DNA from: Akkermansiaceae bacterium
Lineage (GTDB): Bacteria; Verrucomicrobiota; Verrucomicrobiia; Verrucomicrobiales; Akkermansiaceae
DNA length: 47,717 nt
NCBI GenBank assembly: GCA_028822695.1
Contig: JAPKDA010000005.1
Location: forward strand, 1 to 47,717
Reading direction: 5' to 3'
Of the stretch, positions 1-47,717 are shown piece by piece. Below the pieces are notes generated by a model, which saw only the letters and a program-made list of their open reading frames with translations, was not told the origin of the DNA and ran no database searches. A program made the position numbers and the translations under genes. Each line of letters opens with the position of its first letter. Within the stretch, counting starts at the first letter, position 1.

Positions 1-133
1 GAGTTCTGTCAATGACAGGATGAGCTGGGAATTCCCGCAGGGGACCGGGGAGGGGGCCTTGGTTTGGAAGCGACAAAGCCCCCGGCGGGCTGAAAGTCGG
101 CGAGAAGGGCTGAAGCGTAGTTTATGGTCTTCT

Positions 134-298
134 CGCGCCCCTTTAGGGCGCTGGCTTCGTGCGGTTCGGAACCCAGGGCGGTGTTCGTAACCTCACTTGC
201 CCTGGGCTTTGCTGTCTCGGCCCATCAGGCCGGGGGAACTGGAGGGCTTGGTGAGGTTGGCCCATCGGGCCGGGAAACTGGAGGACTTGGTGGGGATT
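134..298. repeat. Hairpin cluster and 40-bp tandem repeat, probable dispersed intergenic element
   Basis: No convincing gene lies in positions 1-401. Four short hairpins follow one another here. The arms are GCGCCC (135-140) with GGGCGC (146-151), CCCAGGGC (172-179) with GCCCTGGG (199-206), CGGCC (218-222) with GGCCG (228-232), and GGCCC (259-263) with GGGCC (267-271). The last two belong to a degenerate tandem duplication with a 40-bp period (about 219-258 and 259-298), and a third partial copy starts near 299. The pattern resembles REP-like palindromic elements of Verrucomicrobiota and Planctomycetota. That assignment rests on general familiarity and was not checked by search. Confidence 0.5.
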
Positions 299-401
299 GG
301 CCCCGAGAAAGCATCGCGGGGGGAGTTCTGTTGATGGTGGCTTTTAGCCGTGCGAATTGGTCATCCCGGAGGTAGGAGTCTCGCCTGTGAAGTGTCTCAA
401 T

Positions 402-827
402 ATGGCGAATTGGCGAGGTGGGCTGGTGATGCTCTGTTTTTGTCTGTCGGTATCGTCCTGTGGCCTGTTGAAGCGCTCGATGGGATCGTCGGGTGGAGGG
501 GCGGCTGAGGAGGCGGTGCAGGCCGCATCGATCCAACGCGTTGGGGAGGTGGCTTCGGTGCATTTGGACGAGGGCTTTGTGTTGATTCGGCGTTATGGTG
601 GCGGGAGATTACCGCAAGGGTTTGAGTTCTATACCCAGAGTTCCACGGGGGATACGGCATCGTTGCGGCCGACCGGGGAGCAAATGGGGAGATTTTACGC
701 GGCTGACATCGGCGGTGGGGTTCCAAAAGCGGGGGATGTGGTGATTGGAAGACGGCTTCCAGAGGGATCGGAGGCGCCTTCCGTCCCTACTCAGGCCCCT
801 AAAAAGCAGGGGTTTAATTTCCCCTAA
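402..827 (+). CDS. Predicted lipoprotein of unknown function
   Basis: This gene encodes a 141-residue protein with an N-terminal signal peptide ending in a lipobox. The hydrophobic run is followed by VSSC with Cys20 as the acylated residue, so it should be membrane-anchored and face the periplasm. I chose the ATG at 402 over the in-frame TTG at 357 because it puts the signal sequence at the very N-terminus. After a Gly/Ala-rich linker comes one small, probably beta-rich domain (about residues 45-125) containing a segment GEVASVHLDEGFVLIRR, then a Pro/Lys-rich tail. I do not recognise the family with confidence. It stands alone ahead of the MarR gene, separated by 194 bp, and nothing in the context points to a role. 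Confidence 0.6.
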   Translation: MANWRGGLVMLCFCLSVSSCGLLKRSMGSSGGGAAEEAVQAASIQRVGEVASVHLDEGFVLIRRYGGGRLPQGFEFYTQSSTGDTASLRPTGEQMGRFYAADIGGGVPKAGDVVIGRRLPEGSEAPSVPTQAPKKQGFNFP

Positions 828-1021
828 GGCGAAATACCGCCGGGTTTTTGAAAAATATCAAGGAGATAGGGGCTCTGGGCCCTGAAAAGTCAGGAATTCC
901 TGAGATTATTTAAAGTTTTCTTATGTTGCTCTTGTAAAATTTACCAAAACCGGGATATCTTCCCTTTGAAGTTGCTGGGCACCCAAGAAACTACCAACTA
1001 ACCATTACAAGTAGAACAGTC

Positions 1022-1483
1022 ATGAAATCAAGCACAGCAAATCAAACTCGTGGATCTATACAAGCCGATGCAGATCGTCTCGCGGACTTCGTGTTGTTCA
1101 CGCAGCGGTCGTGTATCCTCAATTTGTCGACTGAGTTGAACCGTGGGAACATTTCGTTCCCCCAGTTCTTCTTGCTCGCCTACCTTTCAAGCGAAGATTA
1201 TCTGACGATGTCGGATATTGCTAAGAAGATGGGGCACTCAACGGCAGCTGCGACTGGACTTGTCGACCGTCTGGAGAAACTCGGCTATGTCGAGCGTATC
1301 CATGCTGCGGAAGACCGGCGCAAGATTATGGTCCGTATCACCCACAAGGGCACGGAACTTGTGGCACACATGAGAAAGGAAATCGCTTTGAACCTCGCAG
1401 ACGTCATGTCTGAGATGGACGAAGAGGAGTCCGAAACGGTAGAGCACGCTAAGCGCGCTGTTGCCGCTCGTGGTGCCATGTAA
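1022..1483 (+). CDS. MarR-family transcriptional regulator
   Basis: This 153-residue protein fits the MarR family: an N-terminal dimerisation helix, then a winged helix-turn-helix at about residues 45-115. The recognition region contains MSDIAKKMGHSTAAATGLVDRL, and the wing carries the typical basic turn DRRKIMVRITHKG. A C-terminal helical segment would complete the dimer interface. MarR proteins normally bind palindromes near their own promoter and release DNA when a small ligand or oxidant is bound. No ligand can be inferred here. The ATG start lies 194 bp after the lipoprotein gene, so it probably has its own promoter. Downstream, a hairpin with a T-rich tail looks like its terminator and overlaps the predicted start of pgeF. 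Confidence 0.85.
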   Translation: MKSSTANQTRGSIQADADRLADFVLFTQRSCILNLSTELNRGNISFPQFFLLAYLSSEDYLTMSDIAKKMGHSTAAATGLVDRLEKLGYVERIHAAEDRRKIMVRITHKGTELVAHMRKEIALNLADVMSEMDEEESETVEHAKRAVAARGAM

Positions 1484-1525
1484 TTATTTGGACAGCCCTA
1501 CGCCAAGGAAACTTGTCGCGGCCTA

Positions 1526-1568
1526 GAAGCCTCCGCTATCTTCCCCCAGATGGCGGAGGCTTCTTTCT
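1526..1568 (+). terminator. Intrinsic terminator-like hairpin after the MarR gene
   Basis: An 11-bp perfect stem forms between GAAGCCTCCGC (1526-1536) and GCGGAGGCTTC (1553-1563) with a 16-nt loop, followed by a T-rich tract. It lies 43 bp after the MarR stop codon. The right arm and the end of the loop contain the predicted ATG of the next gene at 1550. Confidence 0.65.
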
Positions 1569-2227
1569 TTCTGGATAATGTGAATAAGCACCCTGGGGTC
1601 CAGGCGGATTTCGTGGGACGAGTGGCTGGGGTGCCGGTGAGCACCGACAAGGAGGCCACTGTGAATAAGTTGGAGCCAGCCCACCGGGAGCGGGTTGAGG
1701 AGCTGGGATTTGAGTGGTCGGAGCTGAGGAGGGCTGAGCAGGTGCACGGGGCGGAAGTGGCGGTGGTGACGGGATCAGAGGAGGCTGTTTTGGCGGGTGT
1801 GGATGGTTTGGTGAGTGGGGTGGCAGGGATGATTTTGGGGATTTACGTGGCGGATTGTGCGGCGGTGTATTTGGTGGATCGGGGGAGCGGGGCGATCGGA
1901 TTGGTTCATTCGGGGAAAAAAGGGACGGAGATGGGGATTGTGCCCAAGGCGGTGAAGCGGATGAAGGAGGCGTTTGGGACGCGGGTGGAGGAATTGGAGG
2001 TGGCGATCGCTCCGTGTATCCGGCCGCCGCATTATGAAGTGGATTTCGCGGCAGAAATCGTGAGTCAGCTGGTGGCGATGGGGGTTCCTGTCGGGCAGAT
2101 CAGTGACAGCGGCGTCTGTACCGGGGAAGAGGTGGCAGATTTCTACTCCTACCGGACCGAGGAAGGTTGCACGGGAAGGATGTTGGCCTTGTTGGGGATC
2201 ACGGAGCAGGAGAAGCTGGGGGCATGA
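1550..2227 (+). CDS. pgeF: Polyphenol oxidase / purine nucleoside phosphorylase family (YfiH, DUF152)
   Basis: This 225-residue protein belongs to the YfiH/PgeF (copper oxidoreductase-laccase domain) family, whose members cleave purine nucleosides and have been linked to peptidoglycan editing. The three expected metal ligands are present: His66 in QVHG, Cys103 in ADCAAV and His120 in LVHSGKKGT. The last motif is usually HAGWRGT, so the residues after the His differ from the common pattern. A second conserved Cys156 sits in APCIRPPHYEVD. The start is uncertain: the ATG at 1550 lies inside a terminator-like hairpin without a clear ribosome binding site, and GTG at 1580 is an alternative. The 3' end overlaps ispE by ATGA, which indicates translational coupling. 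Confidence 0.85.
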   Translation: MAEASFFLDNVNKHPGVQADFVGRVAGVPVSTDKEATVNKLEPAHRERVEELGFEWSELRRAEQVHGAEVAVVTGSEEAVLAGVDGLVSGVAGMILGIYVADCAAVYLVDRGSGAIGLVHSGKKGTEMGIVPKAVKRMKEAFGTRVEELEVAIAPCIRPPHYEVDFAAEIVSQLVAMGVPVGQISDSGVCTGEEVADFYSYRTEEGCTGRMLALLGITEQEKLGA

Positions 2228-3051
2228 AGATCGAGGTGCCAGCCAAACTGAATCTATCCTTGCGGATCGAAGGGCGGCGGGAGGATGGGTTTCACGAGTT
2301 GGAGACCTTGATGGTTCCTGTGCCGGATCTGCACGACATTCTTGAGGTGGAGCCGGCGGAGGAATTCAGCTTTTCCTGTGATCAGGAGGGAGTTCCGACC
2401 GACGAGGGGAATTTGGTGGTGAAGGCGGTTCGATCTTTTGAGAAGACCACGGGTAGGCCCTGTCGGCTGGCAGTGCGTTTGGAGAAGCAGATTCCGCATG
2501 GGGCGGGACTCGGGGGAGGGAGTAGTGATGCGGCAGCGATGTTGATGGTGTTGAATGCTTTGAGCACTGAGAAGCTTCGGATGGATCAGTTGTTGGAGCT
2601 GGCAGGGGAGTTGGGGTCGGATGTGCCGTTCTTTTTGCAGGGCACGGCGTGTCGTTGTCGGGGGCGGGGGGAGAAGTTGGAGGCGGCGCCGGTGGAGGAG
2701 ATGGATGTGGTGTTGGCGAAGCCTTCATTCGGGGTGTCCACGCCGGATGCGTATGGGCGGTGGAAGGATTCGAAAGAGTTGCCGGGAGTAGACTATGAAT
2801 CCCAGCATTGTGATGGGGTGGACTTGGTGAATGACTTGGAGCGGCCGGTGTTTGAGAAGTTTCCCTATTTGGCGGAGTTGAAGATGTGGTTTCTCGGGCA
2901 GCCGGAGGTTCAGGGAGCGTTGATGAGCGGATCGGGAGCTACGGTGTTTGCGGTGCTCCGTGATGGGTGTTCTGCTGAGAAGCTGGAGGGGCGTCTGCAG
3001 AAGGAGATGGGGCCGGGTCTGTGGACTTGGTCTGGCCGGGTGGGCGAATAA
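2224..3051 (+). CDS. ispE: 4-diphosphocytidyl-2-C-methyl-D-erythritol kinase
   Basis: IspE phosphorylates the 2-hydroxyl of CDP-methylerythritol in the MEP pathway to isoprenoid precursors, in the cytoplasm. The 275-residue protein has the GHMP kinase layout. An N-terminal PAKLNLSL carries the catalytic Lys8, the glycine-rich ATP loop PHGAGLGGGSSDAA covers residues 91-104, GSDVPFF (131-137) carries the catalytic Asp133, and a C-terminal glycine loop reads MSGSGATVF. Length matches the family. I place the start at the ATG at 2224, which overlaps the pgeF stop by four bases. An upstream in-frame ATG at 2167 would add an unrelated stretch read from inside pgeF. The mechanosensitive channel gene follows closely. 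Confidence 0.95.
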   Translation: MKIEVPAKLNLSLRIEGRREDGFHELETLMVPVPDLHDILEVEPAEEFSFSCDQEGVPTDEGNLVVKAVRSFEKTTGRPCRLAVRLEKQIPHGAGLGGGSSDAAAMLMVLNALSTEKLRMDQLLELAGELGSDVPFFLQGTACRCRGRGEKLEAAPVEEMDVVLAKPSFGVSTPDAYGRWKDSKELPGVDYESQHCDGVDLVNDLERPVFEKFPYLAELKMWFLGQPEVQGALMSGSGATVFAVLRDGCSAEKLEGRLQKEMGPGLWTWSGRVGE

Positions 3052-3090
3052 TTGCTGGTGGAGGAGCTGGATGCTGTGGAAGATGGGGGA

Positions 3091-4761
3091 ATGCAGGGAG
3101 AGCGGTGCAGTTGGGTATGGGTTGTCGTTGTTTTGGCGTGCTTGTGGAGTGGGACGGGGGCCTTGTGGGGTCAGGCTGGGGGAGAGGTAGACCGGGAGTT
3201 CAGAGCGAGAAATATCAAGACTCTGGTGAGTCTGAAGGAGGTCATCGAAGAGACGGAGCTCGCTCTCGCCGAGAAGCGGGAGCTGAAAGAAAGCGCGTCT
3301 ACGGAGGAGGAGACGGAAGATCTGGCGAAGGAGATTGATCAATTGCGGAATCGATCGACCGGTTTGCGCGAGGAATTTGCGAAGTTGGCGACTGGAGTTG
3401 GCGAGGCTGAGTATGAGAGGGTGGGGGAAGAAGTCTCGGAGCTCAGCGAGGAGTTGGAGCAGATGGGGCGTTTGTTGGTGAGTGAGTTCAACGATGCGAC
3501 GGCCTCGGCGAGGGAGTTGGAGGATATGCGGGCCACGCTGAGCATGCTTGCGCAACGAGAGGACTTGGCAAATCGGGCCTTGGTTCGATTGGCCGTTCTG
3601 GAAGAAGGAGAGCTCGAAGAAGATTTGAAGGTGTTGTTGGAGAGGTCGCGCACGGCCTGGGAGGGGAGGTTGGCGGAGGTGAGCAGTCAAAAAGATGGGC
3701 TAAATTTACGATTGCAGCATCGGGAGGCGGAGAATGTATCCTTGATTGAATCCCTGTGGGGGATGGTAGGAAGTTTTTGTACACAGCGGGGGAGGAATCT
3801 CCTGGTAGCCGTTCTTGTTTTTGTCGGGACCAATTTGATCTTGCGGTGGTTTCATTATTTCATTCGAAAATACGGCCCCTTGCATCGCACCAAGAGGGGT
3901 TCATTTCTGGTGCGGGTGTTGGACGTCTTGTATGGCACGTTGACCGTGGCGATTGCCCTGTTGGCAGCCTTTGGCGTTCTTTACTCGGCGGGAGATTGGT
4001 TGCTGGTGTCCTTGGGGTTCATTTTTGTGGTGGGATTGCTGTGGACGATGAAGAACACGCTTCCGGCGGTCTTTGAGCAGGTGAAGTTGGTGCTCAATTT
4101 GGGTCCGGTCCGGGAGGGTGAGCGCTTTGTGCATGGGGGGCTGCCATGGAAGGTTGATTCGCTGGGGTTCTATAGTGAATTCAGCAATCCAGAGCTGACG
4201 GGTGGGGTCTTGCGGCTGCCGCTTCGGGCTCTCATCGATGAAAATTCGCGGCCCTACACGGAGAAGGAGCCTTGGTTTCCGTCGTCGACCAATGATTGGG
4301 TGATTTTGTCCGACTCGACGTACGGGAAAGTCGTTTCGCAGACACCTGAGCAGGTCATCGTGCTCAAGCTGGGAGGGAGTCGGGTGTTTTATCGGACGGA
4401 CACGTTCCTGGGGCTGAATCCAGAGAACCTGTCGCGTAACTTCCGCATCGATGTGGTGTTTGGGATCGATTATGCGCACCAGGCGGATGTGACCACGACG
4501 ATTCGCGAAGTCTTCGAAACGCGGACGAACGCTGAGTTGATTTCGCTCGTTGGGGAGGAAGGGTTGATCTCGTTGAAGGTGGAGTTCCGGGAGGCGGGGG
4601 CCTCATCGCTGGACTTCGAACTCATTGCCGACTTTTCAGGGGAGATCGCGTCGAAGTATAATACGCTGCACCGGGCGATTCAGCGAATCTGTGTGGATAT
4701 CTGCAATGAGAATGGCTGGGTGATTCCGTTCACGCAGGTGACGGTGCATCAGGCTGGCTGA
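3091..4761 (+). CDS. MscS-type mechanosensitive channel with long periplasmic coiled coil
   Basis: This 556-residue membrane protein begins with a signal peptide (residues 1-26, cleavage near ALWGQA). A highly charged coiled-coil stretch follows to about residue 225, rich in Glu, Leu and Arg heptads. Three hydrophobic segments lie at roughly 235-255, 273-295 and 300-322. Next come the pore-lining region and MscS beta domain (about 325-420), and a C-terminal alpha/beta domain. Proteins of this type open on membrane tension and release solutes on osmotic downshock. The extended N-terminal coiled coil recalls the MscK/MscM-like subtypes, although it is much shorter. I chose ATG 3091, preceded by a purine-rich stretch, over TTG 3052. 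The gene converges on the methyltransferase gene and their ends overlap by 32 bp. Confidence 0.8.
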   Translation: MQGERCSWVWVVVVLACLWSGTGALWGQAGGEVDREFRARNIKTLVSLKEVIEETELALAEKRELKESASTEEETEDLAKEIDQLRNRSTGLREEFAKLATGVGEAEYERVGEEVSELSEELEQMGRLLVSEFNDATASARELEDMRATLSMLAQREDLANRALVRLAVLEEGELEEDLKVLLERSRTAWEGRLAEVSSQKDGLNLRLQHREAENVSLIESLWGMVGSFCTQRGRNLLVAVLVFVGTNLILRWFHYFIRKYGPLHRTKRGSFLVRVLDVLYGTLTVAIALLAAFGVLYSAGDWLLVSLGFIFVVGLLWTMKNTLPAVFEQVKLVLNLGPVREGERFVHGGLPWKVDSLGFYSEFSNPELTGGVLRLPLRALIDENSRPYTEKEPWFPSSTNDWVILSDSTYGKVVSQTPEQVIVLKLGGSRVFYRTDTFLGLNPENLSRNFRIDVVFGIDYAHQADVTTTIREVFETRTNAELISLVGEEGLISLKVEFREAGASSLDFELIADFSGEIASKYNTLHRAIQRICVDICNENGWVIPFTQVTVHQAG

Positions 4762-5536
4762 TGGAGTGCCCGGGGAGATCGACCCGTTGCGCGATGAGCG
4801 TGAAGACGGTGGCGTCTTCGAGAGGGGAGCCGTCTTCGGGGTCGAAGTTGACGATGGTTTGGTCGACCTTGAATCCGTGATCGGCGAGGACGGCGGTGAG
4901 TTCATCGGCTTCGAGCCAGTGGATGTTTTCGGAGCATTCGTGGGTTTCGAGGAGTTTGCCTGTCGGAGAGTGGAGGGCGTAGCGGTGCTCGCGGGTGAGG
5001 AGGCGGAACTCCGGGTCGAGGATGTGTTTGGTTTCGACGGTGGCGCGGGTTTCGTCGGGGAGGACGAGGTCGCGATCGGAGTACCATTCGTTCTCGGGGA
5101 CATCGCCGTCGAGTTCGGCGTGGGGGATGAAGGCGGTGAGATAGAGCCAGCCGTCCGGGTCGAGGGCGGTGCGGAGGGCGAGGAGGAGGCGGGAGGGGTC
5201 GGTGGCCAATTGGAAGGTGAAGGCGGGGATGCTGAGGGTGGCGTAGGTGTGGGGAAGTTCGAGGGATTCGATCTCGCCGTGGTAGAAGGTGGGCTTGAGG
5301 TTGAGAGGCTGGGCCTTTTCTCGGCCGAGTTCGAGCATGTCGGCGGAGAGGTCGATGCCTTCGATGTCCAGTCCGTCGGCAAGGAGGGGGAGGAGGAGTC
5401 GTGCGGAGCCGCAGCCGAGTTCGAGGGCGCGGCCGGGGTGGAGTTTGTGAAACTCTTTGAGCAGATCGAGTTCGCTTGGTCCTTCTTCGGCATCCCAGAA
5501 GACATCGTGAAGTTTTGCTTCGAGGTCGCGGTACAT
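4730..5536 (-). CDS. Class I SAM-dependent methyltransferase
   Basis: This 268-residue cytoplasmic protein has a Rossmann-type methyltransferase fold. Motif I ALELGCGSARLL (residues 37-48) binds SAM, and the acidic residue ending strand 2 is in IEGIDLS (58-64). A PHTYATLSIPAFTFQL segment at about 94-109 fits motifs II/III of the family. The C-terminal part (about 165-250) is beta-rich, as in small-molecule methyltransferases related to UbiE/COQ5 or TehB-like enzymes. The substrate cannot be predicted. It starts 8 bp after the antiporter stop codon on the same strand, so the two are probably cotranscribed. Its 3' end overlaps that of the convergent channel gene. Confidence 0.8.
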   Translation of the reverse strand: MYRDLEAKLHDVFWDAEEGPSELDLLKEFHKLHPGRALELGCGSARLLLPLLADGLDIEGIDLSADMLELGREKAQPLNLKPTFYHGEIESLELPHTYATLSIPAFTFQLATDPSRLLLALRTALDPDGWLYLTAFIPHAELDGDVPENEWYSDRDLVLPDETRATVETKHILDPEFRLLTREHRYALHSPTGKLLETHECSENIHWLEADELTAVLADHGFKVDQTIVNFDPEDGSPLEDATVFTLIAQRVDLPGHSISQPDAPSPA

Positions 5537-5544
5537 GGTCTTGG

Positions 5545-7401
5545 TCAGGAACCGCGCATGATCTCCTCCTCTGCGGAGGGCTTGGCGGGCTCGCTGGGGG
5601 TGATGAGAGAATAGATGGTGGTGCCCGGGACGATGTTTTCGAGGTCGGCGGGGGCGGGGCGTAGTTTGCGGCTTTCGTCGTGAAGGAAGAGGACGATGGC
5701 ATCCTCGCCGTAGGTCAGGGTGAAGTCCTCCAGAGTAAAGACGTCCGTGATTTGCGTTTTCTTGACGAGGGCGCCTTCGCGGGAGAGGGCGGTGAGCTTG
5801 GGGTAGGCGGGAGCTCCGCGGAAGCAGACGCGTCCGCGATTATGTGAGGCGACGGCATTGGTGTGGTGGGAGTTGCTGTCTTGGGGAGAGATTTGCCAGA
5901 CGTTGGCCTTGCCGAAGATGTGGGAGAACTCGCGGGTGGCGAGGGAGTTGATCTCGTCGTTGGGTGTCGCGGTGATGAGTTGGCCGATGCCAGAGAAGTC
6001 GAGTTCTTCCTCGGCGTACTCCGAGAGGATATTGGCGCGGACGGCGCGGAGGCCTTCGAGGCGGGCCGCGGCGATTTTTTCGTATTTGGTGTCGAGGAGG
6101 AGAACACTGTGGCCGTCATCTTGGAGAGCCTTGGCAATTTGGCGGATCCATTGATCGGCGCCGGCGAAGAGGACGCCGGTGGAATTCTTTGAGGCGAGGC
6201 CAAGGGCGCGGGCCATGGGCGCGGCGATGATGCCGTAGAGGAGGACCGTGGCGATGATGACGAGAAAGACGATGGGGACGAGTTGGTCGGCCTGTGCGGC
6301 GATGGACTCCGGAAGCGTTCCTTCGTGGGCGGCGTGTTGGAGTTCGATGGCGAAGATGGAGGTGACGGCGGCGGCGACGATTCCCCGGGGGGCGATTCCG
6401 GCGAGGAAGATGCGGTCTCGGAGGGTGAGGCGTTTGGAGAAGGTGGTGGCGATGAAGATGGATGCGGGGCGGGCGATGAGGATGAGTCCGCCGATGAAGA
6501 CCAGGCTGGGGATCAGGACCCCGCCGAGTGCGGAGGGGGCGATGCGGCCGGAGAGGAGGATGAAGAGGAGGGAAATGATGAGGACGCGGAGGTGTTCCTT
6601 AAAGGCGAGAATTTCGCGCACGGAGACCGTTTTCTGGTTGGCGAGGGCGATGCCGAGGACGGTGACGGTGAGGAGACCGGATTCTTGCTGGATGGCATTG
6701 GAGGCAGCGAAGGCTCCTCCGACGACGGCGAGAAGGAAGACGCTTTCCAAGAAGTCTGGGATGAGGTGGTGACGGAGGAGGAGTTCGATGATCTTTGCGA
6801 TGACGATGGCGAGGACGACGCCGACGAGGAGGGTCTTGCCGAGGAGGAGGAGGATGGTTTCGGTGGCGCTGCCGAATCCGCCGGCGACGGCGACTTGGAA
6901 GACGAGGACGGCGAGGATGGCGCCGATGGGGTCGACGACAATGCCTTCCCATTTAACAATGGAGGAGATCTTGCGAACCGGTTTGATGATACGGAGGAGG
7001 GGGCCGATGACGGTGGGGCCAGTGACGACGAGGATGGCGCCGAGAAGGGAGGCGACGGCCCAGTCGAACTTGAAGATGAGGTGGGCGAGAACAGCGGTGA
7101 CGACAAAGGAGACGACGACGCCGATGGAGCAGAGGCGAAGGACGGGGACGCCGGCTTCGCGGAGTTCGGAGAATTTGAGGGTGAGTCCCCCTTCGAAGAG
7201 GATGATGGCGACGAAGAGTCCGACGATGGCGAGGAGAACGTCCTGGCGGAGGTAATTGTCGATGTTGACGCCGGTGACGGCGGAAAGGCCGAAGCCGAAG
7301 GCGAGGAGGAGGAGAATGGAGGGAAGCTTGAGCCGCCAAGAGACCAGCTGGGCGAGAATGCCCAAGCCAAGGACGAGAACCAGGTAGGTCAGCGGTGCCA
7401 C
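5545..7401 (-). CDS. CPA-type Na+(K+)/H+ antiporter with C-terminal TrkA-N domain
   Basis: The N-terminal 400 residues form about 12 hydrophobic segments of a monovalent cation/proton antiporter. They contain the FEGGL signature (about residues 69-73), TGPTVIGPLL, the WEGIVVDPIG motif with the ion-binding Asp, and a late APRGIVAAAV segment. From about residue 410 a soluble Rossmann-like TrkA-N/RCK domain begins (TGVLFAGADQWIRQIAKAL) and is followed by a beta-rich TrkA-C-like tail. This layout is that of NhaP/KefC-like exchangers gated by nucleotide binding. At 618 residues the length fits. Start is GTG at 7401. It lies 92 bp downstream of a small lipoprotein gene and just upstream of the methyltransferase. 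The opposite strand carries long acidic open frames here, which I regard as compositional shadows. Confidence 0.88.
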   Translation of the reverse strand: MAPLTYLVLVLGLGILAQLVSWRLKLPSILLLLAFGFGLSAVTGVNIDNYLRQDVLLAIVGLFVAIILFEGGLTLKFSELREAGVPVLRLCSIGVVVSFVVTAVLAHLIFKFDWAVASLLGAILVVTGPTVIGPLLRIIKPVRKISSIVKWEGIVVDPIGAILAVLVFQVAVAGGFGSATETILLLLGKTLLVGVVLAIVIAKIIELLLRHHLIPDFLESVFLLAVVGGAFAASNAIQQESGLLTVTVLGIALANQKTVSVREILAFKEHLRVLIISLLFILLSGRIAPSALGGVLIPSLVFIGGLILIARPASIFIATTFSKRLTLRDRIFLAGIAPRGIVAAAVTSIFAIELQHAAHEGTLPESIAAQADQLVPIVFLVIIATVLLYGIIAAPMARALGLASKNSTGVLFAGADQWIRQIAKALQDDGHSVLLLDTKYEKIAAARLEGLRAVRANILSEYAEEELDFSGIGQLITATPNDEINSLATREFSHIFGKANVWQISPQDSNSHHTNAVASHNRGRVCFRGAPAYPKLTALSREGALVKKTQITDVFTLEDFTLTYGEDAIVLFLHDESRKLRPAPADLENIVPGTTIYSLITPSEPAKPSAEEEIMRGS

Positions 7402-7493
7402 GTGGCTACCTTGTACCGCGCGGGGCGCTCAGAGAATCAAGAAAATGTGGTAATCTGGAAAGATCGGCGACCGCCGATCGACTAGAAACCGCC

Positions 7494-7670
7494 TCAGGAA
7501 GAGCCGGAGCCGTAGCCTCCAGTGGGGGCGTAAATGGGAATGCCGCCGTTTGTGCGTATGGCATTGGAGGACGATGGCGAGGAGCAGGCGGAGAGGAGGG
7601 TGGCGATGAGGACACCGAGGAGGGTCAGGATTAGTTTTATAGGGTTGTCTTGGATCGGCGCGCTGGTCAT
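7494..7670 (-). CDS. Small predicted lipoprotein (58 aa)
   Basis: A short reading frame encodes 58 residues beginning MTSAPIQDNPIKLIL. A hydrophobic stretch (about residues 12-26) ends in the lipobox LLSAC with Cys29 as the predicted acylation site, and a Ser-rich linker and a short tail ending GGYGSGSS follow. It resembles the many tiny entericidin-like or orphan lipoproteins of Gram-negative bacteria, and I do not assign a function. It reads in the same direction as the antiporter gene 92 bp downstream and may share its transcript. The divergent dGTPase gene starts 91 bp away on the other side. Codon use on the minus strand matches the neighbours. Confidence 0.6.
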   Translation of the reverse strand: MTSAPIQDNPIKLILTLLGVLIATLLSACSSPSSSNAIRTNGGIPIYAPTGGYGSGSS

Positions 7671-7761
7671 TGGGCGGGGTGGAGCAGGGATTATTCCCCG
7701 ATTTTCGAAAAATGGGTAAAATGGGGTTTGCAGGCGGGGCTGGGGGCGTCACGAATGGGCA

Positions 7762-9051
7762 GTGCGAAACAGCTTTTACTCGGGATTTGATACGGAGCGG
7801 TTGTCGGGGCGGGCGACGGAGGGAGATTTTCGGACGCCATTTCAGATCGACCGCGATCGCGTCTTGCACACGCCGTCCTTCCGTCGATTGCAGAACAAGA
7901 CGCAGGTATTCTGGAGTGGTGAGTATGATTTTTATCGGACGCGTTTGACCCATTCATTGGAGGTGGCCCAGATCGGGCGGTCGATTTGCCATTGGTTGCA
8001 GGAGAACTCGGAAGCGTTAACGCCGGAGTACTTCATTGATTCGGAGTTGGTGGAGGCGGTGTGTTTGTCCCACGACCTGGGGCATCCTCCGTTCGGGCAT
8101 GCTGGGGAGCGGTCGTTGAACCACTTCATGAAGTCGTTCGGCGGGTTCGAGGGGAATGCGCAGACGCTGCGAATGTTGACGGAGCGGATTTTTTCGCAGC
8201 GTCGGCAGGGGATGGATCCTTCCCGGGCGTTTTTGGATGGGATTCTCAAGTACAAGTCCTTGTGGGCAGAGTTGCGGACGGCGGAGGGGAAGGAGCCGGG
8301 CAACCACTTCATTTATGATGCGCAGGCGAAGTATTTGGATTGGGCGATGGGCGGGCGGGATTTTCCGTTGGAGCTGACACCGGGTGAAGCGAGGGATGGG
8401 TTCAAATCGGTCGAGTGTCAGGTGATGGATTGGGCTGATGATACCGCCTATTCGTTGAATGATCTCGCGGACAGTGTGCAGGCCGGATTTCTGACGACGG
8501 AGAAGATTGAGGGTTGGGCGGAGCGGCGGGGGGTGCCGACCGGGGAGGGGACGCCCTTGGCTGATTTGCTCCGGGCGGTGAAGCGGGGGCGGATCGATGC
8601 ATTTTCCGGGAAGCGGATTGGGGATTACATCAAGGCGGCGAGCTTGGAGGAAGACGTCAACTTTTTGAGTGGAGAGAGTAGTCGATATCGATATCGGGTG
8701 GTGGTTGATCCCGAGGTGAGGGCCGAGAGCGAGGTCTTCAAGCAGTTGGCCTTTGAGGTGGTCTTCCTTTCTCCACAGCTGAAGCAGTTGGAGCACAAGG
8801 GGAGCATGATGTTGCGTCGGTTGTGGGAGGTTTTGGAGACGCGCTATGTGAAGGGTGAGTCGATTGACGGTCAGCGGTTTCAGTTGCTGCAAGCGGCGGA
8901 CGCTGCGGAGATCGAGGCGGCCGGGTCTGAGGATGAGAGGGCGCGGCTGGTGTGTGATTTTCTCGCGGGGATGACCGATGGGTTTGCGGCGAGGATGTAT
9001 CAGCGCTTGTTTGAGCCGGGGTATGGGTCGATTGGGGATTTGGTGGGTTAG
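7762..9051 (+). CDS. dgt: Deoxyguanosinetriphosphate triphosphohydrolase-like protein
   Basis: This 429-residue HD-domain protein removes triphosphate from dGTP or other dNTPs, influencing nucleotide pools and sometimes phage defence. The family signature is clear. An N-terminal TPFQIDRDRVLHTPSFRRL precedes the first metal ligand His64 in RLTHSLEV. The HD pair His104-Asp105 is in SHDLGHPPFGH, and the final Asp lies in MDWADDTAYS near residues 222-231. Length fits the type represented by Thermus and Pseudomonas dNTPases rather than the longer E. coli Dgt. The start is GTG at 7762. A nearby ATG at 7755 is out of frame. It is transcribed alone, divergent from the small lipoprotein gene, and its stop is followed at once by a gene-remnant region. 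Confidence 0.93.
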   Translation: MRNSFYSGFDTERLSGRATEGDFRTPFQIDRDRVLHTPSFRRLQNKTQVFWSGEYDFYRTRLTHSLEVAQIGRSICHWLQENSEALTPEYFIDSELVEAVCLSHDLGHPPFGHAGERSLNHFMKSFGGFEGNAQTLRMLTERIFSQRRQGMDPSRAFLDGILKYKSLWAELRTAEGKEPGNHFIYDAQAKYLDWAMGGRDFPLELTPGEARDGFKSVECQVMDWADDTAYSLNDLADSVQAGFLTTEKIEGWAERRGVPTGEGTPLADLLRAVKRGRIDAFSGKRIGDYIKAASLEEDVNFLSGESSRYRYRVVVDPEVRAESEVFKQLAFEVVFLSPQLKQLEHKGSMMLRRLWEVLETRYVKGESIDGQRFQLLQAADAAEIEAAGSEDERARLVCDFLAGMTDGFAARMYQRLFEPGYGSIGDLVG

Positions 9052-9054
9052 GTT

Positions 9055-9315
9055 TTGTGGTTTGCCAGATACGGTGCTGCTGGGCTAGCGCACACTAACT
9101 TCCCGGCCAATGCACTAGTGACCGTGACTTTGAAAGTGAATGGAGAGACGACCGTGGAGTTTACGGAGCCGGAGGGGTGGAAGGGAGCGAAGAAGAGCAT
9201 GAGTGGTCGGATGATCGGGAAAGGGACCTTTGCTTGGCAGGCGCACGATCCGGGGAGCACGGTGTTCTACAAGGAGATCCGAAGGGCGCACGGTTATGAG
9301 AACAAGGGTCGCTGA
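9055..9315 (+). pseudogene. C-terminal remnant of a DUF1080 (3-keto-disaccharide hydrolase-like) gene
   Basis: An open frame of about 86 codons matches only the C-terminal part of DUF1080 proteins. A VTLKVNGETTVEFTEPEGW segment corresponds to the usual LNGKTTVDYTEP region. It is followed by GKGTFAWQAHDPGSTVFYKEIR, split here as GKGTFAWQAH and DPGSTVFYKEIR, equivalent to the conserved ending GTFALQAHDPGSVVYFKNIR. The first half of the domain, the signal peptide and a plausible start are missing, because the dGTPase gene ends at 9051. I therefore read it as a decayed fragment. An intact paralogue of a different subtype is at 21025-21627. Confidence 0.6.
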
Positions 9316-9328
9316 GACCCTGACTAGA

Positions 9329-9511
9329 GAATGAGAAGCTCACGCCAATCTCGGCGGTTCCGCCGAAGAGTGCTGCGTCGTCGCCGTTGGTGGTGATGTT
9401 ACCCCAGTTCTGCGCTTCGACACCGAGGCGGTAGCCGAACTCTTCATCCTGATCGTCGTCGAAGGTTCCCTCGTTGCTGTGGGCTTTCAGGTAGAGAGGC
9501 TGAGCGGTGAC
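9329..9511 (-). pseudogene. C-terminal remnant of an outer-membrane beta-barrel protein gene
   Basis: On the minus strand about 61 codons read as the end of a beta-barrel protein. Alternating hydrophobic and acidic residues (YLKAHSNEGTFDDD, then EFGYRLGVEAQNWG) lead to a typical outer-membrane C-terminus, AEIGVSFSF, with terminal phenylalanines recognised by the BAM machinery. There is no room for the upstream part of the barrel and no start codon of suitable context. The frame runs past the expected terminal Phe, where a TAG lies one base out of frame (about 9326). I infer a truncated and frameshifted relic. The parent was probably a porin-like protein of about 300-450 residues. Confidence 0.5.
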
Positions 9512-9536
9512 GCCTCAGGGGCATGGACGAACTACG

Positions 9537-11777
9537 CTAGCGTTGCTGAAGGTTTTGTAGGAATTGGAGCGCTGGTTGGTAGTCGGATTGGATGCCGAGC
9601 GCTTTCTGGATTGCTTCGATGGCTTGCGTCATTTCCTGACGGCGGTAGTGAACGGTAGCCCGGGCGTAGGGATAATCTGGAGATTGGGGGTTATGCTTTT
9701 CGGCTGCTAGCAACGAGTCGAGGGCTGCACCCAGTCTGTTTTCGCCAGCCTGCAGGAGTCCGAGGTTGTACCAGGCACGGTCGAATGTCTTGTCGAGGGC
9801 GATGGCTTCCTTGAGGTATTTTTCGGTGTCGCCGGGAGTCCCTGCCTCGGCGCTGGCGAGGGCGAGGAGGTAGGGATACTGGGGGTTTTCGGGTTGGAGT
9901 TTCTGGGCGAGGAGGAGTTGGGCGAGTGCTTCTTTGGAGCGACCGAGTTGGCTGAGAAGGACGGCGTAGGATTCGTGCCCGCCGGCGGAGGAGGCGTCGA
10001 TGGTGATGGCTTTTTTCATCCATGACTCGGCGGATTTCAGGTCATTCCGTCCCATGGCGAGTTGGGCCTGACGCATCATGCCGCCGGGTTGATCGGAGGC
10101 GAAGTTGAGGGAGGCGAGGAACTCTTGGTATGCGGGTGAGTTGATATTGATGGTGTTGCGAAGGGCCCAGGTGGCGGACTGGCGGACCTGGCGGATGGGA
10201 TCCTGGGAGAGGGTTTGGAGGAGGGCGCGATTGGCGGGGGAGAACTCGAGGATGCCGGCAGTGGCGCTGCGGACCATGGGGTCCGGGCTTGTGACCGCGT
10301 TGCGGGCTACTTGTTGGGCGCGGGGGTCGGTGCCGAAGGGTTGCATGAGTTGCAGGAGGGTGGCTTGCCAGGCGGGATTGGTTTGGGTGGGGTAGATGGC
10401 GAGGAGGGCGTTGAGGGCGGTGGGATCGGCGGTATAGGCCTTGGCGATGGCACGGGTGCGATGGCGCTCGGGGCGGTTCATCTTTTCGCCATACCACTCG
10501 TCGGTCCACTTGATGGCCCAGTCGGTGTCCTTGTCGGTGTGGCACTTATTGCAGGCGTTGGGGATGCCGAGTTCCTTGGTAAGGAGGGGGTCGGGGATGT
10601 GGAAGCCGTGATCGCGGCGCGGGTCGCGGTCCATGTAGGTGGTGTGGGTCATGTGGCATTCCACGCAACTGCTGCCGGTGGAGCCGATGGCGTGGTGACT
10701 GTGCTCGTAGGGCTGGATGATGACAGATTCTCGATCGCCGGTGGCGTGGCATTGCATGCAGAGGGCGTTGTTTTCGAGGGGGAGTTTGAGGGTGGCGGAG
10801 TGGGAGTCGTGACAGTCGCGACAGCTGATGCCCTTGTGTCCCATTTTGCTGAGCATGAGGGAGCCGTAGACGTAGTCTTCGCCGAGGACTTGGCCGTCGG
10901 GGTAGTAGAGATCGGGGGAGGTGGGGAGGGTGAGGGCGAAGTGGTCGGCAAAGAGGGCGCCGTGATGGAAGTCGTTGTCGAACTCGCCGCGGCGGCTGTG
11001 GCAGGAGGCGCAGTTCTGGGCGGTGCGGTCGGGGGTGATGGTGCGTTGGGTGGCGAGGTCGATGAGACAACCGTGGTCGGGATCCGGTTGGTCGGCGAGG
11101 TCGCCGTGGCACTGGGTGCAACCGACACCCATTTCCTGCCAGGTGGAGTTGTATTGATCGGTGGCGGCGTCGTAGTTTTTGTGGAAGTCGGTCATGTGGC
11201 ACCAGGCGCACTGGACGTTCCAGGTCATGCCGCGATTGGTCCAATGGCCCCAATCGACTTGGGTGCGTTCGTCGCCGCTGAGGACGTCGAACCATTCTTG
11301 TTCCTTGGGATCCCAGGCGGCGCTGGTGGTTTGCCAGCGGCCGTCATGGTCGGCGACGAGGTATTGGATGAGCGGGTCGGTGCCGAGGGCCATGTCCGGT
11401 TGGTAGGTCTTGCCGTTGACCTTGACGGTGGGTTTGTCGTCTTTGGTGGAGAAGGCCCAGTCCTTGGTGGGGGTTTTCAGGGTGAAGTTGGCGAAGGGGG
11501 CGCTGTCTTGCTCGGGAGAAGTGTGGCGGTTGGCGAGGCCGTGGTGGGAGTGTTGCCACTTGGCATAAGCTTCCTGGTGGCATTCCTGGCAGCGTTTCGA
11601 GATGGCGGCGACGCCGGGTTTGTCCTCGAGGGTGGGGCGGGTGTCGGCTGGGGGTTCCGGTGCCTCAGGAGCAGCGGGGGTGGTCTTCCCGCGGCAGGCT
11701 GTGAAGAGGAGGGAGCCTGCAAGGAGAAGGGTGGGGGCGGTCCAGTAATGTGAAAAAGTGTGTAGCAACCGCTGCAT
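9537..11777 (-). CDS. Octaheme c-type cytochrome lipoprotein with C-terminal HEAT/TPR repeats
   Basis: This 746-residue protein is predicted to be exported, with a signal peptide ending in a lipobox FTAC (Cys28). Eight CxxCH heme-binding motifs follow between about residues 63 and 412: CQECH, CAWCH, CTQCH, CASCH, CRDCH, CMQCH, CVECH and CNKCH. Many additional His residues could serve as distal ligands. A helical HEAT-like region (about 430-560) and four or so TPR units (about 570-746) complete it. Multiheme proteins of this type act in extracytoplasmic electron transfer or as hydroxylamine/nitrite-type reductases. The substrate cannot be read from sequence. I chose ATG 11777, which puts the signal peptide first, over an upstream start at 11942. 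No cytochrome maturation genes lie nearby. Confidence 0.85.
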   Translation of the reverse strand: MQRLLHTFSHYWTAPTLLLAGSLLFTACRGKTTPAAPEAPEPPADTRPTLEDKPGVAAISKRCQECHQEAYAKWQHSHHGLANRHTSPEQDSAPFANFTLKTPTKDWAFSTKDDKPTVKVNGKTYQPDMALGTDPLIQYLVADHDGRWQTTSAAWDPKEQEWFDVLSGDERTQVDWGHWTNRGMTWNVQCAWCHMTDFHKNYDAATDQYNSTWQEMGVGCTQCHGDLADQPDPDHGCLIDLATQRTITPDRTAQNCASCHSRRGEFDNDFHHGALFADHFALTLPTSPDLYYPDGQVLGEDYVYGSLMLSKMGHKGISCRDCHDSHSATLKLPLENNALCMQCHATGDRESVIIQPYEHSHHAIGSTGSSCVECHMTHTTYMDRDPRRDHGFHIPDPLLTKELGIPNACNKCHTDKDTDWAIKWTDEWYGEKMNRPERHRTRAIAKAYTADPTALNALLAIYPTQTNPAWQATLLQLMQPFGTDPRAQQVARNAVTSPDPMVRSATAGILEFSPANRALLQTLSQDPIRQVRQSATWALRNTININSPAYQEFLASLNFASDQPGGMMRQAQLAMGRNDLKSAESWMKKAITIDASSAGGHESYAVLLSQLGRSKEALAQLLLAQKLQPENPQYPYLLALASAEAGTPGDTEKYLKEAIALDKTFDRAWYNLGLLQAGENRLGAALDSLLAAEKHNPQSPDYPYARATVHYRRQEMTQAIEAIQKALGIQSDYQPALQFLQNLQQR

Positions 11778-12020
11778 TGCGGGGAGTTTGTACAAGGTTG
11801 GCTGGATTGGCGAGGACGACGGTGTTGAATCGGAGGGCATTCCTTGGCGAACCTGAGTGGGGGCGGAAAACTCCCGTCCGGAGATGAGGGGTGTATGGAT
11901 TTTAGCGATGTTGTTATTCCCTGGGATTTGCGGGGCATTCACCTTTGTCGATGTGCAGTCGGCAAGCGGGATTTTGTATGATCAGAACGATGGCTCGATC
12001 ACCTCAGTTGGGGTTGTGAA

Positions 12021-12038
12021 ACGGGCGGGGACGCCCGT
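12021..12038. repeat. Short perfect palindrome, 7-bp arms
   Basis: ACGGGCG (12021-12027) pairs with CGCCCGT (12032-12038) around GGGA. It lies 16 bp beyond the stop codon of the minus-strand gene ending at 12054 and has no T-tract on that strand, so it is not a standard terminator. It belongs with similar GGG-centred palindromes at 13386 and 14829. The surrounding 11778-12053 region shows no convincing gene. Confidence 0.5.
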
Positions 12039-12053
12039 GCTCCCCAGGGGGGG

Positions 12054-13163
12054 CTAATCCGCGAGGAACTTCTTGATGGTGGTCCTCGCGTGTTTGCGAC
12101 CGGCTTTGGGGTTGTACTTGCCGGCCTCTTCGATTTCAGCGGCGTAGCCGAAGTGGTGTTGGTAGAGTTTCTTGTCGTCGGCGGATGCCTTGAGGTGGAA
12201 GCGGTCTTCCTTTTTGTAGACGTTGGCCCAGGTGGCGCGGACCTCTTTCCAGTAGTCGCCGGTTTTGGTCCAGTATTCGTCGGCGCCGGATTTGAGATCA
12301 GGAGAGCTGATGCGTTCGTAGCGGTTGATGCCGGTTTCGGCGGCGAGGCATTTGGGGGTCTTGCCGTCTTTGACGAGGAGTTTGCGGTTATTTTGGGAGT
12401 GGACCCAACCGGTGGGGGTGATGGTGAGGTGGTGGGTGCCGGCGAGGACGTTGTAGTCCTGACGGGCGGAGAACTCGCGGCGGGGGAGGGGGCGCCAAGA
12501 GGAGGAGCTGTTCCAGGTGGAGACGCCACTCTTGTGGTTCCAGGTGCCGGGGACTTCGTAGCGGGGGGAGTCGTCGACCTGGTAGACGGCCTGGGTCCAG
12601 GTGCCGGTGACGTTCTGTTTTTCGAGGAGTTCACGTTTCCAAGTGCTGTTACCGCGGTAGGTGTGGAGGTTGGTGTCTTGGTAGGTCCAGTCCTGCCGCC
12701 AGTGTTTCATGACCATGGGGCCCTGCTCTTCGCCGTCTTTGTTTTTGAAGTACATGACGAGAGTGTGTTGGAGGGAGATGACGTTGTCGTTGTCTTCGAG
12801 GACGCGGACTTCTTCGGTGCCCCAGGAGAAGTAGGGGCGGGGTGGGGTGTAGTCGTCGGTGAAGCCGATTGTTTCCACGAACTGGAAACTGACGCGGAAT
12901 TGTCCGGCCATGGCGAGGATGGCGCGGCGGTCGTGTTCGAAGGGGGTGTAACCGTCTTTGGCGAGAGCGGTCCATTCGGGCGAAGGTTTGGTGTCGAGGG
13001 TGACTTCGGTGCCGGTGGTGGTGCCGCCGCGGTAGGACATTTGCTCGGCTTCCAGGAAGGGCCAGGCGAAGGGGAGGGTGTTGGCGGTTTTTTTTGGGGC
13101 GGGTTCCTCGGGTTGGGCGAGGAGGAGCGGGGCGGTGAGGAGGATGAGGGCGAGGGATTTCAT
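12054..13163 (-). CDS. Secreted DUF6607-like protein of unknown function
   Basis: This 369-residue protein starts with a short signal peptide (MKSLALILLTAPLLLAQ), so it is probably periplasmic or exported. The mature part is rich in Trp, Tyr and charged residues and contains segments such as HWRQDWTYQDTNLHTYRG, WTQAVYQVDDSPRYEV and DYNVLAGTHHLTITPTGW. These, together with the overall length, resemble the DUF6607 family known from Bacteroidota and Verrucomicrobiota. The assignment is from memory of the family pattern and should be treated as provisional. No catalytic motif is obvious. It is on the same strand as the multiheme cytochrome gene, 276 bp upstream of it. It is divergent from the PQQ-repeat gene, with a 294-bp gap holding a palindrome but no gene. 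Confidence 0.6.
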   Translation of the reverse strand: MKSLALILLTAPLLLAQPEEPAPKKTANTLPFAWPFLEAEQMSYRGGTTTGTEVTLDTKPSPEWTALAKDGYTPFEHDRRAILAMAGQFRVSFQFVETIGFTDDYTPPRPYFSWGTEEVRVLEDNDNVISLQHTLVMYFKNKDGEEQGPMVMKHWRQDWTYQDTNLHTYRGNSTWKRELLEKQNVTGTWTQAVYQVDDSPRYEVPGTWNHKSGVSTWNSSSSWRPLPRREFSARQDYNVLAGTHHLTITPTGWVHSQNNRKLLVKDGKTPKCLAAETGINRYERISSPDLKSGADEYWTKTGDYWKEVRATWANVYKKEDRFHLKASADDKKLYQHHFGYAAEIEEAGKYNPKAGRKHARTTIKKFLAD

Positions 13164-13385
13164 GGTAAGTGAGATGAGGAAGGTAGCTTGTTTTGAGGAG
13201 GGTGCAGCTGGAAATTGCTGGGGGAGGGGGAGAAATATCCTATGTCCAAGGAGGGGAACTGGAATTGTGGAGTGGGGTGTCTCCTGAATACGTAGATGTT
13301 CGCAGGTTGCTGTCGTTGAATAGCGGATGGCGCCGGAGGGGTTTTAGAGGCCCGGAACGGATCATGCTACGCAGGGGAAGGGCCT

Positions 13386-13402
13386 GTGACCGGGACGGTC
13401 AC
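13386..13402. repeat. Short perfect palindrome, 7-bp arms
   Basis: GTGACCG (13386-13392) pairs with CGGTCAC (13396-13402) around GGA. It sits in the divergent intergenic region 13164-13457, 56 bp upstream of the PQQ-repeat gene. It could be an extragenic repeat copy or an operator. The remainder of that gap shows no gene. Confidence 0.5.
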
Positions 13403-13457
13403 GCCACGGGGGGAAGTTGGGATGGAAGTTTTGGGGGAAGTTGACGTAGGATGGGGC

Positions 13458-14801
13458 ATGACGTTGAGAGTTTGTGGGGTGATGGCGATGGGGATGTTGA
13501 CGGTCGTTGAGGCCGAGCAGGTGGTGGAGGAGTGGCCGCATTTTTTGGGGCCGCATTTGAATGCGACGACGAAGGAGGGGCCGTTGTTGAAGAAATGGCC
13601 GGAGAAGGGGTTGACGGTTTTGTGGGAGAAGGAGACGGGGGATGGGTATGCGGCGCCGATCTTGGCGGAGGGGCGGCTGTATTATTTTCATCGGGTGGGG
13701 GAGAAGGAGGTCCTGGAGTGTCGGAAGCCGGAGACGGGGGAGTTGATTTGGAGTTACGACTATGCGGTGGAGTATAAAGATCGGTATGGGTTTAGTCCGG
13801 GGCCGCGGGGAAGTGCGGTGGTGAGTGAGGGGAAGGTCTATGTGGCGGGAGTGACGGCGCAGTTGCATTGTGTGACGGCGGAGAAGGGGGAGCTTGTGTG
13901 GAAGAAGGAGTTGGCGGTGGAGTACAAGGTGCCGCAGTACTTTTTTGGATACGGGCCGACGCCGGTGGTGAGTGGGGATCGTTTGATCGTGAATGTGGGG
14001 GGCAAGGGTGGTGAGGATGGCAAAGGAGTGAGCGTGGCGGCGTTTGAGAAAAAGACGGGGAAGGTGCTGTGGGAAGTGGAGGACAAGTGGGGGGCAAGTT
14101 ATGCTTCTCCGGTGGTGGCGACGATTCAGGGGAAGGTTTGTGCGTTGGTGATCGCGGCGGGGGAGAGTCGGCCGACGCATGGTGGTTTGTTGACGATCGA
14201 TGTGGAGAGTGGGGAGGTTTATGATCGGTTTTCCTGGCGGGCGAAGGTCTATGAGTCAGTGTTAGCGTCGTCGCCGTTGGTGGTGGATGACCAGTTGGTG
14301 TTTATTTCGGACTGCTACGAGAAGGGCGGGGTGTTGTTGGAGTTTGACGAGGACCTGAGTTCGCAGCCCTTGTGGATGCAGCGGGAGTTTGGAATGCATT
14401 TCATGATGCCGATGGTGAAGGACGGGCATCTGTATGGATTCGCCGGGCGCAATCCGCCGGATACGGAATTCAAGTGTGTGAATTTGAAAAATGGAGAATT
14501 GACTTGGACGAAGGACTATCGGTGGAAGAAAGAGGACGGGCAGATTGAGGGATTGTTTCGGGCGAGTATTCTGCAGGCGGGGGAGCGCTACTTTGCGCTG
14601 GGGGAGGATGGGATTTTGGTGGAGGTGACGCTGTCGCCGAAGGGGCCAGAGTTGGTGCAGAAGACGCGGTTGTTCACGGCGAGGGAGGCGTGGACCTTGC
14701 CGACTTTGCATAAGGGGTTGCTGTATGTGGTGCAGAATACGTCGGACGGGGAGTTGCGGAAGAAGGCGCGGATGATTTGCTATGATTTGAGGGGGAAGTA
14801 G
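13458..14801 (+). CDS. Exported PQQ-like beta-propeller repeat protein
   Basis: This 447-residue protein has an N-terminal signal peptide (MTLRVCGVMAMGMLTVVEAE) and then repeated beta-propeller blades of the PQQ-like/quinoprotein type. Repeats include LECRKPETGELIWSYDY, LHCVTAEKGELVWKKEL, VAAFEKKTGKVLWEVED and CVNLKNGELTWTKDY, each with the G-x-x-x-W core. Similar proteins are abundant in Planctomycetota and Verrucomicrobiota and are often labelled BamB-like. This one lacks a lipobox and is not in a bam operon, so a BamB role is not supported. Start ATG 13458 was chosen over GTG 13386 for its signal peptide. The stop codon overlaps a 54-bp imperfect palindrome. Confidence 0.8.
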   Translation: MTLRVCGVMAMGMLTVVEAEQVVEEWPHFLGPHLNATTKEGPLLKKWPEKGLTVLWEKETGDGYAAPILAEGRLYYFHRVGEKEVLECRKPETGELIWSYDYAVEYKDRYGFSPGPRGSAVVSEGKVYVAGVTAQLHCVTAEKGELVWKKELAVEYKVPQYFFGYGPTPVVSGDRLIVNVGGKGGEDGKGVSVAAFEKKTGKVLWEVEDKWGASYASPVVATIQGKVCALVIAAGESRPTHGGLLTIDVESGEVYDRFSWRAKVYESVLASSPLVVDDQLVFISDCYEKGGVLLEFDEDLSSQPLWMQREFGMHFMMPMVKDGHLYGFAGRNPPDTEFKCVNLKNGELTWTKDYRWKKEDGQIEGLFRASILQAGERYFALGEDGILVEVTLSPKGPELVQKTRLFTAREAWTLPTLHKGLLYVVQNTSDGELRKKARMICYDLRGK

Positions 14802-14851
14802 CCAGCACACTCCGTCTGCTGTGGGGGCGGCACACGGGGTGTGCCTGCTAC
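14798..14851. repeat. 54-bp imperfect palindromic intergenic element
   Basis: The ends form an inverted repeat: GTAGCCAGCACACTCC on the left and, read on the other strand, GTAGCAGGCACACCCC on the right, with 13 of 16 positions matching. Inside the right half, GGCACAC (14829-14835) and GTGTGCC (14839-14845) form a perfect inner hairpin. The left end contains the TAG stop codon of the PQQ-repeat gene. The structure fits a REP/MITE-like extragenic palindrome. Copy number elsewhere is unknown. Confidence 0.55.
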
Positions 14852-14932
14852 ATGGGGATGGGCTCTTTCAGTTCATTTGAACAGGTTTTGCTTGATGAGG
14901 GGTGGCTGGTTGGGTTATCACTCGCGGTGGAG

Positions 14933-17131
14933 ATGACGGAGGCGGAATTGTTGGAAGAAATGCAGCTGGGTTCGGGAGGGCTTGCCGGGGAGGAGCGGGG
15001 CGGTAATGGTCCCGGCGTGGAAGCGAAGGCGGCATTGAAGAAGCACTTTGGATTCGGGGAGTTTCTCGAGGGGCAGGAGGACATCATCAGGCAGATCCTG
15101 GAGGGGAAGGATGGTCTCGCGGTGATGCCGACGGGGGGAGGGAAGTCGCTTTGTTATCAGTTGCCGGCGCTGTGTTTGCCCGGGGTGACCTTGGTGGTGA
15201 GTCCGCTGATCGCGCTGATGAAGGATCAGGTGGACGTGTTGTTGGCGAAGGGAGTGGCGGCGACTTTGATTAATTCGACGCTGACTCACGCGGAGCAGGG
15301 TGATCGGATTTCGCGGATGCAGGCAGGGGAATACAAACTCGTTTACGTAGCGCCGGAGCGGTTTCGGGCGAGGGGGTTTTGTGAGGCGGTGCGGGAGTTG
15401 GAGGTGTCGTTTTTGGCGATTGATGAAGCGCATTGTTTGAGCCAGTGGGGGCACGACTTTCGGCCGGACTACATGAGGCTGGGGAAGGCGCGGAAGTTGT
15501 TGGGGGATCCGCAGTGCGTGGCGTTCACGGCGACGGCGACGGCGGATGTGCGGAAGGACATCATCGGGGTGTTGGAATTGGAGGAGCCGTTTCAGACGGT
15601 GACGGGATTTGCGCGGCCGAATTTGAGTTTCAACATCACCGCGGTGGAGAAGGCCGCGTCGAAGTTCAAGCGGGTGAAGGCGATCGTGGAGGAGCACAAG
15701 ACGGGGATCGTGTATTGTGCGACGCGGAAGCGGGTGGAGGAGGTGGCGGAGACCTTGAACAGTTGGGGGGTGAAGAGCATCGCCTATCATGGCGGGATGA
15801 CGGAAGAGCAGCGGGAGGCGACGCAGAACAAGTTTATCAGCAAGAAGGCGGACGTGGCGGTGGCGACGAATGCCTTTGGAATGGGGATCGACCGCTCGGA
15901 TGTGCGCTTTGTGGTGCATTTTGAGATTCCGGGGAGTGTGGAGGCGTTTTATCAAGAGGCTGGCCGGGCCGGGCGGGACGGGGAGGCGGCGTGGTGTGAG
16001 TTGTTGTTCAACTATGCAGACACGCGGACGCAGGAGTTTTTCATCGATGGGGCGAATCCGGGGATGCCGCTGATTCGCGATGTGTATCAGTATTTTCTGA
16101 ATGCGGCGGGGGCGAACCACGAGGTGCATGTGGGGATCGATGAGGTGAAGGATGCGGTGGGGGCGAAGAACGGGATGGCGGTGAGCAGTGCGATTTCGGT
16201 GTTGGCGAGGAACGGATTGATCGAGCGCTTTGATGTGAAGGGTCAGCGGATGCGGGGGACGCGCTTGCGGCGACCGGAGGTGTTGGCGAGTGGGATGGAT
16301 TTGGATGAGGATGCGCTGGAGGAGAAGGAATTGCGCGATCGGTCGAAGCTGCAGGCGATGGTGCAGATGTGTTACGGGGCGGGTTGTCGGCAGCAGGCGA
16401 TCCTGGAGTATTTTGGAGAGATGGATGCAGAGGTGTGCGGGGCCTGCGATGTGTGTTGCAGCGACTACGGGACCGAGTCGCGGGACACGAGTGAGAATGA
16501 GGACATGATCGTGCGGAAGGTTCTCAGCGGAGTGGCGCGGATGAGTTGGAAGCGTCGCGGTGAGTGGGAAGGGAGATTCGGGCGGGGGCGGATCGTGCAA
16601 ATGTTGACGGGGAGCAAGTCGCAAGAGGTGATGAAAGCGGCGCTCAACGAGTTGACGACCTACGGAATTTTGAAGGTGGAGGGGACGGCGTTTCTCAACG
16701 AGTTGATGCATGCGCTGCATGACGCTGGGTTGTTGGTGACCCAGCGGGGCGAGTTTCCGCTGGTGACTTTGACGAAGCGAGGGGAGGAAGCGATGAAGGG
16801 CGACGGGCGGTATCGGATCGTTTGGCCGCAGGCGCGGAAGGAATCGATGGTGAAGGATGGCGGGACAGGCGGGGTGAATGGAGAGACGCTGGAGGAGTTG
16901 GCGCCGTTTGATGGGACGCTCTTTACGATGCTCAAGGATTTGCGGAACGACTTGGCGAAGCAGGACGGGGTGCCGTCCTACGTAGTGTTCACGAACAAGA
17001 CGTTGGAGGCCTTTGCCCGGCTGCGGCCGAAGTCGGTGGAGGCGGGGCTGCGGATCAAAGGAGTGGGGCCGGCGAAGGCGGAGAAGTATTTGGAGCCGTT
17101 TTTGGCGACGATTGGGGAGTTCGAGGGGTAG
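14933..17131 (+). CDS. recQ: ATP-dependent DNA helicase RecQ
   Basis: RecQ unwinds DNA 3' to 5' and acts in recombination and fork repair. The 732-residue protein has motif I AVMPTGGGKSLCYQ with Lys71 as the Walker A lysine, the Walker B box DEAH (164-167) with the RecQ aromatic-loop segment CLSQWGHDFRPDY, and motif VI QEAGRAGRDG. The RQC zinc-binding cysteines are at about 480-513 (CYGAGC then CGACDVC), a winged-helix part follows, and an HRDC domain ends the protein (about 655-732). Start ATG 14933 follows GGTGGAG at good spacing. ATG 14852 would add 27 residues. It has a longer acidic N-terminal lead-in than E. coli RecQ. It converges on the regulator gene with only 2 bp between the stop codons. 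Confidence 0.93.
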   Translation: MTEAELLEEMQLGSGGLAGEERGGNGPGVEAKAALKKHFGFGEFLEGQEDIIRQILEGKDGLAVMPTGGGKSLCYQLPALCLPGVTLVVSPLIALMKDQVDVLLAKGVAATLINSTLTHAEQGDRISRMQAGEYKLVYVAPERFRARGFCEAVRELEVSFLAIDEAHCLSQWGHDFRPDYMRLGKARKLLGDPQCVAFTATATADVRKDIIGVLELEEPFQTVTGFARPNLSFNITAVEKAASKFKRVKAIVEEHKTGIVYCATRKRVEEVAETLNSWGVKSIAYHGGMTEEQREATQNKFISKKADVAVATNAFGMGIDRSDVRFVVHFEIPGSVEAFYQEAGRAGRDGEAAWCELLFNYADTRTQEFFIDGANPGMPLIRDVYQYFLNAAGANHEVHVGIDEVKDAVGAKNGMAVSSAISVLARNGLIERFDVKGQRMRGTRLRRPEVLASGMDLDEDALEEKELRDRSKLQAMVQMCYGAGCRQQAILEYFGEMDAEVCGACDVCCSDYGTESRDTSENEDMIVRKVLSGVARMSWKRRGEWEGRFGRGRIVQMLTGSKSQEVMKAALNELTTYGILKVEGTAFLNELMHALHDAGLLVTQRGEFPLVTLTKRGEEAMKGDGRYRIVWPQARKESMVKDGGTGGVNGETLEELAPFDGTLFTMLKDLRNDLAKQDGVPSYVVFTNKTLEAFARLRPKSVEAGLRIKGVGPAKAEKYLEPFLATIGEFEG

Positions 17132-17133
17132 GC

Positions 17134-18048
17134 TTACTTTCTCGCCACAGCGAGGAGGGTCTGGAAGTGGGGGGGGGACTCTTCGCGGTCGACGATGGCG
17201 GTTTCGATGTTGCTGAATCCTTCTGCCTCGATCATTTGGGCGAGTTCGGCTTCGGGGAAGCCGAGCCAGGTGTCGGCGTAGAGTTCGCGGGCTTTGTCGA
17301 AGCTGTGCTGGTGGAGGTCGAGGATGACGAGGGTGCCACCGGGTTTCAGAATGCGGTGGGCATCTTTGAGGGCCTTGGGTGGGTGTGCGGCGTGGTGGAG
17401 TGCCTGGGAGAAGAAGGCGAGGTCGACCGAAGCATCGTCGATGGGGATTTCTTCGATGTCGCCGAGGCGGTATTCGAGATTTGGCAGGGAGTGCTCCTTG
17501 GCGAGCGTTGTGCCGAACTCCACCATCTTCGGGGAGTGATCGACTGCGATGACCTTGCTTGCTCGTTGTGCCAGAAGTTGGGCGAGGGTGCCTTCGCCCG
17601 CGCCGAGATCGGCGACCACGTCGTAGTTGAGGATCTTGATGAGAGCTTCGGCGAGGCCTTTCCAGGAACGACCGGGGACATACTGGCGGCCGAACTTTCC
17701 GGCGAGTTCGTCGAAGTAAGCGCGGGCTTTATCCTTCCGTTTGCGGAGGACGTGGGCGAGGGAGGAGGAATCCTTGCTTCGTTCGGGGAGTTCGGCAGCA
17801 GCCTTGGTGGCAATGTCGAGGAGATCGGGCTGGGCTTGGCTGGAATAGATGTTGTTTTTGCCGGAGCGGAGGTTGGTGATGAGGCCTTCTTTTTTCAGTT
17901 GGGCGAGTTGGGTGGAGATCCGGGATTGGCCCATTCCGAGGATTTCCTGTAGTTCTGCGACGGAGAGGGCTTCCTCGGCCAAGAGGAGGAGGAGGCGCAG
18001 ACGGGTCGGGTCGGCGATCAGTTTCAGGGAATTGAGGATTGACGGCAT
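17134..18048 (-). CDS. ArsR-family regulator fused to a methyltransferase domain (SahR-like)
   Basis: This 304-residue protein joins an ArsR-type winged helix (residues 1-75) to a class I methyltransferase fold (about 120-290). The DNA-binding part contains LIADPTRLRLL, VAELQEILGMGQSRIST and LKKEGLI. The metal-binding cysteines of classical ArsR are absent. The C-terminal part has motif I VADLGAGEG (146-154), the acidic VIAVD (166-170) and the late motif RILKPGGTLVILDL. In Proteobacteria the same architecture defines SahR, a repressor of SAM-cycle genes that lets go of DNA when S-adenosylhomocysteine binds the methyltransferase-like domain. Here the gene is divergent from metK-ahcY with a perfect palindrome between them, strongly suggesting the same role. 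An active methyltransferase remains possible. Confidence 0.85.
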   Translation of the reverse strand: MPSILNSLKLIADPTRLRLLLLLAEEALSVAELQEILGMGQSRISTQLAQLKKEGLITNLRSGKNNIYSSQAQPDLLDIATKAAAELPERSKDSSSLAHVLRKRKDKARAYFDELAGKFGRQYVPGRSWKGLAEALIKILNYDVVADLGAGEGTLAQLLAQRASKVIAVDHSPKMVEFGTTLAKEHSLPNLEYRLGDIEEIPIDDASVDLAFFSQALHHAAHPPKALKDAHRILKPGGTLVILDLHQHSFDKARELYADTWLGFPEAELAQMIEAEGFSNIETAIVDREESPPHFQTLLAVARK

Positions 18049-18069
18049 GGAATACTGGGCTTAATTCGC

Positions 18070-18093
18070 ATCAACGAATCACGATTCGTTGAT
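18070..18093. promoter_or_regulatory. Perfect palindromic operator candidate between regulator and metK
   Basis: ATCAACGAAT (18070-18079) and its exact reverse complement ATTCGTTGAT (18084-18093) flank a 4-nt spacer CACG. The site lies 21 bp upstream of the regulator start codon and 20 bp upstream of the metK start codon, so one bound dimer could control both directions. No SAM or SAH riboswitch fits in the 65-bp gap. Confidence 0.75.
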
Positions 18094-18113
18094 ACTTACA
18101 GAACAACAACTCA

Positions 18114-19316
18114 ATGGCCAACACATTCATATTTTCCTCAGAGTCAGTCGGAGAAGGGCATCCGGACAAGGTTTCGGACACTATTTCAGACGCAATTTTG
18201 GACGCTTGCCTCAGAGTCGACAAGACAAGTCGGGTGGCCTGCGAGACCTTTGTTAAGAGCAACATGGTGATTGTGGGTGGTGAAATCAGCATTCCGAAAG
18301 CTGGCAACAAGCCCCTGGGCGAAGTGATCAATGTGGAAAAGGTGATCCGGGACGCGGTTCGCGAGATCGGCTATGTGAACGACGACGATATCTTCCATGC
18401 AGATACTCTGTTTGTTCAAAACCTCCTGACCTCGCAGTCTGCGGACATCGCTCAAGGAGTGGACGCCAAGAAGGCGAAGGGGAAGAAGACCGCCGAGCAG
18501 GGAGCGGGTGATCAGGGAATCATGTTCGGCTACGCCAGTAATGATACGAAGGAGTTGATGCCTGCGCCAATCATGTATGCGCATCATCTGGGTCGCGAAC
18601 TGACGAAAATTCGGAAAGCCGGAAATCTTGCGAAGTGGCTTCGTCCTGATGCGAAGAGCCAGGTGTCGGTGGAGTATGTTGACGGCAAGCCAAAGCGGAT
18701 TATCAGTGTCGTGATTTCCACCCAGCACGCAGCGGGAGTAGCGCATCGTGAGATCGAGAAATTTTGTATCGAGAAGGTGATCAAGAAGGTTCTTCCGAAG
18801 CGGATGTTGACCAAGGACACGCAGTACTTGATCAACCCAACCGGGAACTTTGTGATTGGCGGACCGCAGGGTGACAGCGGCTTGACCGGGCGGAAGATCA
18901 TCGTCGATACCTACGGCGGGATGGGGCGGCACGGCGGCGGGGCTTTCTCCGGCAAGGATCCGTCCAAGGTGGACCGTTCCGCAGCCTACATGGCGCGCTG
19001 GGTAGCGAAGAACATCGTGGCTGCCGGGTTTGCCAAGGAATGCGAACTGCAACTGGCCTACGCCATCGGCTTCCCCGAGCCGGTCAGCCTGAACGTGAAT
19101 ACCTTCGGCACGGCGACTGTTCCGGAAGAGAAGATCGAGGCCGCAGTGAAGGAGGTATTCTCCTTCAAGCCGGCGGAGATCGTGAAGGAACTGAACTTGC
19201 TGCGCCCGATTTACAGCAAGACAACGAACTATGGTCACTTCGGAAAGGACGATCCGGCATTGACCTGGGAAAAGACCAATAAAGTGGTGGCCTTGAAAAA
19301 GGCAGTGAAGAGCTAA
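18114..19316 (+). CDS. metK: S-adenosylmethionine synthetase
   Basis: MetK makes S-adenosylmethionine from methionine and ATP. The 400-residue protein has the N-terminal [18 protein letters not shown] (residues 4-21), the signature [12 protein letters not shown], and the [19 protein letters not shown] stretch that builds the active site with phosphate-binding lysines. Just before GAGDQG there is a Lys-rich extension ([14 protein letters not shown]) longer than in E. coli. It is in the range seen in other MetK lineages. It begins 65 bp from the divergent SahR-like gene, next to the palindromic operator, and is followed 40 bp later by ahcY, so the pair forms an operon for making SAM and recycling its by-product. 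Confidence 0.97.
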
Positions 19317-19356
19317 GACGTCCCCCCCAAGAACTAATTCAACCAAGAACGAACAA

Positions 19357-20784
19357 ATGAGTGCAGCAGCAGAAGTGAAGACGGAGCCCTACAAGGTGGC
19401 TGATATCAGCTTGGCCGATTGGGGTCGCAAGGAACTCGACGTCGCCGAGCATGAGATGCCGGGTTTAGTGGCGAGCCGGGAGAGATACGGGCCGAAGAAG
19501 CCGCTCGCTGGAGTGCGCTTGATGGGTTCGCTCCACATGACGATCCAGACGGCAGCGTTGATCGAAACGCTGAAGGAAATTGGTGCCGATGTGCGCTGGT
19601 GTTCCTGCAACATTTTCTCCACCCAGGATCACGCCGCAGCGGCGATTGCGAAGACCGGGACTCCGGTTTATGCATGGAAGGGTGAAACCCTCGAAGAGTA
19701 TTGGTGGTGCACCTGGCAGGCTCTGCAGTTTCCGGATGGCAAAGGTCCACAGCTCATCGTCGACGACGGTGGCGACGCGACATTGTTGATTCACAAAGGA
19801 TATGAGCTCGAGGATGGCAGCGACTGGGTGAACACCCCGAGCAGTAACCACGAGGAGCAGGTCATCAAGGACCTCCTCAAGAAGATCCACGCAGAGCGCC
19901 CCGGCGTCTTCCACGAGTGGGTTCCCGAGTTGAAGGGAGTTTCTGAAGAGACCACCACGGGTGTGCACCGTCTTTATCAGATGCAGCGGGACGGGAAGTT
20001 GCTCTTCCCGGCGATCAACGTGAACGACTCGGTGACGAAGTCGAAGTTCGACAACCTCTACGGTTGCCGCGAGTCGTTGATCGACGGCATCAAGCGAGCC
20101 ACGGATGTGATGATTTCCGGCAAGGTCGGTGTCGTCTGCGGCTACGGCGACGTGGGCAAAGGTTGTGCGCAGGCGCTTCGTGCGCAGGGTGCACAAGTGG
20201 TGGTGACCGAAGTTGATCCGATCTGTGCGCTGCAAGCGGCGATGGAAGGCTTCCGGGTCCTGACTGTGGAAGACACGCTTGGCTTTGGTGACATCTACGT
20301 CACCACGACCGGCAACTTCAACATCATCCGCGCTGAGCACATGGAAAAGATGAAGGATCAGGCGATCGTTTGTAACATTGGTCACTTCGACAATGAGATC
20401 CAGATCGACAAGCTTGAAGCGCTCGACGGCATCGAGAAGCTCAACATCAAGCCACAGGTTGATCGCTACACCTTCAAGGGTGGAAACAGCATCTACATGT
20501 TGGCGGAAGGTCGCCTCGTGAACCTCGGTTGTGCCACGGGCCACCCGAGTTTCGTGATGAGCAACAGCTTCACCAACCAGACGCTGGCGCAGATCGCACT
20601 TTGGGAGACCAAGGACAGCCGCGAGATTGGGGTGGAAGTTCTTTCCAAGGAACTTGATGAGGAAGTGGCTCGTCTGCACCTCGACAAGATCGGTTGCAGA
20701 CTGACTACGCTGACCCAGGAGCAGGCGGACTACATCGATGTGCCCGTCAATGGTCCTTACAAGCCCGAGCACTACCGCTACTAA
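19357..20784 (+). CDS. ahcY: Adenosylhomocysteinase (SAH hydrolase)
   Basis: AhcY splits S-adenosylhomocysteine into adenosine and homocysteine, relieving product inhibition of methyltransferases and returning homocysteine to the methionine cycle. The 475-residue protein shows the substrate-binding N-terminal region ([15 protein letters not shown], then [15 protein letters not shown]) and the NAD-binding loop [14 protein letters not shown]. It also has the helix [10 protein letters not shown] and the C-terminal PYKPEHYRY tail that reaches into the neighbouring subunit's NAD site. The insert of about 40 residues found in many bacterial enzymes is present (around residues 150-190). It follows metK by 40 bp and ends at a strong terminator 27 bp after its stop, so metK-ahcY form a two-gene unit. 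Confidence 0.97.
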
Positions 20785-20810
20785 AGCGCGGCTCAGGTTT
20801 ATGTTTTGCG

Positions 20811-20841
20811 AAGCGGCGGTCTGCGGACCGCCGCTTTTTTT
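20811..20841 (+). terminator. Intrinsic terminator of metK-ahcY
   Basis: An 11-bp perfect stem AAGCGGCGGTC (20811-20821) / GACCGCCGCTT (20826-20836) with loop TGCG runs into a T tract to 20841. It lies 27 bp after the ahcY stop codon. Confidence 0.9.
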
Positions 20842-20865
20842 GTGGAGAGCAGCGGCCGAGCCCCG

Positions 20866-21012
20866 GTGAGTTCCTTCGCAGCCTTGGCGAAGAACGGAGG
20901 CGGCGTCGACAGCGCTTTGGGGGAGGTGGGGGTGGAAGGGGAAAAGTGATGGTGCCGCGTGAAAGCGGTGTCGTCGGTCGCCGCCTCCCTCTGCCACCGC
21001 AGTCCAAAAGGG
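20866..21012. repeat. Candidate dispersed intergenic repeat blocks
   Basis: The 183 bp between the ahcY terminator and the DUF1080 stop codon has no gene. Two blocks look like repeat modules. Near 20870-20925 is a block with the hairpin CTTCGC...GCGAAG, followed by GGAGGCGGCGTCGACAGCGC. At about 20953-21012 is a block with CCGC...GCGG and CTGCCACCGCAGTCC. Both resemble boilerplate intergenic sequences I associate with Verrucomicrobiota genomes. Copy number cannot be tested within this window. Confidence 0.35.
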
Positions 21013-21024
21013 AGGATGAGGCGA

Positions 21025-21627
21025 TCAGGGAAGCTCCAGAATGGCGAGATCCTTGAACTCGACGTGCATGTCCATGCCGCCGTGGAGTTGAAGGGCGATG
21101 TGGCCTTCCTTTCTGCACTTTGCATCACCGAGCAGTTCGGTGACCACGGTGCCGTTGAGGGAGACTGTGATGTCGTCGCCGATGGCGGTGACGAGGATGT
21201 CGGTCCACTCGCCGGGTTTGACGAGTTTCTTGATGAGTTCCGGGTCGGGGCGTTTGACCCAGGCGCGTCCGGCGGTCTCGTAGAGTCCGCCGACTTCCGG
21301 AGAATTGTCGACTTCGGCTTGGAAGCCTTGGATGGCAACTTTGGTTTTGGTTTTGGCGGCACGGAAGTAGAAGCCGCTGTCGCCATTGGTAACGCGGAAT
21401 TTGGCCCGGACGCGGAAGTTCTTGAACTGCTTGTCGCTGACCAGGAGGCCGTGGCGCTTTTCGGCTTTTGGAGAGGTGCCGAGGATTGTGCCGTCGACGA
21501 CTTTCCATTCGCCGCCCGGTTGAGTGTGCCAGCCGGTGAGGTCGGTGCCGTTGAAGAGTGGTTTCCAGGTGGCTGGTTCGGCCGCGGCGATTGTTGCAGT
21601 GAGAAGGAAGGGAAGGAGCCAGTTCAT
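21025..21627 (-). CDS. Secreted DUF1080 protein (3-keto-disaccharide hydrolase-like)
   Basis: This 200-residue protein has a signal peptide (MNWLLPFLLTATIAAAE) and one DUF1080 domain with a concanavalin-like fold. The typical opening WKPLFNGTDLTGWH is at about residues 21-34. The body contains GEWKVVDGTILG, FRVRAKFRVTNGDSGFYFR, a GFQAEVDN segment and the ending GHIALQLHGGMDMHVEFKDL. DUF1080 proteins are greatly expanded in Planctomycetota and Verrucomicrobiota. Some are now called 3-keto-disaccharide hydrolases, but the substrate of this one is not predictable. The intact gene lies 28 bp downstream of the rhodanese-like gene on the same strand and may be cotranscribed. Compare the decayed copy at 9055-9315. 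Confidence 0.88.
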   Translation of the reverse strand: MNWLLPFLLTATIAAAEPATWKPLFNGTDLTGWHTQPGGEWKVVDGTILGTSPKAEKRHGLLVSDKQFKNFRVRAKFRVTNGDSGFYFRAAKTKTKVAIQGFQAEVDNSPEVGGLYETAGRAWVKRPDPELIKKLVKPGEWTDILVTAIGDDITVSLNGTVVTELLGDAKCRKEGHIALQLHGGMDMHVEFKDLAILELP

Positions 21628-21655
21628 AGATTTGAAGTGTGAAGTGTTGAGGGTA

Positions 21656-22201
21656 TCATTCCATCTCCAAACGATAGCGGGAGAGGGATGGATCGATGTC
21701 TCGAGACCAGGCGTCGATGCCGCCGGCGAGGACGAAGGTGTTTTTTAATCCGTGGCCTCGGAACCAAGCGCAGTGATCGAGCACGTCGCGACCGGCGTGG
21801 TCGTAGAGGATGATGGTTTGGTCAGGAGGCGTGCCGAAGAGAGACTGTTGATATTCCTGCGTCATGAGTTGCGACCCTGCGATGGCGACAGCTTCGTGTT
21901 CTTCGCGGGTGCGGGTGTCGACGAGGAGGAGGTCGCCATCTTCGAGACGCTTTTTGACCTCTGCCGGTTCGAGAAGCATCTGCAGATCGTGGCGATGGCT
22001 TTCGAGGAGGGTTTCTATGGCGTCTTCGACCTTGATCTCGTGGCTGGTGCAAACCGTGGCCAGGGTGTCCTCATCGCGGTAGGCGCAGGACTGGCATCCG
22101 CCGATGTGGAAGGCCGAAAACAGGGCTCGGCGGGCCCCCGGAAGGCGGGCGAGGAGGTCGTCCATCCGGTCAGTGGGCTTGATGTCGGGCGTTTGATCCA
22201 C
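21656..22201 (-). CDS. Rhodanese-fold protein without the catalytic cysteine
   Basis: This 181-residue cytoplasmic protein has two parts. Residues 1-70 carry a helical domain with LPGARRALFSAFHIGG followed by CQSC and a TLATVC motif, similar to DUF1858-like domains with paired cysteines that could bind a metal or Fe-S cluster. Residues 75-175 form a rhodanese domain (LLVDTRTREEHEAVAIAGS, then an active-site loop, then LAGGIDAWSRD). In the loop where active rhodaneses have Cys (as in VYCRSG), this protein reads LYDHAGRD, with Asp in place of Cys, so sulfurtransferase activity is unlikely. It is divergent from pssA and lies upstream of the DUF1080 gene. Confidence 0.8.
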   Translation of the reverse strand: MDQTPDIKPTDRMDDLLARLPGARRALFSAFHIGGCQSCAYRDEDTLATVCTSHEIKVEDAIETLLESHRHDLQMLLEPAEVKKRLEDGDLLLVDTRTREEHEAVAIAGSQLMTQEYQQSLFGTPPDQTIILYDHAGRDVLDHCAWFRGHGLKNTFVLAGGIDAWSRDIDPSLSRYRLEME

Positions 22202-22272
22202 TCCGCAACAATGGCGGCTCTGGGCAGGATTTCCAGTCTTTGCGCGGGAAAGATAGTGGGTATAGTGACCCC

Positions 22273-23121
22273 GTGAGCGACGACTCGAGCGGAGAACCGA
22301 AGATTTACCTGCTGCCGAACCTGATGACGGCGGGGAATCTATGCTGTGGATTCTTCGCAGTGCTGACGATTTTCAAGGGAATGCAGGCTCCGGATTTCGG
22401 GGAAGCGAAGGATTTCTACGAACAAGCGCTGTTGTTGATTTTTGGATCCTGTCTCTTTGATCTTCTGGATGGGCGTTTGGCGCGGTTGGGAGGACAGGAG
22501 TCGCCCTTTGGTCAGGAGTTTGACTCGTTGGCGGACGTGGTCTCCTTCGGAATGGCTCCCGCCTTGCTCGTGTCGAAGGCTGTTCTCTTCAATTTGGACC
22601 TACCCCAACAATTGGATCATGCCGAGCCGGGAGTGGGGTGGGCGATCGCCTTTGTGTATTTGCTTTGCGGGGCGATGCGGTTGGCACGCTTCAATTGTTT
22701 GGCGATGGCAGGGAAGGGGGTGTCGGATGAGTTTCGAGGGATCCCCATTCCGATGGCGGCAGGCTTCATCGCTTCGCTGACCTTTTTGATCATTCATCTC
22801 CACAACACCGACCGGGATCTGGGTTTGTGGAATTATGTTCTGGCTGGGGCCATGCTTGGTTTGTCGGGGCTGATGATCAGCAACGTGCGCTACCCAAGTT
22901 TCAAGAGGGTGGATTGGAAAACTCGGGCGAGTCTTCCCGTTCTCTTGATCGTTGCCTTGGTGGTGACGGCGCTGGTCAACTACTACTGGATTCTTCCGGC
23001 GGTCTTGTTCTCGGTGTATTTGGTCTACGGCTTGGTGAGGCCGTGGATCTCGACGCGATGGAGGAGGGGGGTGGAGCAGGTTCCACCTGAACTGGAAGTG
23101 GATGAGGACGAGAATAGTTAA
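22273..23121 (+). CDS. pssA: CDP-diacylglycerol-serine O-phosphatidyltransferase
   Basis: This integral membrane enzyme, in the CDP-alcohol phosphatidyltransferase family, most likely makes phosphatidylserine, the precursor of phosphatidylethanolamine. The 282-residue protein starts with YLLPNLMTAGNLCCGF, typical of PssA type I. It contains the family signature D-G-x2-A-R-x8-G-x3-D-x3-D exactly, with Asp66, Gly67, Ala70, Arg71, Gly80, Asp84 and Asp88. Six to eight hydrophobic segments are visible. The related phosphatidylglycerophosphate synthase is less likely given the N-terminus and the RFN motif near residue 140. The start is uncertain: GTG 22273 fits the family, while TTG 22240 would add 11 residues. 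It is divergent from the rhodanese-like gene. Confidence 0.85.
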   Translation: MSDDSSGEPKIYLLPNLMTAGNLCCGFFAVLTIFKGMQAPDFGEAKDFYEQALLLIFGSCLFDLLDGRLARLGGQESPFGQEFDSLADVVSFGMAPALLVSKAVLFNLDLPQQLDHAEPGVGWAIAFVYLLCGAMRLARFNCLAMAGKGVSDEFRGIPIPMAAGFIASLTFLIIHLHNTDRDLGLWNYVLAGAMLGLSGLMISNVRYPSFKRVDWKTRASLPVLLIVALVVTALVNYYWILPAVLFSVYLVYGLVRPWISTRWRRGVEQVPPELEVDEDENS

Positions 23122-23181
23122 GTTTTTAAAACTATTTGACTTACTTAATAAAATTTATAGAGTGTGGGTTCTGGATCACCC

Positions 23182-23979
23182 ATGTTTCGTAAATTGAGAG
23201 TCCCGTTATGTTGGATGAGCGTCGTTTTCGCGCTCATGGCAGGGACTTTGCAGGTGGAAGCGGCGACTTACACGGTGAAGTCTGGCGATACGCTTTATTC
23301 GATCGCGAAGAGGCATGGGACCACTGATAAGAAGCTCATGGCGGCGAACGGGATTTCTGATCCCCGGAAGCTGCGGATTGGACAGCGCTTGAAATTAAGC
23401 TCGAGGGGATCGAGCGGCCCGACGGCTTCCCGGACATCCAGTGTGGGGCGGGGTAAGCGGGTGATCATCGATGCGGGTCACGGTGGTCGTGACAAAGGAG
23501 CGATGTGGGGCGGGGTGCGCGAATCGGATCTGAACATGCGGGTCGCCAATAAGTTGGAGTACTTGCTGAAGCGCAACGGATACTCGACGACGATGACGCG
23601 ACGCAGCGATGTGTTCATTTCCCTGAGTCGTCGTGCGGCGATTGCGAACCAGTACCGGAATGCGATTTTTGTCAGCATTCATTTCAATGCGACCCGGGAG
23701 ACCTGGGTGCGGGGGGCCGAGACTTTTTACGCGGGATCTCGAGGTCGGAGTCTTGCCGCCACGATTCAGCAGGAATTAGTGAAGGATTTGAAGCTTCGCA
23801 ACCGCGGGGTGCGGATGGCGCGGTTCACGGTGCTGATGCAGACGAAGTGTCCGGCGGTTCTTGTGGAGTGCGGATTCATCTCCAACTCGAGTGAGCGTCG
23901 TCGTTGCGCGACGTCCTCCTATCAATCGACTGCAGCGCAGGCGATCGCGGATGGGATCATGCGTTATCGCTGGCACTAG
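23182..23979 (+). CDS. LysM domain N-acetylmuramoyl-L-alanine amidase
   Basis: This 265-residue exported enzyme cleaves the amide bond between N-acetylmuramic acid and the peptide stem of peptidoglycan. A signal peptide (residues 1-27) is followed by one LysM cell-wall-binding domain (29-72) with YTVKSGDTLYSIAKRHG. After a Ser/Gly linker comes an Amidase_3 domain (93-265). The zinc ligands His100 (IDAGHGG), Glu114 (VRESD) and His167 (SIHFNA) and the catalytic Glu229 (LVECGFISN) are all present. Start ATG 23182 gives the signal peptide directly, and GTG 23164 is an alternative. Its TAG stop codon is part of the CTAG bordering the MITE at 23976-24194, so the original C-terminus may have been changed slightly. 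Confidence 0.92.
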   Translation: MFRKLRVPLCWMSVVFALMAGTLQVEAATYTVKSGDTLYSIAKRHGTTDKKLMAANGISDPRKLRIGQRLKLSSRGSSGPTASRTSSVGRGKRVIIDAGHGGRDKGAMWGGVRESDLNMRVANKLEYLLKRNGYSTTMTRRSDVFISLSRRAAIANQYRNAIFVSIHFNATRETWVRGAETFYAGSRGRSLAATIQQELVKDLKLRNRGVRMARFTVLMQTKCPAVLVECGFISNSSERRRCATSSYQSTAAQAIADGIMRYRWH

Positions 23980-24194
23980 GGAAACGCTGATTAAATCCGC
24001 AAGCCGTCGCAGGAGTTTTTGAAGGTTTTTTCAAGTCGCTCGCCGAGCTCGCCTGGGAGAGGAACTCCGGCCCTTTTGCCTTCTGGCGGCGTTGTTCCTC
24101 AGTCGTTGGTCCTGACCAACTCCTTCGTCACGCCTTGCCAGAAGACAAAATGACTCGGAGCGCCGCCTCGCGCCTTTAGTCAGCGCTTCCCTAG
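23976..24194. mobile_element. MITE-like non-autonomous element with terminal inverted repeats and CTAG duplication
   Basis: CTAG at 23976-23979 and 24191-24194 brackets a 211-bp body (23980-24190). The body begins GGAAACGCTGATTAAA and ends in the near-exact inverse TTTAGTCAGCGCTTCC, with 14 of 16 positions matching. The symmetry extends outward by CA and TG. Inside, an extended hairpin spans about 24073-24150: TTTTGCCTTCTGGC pairs with GCCAGAAGACAAAA, and GTTGGTC with GACCAAC. No transposase frame is present. A 4-bp CTAG duplication is compatible with IS5-type elements, but the parent element is not identified. Confidence 0.75.
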
Positions 24195-25022
24195 TGTTTC
24201 CGCAACCGCAGGGGCGGCCTGCCGGAAGTCGGGGAAGGCGGGACTCCATCCGGTGCGACAAAGCTTGGCGTTACTCACTCTCTTGTTGGTCCAGGCCCGT
24301 TTGCGGTTCATGTTGCGCTGGACCGTGGGGGGCAGAGGCTTGTTGAACTGATCGGCCAGGCTCCGATAGCAATCGACTTGGCGGAGCGGGGTGGAGTCTG
24401 CGACGTTGAAGATTTCACCGGCTGGGAATGGAGTGGTGGAGAGGAGATGCAGGATGGCGGATGCGGCGTCGTTTCGATGGATCTGATTCAGGATCCGGCT
24501 TCCGTCGTCTTCGATCCCGGCGGTGCCGGCCAAGAGTCGTTGGAGGATGATGCTACGGCCGGGTCCATAGATTCCAGCGAGTCTGGCAACGCATCCCCCT
24601 TCGGTGAGGACGGATTTTTCGGCGGTGAGGAGCAGTTGGCTGGTTTCGCGGTCCGGCTGGGTGGGGGCGTCTTCGGTGATCGTGGAACCGTCGGTTTGTC
24701 CGTAGACCGAACTACTGGAAACAAAGAGAAGTGGAGTGGCGGGGAAGGCCTTTTGAAGGTGGGCGCAGCCGTGGACGAAGACCGTCTTATAGGCATCGGC
24801 TCCACCGCGACCTGACGATGCGCAGTGAACGATCGCGGTTGGTTGGACGTCGAGGGATTTGGCGAGCGTGGTGACCGCGTCGAGTGAGCTCAAGTCGCAG
24901 GCCAGCTGGTTGTCCCCTCCGGACTTGGTGATGCCGATGACCTCCCAGCCGGAGTTCTCGGCTTGTCGTTGGACTTCCGAGCCGAGGTAGCCGACTCCTG
25001 CGATCAAGAGAGTGCGGCTCAT
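24180..25022 (-). CDS. NAD(P)-dependent epimerase/dehydratase-like SDR protein
   Basis: This 280-residue protein has the extended short-chain dehydrogenase layout. A degenerate N-terminal nucleotide-binding loop GVGYLG (residues 9-14) comes first, and strand-4 IVHCASSGRGG follows. A central FVSSSSVYGQTDG contains a Tyr near the usual catalytic position, but no clear YxxxK follows it. The later ARLAGIYGPGR motif is typical of the YeeZ/atypical SDR group. Substrate is unknown. Its start overlaps the upstream membrane-anchored amidase gene by ATGA, so the two are coupled. The last five residues (TLGKR) and the stop codon are read from the right border and terminal repeat of the adjoining MITE, so the native C-terminus has probably been replaced. 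Confidence 0.8.
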   Translation of the reverse strand: MSRTLLIAGVGYLGSEVQRQAENSGWEVIGITKSGGDNQLACDLSSLDAVTTLAKSLDVQPTAIVHCASSGRGGADAYKTVFVHGCAHLQKAFPATPLLFVSSSSVYGQTDGSTITEDAPTQPDRETSQLLLTAEKSVLTEGGCVARLAGIYGPGRSIILQRLLAGTAGIEDDGSRILNQIHRNDAASAILHLLSTTPFPAGEIFNVADSTPLRQVDCYRSLADQFNKPLPPTVQRNMNRKRAWTNKRVSNAKLCRTGWSPAFPDFRQAAPAVAETLGKR

Positions 25023-26302
25023 GGAGTTCGGTGTTTACGATAGTAGCGTTCGAGACCGAGGGTGACGGCCTCGGCGTACTCGCGGTAGATGGACTGTCGT
25101 TCCTGGCCATTGACCGTCTGAAGTCCTTCGTAATCGCCGGCCTGGGCTCTCGCATGAACGTCGATACTATTCATGACGTAGGGTTCGAAGAATAGGACGG
25201 GGCATTCGTAGAGCCTGTTGGCGAGGAGATTGCGGGCCCAGATGTAGGAGTCGTCGTCGAGCGGCAGAGCGCGGAGGGAAAAGGGTTTGTATTTGTATGG
25301 AGGTAAAGCGGTGAGCTCCTTGAATGCGGCGGCGAGGTCAGTTGCGAGGGCTTTCTCTTCGGGATGAATTCGCTGGAGGATCTTCAAGAGCATTTCAAAG
25401 CGTTCATCATCGTGGGCGACTTCGCCTGATGTGTAGGCGCCGTTGAGGAGGAGGTGAAAGTGGTTATTGTCGGAGAGCTGTGGGTCAAAAGGATTCCCCC
25501 AGCTCTCTGCGTTGAAATGGAGGCAGAGGACGAGGTCGGGGTGGATCTCGTGGTTGACCTTTTTGGCACGGGCACGGATCTCGGAGGTGCGGTAGAAGAG
25601 GCGCTTGGCGAGGGATTGGACTTTTTCTGGGGTGGAGTCGCCGAGTTTGGTTTTGGCGTATTCCTCGAAGTCTTGAGCCGTCTTGTTGGTAACCGGGGCG
25701 TTGGAGCTTCGGAGAAGGGTAATCGTGGCACCAAGTGCTTCCAGGCGGGTTTTCAAATGGTTGGCTGTGATGAGGGTCATTTCCCCTTCCATGACCGGGG
25801 TGTTGTCGTCACCGATTTGGAACCAGCGTTCCTCGATTTGGGCGAACTCGCCGCCGATGTGACCTGGATCGATGGCGATGTGGAGGTCTTGGAGGGGTTT
25901 GTCCGCGGGAGCAGGGTCGAGTTGTTCCGCTGATTTCCAAAAGCGTGGGACCTCAGGAGTCTTGTTCTCAGTCGCGAAAGTCAGTTTGTAGTCAGGTCGG
26001 TCCGGGTCATCTGCGAACGTGGTGATGCTCGCTCCCGAGTCGCTAATCTTGATGAACTCCTTCCAGCGAGGGCCAATGGTGTAGACGTCATCGATGAGTT
26101 GTGTGAACCCTTCGCGGGTGATGCTGCCCTGGTATGGGTCGAGGCGAGACCAGTCAGGAGGGGAGCCGAGGTCGGCGACCTGGGTGGTAGGGGGGCTAAC
26201 TGGATGAGGTTGATGAGTGGTGAACCACCAAACCGCGATTCCGGCTCCGAGGGCCAAAACGAGGGCGATGATCAGTGGTGCGCTCCGGAGTTTTCCTGCC
26301 AT
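25019..26302 (-). CDS. Membrane-anchored N-acetylmuramoyl-L-alanine amidase-like protein
   Basis: This 427-residue protein begins with a single membrane anchor (residues 8-28) and a Pro-rich linker. It then has an unassigned region (about 50-135) and an Amidase_3-type domain (139-425). Zinc ligands are recognisable as His148 (AIDPGHIGG), Glu172 or Glu174 (MEGEMT) and His262 (LHFNAESWG), and a catalytic-type Glu373 is in FFEPYVMNS. The domain is longer than usual, with an insert between the second and third ligands (about 195-255). It probably acts on peptidoglycan from the inner-membrane side of the periplasm. Its TGA stop overlaps the ATG of the epimerase gene. It is divergent from the YmdB-type gene with a 76-bp gap. 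Confidence 0.78.
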   Translation of the reverse strand: MAGKLRSAPLIIALVLALGAGIAVWWFTTHQPHPVSPPTTQVADLGSPPDWSRLDPYQGSITREGFTQLIDDVYTIGPRWKEFIKISDSGASITTFADDPDRPDYKLTFATENKTPEVPRFWKSAEQLDPAPADKPLQDLHIAIDPGHIGGEFAQIEERWFQIGDDNTPVMEGEMTLITANHLKTRLEALGATITLLRSSNAPVTNKTAQDFEEYAKTKLGDSTPEKVQSLAKRLFYRTSEIRARAKKVNHEIHPDLVLCLHFNAESWGNPFDPQLSDNNHFHLLLNGAYTSGEVAHDDERFEMLLKILQRIHPEEKALATDLAAAFKELTALPPYKYKPFSLRALPLDDDSYIWARNLLANRLYECPVLFFEPYVMNSIDVHARAQAGDYEGLQTVNGQERQSIYREYAEAVTLGLERYYRKHRTP

Positions 26303-26378
26303 GAGGTGAATTGGAATTGGTCAGTCGGCTGGGCCGTGCTTCACTTTCGAGGCGAACGGCCCCGGAGCCAGCAAAAAG

Positions 26379-27218
26379 ATGGACGCAAGTGTAATTCGTA
26401 TTCTGTTTTTAGGAGATATTGTCGGTGAACCCGGGAGGAAAGCCGTGATGTCTCGTCTGCCGTCCCTTCGCGAGGAGGAGGGGATCGATTTCGTGATCGT
26501 GAATGGCGAGAATTCCGCTGGAGGGCGGGGGATTACGCCTAAGATAGCGATCGACCTGCTCCGCGCGGGTGCGGCAGTGATTACGACCGGGGACCATGTT
26601 TGGGATCAGCGTGATATTGTGGACTATTTCGGGACCGAGCCACGATTGTTGCGTCCCATCAACTACCCCGCCACGGCTGCGGGAGCGGGTTCTGTGGTTC
26701 TGGAGACGGCGAAAGGGAAGGTGGGGGTGCTCAATGCTCAGGGCCGGACCTTCATGAATCCACCTCTGGATGACCCATTCTCGGCGGTGGATACGGAGGT
26801 GCAGAAGCTCCGGGACGAGGGGGTTCGGGTGATGCTGGTGGATTTTCATGCCGAGGCGACGAGCGAGAAGATTGCGTTTGGGCGGAGCTTGGATGGGAAA
26901 GTTTCGGCCGTTTTTGGGACCCATACCCACGTTCAGACGGCCGATGAGCGGATTTTTCCTGGGGGAACGGCCTATCTGACCGATGCAGGAATGTGCGGAC
27001 CGGACGATTCTGTGCTCGGTCGGGAGGTGGATTCGGTGCTTTGGCGCTTTCGGCACGGAATGCCGACCCGTTTTCCTATTGCGAAGGGGGCAGTGAGGCT
27101 CTGTGGGGCGATCGTGGATGTGGACGTGGAGTCGGGGCGGGCAGTGGCCTTAAAGAGGGTGTCAGAATTGGCCCCAGAGGGTGGGATTGAGGATGAAATT
27201 GAGGGCAAATCGGCTTAA
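26379..27218 (+). CDS. YmdB-family (TIGR00282) metallophosphoesterase
   Basis: This 279-residue cytoplasmic protein matches the YmdB family, whose Bacillus member hydrolyses 2',3'-cyclic nucleotides and influences biofilm and motility decisions. Metal-binding motifs appear in the expected order: Asp13 in LFLGDIVGEPGR, Glu44-Asn45 in VNGENSAGGRG, TGDHVWDQ, VDFHAEATSEK and the paired histidines of GTHTHVQTAD. A C-terminal GREVDSVLWRF segment is also typical. Length is standard for the family. It is transcribed alone from the gap shared with the divergent amidase gene. The next 230 bp hold the promoter of the tRNA-Thr/tuf cluster. Confidence 0.9.
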   Translation: MDASVIRILFLGDIVGEPGRKAVMSRLPSLREEEGIDFVIVNGENSAGGRGITPKIAIDLLRAGAAVITTGDHVWDQRDIVDYFGTEPRLLRPINYPATAAGAGSVVLETAKGKVGVLNAQGRTFMNPPLDDPFSAVDTEVQKLRDEGVRVMLVDFHAEATSEKIAFGRSLDGKVSAVFGTHTHVQTADERIFPGGTAYLTDAGMCGPDDSVLGREVDSVLWRFRHGMPTRFPIAKGAVRLCGAIVDVDVESGRAVALKRVSELAPEGGIEDEIEGKSA

Positions 27219-27313
27219 ATGGAATTTCAGGGTCTTCAACGAGTTCAAAGTTCGAGCGATTAGTCCCTTATTTCAGGGGCTTTTGGACGAAAGTTCTTCC
27301 ATCTGACTTTTAT

Positions 27314-27341
27314 TTTGACAGACTAGTCGGCTTTGTTAATT
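27314..27341 (+). promoter_or_regulatory. Sigma70-type promoter of the tRNA-Thr/tuf cluster
   Basis: TTGACA (27314-27319) and TAATTT (27336-27341) are separated by 16 bp, about 108 bp upstream of tRNA-Thr. Just downstream lie a GC-rich imperfect hairpin near 27344-27366 and a perfect 7-bp hairpin TTTCCGA/TCGGAAA at 27383-27399. Both lie in the leader of the transcript. No gene is seen in 27219-27448. Confidence 0.65.
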
Positions 27342-27448
27342 TCCGCCCCGCTTTAGGAGCGGCGGCGGTCGAATTCCCTCTATTTTCCGATTCTCGGAAA
27401 CATTCTTAATGGAGGGGGTTTGGTGGCGGCTCAACCTGAGACGGAATT

Positions 27449-27523
27449 GCTCATGTAGCTCAGCGGTAGAGCACATCCTTGGTAAGGATGAGGTCACGGG
27501 TTCAATTCCCGTCATGAGCTCCA
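27449..27523 (+). tRNA. tRNA-Thr (anticodon GGT), CCA encoded
   Basis: A full cloverleaf is visible. The acceptor arms GCTCATG and CATGAGC pair perfectly. The D arm is GCTC...GAGC, the anticodon loop TTGGTAA contains GGT, and the T arm contains GGGTTCAATTCCC. The 3' CCA is encoded at 27521-27523. It sits immediately upstream of tuf, as in many bacteria. Confidence 0.95.
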
Positions 27524-27565
27524 CGAGCGACACAACAATAGATCAACACTAACGGGACCCATACA

Positions 27566-28750
27566 ATGGCCAAAGAACAATTCGAACGGAATAAACCTCA
27601 CGTCAACGTGGGAACAATTGGACACGTCGACCACGGCAAAACGACGCTGACCGCCGCGATCACATCGGTGTTGGCGGAAGCTGGCGGTGGTGAAGCGATG
27701 GCCTATGCTGACATCGACGCCGCTCCTGAGGAACGCGAGCGCGGAATCACCATTTCGACTGCACACGTCGAGTATGAGACCGCCAATCGTCACTACGCAC
27801 ACGTTGATTGCCCCGGGCACGCCGACTACGTGAAGAACATGATCACCGGTGCCGCCCAGATGGACGGTGCGATCCTTGTTGTCTCCGCTGCAGACGGCCC
27901 GATGCCCCAAACGCGTGAGCACATCCTGCTTGCCCGCCAGGTGGGTGTCCCCGCTGTCGTGGTTTTCCTCAACAAGACCGACCAGGTCGACGACGAAGAG
28001 CTTCTTGAGCTTGTCGAAATGGAAGTGCGCGAGCTTCTCAGCATGTATGAGTTCCCCGGCGACGACATTCCTTTCGTGAAGGGTTCCGCTCTCAAGGCTC
28101 TCGAAGGAGATGCTGATCACAAGGCGGCCATCCTCAAGCTGATGGAAGCCGTTGACTCCTACATCCCCGAGCCTGAGCGCCCGGTCGACAAGGACTTCCT
28201 CATGCCTGTCGAGGACGTGTTCTCGATTGAAGGTCGTGGAACGGTTGCTACCGGTCGTATCGAGCGTGGCATCGTCAAGAAGATGGAAGAAGTGGAGATC
28301 GTGGGAATCAAAGACACCTGCAAGACCACCATTACCGACATCGAGATGTTCCGTAAGCTTCTCGACGAAGGTCGCGCAGGTGACAACGTCGGACTTCTGC
28401 TTCGCGGCCTGAAGAAAGAGGACGTCGAGCGTGGCCAGGTGATTGCCAAGACCGGCAGCGTGAAGCCTCACACCAAGTTCAAAGCTGAGATCTACGTTCT
28501 TTCGAAGGACGAGGGTGGCCGTCACACGCCATTCTTCAGCAACTACCGCCCACAGTTCTACTTCCGGACAACGGACGTGACCGGCAGCATCGTTCTTCCC
28601 GACGGAGTCGAGATGGTGATGCCTGGTGACAACGTTGAACTGCAGGTGGACCTGATCACCCCGATCGCGATGGAGAAGACAATGCGCTTCGCTATCCGTG
28701 AAGGTGGACGGACCGTTGGAGCAGGCCGCGTTGGTGACATTATCGAATAA
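27566..28750 (+). CDS. tuf: Elongation factor Tu
   Basis: EF-Tu delivers aminoacyl-tRNA to the ribosome as a GTP complex. The 394-residue protein carries all the G motifs: GHVDHGKT (19-26), DCPGH (81-85) and NKTD (136-139). The switch I and effector region is close to ERERGITI (57-63). Domains 2 and 3 complete the protein, ending in the usual RVGDIIE. Start ATG 27566 gives the expected N-terminus [13 protein letters not shown]. Codon use is more C-ending and less G-rich than in the flanking accessory genes, consistent with high expression. It lies between tRNA-Thr and tRNA-Trp, the classical tufB arrangement leading into secE-nusG. Confidence 0.99.
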
Positions 28751-28802
28751 AGTCGTCCGGCTAATTTTCCCTATTATTTAAGTAACAATTTTAAAACCTC
28801 TC

Positions 28803-28835
28803 AGGGGCATTCCGGTGAAAAACGGGGGTGCCCCT
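28803..28835 (+). other. Hairpin between tuf and tRNA-Trp
   Basis: AGGGGCA (28803-28809) pairs with TGCCCCT (28829-28835), with an inner CCG/CGG. There is no T tract, so it may be a processing or attenuation structure rather than a full terminator. Confidence 0.5.
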
Positions 28836-28848
28836 CAGTCGCCTCAAC

Positions 28849-28921
28849 AGGACAGTAGCTCAATTGGTAGAGCATCGGTTTCCAAAACCGAGGGTTGCAG
28901 GTTCAAGTCCTGTCTGTCCTG
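28849..28921 (+). tRNA. tRNA-Trp (anticodon CCA)
   Basis: The acceptor arms AGGACAG and CTGTCCT pair perfectly and the discriminator is G. The D arm is GCTC...GAGC, the anticodon loop TTCCAAA contains CCA, and the T arm contains CAGGTTCAAGTCCTG. CCA is not encoded at the 3' end. It precedes secE, as is usual. Confidence 0.95.
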
Positions 28922-28948
28922 CGAAAGAATCAATCATACCACATTTAG

Positions 28949-29176
28949 ATGTTCAGAAAGATTTCCACGTTTGTCGGTGAGGTAAAGTCCGAGCTTCGCA
29001 AGGCCTCTTGGCCCTGGGATCCCGATCCAAAGGTCAAGGGGTTCAAGAAGTACAAGGAACTCATCGATTCCACATTGGTGATCCTCGTGGCGATGATTCT
29101 TCTGGCGGCTTACGTTGCCCTTTGGGACCTGATCCACCAATCGGTGGTGAGCTTCCTGACCACCCTCGGCCGCTAG
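28949..29176 (+). CDS. secE: Preprotein translocase subunit SecE
   Basis: SecE clamps the two halves of SecY in the inner-membrane protein channel. This 75-residue protein is the short bacterial form. It has an amphipathic N-terminal helix with EVKSELRKASWPWD, in which the conserved Trp-Pro pair is present, and then one membrane segment at about residues 43-63 (STLVILVAMILLAAYVAL). It lies 28 bp after tRNA-Trp and 38 bp before nusG, in the standard order. Confidence 0.95.
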   Translation: MFRKISTFVGEVKSELRKASWPWDPDPKVKGFKKYKELIDSTLVILVAMILLAAYVALWDLIHQSVVSFLTTLGR

Positions 29177-29214
29177 TCCGGGAGTTTCGATTCGATCAAT
29201 TTATTAATTTTAAG

Positions 29215-29784
29215 ATGCCGACCATCCCAGAACCTACCAAGCAATGGTACGTGATCCACGTTCTCTCCGGACAGGAGCAGAAGGTGGCGCAGCGCATTCG
29301 TAATCTTGTCGAGTTGGAGGAAATGAAGGACAACATTTATGATGTCCTCGTTCCGACCGAAATGATTTCGGAGATCAAGCGCGGGAAGAAGTCCGAGTCG
29401 AAGCGCAAGTTCTACCCGGGTTACATTATCGCGAACATGAATTTGTTCACGGTGGGGGGAGATCTTGTGGAGGATACCTGGTATTTCGTGAAGGAAGTGG
29501 ACGGGATCATCGGCTTCGCCGGCACGAAGGATGTCCCCATCCCGATGCGTCAGCGCGAGGTGGACCAGATGCTTGCTCAGATTAAGGAGCGGGAAGAGTC
29601 GATCCGACCTGCCATCACCTTCGAAGTGGGCGACACCGTGAAGGTGGCCGACGGACCTTTCGAGAGTCAGACCGGGATCGTGGAGGAGATCGATCCCGAG
29701 AAGGGTAAGCTTCGCGTGGCGGTCAGCATCTTCGGCCGCTCTACCCCTGTGGAACTCGAATTTTGGCAGGTTGAAAAAGCCTGA
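29215..29784 (+). CDS. nusG: Transcription termination/antitermination factor NusG
   Basis: NusG binds RNA polymerase across the clamp, suppresses pausing, and contacts Rho or ribosomal S10 through its KOW domain. The 189-residue protein has the NGN domain at residues 8-115 ([19 protein letters not shown], then [13 protein letters not shown]). The C-terminal KOW domain is at about 135-189 ([22 protein letters not shown]). The start at ATG 29215 is the first that gives the typical N-terminus. Upstream in-frame codons read through the secE region in another frame and are not credible. Confidence 0.97.
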
Positions 29785-29822
29785 CCCCCGAACAACAACT
29801 CAACTTTTCACACACAACACTC

Positions 29823-30251
29823 ATGGCTAAGGAAATCAAACAAGTCCTCAAACTCCAGATCATGGCCGGACAGGCCAACCCATCCCCACCGGTGGGTCCT
29901 GCACTCGGTCAGGCTGGCGTGAATATCATGCAGTTCTGCAAGGATTTCAACGCCGCCACACAGCAGGCCGCGGGGGACCTTCTTCCTGTTGAAATCACCG
30001 TTTTCGTCGACAAGTCGTTCACCTTCATCACCAAGCAGCCACCAGCAGCTGTTCTTTTGAAGAAGGCTGCTGGACTGGCTTCCGGTTCGGGTGAGCCTAA
30101 CAAGATCAAGGTTGGCACGATCAGCAAGGATAAGCTAATGGAGGTCGTGAAGATCAAAATGCCCGACCTCAACACCAACGATCCAGAGCAAGCCGCCAAG
30201 ATCATTGCAGGAACAGCAATGCAGATGGGCCTCGAAATCGAAGGAATGTAA
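29823..30251 (+). CDS. rplK: 50S ribosomal protein L11
   Basis: L11 forms the GTPase-associated centre with 23S rRNA helices 43-44 and is needed for factor binding and the stringent response. The 142-residue protein matches the standard length. It has the N-terminal [20 protein letters not shown], rich in the conserved prolines, and the C-terminal rRNA-binding domain with [23 protein letters not shown]. It lies 38 bp after nusG and 81 bp before rplA. The latter gap contains a small palindrome CCGTTC-T-GAACGG (about 30262-30274). Confidence 0.98.
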
Positions 30252-30332
30252 TCAATTTGCTCCGTTCTGAACGGGGCCAACACAAAAAGCAGGAGGGTCG
30301 GAAATCTGCCCACTGGAACTGCAACCAATACA

Positions 30333-31040
30333 ATGGCAACTAAAAGAAGTAAACGATACCAGGCGGCCGCCGCACTCGTTGAGAGTGAGCGCGCTTATCC
30401 GCTGAGTGAGGCAGTGGGGACACTCAAGAAGTTCCCGGCCCCGAAATTTGACCCGACCGTCACACTCTCCTTCCACCTCGGCGTGGATCCCAAGAAGAGC
30501 GACCAGATGGTGCGCGGCAGTGTAGCGCTGCCCCACGGCACCGGTAAGGACGTTCGCGTCATCGTGTTTGCCCAAGGCGACGCGGCGAAAGCTGCTGAAG
30601 CGGCTGGTGCGACCGAAGTGGGCTATGAAGATCTCATCAAGAAGGTGCAGGAAGGTTTCCTCGATTTTGACGTCGCGGTTGCCACTCCCGACGCAATGGC
30701 TGAAGTGCGGAAGATCGCCCGGGTTCTCGGGCCACGCGGTCTGATGCCAAACCCTAAGACTGGCACAGTCACCGACGATACCGCCAAGGCGATCAAGGAA
30801 GTGCAAGCCGGTCGGGTTGACTACAAACTCGATAAGAGCGGGAACGTTTCCGCTTCAATTGGCAAGGCATCCTTCTCTGAGGAGCAGCTTGTCGAAAACG
30901 CGACGGCGATGGTGGAGAGCGTGGTGAAAGCCAAGCCCGCCTCTGCTAAAGGCGGCTACGTGCGGAGCGTCACCCTGAGTGCCGCGATGTGTCCTGGTCT
31001 GCTTCTCGAGCCGGCCCTTTACAGTGTTAAAGAACAATAA
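30333..31040 (+). CDS. rplA: 50S ribosomal protein L1
   Basis: L1 forms the mobile stalk near the E site and often represses its own operon by binding mRNA. The 235-residue protein has the expected RYQAAAALVESERAYPL opening, the central domain with AQGDAAKAAEAAGATEVG, and the signature PRGLMPNPKTGTV. The conserved VEAKPAxAKGxYVxxVTLS-like ending is seen as KAKPASAKGGYVRSVTLS. Only 14 bp separate it from rplJ, so the usual L10 leader is not present as a long untranslated region. Confidence 0.98.
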   Translation: MATKRSKRYQAAAALVESERAYPLSEAVGTLKKFPAPKFDPTVTLSFHLGVDPKKSDQMVRGSVALPHGTGKDVRVIVFAQGDAAKAAEAAGATEVGYEDLIKKVQEGFLDFDVAVATPDAMAEVRKIARVLGPRGLMPNPKTGTVTDDTAKAIKEVQAGRVDYKLDKSGNVSASIGKASFSEEQLVENATAMVESVVKAKPASAKGGYVRSVTLSAAMCPGLLLEPALYSVKEQ

Positions 31041-31054
31041 ACGACCACACGACC

Positions 31055-31564
31055 ATGAATCCTGATAAGAAAATCATCGTCGACCAGCTCCTTGAGCGGG
31101 TCAACCAATCGCCCTTCGTGCTTGTGGTGGACTACAACGGCATGACCGTTCCCCAGTTCAGCGAACTGCGCAATCGCCTTTCCGAAGGTGGTGCCGAGTG
31201 TCACGTCGCCAAGAATACGCACATGAAGCGGGTTCTTTCGGAGGCTGGTCTTCCTGATCTTAGCGAGGCCCTCGTCGGTCAGACCGCTTTCATCACCGGT
31301 GAAGAAGATGTGTGCGCCGCGGCCAAAGCGGTCGCCAACTTCGCCAAGGAGTTCCAACTTCCTGTCGTGAAGGGTGGCGTGCTCGACGGTGCTGTCATCG
31401 ACCAGGCACAGATCGCGGCGCTTGCCGATCTTCCTCCTCGCGAGGTCCTCCTCGGCCAGTTGCTTGGAACGATCAATGCTCCCGCCGAGAAGCTTCTCCG
31501 GACTCTCAACGAGCCTGGTGGATCCCTCCTCCGCGTCCTCAACGCAAAACACCAAGAAGGATAA
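31055..31564 (+). CDS. rplJ: 50S ribosomal protein L10
   Basis: L10 anchors the L7/L12 dimers to the ribosome as the base of the stalk. The 169-residue protein has the globular N-terminal part with SPFVLVVDYNGMTVPQFSELR and CHVAKNTHMKRVL. A long C-terminal helix (about 130-165) then carries the L12 dimers. It is close to the typical length. It starts 14 bp after rplA, and 135 bp lie between it and rplL. That spacer contains a near-perfect 18-bp palindrome at 31633-31650, and no gene. Confidence 0.96.
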   Translation: MNPDKKIIVDQLLERVNQSPFVLVVDYNGMTVPQFSELRNRLSEGGAECHVAKNTHMKRVLSEAGLPDLSEALVGQTAFITGEEDVCAAAKAVANFAKEFQLPVVKGGVLDGAVIDQAQIAALADLPPREVLLGQLLGTINAPAEKLLRTLNEPGGSLLRVLNAKHQEG

Positions 31565-31699
31565 TAAATTTGAACGGACGGCTGGAGTCACCCCGGTGGC
31601 GAAGGTCAGCAAACACAAATGGTTCCTCGTCGGATCGCCAGCTGGTGATCTCAAACAGTCCGGAGCTCTGGGCTACGACGATACCAAACAACTAATACA

Positions 31700-32077
31700 A
31701 TGGCTGATATTGAAAAACTAAAAGAAGAACTCGGCAAGCTTACCGTCCTGGAAGCTGCTGACCTGGTGAAACAACTCGAAGAGGAGTGGGGCGTTAGCGC
31801 TGCTGCTCCTGCTGCAGTAATGATGGGTGGAGGTGGCGGTGACGCTGCTCCTGCTGAAGAAAAGACGGCTTTTAATGTCATGCTCGCTGAAACGGGTGGC
31901 AACAAGATCGCCGTCATTAAGGCAGTGCGTGGAATCGCCAGCGGCCTCGGCCTTGCCGATGCCAAGAAGCTTGTTGAAAGCGCTCCTGTTGCTGTGCTCG
32001 AGGGCGCAAACAAGGATGATGCCGAAGCGGCCAAAGCGAAGCTTGAAGAAGCAGGCGCGAAGGTCGAACTCAAGTAG
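31700..32077 (+). CDS. rplL: 50S ribosomal protein L7/L12
   Basis: L7/L12 dimers form the flexible ribosomal stalk that recruits translation GTPases. The 125-residue protein has the N-terminal dimerisation helices ([20 protein letters not shown]), an Ala/Gly-rich hinge (residues 37-52) and the C-terminal domain with [20 protein letters not shown], ending in [12 protein letters not shown]. All features are standard. A 207-bp structured gap separates it from rpoB. Confidence 0.98.
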
Positions 32078-32088
32078 ATGGTTTTTTT

Positions 32089-32217
32089 CCAGCCGGTCCC
32101 GCGCAAGTGGGCCCGGCTGGGAACGCCCTGCTTCGATCTCAGATCCCTGCGAGACCTTCGTTGGTATTTGAGATCGGAACAGCCCGGTTCCGAAAAACAG
32201 ACAGGGGATTCGTCCCC
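32089..32217 (+). promoter_or_regulatory. Structured rplL-rpoB intergenic leader (hairpin series)
   Basis: Three clear hairpins follow the rplL stop. CCAGCCGG pairs with CCGGCTGG within 32089-32120. CGATCTCA (32134-32141) pairs with TGAGATCG (32169-32176). GGGGA-TTCG-TCCCC is a UUCG tetraloop hairpin at 32204-32217. A weaker GGAAC/GTTCC pair lies between the last two. No T tract follows any of them. In E. coli this gap holds an attenuator and an RNase III site that reduce rpoBC expression relative to rplL. The same function is plausible here. Confidence 0.55.
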
Positions 32218-32284
32218 ACCCGCTCCTTCTAACCAGACATCCGCCGCAAGGTAGGATGCTCATCCAGAAACCGACTGATATATC

Positions 32285-35200
32285 ATGCCCGAACGCATTC
32301 ACTTTGGAACGATCGAAGAAGTTATTGAGCCGCCTAACCTGATCGAGGTTCAGAGCAAATCATACGAAGATTTCCTTCAGAAGGATGTGACCGCCTCCCA
32401 GCGGATCGATTCCGGCTTGCAGGCTGTTTTCCGTGAGGTGTTCCCGATCAAGAGTTATGACGAGTCCATCGAGTTGGATTTTGTCACTTATGACATCGAG
32501 GACTCAAAGATGACCGCGCTTGATTCGCTTCGCTCCGGCGAGACTTTCAGTGCCGCCCTCTACGTGACTTTCAAGCTCAAGGACGAAACCGGCACGAAGA
32601 AAGAGCGGGTTTACATGGGTGAACTTCCGATGATGACCCGTCGGGGGACATTCGTGATCAACGGCGCCGAGCGCGTGATCGTTTCCCAGTTGCACCGTTC
32701 TCCCGGGATCTGTTTCGAGAAGTCGGTTCACCTGAACGGCAAGCTTCTCCACTCGTTCCGGATCATTCCGGACCGTGGTTCCTGGTTGGAAGTCCAGTTC
32801 GACACGAACGACCTTCTTTACGTCTACCTCGACCGTCGTCGCCGCCGTCGGAAATTTCTCGCGACGACCTTCCTCCGTGCTCTCGGATTCCCGAGCGAGC
32901 GCGAGTTGGTTGAGCAGTTCTACAAAATCAAGAAGCTCAAGCTCAGCGAGAAGCTCAAGGAAGAGGAATTGAACTCCCTCGTGCTGTTCGCCGATGTACG
33001 TGACGGTGAGCTTGTCGTGGCACGGGCCTACGATCCACTCACGATTGGTGTCGTGCGCCAGCTTCTCTCCCTTGGTCACAAGAGCGTGGAGGTGATTGAC
33101 TCCAATGAAGACGAGATTCTTCTCAAGTCGCTGCGGAAGGATCCAGCGGAAGACGAAGAGTCCGCCTTGAAGGACATTTACCGGAAGCTGCGTCCTGGTG
33201 ATCCACCAACCGCGGCCAACGCACGTGCCTTGCTGAAGCGTCTCTTCTTCGATCCGAAGAAGTATGACCTCACCCGGGTCGGTCGTTACAAGATCAACCA
33301 GAAGCTGCAGGTCGACATTGATTCCGACGAGCGGATCATGACGGCAACCGACTTCCTGGCTGCTGTTAAGTATCTCCTGCGTCTCAAGAGGGGTGACGGC
33401 GTGATCGACGATATCGATCACCTTGGAAGTCGCCGGGTGCGTGCGGTGGGCGAGTTGCTTGCCAACCAGTGCCGCGTGGGCCTTGCCCGGACCGAGCGTC
33501 TGGTGAAGGAGCGCATGACTCTCTTCGATGTGAACATCGAAGGCATGACGCCTCAGAAGTTGATCAACCCGAAAGCGCTCAGCGCCGTGGTTCGTGACTT
33601 CTTCGGTCGTAGCCAGTTGAGTCAGTTCATGGACCAGACCAACCCTCTGGCCGAGTTGACCCACAAACGCCGTTTGTCTGCTCTCGGGCCTGGTGGTTTG
33701 AATCGTGACCGTGCCGGCTTTGAGGTGCGGGACGTGCACCCGTCCCACTACGGACGGATCTGCCCGATTGAGACTCCGGAAGGACCCAACATTGGTTTGA
33801 TCAACTCGATGTGCACCTACGCTCGGATCAACGAGTTTGGATTCATCGAGACTCCTTATCGCCGCGTGGTGAAGGGGAAGGTCACGAACCAGATCGAATA
33901 TCTTACTGCCGACCAGGAAGAGAACTTCCTGATCGCCCAGGCGAACGACCCGATCGACAAGACCGGCAAGTTCCTCAACGACCGTGTCACGGCACGGGAG
34001 AGGGGAGAGTTCCTGGAGATATCGCCCGACAAGGTTGACTACATGGACGTTTCGCCGAAGCAGTTGGTGTCGGTTGCCGCAGGAATGATTCCGTTCCTCG
34101 AGCACGATGACGCCAACCGTGCCCTGATGGGATCGAACATGCAGCGGCAGGGTGTGCCACTTCTTTGCTCGGAGGCTCCTCTCGTGGGAACCGGGCTTGA
34201 GGAGAAGGCCGCACGGGATTCCCGCGCAGTGATCGTTTCCGAAGCTGAAGGCATTTGTGCCGCAGCAACGGCAGAGGTGATCGTCACCACGCCCGACGGC
34301 AAGTTGCCTGTGACCGACGAACGCTTCCTCAGTGATGCTGAGTCGGTGAAGTCGAATCCGAACAAGGGCATCTATGTCTATCCGTTGCGCAAGTTCATGC
34401 GTTCCAACGCTGGCACCTGCATCAACCAGAAGCCTCTGGTGAATATTGGTGACAAGATCAAGAACAGCCAGATCATCGCGGACGGACCGAACACCGAGAA
34501 CGGTGAGTTGGCACTGGGACGTAACGTCCTCGTGGCCTTCATGCCTTGGAACGGTTATAATTTTGAGGATGCCATCGTGATCTCCGAGCGGATGGTGAAA
34601 GACGACGTCTTCACCTCCATCCACATCAGCGAGTTCGACGTGGCAGCCCGGGACACCAAGCTTGGACCTGAGGAAATCACGCGGGACATTCCAAACGTCG
34701 GTGAAGAGGCTCTTCGGAACCTCGACCACGACGGAATCGTCCGGGTTGGTGCCGAAGTGAGGCCTGGCGACATTCTGGTCGGCAAGATCACTCCGAAGAG
34801 TGAAACAGAGCTCGCTCCCGAGGAGCGTCTGCTCCGTGCGATCTTTGGCGAGAAGGCCGCAGACGTGAAGGATACCTCCTTGCGAGTTCCTTCCGGTTGC
34901 ACCGGTATCGTGCAGGACATCCGTATCTCCACCCACGGAATCGCCCGTCGCAAGGCGGAGGACGTGAATCCTGCGGAGATGAAGAAGCAGCTCAAGAAGA
35001 TCAACGACGAGCACAAGAAGAAGAAAGATCAGCTCACCGACCAGTTGACCGAGAAGCTCTCGGACATTCTCCTCGGAGAGAAGATCCCGCTCGACGTGGT
35101 CAATGCACAAACCGGAGAGATCATCATCCCCGCGAACCGCAAGATCACCAAGACGCTCCTTCGCAAGTTGGCTGCTGTCTACGATCACATCGAAATCGAC

Positions 35201-36214
35201 CCGAGCCCGATTCGGAACAAGATCCTCGAGATCATCTCCGGATTCGAAACCCGCTTCGGTGAGCTTGATTCCGACCGTGAGCGTCGCCTCGACCAGATCG
35301 AGAGCGGTGACGAGGTTGATCCCGGAGTCATTAAGGAAGTGAAGGTCTTTGTTGCTGCCAAGCGGAAGCTCTCCGTTGGTGACAAGATGGCCGGACGTCA
35401 CGGAAACAAAGGTGTTGTCGCGGTGATCGTGCCGGAAGAGGACATGCCTTATCTGGAAGACGGAACTCCCGTTGATATCTGCCTCAACCCACTTGGCGTG
35501 CCATCTCGGATGAACGTTGGACAGGTTCTCGAGACCCACCTTGGAGTGGCGGCGAAAGCCCTCGGCTTTACGGTGGCGACTCCGATTTTCGACGGTATTC
35601 CCGAATCGAAAATCTGGGAATACATGAGCGAGGCCAAGAAAATCGACGGCGTGAAGATGGTCGGCGATGGGCAAAAAGCCCGTAAGCGTCGTCCGGACGA
35701 ACCCGAGCGTCGTGGCTACACCTGGATTGGTGACGGCAAGGACGGATCGACCGGTGGTAAGAGTTACCTCTTTGACGGTCGCAACGGCGACATGATCCAC
35801 CAGCCGGTTGTGGTTGGTTACATTTACATGCTGAAGCTCGGTCACCTTGTCGCTGACAAAATTCACGCCCGGGCTGTTGGTCCATACAGTCTCGTCACAC
35901 AGCAGCCGCTGGGTGGTAAGGCTCAGTATGGTGGTCAGCGATTCGGGGAGATGGAGGTCTGGGCCTTGGAGGCCTATGGCGCCGCCTACACCTTGCAGGA
36001 ACTGCTGACTGTGAAGTCGGACGACGTGCAGGGTCGGACTCGGATCTACGAAGCCATTGTGAAAGGGGATAACTCCCTCGAGGCGGGCACGCCAGAATCC
36101 TTCAACGTTCTCATTAAAGAGATGCAATCGCTCGGACTCGATGTTCGACCGGGTCGCAGCGGCGCCGTGGCAGGCGGCGATGGCGAATTCTCCTTGAATG
36201 ATCTTACCATTTAA
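32285..36214 (+). CDS. rpoB: DNA-directed RNA polymerase subunit beta
   Basis: The beta subunit forms one pincer of RNA polymerase and much of the active site, including the rifampicin pocket. The 1309-residue protein contains the usual landmarks. The N-terminal [21 protein letters not shown] is followed by an [18 protein letters not shown] box and the rifampicin region [26 protein letters not shown] near residues 445-470 (positions about 33628-33705). The C-terminal [19 protein letters not shown] leads to the clamp-connecting tail. The resistance-determining residues appear wild-type (Asp in MDQTN, His in THKRR, Ser in RLSAL). It is followed 51 bp later by rpoC. Confidence 0.99.
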
Positions 36215-36265
36215 CTGCCAACACCAAGAAACTCCGACCTATAACTAGTATTTTACGACCATATT

Positions 36266-39200
36266 ATGAGTGTTGAAACCAATTTGCGCGAACTCTACGG
36301 AGTTGACGAAAAGCCAGAGGCTTTCGATCACGTTTCCATCACCGTGGCTTCTCCGGAAGTCATTCGTTCCTGGAGCAAGGGCGAGGTGAAGAATCCAGAG
36401 ACGATTAACTACCGGACGTTCAAGCCTGAGAAGGGCGGTCTCTTCTGTGAGCGGATTTTCGGTCCTACCCGGGACTGGGAGTGTGCTTGCGGAAAGTACA
36501 AGCGGATCAAGCACAAGGGTGTCGTTTGTGACCGTTGCGGCGTTGAAGTGACTCTTTCCCGCGTCCGTCGGGAGCGGATGGGTCACATCGAGTTGGCCGT
36601 GTCGGTCAGCCACATCTGGTTCTACAAATGTATGCCAAGCCGGATCGGTCTCATGCTCGACATGAGCGCCCGTCACTTGGAGCGCGTTATTTACTACGAA
36701 GACTACATCGTGACCGATCCTGGCAAGACTCCTCTGGAGCGCGGCCAGTTGCTCACGGAGACTGAGCTTCGTGATGCGGAAGACGACTACGGCGAGGAAG
36801 CTTTCCGGGCTGGAATGGGTGCGGAGGCAATCCGTGACCTTCTTTCCCAGTGCAACCTTGAGGATACCATCGTCGAGCTTGCCGAAGCGATGGAGAACAC
36901 CCGCTCGAAGCAGACCCGCAAGAAGTTGGCCAAGAGGCTCAAGCTTGCCCAGGGTTTCCTTGGTTCGAATTCCCGCCCTGAGTGGATGATTCAGACCGTG
37001 CTTCCAGTGATCCCACCGGATCTTCGCCCATTGGTGCCCCTGGAAGGTGGTCGTTTCGCGACTTCCGACCTGAACGATCTCTATCGTCGGGTCATCAACC
37101 GGAACAACCGTCTCAAGAACCTCCTTCAGCTGAAGACCCCCGAGGTCATCATCCGAAACGAGAAACGCATGTTGCAGGAGGCGGTCGACGCCCTCTTCGA
37201 CAACGGTCGTCACGGCCGTGCGGTGACCGGTGCTGGCAACCGCCCGTTGAAGTCTCTCTCCGACATGCTGAAGGGCAAAGGCGGTCGTTTCCGTCAGAAC
37301 CTTCTCGGTAAGCGGGTCGATTACTCGGGTCGTTCCGTGATCGTGATTGGACCAGAGCTACGCCTCAACCAGTGCGGTCTTCCCAAGAAGATGGCTCTGG
37401 CCTTGTTCGAGCCATTCATCATCCGTCGTTTGAAGGAACTGGGCTACTGTCACACGGTTCGTTCGGCGAAGAAGATGATCGACCGCAAGACGACTGAAGT
37501 TTGGGACATTCTTGAAGAGGTGACCAAAGGCCACCCGGTCATGCTCAACCGCGCACCGACCCTGCACCGTCTTTCAATTCAGGCATTCGAGCCGAAGTTG
37601 ATTGAGGGATCTGCCATTCGTGTTCACCCGCTCGTTTGTACCGCCTACAACGCGGACTTTGACGGTGACCAGATGGCGGTGCACGTGCCGCTGTCGATTG
37701 AAGCGCAGATGGAGACCCGGCAGTTGATGCTGGCTCCAAACAACATCTTCTCCCCAGCGAGTGGACGCCCCATCACGACTCCTTCACAGGACATCATTTT
37801 GGGAACCTACTACCTCACCTACGCACGGGCAGGCACAACTCCTGAAGACGAGGCGACCTTGCCGTTGTTCGAGAACACCACTGAGGTGGAGTTCGCGATC
37901 GCAAGCCGTAAGGTGCACTACCACGACTGGATCCGTCTCCGTAACCCGGATATTGGCACGAAGACCGTCTTTGGCGACATGGACCGGAAGATTCTTGTGA
38001 CCACTCCAGGCCGGGTTCGTTTCAACGAAATTTGGCCAAATGGTCTCGGGTTCAACAACTCGACGGTCTCCAAGAAGGAAATCGGCAACATCATCTGGCG
38101 CTGCTACCAAGTGGTCGGTCAGGATGGAACAGTCCTCACCCTTGACGCCCTCAAGGAGCTTGGCTTCCAGGAAGCAACCCGTTCCGGTTGTTCGATCGGT
38201 ATCGTTGACATGGTCATCCCTGATGAGAAGGGACCTGAGATCGAGAAGGCCTACGCCGAGGTCGAGAAGGTTTCGAAGCATTATCGTAACGGTATTATCA
38301 CCGACGGTGAGCGCTACCAGAAGGTGGTCGATATCTGGACCCGTGCGACCGACAACATCGCGAACGTTCTGTTCCGAATGTTGGAGCACAACAGGGGAGC
38401 CAAGAGTGCCAATCCTCTGTTTATGATGGTCGACTCCGGAGCACGGGGTAACAAGAACCAGATTAAGCAGCTCTCTGGAATGCGTGGTCTGATGGCCAAG
38501 CCGTCCGGTGAGATTATTGAGCGTCCGATCATCTCGAACTTCCGTGAAGGATTGTCGGTGCTGGAGTATTTCATCTCCACTCACGGTGCTCGGAAGGGCC
38601 TCGCTGATACCGCTCTGAAGACTGCTGACTCGGGATACATGACGCGGAAGTTGGTGGACGTGTCGCAGGATGTGATCGTGACGCAGCCTGACTGTGGAAC
38701 GGTGAACGGCATTACGGTGGACGCCATCTACAGTGGTGACGAAGAGTCTGCTTCCCTCGCGACCCGTGTTTACGGCCGGGTTTCCTGTGAGAAAATCAAA
38801 GACCCTGTGAGCGGCGACGTCATTGTGGATGTTGATGATCTCATCACCGAAGAGCAATCCTTGCGGATCGAAGACATCGGTCACGAGCGCCTCAGGATCC
38901 GTTCTGGTCTCACTTGTGAGTCCGATCGCGGTTGTTGTCAGCTCTGCTACGGCCTGAACCTTGCCACTGGCAAGATTGCCATGATTGGTGAGGCGGTGGG
39001 AATCGTCGCGGCCCAGTCAATTGGTGAGCCCGGAACGCAGTTGACGATGCGGACATTCCACTCCGGTGGTGTGGCCATCGGTGCCTCCAAGCAGCCGTTC
39101 ATCGAGTCCCGCCACAAGGGAACCGTCGTTTACCAGGACGTCAAGGCAGTGGAAGATGCCAGCGGCAACTTCGTCGTGCTGAACAAGAACGGCTCCGTCT

Positions 39201-40402
39201 CGATTCGGGACAAGTCCGGTTTGGAAGTGGAAGCGCACAAGATCGTGATTGGAGCGATTATTTCGATTCCTGACGGTGGCGAGGTCGCCAAGGGAACGCA
39301 GCTCGTCACTTGGGATCCGCACAGTGTGCCGATTATTTCAGAGAAGGGTGGTGTTGTGGAATTCCGCGACATGATCCCGGGCATTACCGTTCTTTCCGAG
39401 ACCGATAAGGAGACTGGGAAGAAGGGGATGCGCGTGACGGAGCACAAGGAGGACTTGCACCCGCAGGTCGTCATCGTTGATGCGAAGTCCAAGGAAGTTC
39501 TCGCGAGCTACTCGATTCCAGTGGGCGCTCACCTCTCCGTTAAGGAGAAGAACAAGATCGCTGGTGGAACGCAGTTGGCACGGACGCCACGGAAGGTAGC
39601 CAAGACGAAGGATATTACCGGTGGTTTGCCACGGGTGGCGGAACTCTTCGAAGCACGCCGTCCGAAAGACGCCTGTGTGATCTCCAAGATCGACGGAGAT
39701 GTTTCCTTCGGCGCGAATGTTCGCGGCAAGAAGAAGGTCATCGTGACGGATCCCGACAGCGGAGATTCCGTGGATCATCTCGTGCCAATGGGCCGCCACA
39801 TCATTGTGACGGAAGGCGACTCGATGAAGCGTGGTGATCAAATCACGGAAGGACCGGTCGCACCGGAAGACTTGTTGGAGGCTTGTGGCATGCAGGCGCT
39901 TCAGGAGCACCTCGTGAGCGAAGTGCAGTCGGTCTACCGCGCCCAGGGTGTGGAGATCAACGACAAGCACATCGAGGTCATCATTCGCCAGATGCTTCGC
40001 AAGGTGAAGATTTCCGAGCCTGGTGATACCGACTTCCTCTGGGGAGACCAGATCGAGCGGACCACCTTCAAGGCGGCCAACGAAGCGATCATCGAGCAGG
40101 GTGGTAAGCCGGCGGAAGCCGAGCCTGTCCTTCTCGGAATCACCAAGGCATCCTTGGAGACCGAGTCCTTCATCTCGGCAGCCTCGTTCCAGGACACCAC
40201 CCGGGTCCTTACCGATGCGGCGACGTTGGGCAAAATCGACCGTTTGAAAGGCTTCAAAGAGAACGTCATCATGGGTCACCTCATTCCGACCGGAACCGGC
40301 TACGACTGTCACCGCGACACCGATATCGAGTTCACGGTGGAAGAGCCGGAGCCAGTGGTCGCCGAGGAGCCTCCCGTGCCAGAAGCTGAGATCGTCGCCT
40401 GA
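36266..40402 (+). CDS. rpoC: DNA-directed RNA polymerase subunit beta'
   Basis: The beta' subunit carries the catalytic magnesium site. The 1378-residue protein has the N-terminal zinc ribbon with Cys73, Cys75, Cys88 and Cys91. The catalytic loop NADFDGDQM starts at residue 462, with Asp464, Asp466 and Asp468 chelating magnesium. The bridge-helix region ends near [15 protein letters not shown]. The second zinc site is in [15 protein letters not shown], and the trigger-loop segment is around [15 protein letters not shown]. The last 20 or so residues are Glu/Pro-rich ([16 protein letters not shown]) and likely disordered. A strong terminator follows 23 bp after the stop, closing the cluster that starts at tRNA-Thr. 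Confidence 0.99.
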
Positions 40403-40425
40403 GTCTGACCGATTCTACAATTTCA

Positions 40426-40459
40426 CCGCCGGGTTGGTTCGCCAGCCCGGCGGTTTTTT
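40426..40459 (+). terminator. Intrinsic terminator of the rpoBC cluster
   Basis: A 12-bp GC-rich stem (40426-40437 with 40442-40453, one G-U pair) closed by a TTCG tetraloop is followed by six T residues. It lies 23 bp after the rpoC stop codon. Confidence 0.93.
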
Positions 40460-40518
40460 GTATCTGAGGCCGGTTGGCTTTGCGGTGAGGGTATCTTTTC
40501 GGGTAAGAGAGCCCTGTC

Positions 40519-41103
40519 ATGTCGCAGCAGCGCCGTCAGAAAGAAGCCCGTCCGAATCGTCACTCCGCAAAGGCCGGGAGGTCGAGGGGTGTTCCGGCCC
40601 CTGAATTGTCGGAAATTCTGGAGGGGAAGGCCGCGCCCTTGTTGCTGGTATTGGACGGTGTTCAGGACCCGCACAACCTTGGCGCGATTCTGCGGACGGC
40701 GGAGGGGGCGGGAGTAGATGCCGTGATCGCTCCGAAGGATCGGGCGGTGGGAGTAACGGAGACGGTGCGGAGGATATCGGTCGGGGCCGCTGACCGGGTT
40801 CCGTTTTTGCAGGTGACGAATTTGGCGAGGACCTTGGATGAATTGAAGGAAGCGGGGGTATGGTTGATGGGGACGTCCGACCGGGCGACGAAGGACCTGT
40901 ACGAAGTCGAGATGACCGGTCCGCTGGCCATCCTGATGGGGGCAGAGGAGAAGGGAATGCGTCGATTGACGGAAGACGCTTGTGATTTCCTGGTGAGCAT
41001 TCCCATGGCGGGGAAGGTGGAGTGTTTGAATGTGAGTGTGGCGACTGGGGTTTGCCTTTTTGAAGCAGTTCGGCAGCGGGCTGGGACGGGGGTATCGAAG
41101 TGA
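40519..41103 (+). CDS. TrmH/SpoU-family RNA 2'-O-methyltransferase (RlmB-like, short)
   Basis: This 194-residue protein has the trefoil-knotted SPOUT fold of 2'-O-ribose RNA methyltransferases. Motif 1 is [16 protein letters not shown] (50-65, with Asn53 and Arg59), motif 2 [12 protein letters not shown] (139-150) and motif 3 [22 protein letters not shown], which supplies the SAM-binding knot. These match RlmB, which modifies G2251 of 23S rRNA. The N-terminal substrate-binding domain of RlmB (about 75 residues) is replaced here by a short basic Arg/Lys-rich tail (residues 1-28). The precise target is therefore uncertain. It overlaps the next gene by GTGA, which implies coupling. Confidence 0.85.
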
Positions 41104-41948
41104 TTGGAGACGCGAAAATAACGCGGAGGGTGGTGGTGCTTTCCGATGTGCATTTGGGGCACTCGGCGACTCAGGTGGGTGAGGTGAAATTTCTGGGGCC
41201 CTTGTTGGAGGGGGCGGACGAAGTGATCTTTAATGGCGACACCTGTGAGCAGACGGTGTCGGCGTGGAGAGAGAAGGGGAGGGCGCAATTGGCGGAGCTC
41301 AAATTGCTTTGTGCAAGGCTGGGAGCGGAGGCGCGGTTCCTGACCGGAAATCATGATCCCGATGTGGATGGAGAGGGGTGGATGGATTTACGCGGCGGGC
41401 AGATTTTTGTCACTCACGGTGACATGATTTTGTCTGACGTTGCTCCGTGGAGTTTGGAATGCATCGAGCGTCGGGAGAAGATCAGGGAGGTCGTGGAGGA
41501 GTTTAAGGGCGATGTTTCGACCTTGGATGGATTGCATCGTCGAACCCAGTTGGTGGAGGAGGAATTGCGGCCGTCGGAGGAACCGAGATTGGGGTCGAAG
41601 GGGAGGATGTATCTTTGGACCGCGCTTTGGCCTCCGATGAGACCGCTGAACATTCTCCGGGTTTGGCTGACGATGTTTGCGAAGGCAGAGCGTTTCACGG
41701 AACGTTTCCGGCCGACTTCGGAAGTGTTTCTCTTCGGGCACTTTCATCGCCCCGGGATTCGAAGACGCGGGAGCCGGATATACTGCAATACCGGGGCATT
41801 CATGCGCGGTGCGAGGGCGCTCATGGTAGAGCTGGAAGGGGAGTGGATGACGGTCCGGGCAATTATCCGGGACAAGGATGGTTACTTTCGCCCAGGGGAT
41901 TCATGCGGGTCGTTTCGGCTGCGGGATCAGCGGTCCCGCAGCAAATAG
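41100..41948 (+). CDS. LpxH-like calcineurin-type metallophosphoesterase
   Basis: This 282-residue cytoplasmic enzyme has all metallophosphoesterase motifs in order: Asp16 and His18 (LSDVHLGH), Asp47 (FNGDTCE), Asn84-His85-Asp86 (TGNHDPD), His106 (VTHGD) and the GHFHRP box at about residues 215-220. The overall pattern resembles UDP-2,3-diacylglucosamine pyrophosphatase (LpxH/LpxH2), which removes UMP during lipid A synthesis. A long helical insert (about 120-200) with [18 protein letters not shown] could contact membrane. Other substrates are possible. The start is GTG 41100 overlapping the methyltransferase stop. The 3' end overlaps convergent metX by 22 bp. Confidence 0.8.
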
Positions 41949-43090
41949 TGGACGTGGGGAGCGTAGAGTTCCGGCTCGAGGAGGAAGGAATCGTGGCCTT
42001 TGTCAGAGTGGACGGTGACGTGGAGATTGTCGACGTTGGCCTCTTCGAGGTGGCCGACGAGTTCGGCTTGTTCTTCGGGGAAGATGCAGAAGTCGGAGTC
42101 GATGGAGAAGACGAGGTATTTGTGCCCGGCTTCGCGGGAGCGGGCCAGAAGTTGTCCGGGCGTTTCCGCATTGCCTTCGCGGGCGGCATCGTAGCGGGAC
42201 CACATGTCGATGATGCGAAGGTAGGTGTTGGCGTCGAAGCGCTTCACGAATTTTTTCCCTTGGTAGAGCATGTAGCTCTGGAATTGGTCGCGGACTTTGT
42301 ACCAGGAAAGGACGTCGTCGGCTTGCACGACATCGCGTCGCGCTCGGCGTTCGAAGGCGTCGAGGTGGACGAAGGTCTTGTGGGAGATCATGCGGGCCAG
42401 GGCCAGACCGAGATCGGGGCGGCCGTTGTCGTAGTAGTCGCCGCCGTTGAAGAAAGGATCGTTCTCGATGGCGAGGATTTGCTCGAAGAGGATGAGCCGG
42501 TTCAGGACGGTGGTCTTGAATCCACTGGCGATAGCGATGACGTTGCGAACCCGATCGGGAAAGAGGCCGGCGAAGGTGAGGGCGCAGAGTCCACCGACCG
42601 AGGGTCCGAGGACGGCGTTGAGGACGGGGATCTCCAGGTGGTCGAGAAGGCGCTTGGCCATTTCGGCCTGATCGGAGACGGAGACGTGGGGGAAGGATGA
42701 ACCGTAGGGTTTACCGGTTTCGGGATTGATGGAGGATGGCCCGGTGGTGCCGTAACAACCGCCGAGGTAGTTGGCGCAGATGACAAAGGCGCGGTTGGTG
42801 TCGATGCCCTTGCCGGGGCCCACGAAATTGCTCCACCAGCCTTCATGCACTTCTGGCTGCCAGAGCCCGGTGTCGCCGGCGTCGGTGGGATTGTAGCCGG
42901 TGACGTGTTGGTTGCCTGAGAGGGCGTGGAAGATGAGGACGGCGTTGGATTTATCCTCGTTGAGGGTGCCCCAGGTTTCGTAGGCGACCCGCATCTGCGG
43001 GAGTGATCCGCCCTCGCGGAGCTGGATCGGGCCATGGGCCGGATCCGTTTCAAAGAACTGTGGTTCAGTCTGCTCCTGTTGATTCGCCAC
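41927..43090 (-). CDS. metX: Homoserine O-acetyltransferase family protein
   Basis: MetX activates homoserine with acetyl-CoA (or succinyl-CoA in some members) for methionine synthesis. The 387-residue alpha/beta hydrolase has the oxyanion region FHALSGNQHV (54-63) and the nucleophile elbow LGPSVGGL with Ser164, where the common form is GGSMGG. The catalytic Asp is in FSIDSDFCIFP and the His in DKGHDSFLLE. The conserved NYLGGCYGTTGPSSINP at about 107-123 distinguishes MetX from other hydrolases. The start is GTG 43090. It is convergent with the LpxH-like gene and divergent from the DUF1802 gene. No SAM riboswitch is visible upstream, and the SahR-type palindrome at 18070 is not repeated here. 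Confidence 0.92.
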   Translation of the reverse strand: MANQQEQTEPQFFETDPAHGPIQLREGGSLPQMRVAYETWGTLNEDKSNAVLIFHALSGNQHVTGYNPTDAGDTGLWQPEVHEGWWSNFVGPGKGIDTNRAFVICANYLGGCYGTTGPSSINPETGKPYGSSFPHVSVSDQAEMAKRLLDHLEIPVLNAVLGPSVGGLCALTFAGLFPDRVRNVIAIASGFKTTVLNRLILFEQILAIENDPFFNGGDYYDNGRPDLGLALARMISHKTFVHLDAFERRARRDVVQADDVLSWYKVRDQFQSYMLYQGKKFVKRFDANTYLRIIDMWSRYDAAREGNAETPGQLLARSREAGHKYLVFSIDSDFCIFPEEQAELVGHLEEANVDNLHVTVHSDKGHDSFLLEPELYAPHVHYLLRDR

Positions 43091-43176
43091 AAGGTTTGGA
43101 TACGCCTTCCGGGCCAGAATGAAAACGGATTATTTGACATGTTTGGGATCTCGGGAAAAAGAGAGGGGTGAGCAGC

Positions 43177-43716
43177 GTGATTGGATACAAGGAATGGGAC
43201 GTGGTGTGTGAGGCTTTGGGCAGTGGGCGGCAGGCTCTGTTGCTGCGGAAAGGGGGAATTCATGAGGGGCGGGCCGGGTTTTCCTTCAAGCACGAGGATT
43301 TTGTCCTCTTTCCCACCCGATTTCACGCTCAGGGGGAGCAGGTGCGGGTGCCGTATGAGTTGTCGGGGGGCGAATGGGAGCCGGGTGAGGAGGTGCCGAT
43401 TCGCTATCGTTGTGAGGCGGTTTGGGCGCGGACCTTGACTGATTGGGATGTCGTGAAGCGTTTGGAGGGGTTTCACGTGTGGTCGGAGGATCTTGTCAGG
43501 GAGCGGTTTTCCTGGGGGGAGGAGGGGAGCATTCATTGCGCCCTGGTGAAAGTGTCCCGACTGGTGGAGCCATGGGCATTGCCTTACGAAAAGAAATTCG
43601 GCGGATGCCGGACCTGGGTGGAGCTGCCTGGCGGGGTGGGTGCGAGTGATCCTGTTCAGGAAGACGAGGAGTTCGCGGAGTTGGCCCGGCGCGTGGAGGA
43701 AATCGTCGGCGTTTAG
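43177..43716 (+). CDS. DUF1802 family protein
   Basis: This 179-residue protein belongs to DUF1802, a small cytoplasmic family without known function found in Cyanobacteria and other phyla. Recognisable features are the opening YKEWDVVCEALGSGRQALLLRKGGIHEG, here split as YKEWDVVCEALGSGRQ and ALLLRKGGIHEG, followed by FVLFPTRFHAQ and, later, the HVWSEDLVRERFSW segment. The basic KGGIHE motif and following histidines are the most conserved parts. I prefer GTG 43177 as the start because GAGG at 43163 lies about 10 nt upstream. GTG 43168 is also possible and adds three residues. It is divergent from metX and convergent with the coaX/ROK-remnant region, with its stop codon overlapping the end of the ROK remnant. 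Confidence 0.8.
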   Translation: MIGYKEWDVVCEALGSGRQALLLRKGGIHEGRAGFSFKHEDFVLFPTRFHAQGEQVRVPYELSGGEWEPGEEVPIRYRCEAVWARTLTDWDVVKRLEGFHVWSEDLVRERFSWGEEGSIHCALVKVSRLVEPWALPYEKKFGGCRTWVELPGGVGASDPVQEDEEFAELARRVEEIVGV

Positions 43717-43985
43717 ATCAGACCTGATTCCTCAAGAGCGATGCGAGCGGCGCCAAGCATGCCGGCTTCGTTGCCGAACTTTGCGGGAACGATCCGGAGG
43801 CCGTCCTTGAAAGGGGCACCGAGTTGAGCGCGGAGGTGAGACTCGAGTGGATCGAAAAGAACAGCTCCTGCTTTCGCGCCGCCGCCGATGAGTTCCGGGT
43901 TGAGCAGGTAGCAGCAGTTGAGGAGTGCGCAACTGAGTTTCTCAGCGATCCCTTTCCAGATTGAATTTGCGACAAGATCTCCCGC
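43713..43985 (-). pseudogene. C-terminal remnant of a ROK-family sugar kinase gene
   Basis: On the minus strand about 90 codons encode the last part of a ROK kinase. AGDLVANSIWKGIAEKL corresponds to the helix before the ATP-site region, ALLNCCYLLNPELIGGG is the conserved LNPExIxxGGG strand-turn, and the ending PAKFGNEAGMLGAARIAL is the signature C-terminus. The N-terminal two-thirds, including the catalytic Asp and the zinc-binding Cys cluster, are absent. The frame overlaps the 3' end of coaX in a different frame (coaX stops at 43942). A deletion joining the two genes is the simplest explanation. Confidence 0.75.
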
Positions 43986-44727
43986 TGTCCGGGGGGAAAT
44001 TTGAGGTGGCGATGCGCCAGATTCCTTCCAAGGTGAGATCGGCGGCGAGGTGGGAGATTTCGGGAAGTCCTTTGGAAATCAAGGCAGCGTCTCCCCCTGT
44101 GGCAATGACGGTTGGATCGGCGTCGAGGTCTTCGCGGATGCCGAGGAGGATCTCGCGAATCATGCCGCGATAGCCGAGGACCGCGCCGACTTGCATGGCG
44201 TGAACGGTGGACTTGCCGATGGCGGAGTCCGGCTCCTTCAGATCGATTTGGGGGAGAAGGGCGGTGCGCGTGGCGAGGTTCTCGGTCATGGTGGCGAGAC
44301 CGGGGGCGATCACGCCGCCGAGGTAGGAGCCGGGAGCACCGATGACGTCGAAGGTCACCGCAGTGCCGAAGTCGATGACGACGGATGGTGCGCCGAAGCG
44401 GGCGTGGGCGGCGACGGCGTTGGCGAGTCGGTCTGCGCCGATTTGTTCCGGTGTCGGGTAGTCGATTTCGATGGAGAGTTTGCTGTGGCAGGAGACGGTG
44501 TCGACGGCGGATCGCTGTTCCAGCCATGATTGCATGAGCGTGGATTTTTTCGGGACTACCGAGCAGATCATGGAATGGGTGAACTCAAGATCGCCGAGAA
44601 GGGTCTCCATGCGTTCTGCGGAAAGCTCTTGGGTGGGGGTGATGGCGTTCCATTCCAGCAGCCCATCGCGATCAGCGAGGCGGAACTTGGTGCGGGTATT
44701 GGAGTTGTCGATGAGGAGAAAGACCAT
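43942..44727 (-). CDS. coaX: Type III pantothenate kinase, C-terminus altered
   Basis: CoaX phosphorylates pantothenate, the first step of coenzyme A synthesis, and unlike CoaA is not feedback-inhibited. The 261-residue protein has the ASKHA-fold motifs: phosphate-1 loop LLIDNSNTRTK (4-14), the catalytic Asp99 in QIGADRLANAV and the second phosphate loop VIDFGTAVTFD (117-127). It also has the glycine-rich GGVIAPGL and the late ATGGDA motif. I start it at ATG 44727. An upstream start would add 12 residues before the first motif. The last 20 or so residues (from about SNFPPDSG) do not resemble CoaX and are read through the ROK-remnant DNA in another frame, so the native tail was probably lost. 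The core looks intact. Confidence 0.88.
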   Translation of the reverse strand: MVFLLIDNSNTRTKFRLADRDGLLEWNAITPTQELSAERMETLLGDLEFTHSMICSVVPKKSTLMQSWLEQRSAVDTVSCHSKLSIEIDYPTPEQIGADRLANAVAAHARFGAPSVVIDFGTAVTFDVIGAPGSYLGGVIAPGLATMTENLATRTALLPQIDLKEPDSAIGKSTVHAMQVGAVLGYRGMIREILLGIREDLDADPTVIATGGDAALISKGLPEISHLAADLTLEGIWRIATSNFPPDSGRSCRKFNLERDR

Positions 44728-44760
44728 CAAGAGACAGGCTGGCAATCCCCGCCGTGGGTG

Positions 44761-44797
44761 CAAACAAAAACGGCTGCGGGAGAACCCGCAGCCGTTT
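44761..44797 (-). terminator. Intrinsic terminator of the minus-strand ammonium transporter
   Basis: A 13-bp perfect stem (44768-44780 with 44785-44797, loop of 4) is followed, on the minus strand, by a T-rich tract. It lies 23 bp after the amt stop at 44821 and just upstream of coaX. Confidence 0.9.
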
Positions 44798-44820
44798 GAT
44801 TAGGATTGAACGTTTAACGA

Positions 44821-46176
44821 TTAGTCTGAGTAGGCCGGAGAACCGTGCTCGGCGACATCGAGACCCTCGTTTTCTTCCTCTTCGCTGACGCGAACGCCCA
44901 TGATGAGCTTGAGGATGAAGAATACGACGAAGGAGAAGATGAAGGCCCAGGCGGAGATGGTCACCGTGCCGAGCAACTGAGTGCCGAAGCTGAGGGACTC
45001 GCTTCCTCCGTTGAAGAAGGGCAGTCCAACGGCCAGGGTGCCCCAGATCCCGCAGATCCCGTGCACCGAGATCGCTCCGACTGGATCGTCGATCTTGATT
45101 TTGTCAAAGAAGAGGATGGAGAATACCACGAGCGCTCCGGCGATGAGTCCGATGATGGCGGCAGCTCCGATCGTGACGCTGTCGGCGCCAGCGGTGATGC
45201 CCACAAGACCGGCCAGAATTCCGTTAAGAGCCATGGAGAGGTCAGGCTTCTTCAGGGTGACCCTGGAAGTGATCATCGCGGAGAACCCACCGAAGGCTGC
45301 GGCGATTGCGGTAGTTACGCAAACGTAGGAGACGAGGACTGGATCAGCATTGAGCACTGAACCGCCGTTGAATCCGAACCAACCGAACCAGAGGAGGAAG
45401 ACACCGATGACAGCGAGAGGCATGCTGTGTCCGAGGATCGGCTTGGTGCCTTCCTTGGTGTATTTTCCTTTGCGAGGCCCGAGGACGAGCACACAGGCGA
45501 GGGCGGCGAAGCCACCGAAGGCGTGCACCACACTGGATCCAGCGAAGTCATAGAAGCCCTTTTGGTCGAGCCAGCCAGCACCCCATTTCCACGAACCGGA
45601 GATCGGGTAGGCAATGCCAACGAGGAGGGTTGCGAAGATCATGAAGCTGCTGAGCTTTACGCGCTCCGCAACAGCACCAGACACGATTGTTGCAGCAGTA
45701 GCTGCGAACATGGCCTGGAAGAGGAAGTCGGTCCAAACGGTCATATCGAGTGCGTATCCACCTGGGGTCACGAGGCTCGGATCAGCCACTGCGTCCATGG
45801 ACGGAATGAAGAAGCCGGCAAATTTGAGGATGCCCTCTCCTTCACCGAATGCTGGATACATCAGATTAAATCCACCGATGTAGTAGGTGATGATGCCCAT
45901 GCAGATGATGAACACGTTCTTAAAGAGAACGTTCACGGTATTCTTCTTCTGGCAGAGGCCGGACTCCAGTGAGGAGAATCCAAGGTGCATGGTGAAGACT
46001 AGGAATGCCGCGATCAGGACCCAGAGGTTGTCTACCCTGAAGTTTGAGGCGGCACTGGCGGTGGCATTGAATTCTTCTAATACCATGGCTGGATCTTCCT
46101 CTGCTGCGAAGGCCGTCGCTGCGAGGGCGAAGGGCGATGCGAGAAGGAAGAATCGGTTAATGAGGTTACGACGCAT
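44821..46176 (-). CDS. amt: Ammonium transporter (Amt), first copy
   Basis: This 451-residue inner-membrane protein moves ammonium through a trimeric channel. A signal-peptide-like N-terminus (residues 1-24) is followed by about 11 membrane segments. The twin-histidine pore motif is present as VVHAFGG and ISVHGICGIWG. The conserved DFAGSSVVHAFGG, FGWFGFNGGS and the ending GLDVAEHGSPAYSD, the C-terminal motif that couples the subunits, are all seen. It has the long first loop typical of members near the methylammonium-permease type. No glnK/glnB gene lies in this window. It is divergent from a second amt gene with a 166-bp gap that should hold both promoters. Confidence 0.94.
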   Translation of the reverse strand: MRRNLINRFFLLASPFALAATAFAAEEDPAMVLEEFNATASAASNFRVDNLWVLIAAFLVFTMHLGFSSLESGLCQKKNTVNVLFKNVFIICMGIITYYIGGFNLMYPAFGEGEGILKFAGFFIPSMDAVADPSLVTPGGYALDMTVWTDFLFQAMFAATAATIVSGAVAERVKLSSFMIFATLLVGIAYPISGSWKWGAGWLDQKGFYDFAGSSVVHAFGGFAALACVLVLGPRKGKYTKEGTKPILGHSMPLAVIGVFLLWFGWFGFNGGSVLNADPVLVSYVCVTTAIAAAFGGFSAMITSRVTLKKPDLSMALNGILAGLVGITAGADSVTIGAAAIIGLIAGALVVFSILFFDKIKIDDPVGAISVHGICGIWGTLAVGLPFFNGGSESLSFGTQLLGTVTISAWAFIFSFVVFFILKLIMGVRVSEEEENEGLDVAEHGSPAYSD

Positions 46177-46342
46177 AGTTGTGTTGGATAGGTTGGTAGT
46201 GATCTAGAGCGGGTGAGCATGGGGCGTGCCAAGTTTGGGGGAGGGGCGAAAAAAGCAAAATATGCGGAGTCTGGAAATTGAAATCGCTTTGTGCTTTGCA
46301 TCTAGGGTTTCAGCCTTTGAGATGCCACGCATGGCACAGCAC

Positions 46343-47623
46343 ATGAAAAAAATTCAAATTTTGGTGACGGCTCTCGCAATGTTGGTGCTTTCGACCGGAG
46401 TGGCCGGAGCGCAGGGAGAAGAACCCGCCTTGAGCGCAGGAGATACCTCTTGGATGCTGGTGGCGACGGTGCTGGTCCTCCTGATGACCCTTCCCGGGTT
46501 GGCCCTTTTCTACGGAGGCCTCGTGCGGGCGAAGAATGTGCTGTCGATCTTGATGCAGTGTTTCGTGCTCGCGGCGGTGATGACAATCATCTGGATCGTC
46601 TACGGCTATTCCCTCGCGGCAGGAGAGGGTGGTAAGTTCTTTGGAGACTTCAGCATGGTGATGCTGAACCACATGACGGCTGATAGCTTGAGTGGGACGA
46701 TCCCGGAGAGCGTCTTCGTCACCTTTCAGATGACCTTCATCATCATCACGCCGGCCTTGATCGTGGGCGCCTTTGCGGAGCGGATGAAATTTAGTGCGAT
46801 GCTGATCTTTACGATTCTGTGGACCACCTTTTCCTATCTCCCCATCTGGCACATGGCTTGGGGTGGCGGACTGTTCGCGGATTGGAAGGTGATTGATTTT
46901 GCGGGTGGAACAGTGGTGCACATCAATGCGGGGGTGGCGGCCCTTGTGGCGTGCATCATGATCGGAAAGCGCAAGGGCTATCCGGGGACGAGCCTGACAC
47001 CACACAACGTGCCGTTCACCGTGATTGGAGCGGCTTTACTCTGGGTAGGTTGGTTTGGATTCAATGCGGGAAGCGAGCTGGCAGCGGATGGGGTAGCGGG
47101 ATTTGCCATGCTCACCACGCAGATTGCGACTGGTGCGGCAGTGATCGGTTGGTTGCTTCTTGAGTGGATCATTTCCAAGAAGCCCACTGCGGTGGGTGCG
47201 GCGACAGGTGCGGTAGCCGGGTTGGTTGCGATCACTCCGGCGTCGGGCTCGACGACCGTGACTGGCGCGCTGGTGATCGGATTCGCTTCGGCAATCGCCT
47301 GTTACTTCTGCGCCACAAGTTTGAAGCGGGCCCTTGGCTATGACGACAGCCTTGATGTCTTTGGCGTCCACGGCGTGGGGGGGATCATTGGAGCCATTCT
47401 GACGGGTGTCTTTCTGCGGGAAGTGCCTGATCACGGCGTGTTGACCCAGGTCTTGATCCAGTTCAAAAGTGTCGGCGTGACCATCGTCTGGAGTGGAGTT
47501 GTGGCCTTTGTCGCTCTGACCATCGCCAAATACACGGTGGGTCTGCGGGTTTCCGAGGAAGAAGAGGATCATGGCCTCGATCAATCGTCGCACGGAGAAA
47601 CGGCCTACACGCTTGATTCCTGA
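46343..47623 (+). CDS. amt: Ammonium transporter (Amt), second copy
   Basis: This 426-residue protein is a second Amt of a different subtype. A signal peptide (MKKIQILVTALAMLVLSTGVAGAQ) precedes GDTSWMLVATVLVLLMTLPGLALFYGGLVRAKNVLS, the classical Amt opening, here given as two adjacent parts GDTSWMLVATVLVLL and MTLPGLALFYGGLV. The twin histidines are in FAGGTVVHINAG and DVFGVHGVGG. The protein ends in the GLDQSSHGETAY motif. I chose ATG 46343 because it puts the signal peptide at the N-terminus. Upstream in-frame starts (46226, 46322, 46331) add charged residues. It resembles E. coli AmtB in layout more than its neighbour does. A terminator follows 27 bp after the stop. The divergent pair probably shares nitrogen control, though no sigma54 site was recognised. 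Confidence 0.94.
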   Translation: MKKIQILVTALAMLVLSTGVAGAQGEEPALSAGDTSWMLVATVLVLLMTLPGLALFYGGLVRAKNVLSILMQCFVLAAVMTIIWIVYGYSLAAGEGGKFFGDFSMVMLNHMTADSLSGTIPESVFVTFQMTFIIITPALIVGAFAERMKFSAMLIFTILWTTFSYLPIWHMAWGGGLFADWKVIDFAGGTVVHINAGVAALVACIMIGKRKGYPGTSLTPHNVPFTVIGAALLWVGWFGFNAGSELAADGVAGFAMLTTQIATGAAVIGWLLLEWIISKKPTAVGAATGAVAGLVAITPASGSTTVTGALVIGFASAIACYFCATSLKRALGYDDSLDVFGVHGVGGIIGAILTGVFLREVPDHGVLTQVLIQFKSVGVTIVWSGVVAFVALTIAKYTVGLRVSEEEEDHGLDQSSHGETAYTLDS

Positions 47624-47650
47624 CGTTCGGAGGGCCTGAAAAGTTCCATG

Positions 47651-47687
47651 AGTCCCGGGATCGCTTCGTCGGTTCCGGGACTTTTTT
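47651..47687 (+). terminator. Intrinsic terminator of the plus-strand ammonium transporter
   Basis: AGTCCCGG (47651-47658) pairs with CCGGGACT (47675-47682) and is followed by a T tract. It lies 27 bp after the amt stop. No gene is seen in the last 30 bases of the window. Confidence 0.88.
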
Positions 47688-47717
47688 CGGTTTGGGAGAA
47701 ATCGAGGAGATTAACGG

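Follow-up and report, generated by a model that had tools for sequence, protein, structure and literature searches.

The coaX frame of this Akkermansiaceae contig runs directly into codons of a ROK kinase, which raises the question of how the tail of one gene came to lie behind, and partly inside, another, and what became of both. The window (the whole stretch of DNA analysed, 47,717 nt) is one entire contig. A first-pass annotation, made from its letters alone, had read the arrangement as a deletion scar joining coaX to the tail of a ROK gene in a different frame, and had hinted that coaX itself was damaged. The features concerned are collected in Table 1.

Table 1 Features at the coaX–ROK junction and around it, in window coordinates
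Feature	Position	Strand	Basis or detail
DUF1802 gene, convergent	43168–43716	forward	PF08819, 4.1e-45
ROK kinase C-terminal remnant, ~90 codons	43713–43979	reverse	PF00480, TIGR00744, match to ROK of the genus-mate G001
Second deletion within the remnant, 9 nt, in frame	43884–43892 (approximate)	reverse	LNPELI---GGG vs LNPEIIVIGGG
coaX, type III pantothenate kinase	43942–44727	reverse	ATG start, 261 aa; PF03309, TIGR00671, orthologue alignments
25-nt junction, last coaX-shared block to first ROK-shared block vs G001	43980–44004	reverse	
Ammonium-transporter-like gene upstream of coaX	44821–46176	reverse	named by reading the sequence, without family search

The ROK identity of the codons behind coaX, as first annotated, is borne out by profile and pairwise searches. 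The Pfam ROK profile (PF00480) matched them above its cut-off (8.5e-6) over positions 205–293 of 294, and the NCBIfam profile TIGR00744 did so at 7.2e-8 with 32 bits, a score far under the cut-off set for whole proteins, which is to be expected of a fragment. The remnant is 76% identical (9.4e-40) to the ROK protein of G001, the one genus-mate compared; the match is far beyond chance, and a chance resemblance is excluded. The ROK frame lies +1 to the coaX frame (one base downstream), partly inside the coaX reading frame, and is open for its whole length down to a TAA stop at 43713–43715, its sole in-frame start being an ATG 15 codons short of that stop, at 43760. The N-terminal ATP- and sugar-binding part (ROK residues 1 to ~221 of 314) is absent. 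Within what is left, the 9-nt deletion breaks the IIIGGG motif and removes two columns that are invariant in all 27 other orthologues. Over 26 conserved tail columns the window keeps 22 and departs in four, of which two belong to the 9-nt deletion and one borders the break; G001 departs in one. Outside the IIIGGG motif the remnant is well conserved. On these features it is predicted to be a decaying pseudogene, not translated as a kinase.

The genus-mate provides the intact counterpart. Its pair (G001:C317) resembles the window in the order of an ammonium-transporter-like gene, coaX, ROK and a convergent DUF1802 gene (transporter and DUF1802 named by their resemblance to the window's genes), and in sequence, with coaX 74% and the ROK tail 76% identical. 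It differs in that its coaX (244 aa from ATG) has its own stop, followed by a 59-nt spacer, and its ROK gene is complete (314 aa). In the window the DUF1802 stop overlaps that of the ROK remnant, and the DUF1802 counterpart in G001 overlaps the end of ROK likewise. Between the shared coaX and ROK blocks lie 740 nt in G001 vs 25 nt in the window, the missing DNA comprising the end of coaX with its stop, the spacer and the N-terminal part of ROK named above; the deletion scar proposed in the first-pass annotation thus stands. The junction contains a run of six C (CCCCCC), and its 25 nt can be assigned to neither coaX, spacer nor ROK, so microhomology is not claimed. On the far side of coaX, two divergent ammonium-transporter-like genes adjoin in the window, one at 44821–46176 on the minus strand and one, likewise named from reading, at 46226–47623 on the plus strand.

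The hint of a damaged coaX did not hold. PF03309 matched the window CoaX at 1.1e-51 over profile positions 1–202 of 205, that is, with the full Pan_kinase domain present, TIGR00671 scored 170.9 bits (cut-off 58.2), and, of 81 columns conserved across 90% or more of the other orthologues, the window protein retains 79. Damage by the deletion was therefore rejected, the domain being complete by profile, conserved columns, alignments and structural model alike. The 29 family orthologues, 240–253 aa long, can be aligned up to residue ~243 of the 261 and stop at about that point, which gives a complete core of residues 1 to ~243. The remaining ~18 C-terminal residues are out-of-family and were gained with the loss of the stop; reading now ends at a TGA at 43942–43944 (an alternative TTG start at 44763 would give 273 aa). 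The first reading, which had the C-terminus from about residue 240 read from ROK DNA and unlike other CoaX proteins, was accordingly right about a novel end, but the family alignment reaches ~243 and only about the last 12 of the new residues are read from ROK DNA proper. That the tail might be common to other CoaX proteins was also rejected, as the alignments of L074 and L077 through residue 261 cross stop codons. A rough AlphaFold2 model built on 10 sequences (mean pLDDT 71, with weak stretches at 85–95 and 143–180) places the last helix at 231–243 and gives residues 248–261 a pLDDT below 50. This coaX is the sole coaX match in its genome, in which a TIGR00554 search for a type I pantothenate kinase gave no match. 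CoaX very probably still functions, and the protein would end in a short disordered tail.

An intact ROK gene beside coaX, which the first-pass annotation had thought worth seeking in close relatives, is widespread. With adjacency defined as a ROK gene of the same orientation no more than 400 nt behind coaX, it was found directly downstream in 34 of 57 genomes: 22 of the 35 from the family (G001 included) and 12 of the 22 from elsewhere in the order. The 23 genomes without adjacency include six lacking a coaX match (G004, G037, G045, G051, G054 and G057), some in which the two genes lie apart, and G043, with 743 nt between the two. In 53 of the 57 relatives a ROK match reached 45% identity or more. 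The window's fused arrangement, whose presence in relatives the earlier reading had regarded as evidence against a scar, was not seen in any relative among the loci listed. ROK kinases usually carry the cysteine zinc motif CxCGxxGCxE; at its usual place one coaX-linked ROK (L005:2295–3239) reads RKGAYGNLGALDDYIG and seems to be without the zinc site.

The enzyme encoded by the intact gene is likely a glucokinase, to judge from its matches: the orthologue scored best with the ROK glucokinase profile TIGR00744 (192 bits against a curated cut-off of 260) and resembles solved glucokinases (3vgk, 1.8e-42). Besides the remnant, the PF00480 search of the window's genome returned two other ROK genes, one of them weakly matched by G001 ROK (37% over part). 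Neither qualified as a full copy of the lost gene: C46 scored best with the fructokinase ScrK and C119 with TIGR00744, both below curated cut-offs. A PF02685 glucokinase gave no match in this genome. The scar suggests that the organism has lost a glucokinase-like enzyme, one that is matched at 45% identity or more in those 53 of 57 relatives.

We consider it highly likely that the locus holds a deletion-made ROK pseudogene remnant beside a coaX with an intact core. The ancestral order would have been that of G001, namely ammonium-transporter-like gene, coaX, glucokinase-like ROK gene and convergent DUF1802. A deletion of ~0.7 kb, from the end of coaX to about ROK codon 222, would have taken the spacer together with the stop of coaX and the start and N-terminal two thirds of ROK, and an additional 9-nt deletion would have occurred within the remnant. 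CoaX would still be made, now with its short disordered tail, and the ROK remnant would be left to decay as a pseudogene. We infer that the deletion was a single event and that it was recent, the latter because the remnant outside the IIIGGG motif is still well conserved; recent loss looks to be the simplest reading of that conservation. Third-position G+C is 0.61 in the tail vs 0.70–0.79 in five window genes, coaX included. Beyond this and the two deletions there are few signs of decay, which counts against the pseudogene reading. Codon models with six and three taxa, in which synonymous sites were saturated, gave a window-branch omega of 0.01–0.02, which is not raised, and a wholly neutral window branch fitted worse (likelihood-ratio statistics 7.9 and 4.6; a weak test given the same saturation). 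Strictly, there is still room for selection on the remnant tail.

The low omega and the well-kept tail would also suit a +1 frameshift at the six-C run, by which CoaX and the ROK tail would be made as one protein and the tail kept for a structural role: the ROK frame is indeed +1 to that of coaX, the CCCCCC run sits at the junction, and the tail is open throughout and conserved but for one motif. We regard this as very improbable, however, since the arrangement is absent from the relatives seen, the glycine motif of the tail is broken and the N-terminal two thirds of the kinase are gone, and recent loss explains the tail's conservation equally well. An origin of the tail elsewhere, in another ROK gene or another organism, is more improbable still: no supporting point was found, its closest match is the genus-mate's local ROK (76%), and it sits at the orthologous place with the same end overlap with DUF1802.

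An artefact of assembly or a mixture of strains, in which the stretch was collapsed or mis-joined and the cell has a full ROK gene, would be in keeping with a fragmented assembly (2.69 Mb in 226 contigs, 94.7% complete), but we judge it unlikely. Searches with PF00480 and G001 ROK found, at their sensitivity, neither a full nor an N-terminal copy of the coaX-linked ROK on any other contig of this 94.7%-complete assembly. The flanking coaX and DUF1802 genes are intact and in their usual order, and the remnant bears its separate 9-nt deletion; with two distinct lesions, a simple collapse during assembly is less plausible. The deletion-made remnant is, in our reading, a real case of ordinary gene decay.

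Genome by genome, the same gene was found broken or without a close match elsewhere too, indicating that loss of this ROK is not peculiar to the window. At L073 (CAMDLP010000014.1, genome G058; 5773–5984) only the first ~51 ROK codons follow coaX before stops, with a superoxide-dismutase-like ORF (by reading) beyond them; the best other ROK of that genome is 35% identical, with no close orthologue elsewhere in it. As in the window, coaX at this same locus is intact and the ROK gene next to it broken, but N-terminal codons are kept there and C-terminal codons in the window, marking an independent event. At L078 (G059; 5001–9132) a ROK fragment of ~55 codons comes after coaX, and beyond it lie an oppositely oriented ammonium-transporter-like ORF and then an intact ROK. 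What looks like the end of coaX is repeated ahead of that intact ROK, and the stretch probably bears the scar of a duplication. No close ROK orthologue was found in G060–G063 or in G016 (96% complete), and none of at least 45% identity in G047, G005 or G017. Around nine coaX loci without an adjacent ROK, a search within 1.5 kb for further remnants gave no match better than E = 0.05. Drawing on the C-terminal remnant in the window, the N-terminal one in G058, the partial duplicate in G059 and the lack of a close orthologue in G016 and G060–G063, we tentatively suggest, at somewhat less than even odds, that the coaX-linked ROK has long accompanied coaX in the order and has been lost time and again in the family; it would then be a dispensable partner, and losing it would mark a changed use of sugars. 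Recurring breaks at this gene may be of interest for studies of gene loss in Verrucomicrobiota.

For the genome itself, the outcome is a corrected annotation, with a CoaX carrying ~18 spurious residues and a ROK pseudogene behind it, and it has little import beyond that genome. The accessible parts of the matches listed in literature searches on coaX with ROK, fusion by deletion, Verrucomicrobia glucokinase/ROK and type III pantothenate kinase pseudogenes do not describe the locus. Its type is familiar. In deletion-derived bacterial pseudogenes, a deletion across two neighbours leaves the first gene reading through into a truncated second, and from such pseudogenes in general the window's locus does not differ in kind.
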